The translations under genes and the position numbers were made by a program. Source: Desulfobacula sp. (lineage in GTDB: Bacteria > Desulfobacterota > Desulfobacteria > Desulfobacterales > Desulfobacteraceae). From it: a DNA stretch of 8,987 bases. This document shows positions 1-8,987 of the stretch, piece by piece. Every line of letters starts with the position of its first letter. The stretch's first letter is position 1. The notes beneath the pieces were generated by a model, which had not been told where the DNA came from, did no database searches, and saw only the letters and a program-made list of their open reading frames with translations. Location: contig JAOZRI010000079.1 in NCBI GenBank assembly GCA_029940235.1, positions 1 to 8,987 on the forward strand. The letters are read 5' to 3'.

Positions 1-280
1 ACATGAAAACAAGACCCCATGAAGAGGTGGCTGTAAATACTCTGCCGCCTGCAAGAGAAGCTGCCATAACAGCATTCATTGCTGAATTCTCACCCTCAAC
101 TGTAATCAGTTCGCAATCCATCTCTCCATCTGCATGGAATTGGGAAATCTGTTCTATGATCTCGGTCTGGGGTGTAATGGGGTATGCTGCCACCACATCA
201 GGACGAACAAGTTTTGCCCCGATAGCTGCTGCTGCATTTCCTGTGATAACTTGAATCTGTGATTTACGTTTTGTATTCAT
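1..280 (-). CDS. porA: 2-oxoacid:ferredoxin oxidoreductase alpha subunit, PorA type (partial, N-terminal 93 residues)
   Basis: This is the start of the alpha subunit of a pyruvate/2-oxoacid:ferredoxin oxidoreductase, which converts a 2-oxoacid plus CoA to acyl-CoA, CO2 and reduced ferredoxin in the cytoplasm. The reverse strand reads from ATG at 280 to the window edge without a stop. It shows the family hallmark AAYPITPQTEIIEQIS (residues 31-46) and then EGENSAMNAVMAASLAGGRVF (62-82, read here as EGENSAMNA plus VMAASLAGGRVF), which is the pyrimidine-side region of the TPP enzyme. The start is fixed by a strong ribosome site (GAGGGGGAG) inside the end of porD, whose stop lies 1 nt upstream, so the two are translationally coupled. 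Beta and gamma subunits are not visible and should lie beyond the left edge. The substrate cannot be told from this fragment: pyruvate, branched-chain 2-oxoacids or phenylglyoxylate are all possible. Confidence 0.9.
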   Translation of the reverse strand, partial: MNTKRKSQIQVITGNAAAAIGAKLVRPDVVAAYPITPQTEIIEQISQFHADGEMDCELITVEGENSAMNAVMAASLAGGRVFTATSSWGLVFM

Positions 281-281
281 T

Positions 282-563
282 TTAGAACTCCCCCTCTGCT
301 GTCATGGTAATTGCATTTTTGGGACATTCCTTGGCACAGATACCGCAACCCTTACAAAAATCAAGATCAGGAGTAAAATAAGAATTTTCAACCATCTCCA
401 TCACCTGAATGGGACAATAGATTGCACAAAAACCACAAAAAATACATTTATCCTTGTCAACCACCGGACGTTTTGTCCGCCAGTCTCCTGTATCAGAACA
501 CATCAGGGGATCATTTGCATCTGACCATGGTCCTTCATGCTTAAAAAATTTGTTCAAAGACAT
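282..563 (-). CDS. porD: 2-oxoacid:ferredoxin oxidoreductase delta subunit, PorD (2x[4Fe-4S] ferredoxin)
   Basis: A 93-residue ferredoxin subunit that carries electrons away from the TPP-bound active site of a POR-type complex. Two classical binding motifs are visible: C40-x2-C43-x2-C46-x3-C50-P and C70-x2-C73-x2-C76-x3-C80-P. The N-terminal GDWRTKRPVVD (26-36) is the typical PorD lead-in, so this is not a free-standing ferredoxin. The length is normal for the family. The start is ATG at 563 with an AAGGAGAGG ribosome site 5 nt upstream. That site sits in the loop of a small ACAAG/CTTGT inverted repeat (564-579). It is the first gene of the operon, with porA starting 1 nt after its stop. A promoter candidate is at 643-672. 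Confidence 0.93.
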   Translation of the reverse strand: MSLNKFFKHEGPWSDANDPLMCSDTGDWRTKRPVVDKDKCIFCGFCAIYCPIQVMEMVENSYFTPDLDFCKGCGICAKECPKNAITMTAEGEF

Positions 564-579
564 ACAAGCCTCTCCTTGT
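564..579 (-). promoter_or_regulatory. Small hairpin presenting the porD ribosome binding site
   Basis: On the minus strand the arms ACAAG and CTTGT (5 bp, perfect) enclose the loop GAGAGG, immediately before the porD ATG. The Shine-Dalgarno core is therefore in the loop. Five base pairs is weak, so any effect on translation is an inference. Confidence 0.3.
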
Positions 580-637
580 GTAAAAAAAATAAGCTACCCT
601 ATATGAAATACAATCCTGCTATTGTATCTATTTCATA

Positions 638-650
638 GCTATTAAATAGC
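638..650. repeat. 13-bp palindrome over the porDA -10 (GCTATT-A-AATAGC)
   Basis: A perfect inverted repeat with 6-bp arms around a single A. It covers the proposed porD -10 element, where a bound protein would block RNA polymerase. The binding protein is unknown. Confidence 0.5.
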
Positions 651-672
651 GATAGTCTGATTGCTCTGTCAA
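643..672 (-). promoter_or_regulatory. Candidate sigma70 promoter of porDA
   Basis: On the minus strand a perfect -35 TTGACA (672-667) is followed after 18 bp by TATTTA (648-643), a weak -10. An A/T-rich tract lies directly upstream of the -35 and could act as an UP element. The predicted leader is about 70 nt. The -10 lies inside a 13-bp palindrome, which would suit repression by a regulator. Confidence 0.5.
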
Positions 673-694
673 GTAAAAAAATATTTTTTTTACT
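672..694. repeat. A/T-tract inverted repeat upstream of the porDA -35
   Basis: AGTAAAAAAA (672-681) and TTTTTTTACT (685-694) form perfect 10-bp arms with a 3-nt centre. It abuts the -35 element. It could be an UP element, a bent-DNA site, or a chance product of low-complexity A/T DNA. As RNA it would be a weak A-U hairpin. Confidence 0.45.
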
Positions 695-764
695 AAAAAA
701 ACACTCAATTTAAACAATAAGAAGTGATACTTACAGCATTTATGCGGGTCTTGAAACTTCATAG

Positions 765-784
765 ATAGTTGATTAGTCAACTAT
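765..784. promoter_or_regulatory. Operator-like inverted repeat ATAGTTGA-TTAG-TCAACTAT
   Basis: Perfect 8-bp arms (765-772 and 777-784) flank a 4-bp centre, the size expected for a dimeric winged-helix repressor. The TTGA-N4-TCAA core resembles sites bound by MarR-family regulators, which often control aromatic compound and 2-oxoacid genes. No regulator gene is in the window. The site lies about 95 bp upstream of the porD -35 and 225 bp upstream of the plus-strand operon start, so it could serve either direction. Confidence 0.5.
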
Positions 785-952
785 ATTTATTAATTTATTT
801 AGAACTCTTTTCCCTATTCCAATTAATGATGGTTTTTACACATAAGTGACCCTATCCCAGACAGGTAATCAGCTACAGTTATAATACCCAACCGTAAAAA
901 AAATATTTGTCGTTGATCAGACAGGCATAATTTACATTTTTTTTATTTAATC

Positions 953-981
953 TTTACATATTGCTGCAATAAATTTATGTA
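953..981 (+). promoter_or_regulatory. Weak candidate promoter of the frhB-like/iorAB operon
   Basis: TTTACA (953-958) is followed after 17 bp by TATGTA (976-981). The -35 matches consensus at 5 of 6 positions, the -10 at only 3 of 6. It would give a leader of about 20 nt before the ATG at 1009. The region is so A/T-rich that chance matches are expected. Confidence 0.25.
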
Positions 982-1008
982 CTAAATAATTTATAAAGAG
1001 GGAAGCCA

Positions 1009-2115
1009 ATGACATTACTGGGACCAGAAGAGTTGTCACAACAGGTACTTGATAAAGGACTATGTACGCTTTGCGGAGCGTGTGCCAACCTTTGCCCTTA
1101 TATAAAAGCACACAACAACAAAATTATAACTCTTTTTACCTGTGACAGGACACAGGGTAGATGCTATGCCCACTGTCCCAAGGTTGGGATTCCCCTTAAA
1201 AATATATCTCAATCATATAAAGCTCAATCTTACACTGAAAATCCCATTGGTAAATTTATAAAAATAGTCAAGGCAAAAAAGGGCAGGAATGCTTCTGAAG
1301 GCAATTTCCAGAACTCTGGTGTGGTCTCATCTCTTATTATATTTGCCATGGAAAAAGAGTTGATTGATGCAGCTCTTTTAACAGGGACGCAAGGGATCAA
1401 GCCTGTACCGGTACTGGCAAGAGATAAAGATAGTGTGCTGGAATGTGCAGGGTCAAAGTATATAGCATCGCCTGTTTTGTCAATGATGGCTGAGATTAGT
1501 GATTCAGGGGTTGAAAAACTCGGGGTTGTCGGCACTCCATGTCAGATAACAGCTCTTTCCCAAATGAGGCAGAACCCTCTTGAACTTGACGATTTTAAAG
1601 ACCATACAACTCTTAGCATAGGCCTTTTCTGTACATGGGCTCTTGATAGTGAAAAATTCATTCAATATCTTTCAAAAAGAACAGATATCTCATCCATACA
1701 ATCCATGGATATCCCTCCTCCTCCTGCTGAAGAGCTGATTGTCAAGCTTGAGAATTCAGTTAAAAAATTTCCTTTACAGGAAATCAGAAAATTCAAACTT
1801 CCAGGATGTGAAATATGTGCGGATATGACATCTGAATTATCTGACATCTCTGTTGGCGCCCTTGAAGGCTTTGATGGATGGAATACCCTTATTATCAGAA
1901 GTAAAAAAGGAGAGCGGCTTGTCAATGAAGCTGTGGAACAAAACTATATTGAAATTGGCAGCTTGCCGGATAGATGCTTTGATAATTTGCTAAAAGGTGC
2001 GGGTAATAAAAAAAAACAGGCTGCACAAAAATGCAGGGAGCTTGGCATGCTGGATGATGATTTTAATAAACCTGCAAGCTTAAATGGCAGACAAACCATA
2101 ACAGGAATTGCATAA
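1009..2115 (+). CDS. FrhB/FdhB-family iron-sulfur flavoprotein (coenzyme F420 hydrogenase/dehydrogenase beta-like)
   Basis: A 368-residue protein of the FrhB/FdhB family, whose characterised members use FAD and [4Fe-4S] clusters to pass electrons to F420 or other carriers. The N-terminus has a ferredoxin motif C19-x2-C22-x2-C25-x3-C29-P and then an unusual C45-x6-C52-x3-C56-P. The family's N-terminal domain is seen in NSGVVSSLIIFAMEKELID (102-120), GSKYIASPV (148-156) and VVGTPCQITAL (173-183). The C-terminal domain shows GCEICADMTSELSDISVG (266-283) with C267 and C270. The ATG at 1009 has a GAGGGA ribosome site. Its stop is 1 nt before iorA, so it is very likely co-produced with IorAB and may be its electron partner. 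F420 use is not implied, because many bacterial members occur without F420. The acceptor is unknown. Confidence 0.85.
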   Translation: MTLLGPEELSQQVLDKGLCTLCGACANLCPYIKAHNNKIITLFTCDRTQGRCYAHCPKVGIPLKNISQSYKAQSYTENPIGKFIKIVKAKKGRNASEGNFQNSGVVSSLIIFAMEKELIDAALLTGTQGIKPVPVLARDKDSVLECAGSKYIASPVLSMMAEISDSGVEKLGVVGTPCQITALSQMRQNPLELDDFKDHTTLSIGLFCTWALDSEKFIQYLSKRTDISSIQSMDIPPPPAEELIVKLENSVKKFPLQEIRKFKLPGCEICADMTSELSDISVGALEGFDGWNTLIIRSKKGERLVNEAVEQNYIEIGSLPDRCFDNLLKGAGNKKKQAAQKCRELGMLDDDFNKPASLNGRQTITGIA

Positions 2116-2116
2116 A

Positions 2117-4021
2117 ATGGAAAAGATATCCTGCCTTATGATGGGCAACCAGGCAATTGTACGAGGAGCGATTGAGGCTGGAGTCAAGGTTGCTGCAGGT
2201 TATCCTGGAACACCATCTTCGGAAATAATAGACACACTGTCTAAAACTGCCCCTGATATCTACACGGAATGGTCTGTTAATGAAAAAGTTGCCTTAGAAG
2301 TTGCAGCGGCAGGCTCCTTTGCAGGATTAAGATCTCTTGCAGTCATGAAGCAGCCAGGCGTAAATGTTGCAGCAGATTTTCTCATGCATCTTGCTCTTTC
2401 CGGCACCAGAGCGGGAATGGTTCTTGTTGCAGCAGATGATCCCGGAGCGCTGTCCAGCATTAACGAAGGTGATACAAGACTTTATTCAAAGCTCATGGGT
2501 ATACCTCTTCTTGAACCTGGAAACTTCCAGGAAGCCTTGGAAATGACAAAATGGGCTTTTGAATTGTCTGAAAAGCTTAAAAGCCTTGTTATTTTAAGAA
2601 CAGTGACAAGGCTTTCCCATGCAAGCGGCAACGTTATAACAGGTGAGATTAAAAAAGAGGCAAAAAAAGCATACTTTGAATTCAACGGCAATATGCTTGA
2701 TCCCTTGACAGGAATTGTTACAACTATTCCTGTGAGCGTAAAACACTCTTTGCAGCATGAAAAACTACAGCAGGCTGGTGAAATTTTTGAAAGCTCTGTG
2801 TTTAATACTTATGTAGGCCCTGAAAATCCAGAGCTGCTCATAATCACAAGTTCCATCTGTAATCTCTATGCAAAAGAGGCTGTGGATGTACTGAATCTTG
2901 ACTCTAAAGTGGCCATATTAAAACTTGGTACTACTTGGCCTCTGCCTTCAAAGCTTATTCAGGCCTGCATACAAAAAACCAAACAGATTTTATTTGTGGA
3001 AGAGATACAACCCTTTGTGGAAGAGAATATCAAGGTTCTATCTGCTGGCTTTCCTGATAAATTTGGGCCAAAAGCATATTTCGGGAAACTAAGTGGTCAT
3101 ATACCCATGACAGGAGAACTCAATCCAGATCTTGTTATAAAATCTCTGGAGCAGATATTTACACTTGAACTGAGAGCATTTTCAAGTTCATATAAAAAAA
3201 AGGCAGATAAAACTCTTGAAAATTGTACGCCTGCAAGGGAGATATCTTTCTGCCCGGGCTGTCCCCACAGAGCATCATTTTTTACAATTAATAAGGTGCT
3301 TAAACTTGATAACCGCAATGGTTTTACCTGTGGAGACATTGGATGCTATTCCCTGGGTATTTTACCGGGAGGCTTTTCCACAATCAAAACCCTCCATGCC
3401 ATGGGCTCTGGGACAGGCCTTGCCAGTGGTTTTGGCAAGCTTTCACAATTTGGCATGGATCAACCAGTAATAAGTGTATGCGGAGACTCTACATTTTTTC
3501 ATTCAGGCATACCACCCCTTGTAAATGCAGTGCACAATGAGTCAAATCTTACCATGGTCATCTTAGATAACAGTGGCACTGCCATGACTGGTTTTCAACC
3601 CCATCCAGGCCTTTCAACTGGTACAGGGGGAGAACCAGCCCCTGAGGTTGATATTGAACAAGTCTGCAAAGCCATGGGTGCTGCTACCTGTATTTGTGAT
3701 CCTTTTGATCTTAAGAAGACAGAAAACATTCTGCTTGAACTTTTGAAAAAAAAAGGGGTGAATGTCCTTATTTTAAGGCAGATATGCACGCTCAGCCCTG
3801 AAAAAAAAGGTAAAAAATATTTTAATATCTTAATTGATGAACAGAAATGCAAAGGTGAGGATTGCGGGTGCAACAGAATATGTACAAGAATTTTCTCATG
3901 CCCCGGCCTTATCTGGAACAAAGAAAAAAACAAAACCATGATAAATGACATTCTCTGTACAGGGTGCGGGGTCTGCACACAGATCTGTCCTGCAGATGCA
4001 ATTAAAGCAAAGGCATGTTGA
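2117..4021 (+). CDS. iorA: Indolepyruvate ferredoxin oxidoreductase alpha subunit (IorA)
   Basis: The catalytic subunit (634 residues, normal length) of the aryl-pyruvate oxidoreductase. It decarboxylates indolepyruvate, phenylpyruvate or hydroxyphenylpyruvate with CoA and reduces ferredoxin. In order, it shows MGNQAIVRGAIEAG (9-22), GYPGTPSSEI (28-37), FCPGCPHRASFF (378-389), CGDIGCYSLG (405-414), the TPP/metal motif GDSTFFHSGI (456-465) with DNSG (484-487), and a C-terminal ferredoxin domain. The last cluster is classical (C614, C617, C620, C624-P). The preceding one is irregular: C578, C583, C585, C589, C595-P. ATG at 2117, 1 nt after the previous stop, is preferred with AGGA upstream. An in-frame TTG at 2108 would add three residues but overlaps the previous gene. 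IorB follows 1 nt after the stop. Confidence 0.95.
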   Translation: MEKISCLMMGNQAIVRGAIEAGVKVAAGYPGTPSSEIIDTLSKTAPDIYTEWSVNEKVALEVAAAGSFAGLRSLAVMKQPGVNVAADFLMHLALSGTRAGMVLVAADDPGALSSINEGDTRLYSKLMGIPLLEPGNFQEALEMTKWAFELSEKLKSLVILRTVTRLSHASGNVITGEIKKEAKKAYFEFNGNMLDPLTGIVTTIPVSVKHSLQHEKLQQAGEIFESSVFNTYVGPENPELLIITSSICNLYAKEAVDVLNLDSKVAILKLGTTWPLPSKLIQACIQKTKQILFVEEIQPFVEENIKVLSAGFPDKFGPKAYFGKLSGHIPMTGELNPDLVIKSLEQIFTLELRAFSSSYKKKADKTLENCTPAREISFCPGCPHRASFFTINKVLKLDNRNGFTCGDIGCYSLGILPGGFSTIKTLHAMGSGTGLASGFGKLSQFGMDQPVISVCGDSTFFHSGIPPLVNAVHNESNLTMVILDNSGTAMTGFQPHPGLSTGTGGEPAPEVDIEQVCKAMGAATCICDPFDLKKTENILLELLKKKGVNVLILRQICTLSPEKKGKKYFNILIDEQKCKGEDCGCNRICTRIFSCPGLIWNKEKNKTMINDILCTGCGVCTQICPADAIKAKAC

Positions 4022-4022
4022 T

Positions 4023-4646
4023 ATGATTTCAAAAAAATTAAAACATGATCCATATAATCTTATTATCACTGGCGTCGGTGGCCAGGGCAATGTTATGTCA
4101 TCCAGGATCATCGGGAATATGCTCTCTAGTTCAGGATTTTATGTGACCATTGGGGAGACATTTGGAGCATCACAAAGAGGCGGCTCTGTAATGAGCCATG
4201 TAAGAGTATCTTCAAAAAATGTTCTATCACCGCAAATACCCCTTGGCATGGCTCACATGGTAGTTTCCCTGGAGCCTGTTGAGGCCATCAGAGTATTAAG
4301 CAGTTATGGAAATCCAGATGTCAAAGTAATATGCAATACACAACCCACACATCCCATTGGAGTTATATCAGGCAGGCTTGACTATCCCAGCCAGGAAAAG
4401 ATCGAAAAATCTTTAAAGGATCTTTCATCCAGAACCTGGCTTTTTAATGCAACAAATATTGCCATGGGCATAGGAGATCCCATCTTTGCCAATATAATAA
4501 TGGCAGGTGCTCTATCTGCTGCAAAAGAACTTCCCCTGGACAAAAATAATTTTAAAACAAGCATGGAAACACAATTCAGTGCTGACAAAATCAAACAGAA
4601 CCTTATGGCTTTTGACCACGGTATCAATATGGTAAACTCTCAATAA
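4023..4646 (+). CDS. iorB: Indolepyruvate ferredoxin oxidoreductase beta subunit (IorB)
   Basis: The small subunit (207 residues) that pairs with IorA and resembles the gamma domain of POR enzymes. Family landmarks are NLIITGVGGQG (12-22) at the N-terminus, GETFGASQRGGSVMSHVR (44-61), and NATNIAMGIGDPIFANIIMAG (142-162; read as NATNIAMGIG plus DPIFANIIMAG). No iron-sulfur motif is present, as expected for this subunit. The ATG at 4023 is 1 nt after the iorA stop, with AAAGG about 10 nt upstream. An upstream in-frame open stretch back to 3945 is only the iorA 3' end read in another frame. It is the last gene of the plus-strand operon and ends 9 bp before the stop of the oppositely oriented cytochrome gene, with no visible terminator between. 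Confidence 0.95.
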   Translation: MISKKLKHDPYNLIITGVGGQGNVMSSRIIGNMLSSSGFYVTIGETFGASQRGGSVMSHVRVSSKNVLSPQIPLGMAHMVVSLEPVEAIRVLSSYGNPDVKVICNTQPTHPIGVISGRLDYPSQEKIEKSLKDLSSRTWLFNATNIAMGIGDPIFANIIMAGALSAAKELPLDKNNFKTSMETQFSADKIKQNLMAFDHGINMVNSQ

Positions 4647-4655
4647 AAAATTAAA

Positions 4656-4892
4656 CTAATACTTTGAAACCTCATCATCATGACATTTTATGCAGCCAGT
4701 GAAGCCTGGGTGTGGAGTAGCCGGCCCCTCGGCAAGATCTAAGTGATGGCATTCAAGGCATTGTTTATCTTCTGTTATATCAGCATGAATATCCGGGTGT
4801 AATTTTATGGATGCTCCATGCATCCCCATATATGCTTTATAGCTGCACCCTGAAATAATTAAAAACAGCAATATAAAAAATATCCTATTCAT
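4656..4892 (-). CDS. Small diheme c-type cytochrome lipoprotein
   Basis: A 78-residue precursor with a hydrophobic N-terminal signal (residues 3-15) ending in the lipobox IISGC, so C16 is the likely lipidated first residue of a mature protein of about 63 residues. Two covalent heme sites are visible: C45-LE-C48-H49 and C67-IK-C70-H71. Further histidines (H25, H32, H36, H50, H61) could serve as distal ligands. It would sit on the periplasmic face of the inner membrane or be sorted to the outer membrane. The start ATG lies inside the end of the ABC ATPase gene (8-nt overlap), with GGGAGG upstream, so it is translationally coupled and the last gene of the operon. It is too small for a known cytochrome family to be named with certainty. 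An electron-carrier role is inferred. Confidence 0.85.
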   Translation of the reverse strand: MNRIFFILLFLIISGCSYKAYMGMHGASIKLHPDIHADITEDKQCLECHHLDLAEGPATPHPGFTGCIKCHDDEVSKY

Positions 4893-5559
4893 TTTTTATC
4901 TGCCTCCCGTCAAGTAAATTTACTATTTTATCAGTAAATCTGATCAGTTCCTGATCATGGGTGGAAAGTATAATTGTACATTTTTCCTGCTTTGCAAGAG
5001 AGAACACTAATTCGATAAGCTTATGCCCTGTTTTAGTATCAAGATTTGCCGTGGGTTCGTCAGCAATAAGTATTTTCGGATGATGGGCAATTGCCCTTGC
5101 AAAAGCAATTCTCTGCATCTCACCTCCGGAAAGCTCGGATGGCAGTGCCGATGAAAGTTCAGGCAATCCTATCTTTTCAAGCAGATCAGCAACCCGCTCT
5201 TTTCTCTCTTTGTTACAATACATTTTATTTAGAATCAGGGGAAAAGCGATATTTTCTTCAACAGTGAGAAAGGATAAAAGATTGCCAAACTGGAATACAA
5301 ATCCCATATTTTGACGCTGGAACAAAGACAATTGTTTTTTTTTCAGGGTATGAATATTTATACCAAAACTATTAATGCTGCCTGAATCAGGGCATTCCAA
5401 TCCACCAATACAATTTAAAAGAGTAGTTTTACCTGAACCTGATTTTCCTGCAATGGCAAGGGTTGTTCCCCGGGGAATGGAAAATGATATATCACATAGG
5501 GCATTAACAACACCCCTGCCAGAAGGAAAAGTTTTTGATAAGCCTTTGATCTCTATCAT
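4885..5559 (-). CDS. ABC transporter ATP-binding protein, LolD/MacB type
   Basis: A 224-residue ATPase that powers the neighbouring FtsX-fold permease. All motifs are intact: Walker A GKSGSGKTT (38-46), Q-loop at Q90 (FQFGNLL), signature LSGGEMQR (143-150), Walker B ILIADEP (163-169) and H-loop H201 (STHD). The length and the LSGGEMQRIAFARAI stretch place it with the LolD/MacB/FtsE-like group that works by mechanotransmission or extraction rather than channel transport. The ATG at 5559 is 2 nt after the permease stop, with GAGAGGAG upstream. The exact cargo cannot be read from the ATPase. LolD itself is a possible name, but the operon partners (isoprenoid synthase, methyltransferase, cytochrome) are not those of a lipoprotein-sorting locus. 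Confidence 0.92.
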   Translation of the reverse strand: MIEIKGLSKTFPSGRGVVNALCDISFSIPRGTTLAIAGKSGSGKTTLLNCIGGLECPDSGSINSFGINIHTLKKKQLSLFQRQNMGFVFQFGNLLSFLTVEENIAFPLILNKMYCNKERKERVADLLEKIGLPELSSALPSELSGGEMQRIAFARAIAHHPKILIADEPTANLDTKTGHKLIELVFSLAKQEKCTIILSTHDQELIRFTDKIVNLLDGRQIKNE

Positions 5560-5561
5560 CC

Positions 5562-6749
5562 TTATCCATCTCCTCTCAAAATTTCAGCAGCGTTTTTCCT
5601 TGAAATCATTATTGCAGGCCATATTGCTGCCGGAAGACTAAACACCAGAGCTGAAAGAGGTGGCAACAAGAGGGAATAAGCCGTAAGCCTGGGAAAAATA
5701 ACTCCTGATACAATAAAATATTGATTATGCGATGTCCAGGCAGTGAGGTCAATACCGGTTTTTTGAAAAACAGACACAATAATAATTCCAAAAATTACTC
5801 CAAAAATTGATGCCGCAATATTGATCAAAAAGACCTCCCAGCAAAGCAGGGAAACAGTTTGGATTGAAGTTACTCCCATAACTTTCATAATACCGTATTC
5901 ACGAATACTTTTTAATATAAAAATAGAAAAAGCAGAAGTAATGCCAAGGGAAACAATTATAAAAACAATTACAATCACAATACTCATGGAAAAATAATTC
6001 AGGGATATCAATTGTTCAAGATCGGGCATTAATTGCTTCCAGGTTTGAAAATTAACATGATCCGGGATTTTATTCTGAAATTTCTGTAATACCATGTCCA
6101 TATCAACACCATCATTGAGGAATACAGCACCATTCCAGAAATATTTATGCTTTCCTGCATAATTTTCCATTGTGCCATGTTTTATTGTTTCAATGTCACA
6201 AAAGGCAATGCCTGTATCAAGCTGGCTTATTCCGGTTTTATAGATGCCTGCAACCAGAAATTGACTCTCTTTAAACCCGGGTTCCAGGCTGAAGCTGATA
6301 AGATCATTGCACTTGGCACCCAATCTTTTTGCGACTGGCTCACTTATAAATATCTCTATGGAGCCTTTTTTAATAAATCGTCCTTTTATGGTTTTTTTCC
6401 AGAAGGCAGATGTTTTTCTCTCCTGATCCGGCTCAACACCAACCAATACTATTTGATCTATTTGATCTTTAAAGTGCAGAAATCCGATAACCTCAACACG
6501 CTGCAGCACATTGGCCACTCCTTTTACTGCAAGATCGGTTTTTTGGATATTGTCAGGAATATTATAACCTGAGATGTGTCCTGAAAAAAGCCCCACAGAA
6601 TTGCGTATCATTGCATCATTCACACCCATTGCAAGAGATGATAAAAATATAAGGCAGGAGACAGCACTTATTACCATCAGGGTCAATATAATTGAAGTAC
6701 GACTTGAACGAACCAGAAAAAGAGCAGCAGTTTTTATCCAGAACAGCAT
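5562..6749 (-). CDS. ABC transporter permease, FtsX/LolC-E/MacB fold
   Basis: A 395-residue inner-membrane permease. The first membrane helix spans about 19-42, and a periplasmic domain of about 210 residues follows (43-251, MacB-core-like). Three more helices lie at about 252-279, 302-328 and 355-383. The FtsX-type cytoplasmic loop SIREYGIMKVMGVTSIQ (281-297) and the C-terminal SRKNAAEILRGDG ending are typical. Length and topology match LolC/LolE. The start ATG at 6749 has AAAGGG about 8 nt upstream, and it lies 10 nt after the isoprenoid synthase stop. Only one permease gene is present, so it should act as a homodimer with the ATPase encoded next. No MacA-like adaptor or outer-membrane channel is in the window. 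The cargo is inferred to be a lipid, isoprenoid or lipoprotein. Confidence 0.88.
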   Translation of the reverse strand: MLFWIKTAALFLVRSSRTSIILTLMVISAVSCLIFLSSLAMGVNDAMIRNSVGLFSGHISGYNIPDNIQKTDLAVKGVANVLQRVEVIGFLHFKDQIDQIVLVGVEPDQERKTSAFWKKTIKGRFIKKGSIEIFISEPVAKRLGAKCNDLISFSLEPGFKESQFLVAGIYKTGISQLDTGIAFCDIETIKHGTMENYAGKHKYFWNGAVFLNDGVDMDMVLQKFQNKIPDHVNFQTWKQLMPDLEQLISLNYFSMSIVIVIVFIIVSLGITSAFSIFILKSIREYGIMKVMGVTSIQTVSLLCWEVFLINIAASIFGVIFGIIIVSVFQKTGIDLTAWTSHNQYFIVSGVIFPRLTAYSLLLPPLSALVFSLPAAIWPAIMISRKNAAEILRGDG

Positions 6750-6759
6750 AAAATACCCT

Positions 6760-7818
6760 TTATATCCTAATGTCAGACAAAAATATGTCAGTACCTATTC
6801 TTTTTGAAATCATCGAGATTGAAGCATCCACCATAAACTGATGATCTAAAGCAAAAAGGTTTTTTGCACCTTTTTTTAATAAAACAAGGGCTTTTAAAGC
6901 TGCTGTTTTGCAAGCTGCGGGAAATTGAAAAAGGAGATCTTCTGAGATCTTAATATTACTCCTGTCTTTCAATATTTTTTCAAGCAATAGTGTCTCACTC
7001 TCTTTTTCGCCATATTGAATCAGGGAAGCCACATAATTATGACGATCCATTTTCATATCAAGGGAAAGATCAACCATGTCATCAAATATCTGGCATCCCA
7101 TTCCAATATCAAACAGAGCATCCTTAATAACCATACTACTCTGCATAGTTCCAAAATCAGTTATTTTCTTATCTCTGGTATTCAAATCTTCCAGCATATC
7201 AGGCAGAGCCCAGGGTGATTGGAATAAAATTCCGGTTTTCAAAGAGTGAATATCAGAGAGTATATAATCAGGATTTAAGATCCCACCGGCACCTTGCTCT
7301 TCCGATGCTTCCTGGGCTCCGCTTTTTGCCAAGGTTCTTAAAGATTCAAAAGCTGCTGCCATTACCTGGTCTGATGATAATTTACCCGAAAGAAACTCCT
7401 GCTGGAGAAGTGAAAACAATACTCTATCTGAAACCATTATATCTACTATTGAACGAAATTTGCCTGCCTTTAACGGCAGGTCTGTTGCAAGTGTCATTTT
7501 GTATTCATTATCCAGAATATTATCACATCCTGTAACCATGCCCCTGAGGCACTGATTCACAGCAACATAAAAAATTCGTCTTGAAGCAGGTATTCCGGCT
7601 CTGAAGTACGAATAAAGAAATATGGATGAAAAAAAATTTTTCTCCATGGAATAATAATCATTGGTTGCGTCAAGAACCTTGATTGAACTTTTATCAAGAA
7701 TTTGAGTTGCAGTATCCCAATAAAGTTTCAGGCCGGATTGCATCTCTTCCTGCAAAGTATTGAATATAGCCTGAATTTTCCTATCCTTATTATTTGATAC
7801 CGTTTTAAGGGCTGCCAT
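6760..7818 (-). CDS. Divergent class I isoprenoid synthase (polyprenyl synthetase-like)
   Basis: A 352-residue, mostly helical protein with the layout of trans-isoprenyl diphosphate synthases. The second aspartate-rich motif is clear: F245-D246-D247-M-V-D250 in GCQIFDDMVDLSLDM. The mid-protein KTG (194-196, in HSLKTGILFQ) matches the family's substrate-binding lysine region. The first aspartate motif is changed: D99-N100-I-L-D103-N104-E105 instead of DDxxD, and the usual downstream RR pair is replaced by EYK. No clear GGKxxRP motif is present. It may act on an allylic diphosphate as a prenyltransferase or terpene-type cyclase, or it may have lost synthase activity. The ATG at 7818 follows AGGAG by 6 nt. 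It lies 75 bp after the methyltransferase and 10 bp before the permease. The product is unknown. Confidence 0.75.
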   Translation of the reverse strand: MAALKTVSNNKDRKIQAIFNTLQEEMQSGLKLYWDTATQILDKSSIKVLDATNDYYSMEKNFFSSIFLYSYFRAGIPASRRIFYVAVNQCLRGMVTGCDNILDNEYKMTLATDLPLKAGKFRSIVDIMVSDRVLFSLLQQEFLSGKLSSDQVMAAAFESLRTLAKSGAQEASEEQGAGGILNPDYILSDIHSLKTGILFQSPWALPDMLEDLNTRDKKITDFGTMQSSMVIKDALFDIGMGCQIFDDMVDLSLDMKMDRHNYVASLIQYGEKESETLLLEKILKDRSNIKISEDLLFQFPAACKTAALKALVLLKKGAKNLFALDHQFMVDASISMISKRIGTDIFLSDIRI

Positions 7819-7893
7819 TCATAACTCCTGATCTGCCATATGATTTAATTTGTGCATAGCACGGAAAGGTCATTGAACAACAATAGCACCTTT

Positions 7894-8559
7894 TCATGGC
7901 CTGGATATTGGTTTAGTAGTGGTAAAAATTGAAATATATCCGAAATATGTACAAACTATTTTAGGTTTTTCAAAACCAGCCTCTTCTATCAGTGATGGCA
8001 AAACACCTCTTATATTTTCTCCTATCTGGGGCTGAAAAAGGATCCAGCGTGAAACATGGGAAATTAGCCAGCCAAAAAATGTGGTAGGAATATGCATATC
8101 TGAAATCACCATTTTTCCTCCGGGTTTCAGCACTCTGAACGCTTCTGCAAAAGCCTTCTCTTTTAAATCAAGCTGAATATGATGAAAAAACAGTGTGGAA
8201 AGGATAGAATCAAAGGAGTTATCCTCAAACTTAAGATCTTCTGCAGCAGCCACTTCAAACTTGCATCTACGGCTCTCTCTCTTTTTTCTGGCACCCTGTA
8301 TCATTTTTCCGGCAGCATCAATCCCGGTTACAAATCCACCTTTTTCAGAATTTAGAGCTGTTGAAACAACCTGAGTAATAACTCCTGTTCCGCAGCCGAT
8401 ATCTAAAATTCTGTGGAAGTCTTGAATATCTAAAAGACTGATAAGCTGCTCATTTATTTCACCTTCTCTGCCAAACATTAACATTGGTTCAAATATATCG
8501 TAAATGCCAGCAGCATAATCAAGAGTCCGGCCCCTTGTTGGAACAGATTTTAAATCCAT
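7894..8559 (-). CDS. Class I SAM-dependent methyltransferase, UbiE/COQ5-like
   Basis: A 221-residue Rossmann-fold methyltransferase. Motif I LDIGCGTG is at residues 52-59, and an acidic residue in GIDAAGKM follows for SAM ribose binding. AAAEDLKFEDNSFDSILS and LKPGGKMVISDMHIP are the typical UbiE-like motifs II and III. The C-terminal part (FFGWLISHVSRWILF) is hydrophobic, suiting a lipid or isoprenoid substrate at the membrane. ATG at 8559 is chosen because GAGGGA lies just upstream. An in-frame GTG at 8583 would add eight residues that contain the ribosome site itself. It is the first gene of the five-gene operon, about 40 nt below a strong promoter. Quinone methylation is possible, but the operon contains no other quinone genes, so the substrate is more likely the product of the next gene. 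Confidence 0.85.
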   Translation of the reverse strand: MDLKSVPTRGRTLDYAAGIYDIFEPMLMFGREGEINEQLISLLDIQDFHRILDIGCGTGVITQVVSTALNSEKGGFVTGIDAAGKMIQGARKKRESRRCKFEVAAAEDLKFEDNSFDSILSTLFFHHIQLDLKEKAFAEAFRVLKPGGKMVISDMHIPTTFFGWLISHVSRWILFQPQIGENIRGVLPSLIEEAGFEKPKIVCTYFGYISIFTTTKPISRP

Positions 8560-8605
8560 TTTTCCCTCTTTTTTCAAAAGCACACCAACTAAATTTGCCT
8601 GTCTG

Positions 8606-8636
8606 ATTATATATTGTCTTTGTCTGGCTGTGTCAA
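8606..8636 (-). promoter_or_regulatory. Near-consensus sigma70 promoter of the methyltransferase/isoprenoid/ABC operon
   Basis: On the minus strand a perfect -35 TTGACA (8636-8631) is followed after 17 bp by TATATA (8613-8608), which overlaps a perfect TATAAT (8611-8606) at 19-bp spacing. Transcription should start near 8600, giving a leader of about 40 nt to the ATG at 8559. The word ATCAGACAGGCA (8607-8596) overlaps the start site and also occurs upstream of the iorAB operon. Confidence 0.7.
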
Positions 8637-8987
8637 AAGATTATTAAAATAAAAATAGATTTTAGACCGGGAGTGTTTTTTAAATAGGCATTAAGGGAGT
8701 AATAATAGACATAGTAAATACCATTTCAGACTGAGTATCGGTATATTTTTTCTCCAATCAAGTTGAACGAGATTTTGATTCATTTGATTTTTATTTTACA
8801 CATAAAGTCTAATTTTTGACCCGAGACTGAAAAATTCGTCTATACTGTATCTTGTACCATGGTAAATTTTCAAAAGCTCGGACTGGTGAAAGAAGCGCTC
8901 GGTAAATTGAGGGATTTGACTCCTGCTTGATCATACCATCTATAAACGCCATAAATCTGTCATAGAAATTATTCTGAAACTAATAGT
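8637..8987. other. Right-edge region without a secure gene
   Basis: About 350 A/T-rich bases. They contain a 10-bp palindrome TACCATGGTA (8855-8864) and AATTTTT/AAAAATT arms (8811-8817, 8830-8836). A weak ATACC/GGTAT inverted repeat followed by T residues lies around 8719-8755. There are also two short opposed open frames around 8809-8952. None forms a convincing terminator, tRNA or mobile-element end. Confidence 0.5.
8809..8952 (-). CDS. Short open frame, hypothetical protein or gene remnant
   Basis: From ATG at 8952 to TAG at 8809 the minus strand encodes 47 residues, with the open frame reaching back to an in-frame TAG at 8982-8980. The C-terminal half is basic and aromatic (ENLPWYKIQYRRIFQSRVKN), which looks protein-like, but I recognise no family and see no ribosome site. 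A 23-residue frame on the plus strand (8859-8930, starting MVNFQKLGLVKEALGK) competes for the same DNA. It may be the degraded end of a gene lying beyond the window. Confidence that it is expressed is low. Confidence 0.2.
   Translation of the reverse strand: MAFIDGMIKQESNPSIYRALLSPVRAFENLPWYKIQYRRIFQSRVKN

Follow-up and report, generated by a model that had tools for sequence, protein, structure and literature searches.

A Recurrent Gene Cassette of Desulfobacterota Links a Divergent Prenyl-Synthase-Fold Protein to a Methyltransferase and a Lol-Fold ABC Transporter

Introduction

Several groups of proteins are related to the trans-isoprenyl diphosphate synthases (PF00348: FPP, GGPP, and polyprenyl synthases). 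The IDS-like terpene synthases of fungi (ILTPS) and insects are described in PMC7484799 as prenyl-synthase relatives without the IPP-binding arginine, in which the second Asp motif can be retained. The trans-IDS-like prenyltransferases include Ord1, ComQ, and PalQ (PMC13290415). In bacteria, methyltransferase-terpene synthase pairs are reported for 2-methylisoborneol, sodorifen, and other homoterpenes (PMC10881772 and PMC12723460). On the transporter side, the Hook is presented as essential in E. coli in PMC10865981, and MacB-type transporters are described as working on the periplasmic side (PMC5985334).

We describe here a cassette whose parts all belong to known superfamilies; the literature that we found among open-licence papers in PMC does not describe this gene set.

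Results and Discussion

Gene Organization of the Locus

The window, that is, the whole stretch of 8,987 nucleotides that was analyzed, corresponds to one entire contig (C606) from an assembly of 615 contigs with an estimated completeness of 78.7%, and the relatives of its proteins closest by name were Desulfobacula and Desulfobacteraceae MAG proteins. Five genes follow one another on the minus strand from 8583 to 4656. In the order of transcription, these are MT (7894..8583), encoding a class I SAM-dependent methyltransferase of 229 aa identified by its ORF and Pfam/NCBIfam searches; SYN (6760..7818), encoding an enzyme of 352 aa assigned to the trans-prenyl-synthase fold from its ORF, alignment, and predicted fold; PERM (5562..6749), encoding a 395 aa permease of the FtsX/LolC/E fold (ORF, Pfam/NCBIfam, tree, and alignment); the gene of a 224 aa ATPase of the LolD/DevA/FtsE type (4885..5559; ORF and Pfam/NCBIfam search); and CYT (4656..4892), an optional member encoding a predicted diheme c-type lipoprotein of 78 aa (ORF and motif alignment). 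The successive genes are separated by 75, 10, and 2 bp, and the ATPase and CYT genes overlap by 8 nt. The ORF positions agree with the operon-like unit of five same-strand genes proposed in the initial annotation, and their coordinates return the same values (+10, +2, and an 8-nt overlap) for the last three junctions. MT starts with a GTG codon, and an alternative in-frame ATG is located at 8559.

A promoter had also been proposed ahead of the operon. A motif scan located a promoter-like site at 8606..8636 on the minus strand, 22 nt ahead of the MT start codon, in which both hexamers, TTGACA and TATAAT, are perfect and separated by a 19-nt spacer. TTGACA-N19-TATAAT occurs once in the window versus 0.03 expected, and it turned up in 6 of 200 shuffled sequences; a chance match is thus improbable. 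The standard promoter scan, which found 31 sites versus 27.8 expected, covers spacers of 16–18 nt, so this site is absent from its list. In 15 relatives, the highest-scoring site in the 200 bp preceding MT reached 7–10 of 12 (scores without shuffle control), and thus the promoter itself is not conserved.

Linkage in Related Genomes

SYN was found in 18 of 193 related genomes and in 4 of 26 within its own genus (the genome of the window, G003, G004, and G014), and its distribution is therefore patchy. The near set consisted of the window and 17 other loci, to which a scan of genome contigs for SYN added L021 (Desulfomicrobium MAG) as its one locus. An all-versus-all comparison of the neighbors gave five recurrent families that were exactly the five genes, the next family being present at 4 of 19 loci. 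By tblastn, MT was detected beside SYN in 15 of the 18 genomes, PERM and the ATPase each in 14, and CYT in 13. The complete four-gene core was present in 12 genomes and the complete set of five in 11. L021 also carries the four core genes. The conservation of a five-gene order in Desulfobacterota, put forward as a check in the initial annotation, was thus observed insofar as the genes are conserved together, but the core comprises four genes and CYT is optional. MT is well conserved: identity to the window copy at near loci was 56–82% for MT and mostly 43–72% for SYN, with one SYN fragment at 68% and broken copies at 36–42%.

The exceptions were L027 (G119), where SYN accompanies a PEMT-like gene with neither MT nor PERM close by; L029 (G004), where MT and SYN are both partial and PERM is missing; L033 (G033), with MT-SYN only; L038 (G069), with an MT remnant and SYN in pieces next to an intact transporter and CYT; and L037 and L025, which are at contig ends. 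The SYN frame was partial or interrupted in five of the 18 near genomes (G004, G044, G069, G150, and G156) and interrupted in two of the 17 far genomes considered below (G322 and G504), while that of G104 was cut by a contig end. The broken frames therefore point to copies that may be decaying in some carriers or may result from assembly errors.

Reverse searches of the 193 genomes returned MT at E ≤ 1e-40 in 15 genomes, 14 times beside SYN (15 first-look candidates being scored in many genomes), and PERM at 280 bits or more in 15 genomes, again 14 times beside SYN, with nothing further above 111.6 bits. In G131, the source of the 15th MT, this gene sits on a second contig, 103 bp after the contig start and directed outward, and the SYN contig of this genome ends at most 270 bp upstream of SYN. 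The contig of the 15th PERM genome (G040) starts inside PERM, and this genome gave no SYN match.

Reach into Distant Desulfobacterota

Among 395 genomes drawn from the phylum, SYN matched at 100 bits or more in 17 genomes besides that of the window, and G547 reached at most 41 bits. The SYN matches of 13 further genomes (19–25 bits) are probably ordinary prenyl synthases. Of the 17 far genomes, 13 carried PERM near SYN and on the same strand, 12 MT, 10 the ATPase, and 3 CYT; G500 entered these counts through two contigs with a terminal overlap of 392 bp at 98.7%. PERM and the ATPase adjoin SYN on the opposite strand in L083; L082 ends in a piece of the ATPase gene; L069 has PERM and the ATPase and no MT; and L084 and L085 are without PERM, the ATPase, or MT. 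L076 and L077 have the arrangement SYN-MT-PERM-ATPase, with a PEMT/ICMT-like gene ahead of SYN (a domain search covered three of the five PEMT/ICMT-like genes). Identity to near relatives in L076–L083 was 34–38% for SYN and 40–47% for MT, where present. The cassette MT scored 164–171 bits in the three far genomes searched versus 46 bits for the best other methyltransferase, which reached 54.5 bits in two near genomes. Since MT and SYN were kept together at far loci and the cassette MT stood far above other methyltransferases, the two genes form an old pair. By source name, far-type homologues came from Geothermobacter, Desulfuromonas, Desulfobulbaceae, and MAGs labelled Nitrospirae and Halobacteriota.

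The cassette genes, CYT not always among them, recur together across distant Desulfobacterota families, and their linkage was observed directly over a large evolutionary distance. The existence of broken and partial copies could be expected if the neighborhood merely reflected chance or general operon conservation with no common pathway, but we regard this explanation as very improbable, because the reverse searches placed 14 of 15 relatives of both MT and PERM beside SYN, and the linkage persists in a different gene order (L076 and L077).

SYN and MT

Profile searches gave no Pfam or NCBIfam match for the window SYN, PF00348 included, and its label as an "isoprenoid synthase" is therefore based on homologues, PF00348 being present in some of them, and on the predicted prenyl-synthase fold. 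Among the homologues is one from the cultured carrier Desulfospira joergensenii. Two Asp-rich motifs were found in the window protein, DNILDNEYK and CQIFDDMVD. The first is of the form DNxLDxE, not DDxxD/DDxxxxD, with D99, N100, D103, and E105 invariant in 54 rows; the second is a DDxxD motif with D246, D247, and D250 invariant in the alignment. Beside these invariant motifs of metal-binding type, the canonical IPP-binding GGKxxRP and the RRG are missing from SYN, the aligned rows having KNFFS-like and K-x-T sequences instead. The six prenyl synthases used for comparison were chosen by a script demanding GGK..RP and DDxxD; they show the canonical state and are not an independent test. SYN also differs from trans-isoprenyl diphosphate synthases in the region after the second motif. 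The missing IPP-coupling motifs argue against the joining half of the initial annotation, in which class I synthases were said to join or cyclize isoprenoid diphosphates.

By its lack of IPP-binding motifs and its second Asp motif, SYN resembles in sequence the IDS-like terpene synthases (PMC7484799). In contrast to them, it is bacterial, is far more diverged, and has both a methyltransferase and an ABC transporter coupled to it. Alternatively, SYN could belong with trans-IDS-like prenyltransferases such as Ord1 and ComQ, transferring a prenyl group to a non-IPP acceptor (an amino acid, a peptide, or a small metabolite), with MT methylating the adduct and the transporter exporting it. The predicted fold of SYN is like that of Ord1, ComQ, and PalQ (PMC13290415), and the missing motifs would be compatible with an acceptor other than IPP; however, Ord1 scores under polyprenyl synthases (18.7), and no recurrent peptide-like or acceptor-making gene was found beside SYN among ORFs of at least 60 aa, making this alternative unlikely, if worth keeping in mind. 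SYN as part of a hopanoid or other terpene cluster was rejected: the long neighbors of the distant SYN in L084 resemble PEP-phosphotransferase, HSP90, and peptide-ABC genes, as judged by reading and not by domain search.

MT matches methyltransferase Pfams, the best being PF08241 (4.4e-24), and belongs to the Methyltransf_11/UbiE neighborhood. Its UbiE score was 78.9 bits for a required 158.35 bits, and thus the UbiE-like quinone methylation initially suggested is unsupported. MT was below the cut-off of every NCBIfam model among the matches listed (25 of 74), curated isoprenoid methyltransferases included, and no GPP methyltransferase chain was recognized among the best 60 of 70 PDB rows, although this outcome does not speak against such a relationship. 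It would be tempting to see in SYN a divergent chain-elongating polyprenyl diphosphate synthase and in MT a quinone methylase, together forming a modified quinone pathway with an exporter, given the prenyl-synthase fold, the UbiE neighborhood of MT, and the redox nature of CYT. This is improbable, considering that SYN is without IPP-site motifs, that MT falls under the UbiE cut-off, and that no quinone gene recurs beside the cassette in the neighborhoods examined.

Like the bacterial methyltransferase-terpene synthase pairs described in PMC10881772 and PMC12723460, the cassette has a methyltransferase gene adjoining that of a class I isoprenoid enzyme. It differs from them in that this enzyme is of the prenyl-synthase type and is accompanied by a dedicated LolC/E-fold transporter, and the comparison of MT concerns gene pairing, not kinship to GPP/FPP methyltransferases.

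The Transporter Pair and the Accessory Lipoprotein

In Pfam, PERM matches FtsX (9.3e-11) and the ATPase matches ABC_tran (3.3e-34). PERM scored 80.5 bits versus the lolCE equivalog cut-off of 362.45 bits, and all 12 cassette PERMs tested were under this cut-off; the ATPase scored 199.9 bits for LolD (cut-off 307.75) and 198.2 for DevA (cut-off 295.8). PERM is predicted to have a MacB/LolC-type fold. The proposal of a LolC/D-like transporter thus holds for the Lol-like fold, but the curated LolC/E and LolD cut-offs were missed. The pair resembles LolCDE/LolDF in its permease fold, its ATPase type, and, as in LolDF, its single permease gene. In sequence alignment, the Hook loop of PERM is nine residues shorter than that of LolC and eight shorter than that of LolF, and by this shortening PERM was judged to be without a LolA-recruiting Hook.

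A housekeeping Lol permease was ruled out for PERM by the cut-offs and by its separate clade in the final tree, which includes true LolC/E rows, and separate LolC/E are present elsewhere in the tested carriers. The pair did not group with the housekeeping Lol permeases, and its linkage to the synthase holds, so that the refuting condition set in the initial annotation did not arise. The adjacent FtsX pairs of L091–L095 are not LolC/E by cut-off (one member, from L091, was scanned: 110 bits) and are not labelled so in the PERM tree; four "LolD" rows of the ATPase tree derive from these pairs and not from housekeeping LolD. From the trees, it looked possible that the far clade had recruited its transporter independently. 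A single PERM clade was not rejected (AU p 0.529 and 0.541), and the single-clade test of the ATPase gave p 0.0448 for a group that was picked after viewing the tree and did not include L088.

CYT was under every Pfam cut-off among the matches listed and found nothing better than E 0.31 in the PDB. A GC lipobox was present in 16 of 16 aligned rows and both CXXCH motifs in 14 of 16 (window included), and further histidines are conserved. With its lipobox cysteine and two CXXCH motifs, CYT is predicted to be a c-type cytochrome lipoprotein. Of the near loci, 13 of 18 carry CYT, as do 3 of 17 far ones, and the closest relative, G003 (97% complete), has no CYT match anywhere in its genome. Being absent from G003 and from most far loci, CYT is accessory. 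The copies in L031 and L035 are disrupted past the first heme motif. A reverse search of the 193 genomes found CYT at 58 bits or more in 14, inside the cassette in 13; the 14th copy (G001) is separated by 146 bp from the end of its contig, where an ATPase end could not be recognized ahead of it, and two more genomes had matches of at most 24 bits.

The LolC/E fold and the 8-nt overlap of a lipoprotein gene with the ATPase gene might suggest that in the ABC pair a Lol paralogue is dedicated to lipoproteins, CYT for example, MT-SYN being just a neighbor. We find this improbable: the transporter is kept without CYT in G003, G040, L021, L069, L071, L072, L073, and the far clade, the Hook loop is shortened and tested carriers have their own LolC/E, and MT-SYN is still linked to PERM in far families. 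A MacB-type resistance or sensing system protecting the producer from its own terpenoid is improbable as well, although MacB relatives serve resistance and antibiotic sensing according to PMC5985334. Genes for an adaptor, an outer-membrane channel, or a sensor do not recur specifically; one promiscuous family has 25 members at 15 of 39 loci of the wider set, and the member that was read resembles a response regulator. The cassette also differs from MacB-type (type VII) ABC transporters in having its ATPase on a separate chain and no recurrent MacA/TolC partner genes.

Proposed Function

With a confidence falling somewhat short of even, we tentatively favor the reading that the conserved cassette makes, methylates, and exports a non-elongated isoprenoid; that this molecule is built, methylated, and moved is what we infer from the gene set. 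SYN is predicted to ionize one prenyl diphosphate without adding IPP, in a terpene-synthase-like manner; as to the chain length of the product, and whether SYN would cyclize, quench with water, or transfer to another acceptor, we can only infer. MT would presumably act on the substrate or the product of SYN. PERM and the ATPase may extract the product from the inner membrane, an isoprenoid being the putative cargo, and a homodimeric permease with two ATPases is predicted to operate by mechanotransmission without the LolA Hook. Given the periplasmic action of MacB-type transporters, the product would first have to reach the outer leaflet. In carriers that have it, CYT could donate electrons to the exported product or accept them from it.

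Counting against this main reading, SYN occurs without PERM in G033, G119, and G004, lacks MT in G119 and L069, and is accompanied by neither in L084 and L085; the damaged SYN frames of some carriers also speak against it.

A more elaborate version is a make-and-deliver system in which the prenyl-synthase relative, not adding IPP, and MT yield a lipid, and a Hook-less Lol-fold ABC transporter extracts it for the outer envelope, where it would serve the diheme lipoprotein of many carriers as a membrane-shuttling redox carrier; we hold this full scheme to be a long shot.

The interest of the cassette lies in the coupling of a prenyl-synthase relative without an IPP site to a Lol-fold exporter, and its enzymes are directly testable in single-step assays. 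If the favored reading is right, anaerobic Desulfobacterota would possess a compact pathway for an isoprenoid of a new class, and an ABC machine with the lipoprotein-sorting fold would serve a biosynthetic product, a case of the MacB/Lol fold changing cargo. More speculatively, such a pathway could explain methylated isoprenoids of anoxic settings.

Transporter Genes of the Cassette

In three distant Desulfobacterota loci (L076, L077, and L083), the cassette ATPases clustered with the ATPases that accompany another FtsX-pair transporter and not with those of the cassettes from related genomes (97/92; AU p 0.0448, a value obtained with L088 left out and for a group chosen after the tree had been seen). 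This grouping possibly reflects a transporter swap, and the same pattern was absent from the permeases. Adjacent pairs of FtsX-type permease genes were found in five genomes (L091–L095), sharing about 20–26% identity with the cassette permease PERM. An ATPase gene was located near the pair in four of these five genomes, and the permease tree showed that the pairs are distinct from the housekeeping lipoprotein permeases LolC/E.

Incomplete Cassettes, an Isolated Cytochrome, and a Neighboring Gene Group

Two loci carried probably decaying copies of the cassette. In L038, PERM, the ATPase, and the predicted diheme lipoprotein CYT were intact, the methyltransferase MT was reduced to a remnant and the prenyl-synthase-fold enzyme SYN to pieces; in L029, PERM was absent and both MT and SYN were partial. 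A close CYT relative was also found outside a cassette (L089:9838-10038, corresponding to G001:C67:25838-26038), where it lay 146 bp from a contig end and no recognizable ATPase end preceded it, and a search of the G001 genome returned no match to SYN.

A second gene group, convergent with the cassette, was observed in the window. ORF and family searches placed three genes at positions 1009-4646 (+): the first encodes an FrhB-like F420 hydrogenase/dehydrogenase beta protein, and the next two resemble the alpha and beta genes of indolepyruvate ferredoxin oxidoreductase. Preceding this group, two genes of 93 aa each (2-563, minus strand), one truncated at the contig end, read like a ferredoxin and the start of a 2-oxoacid oxidoreductase.

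SYN and Its Neighbors

Comparison of neighboring families revealed five loci with a PEMT/ICMT-like membrane methyltransferase gene adjoining or near SYN (L027:1755-2369, L076:10808-11326, L077:10300-10812, L078:10685-11293, and L081:1690-2256), and a Pfam search verified the PF04191 match for those of L027, L076, and L081. This protein may be an alternative or extra tailoring enzyme.

In the SYN alignment, N88, Q89, and R92 (region of residues 86–97, window 7552-7563) were invariant polar residues directly ahead of the first metal motif. In prenyl synthases, the matching stretch typically holds a hydrophobic tunnel for the chain. The polar residues of SYN may hint at a polar or short substrate.
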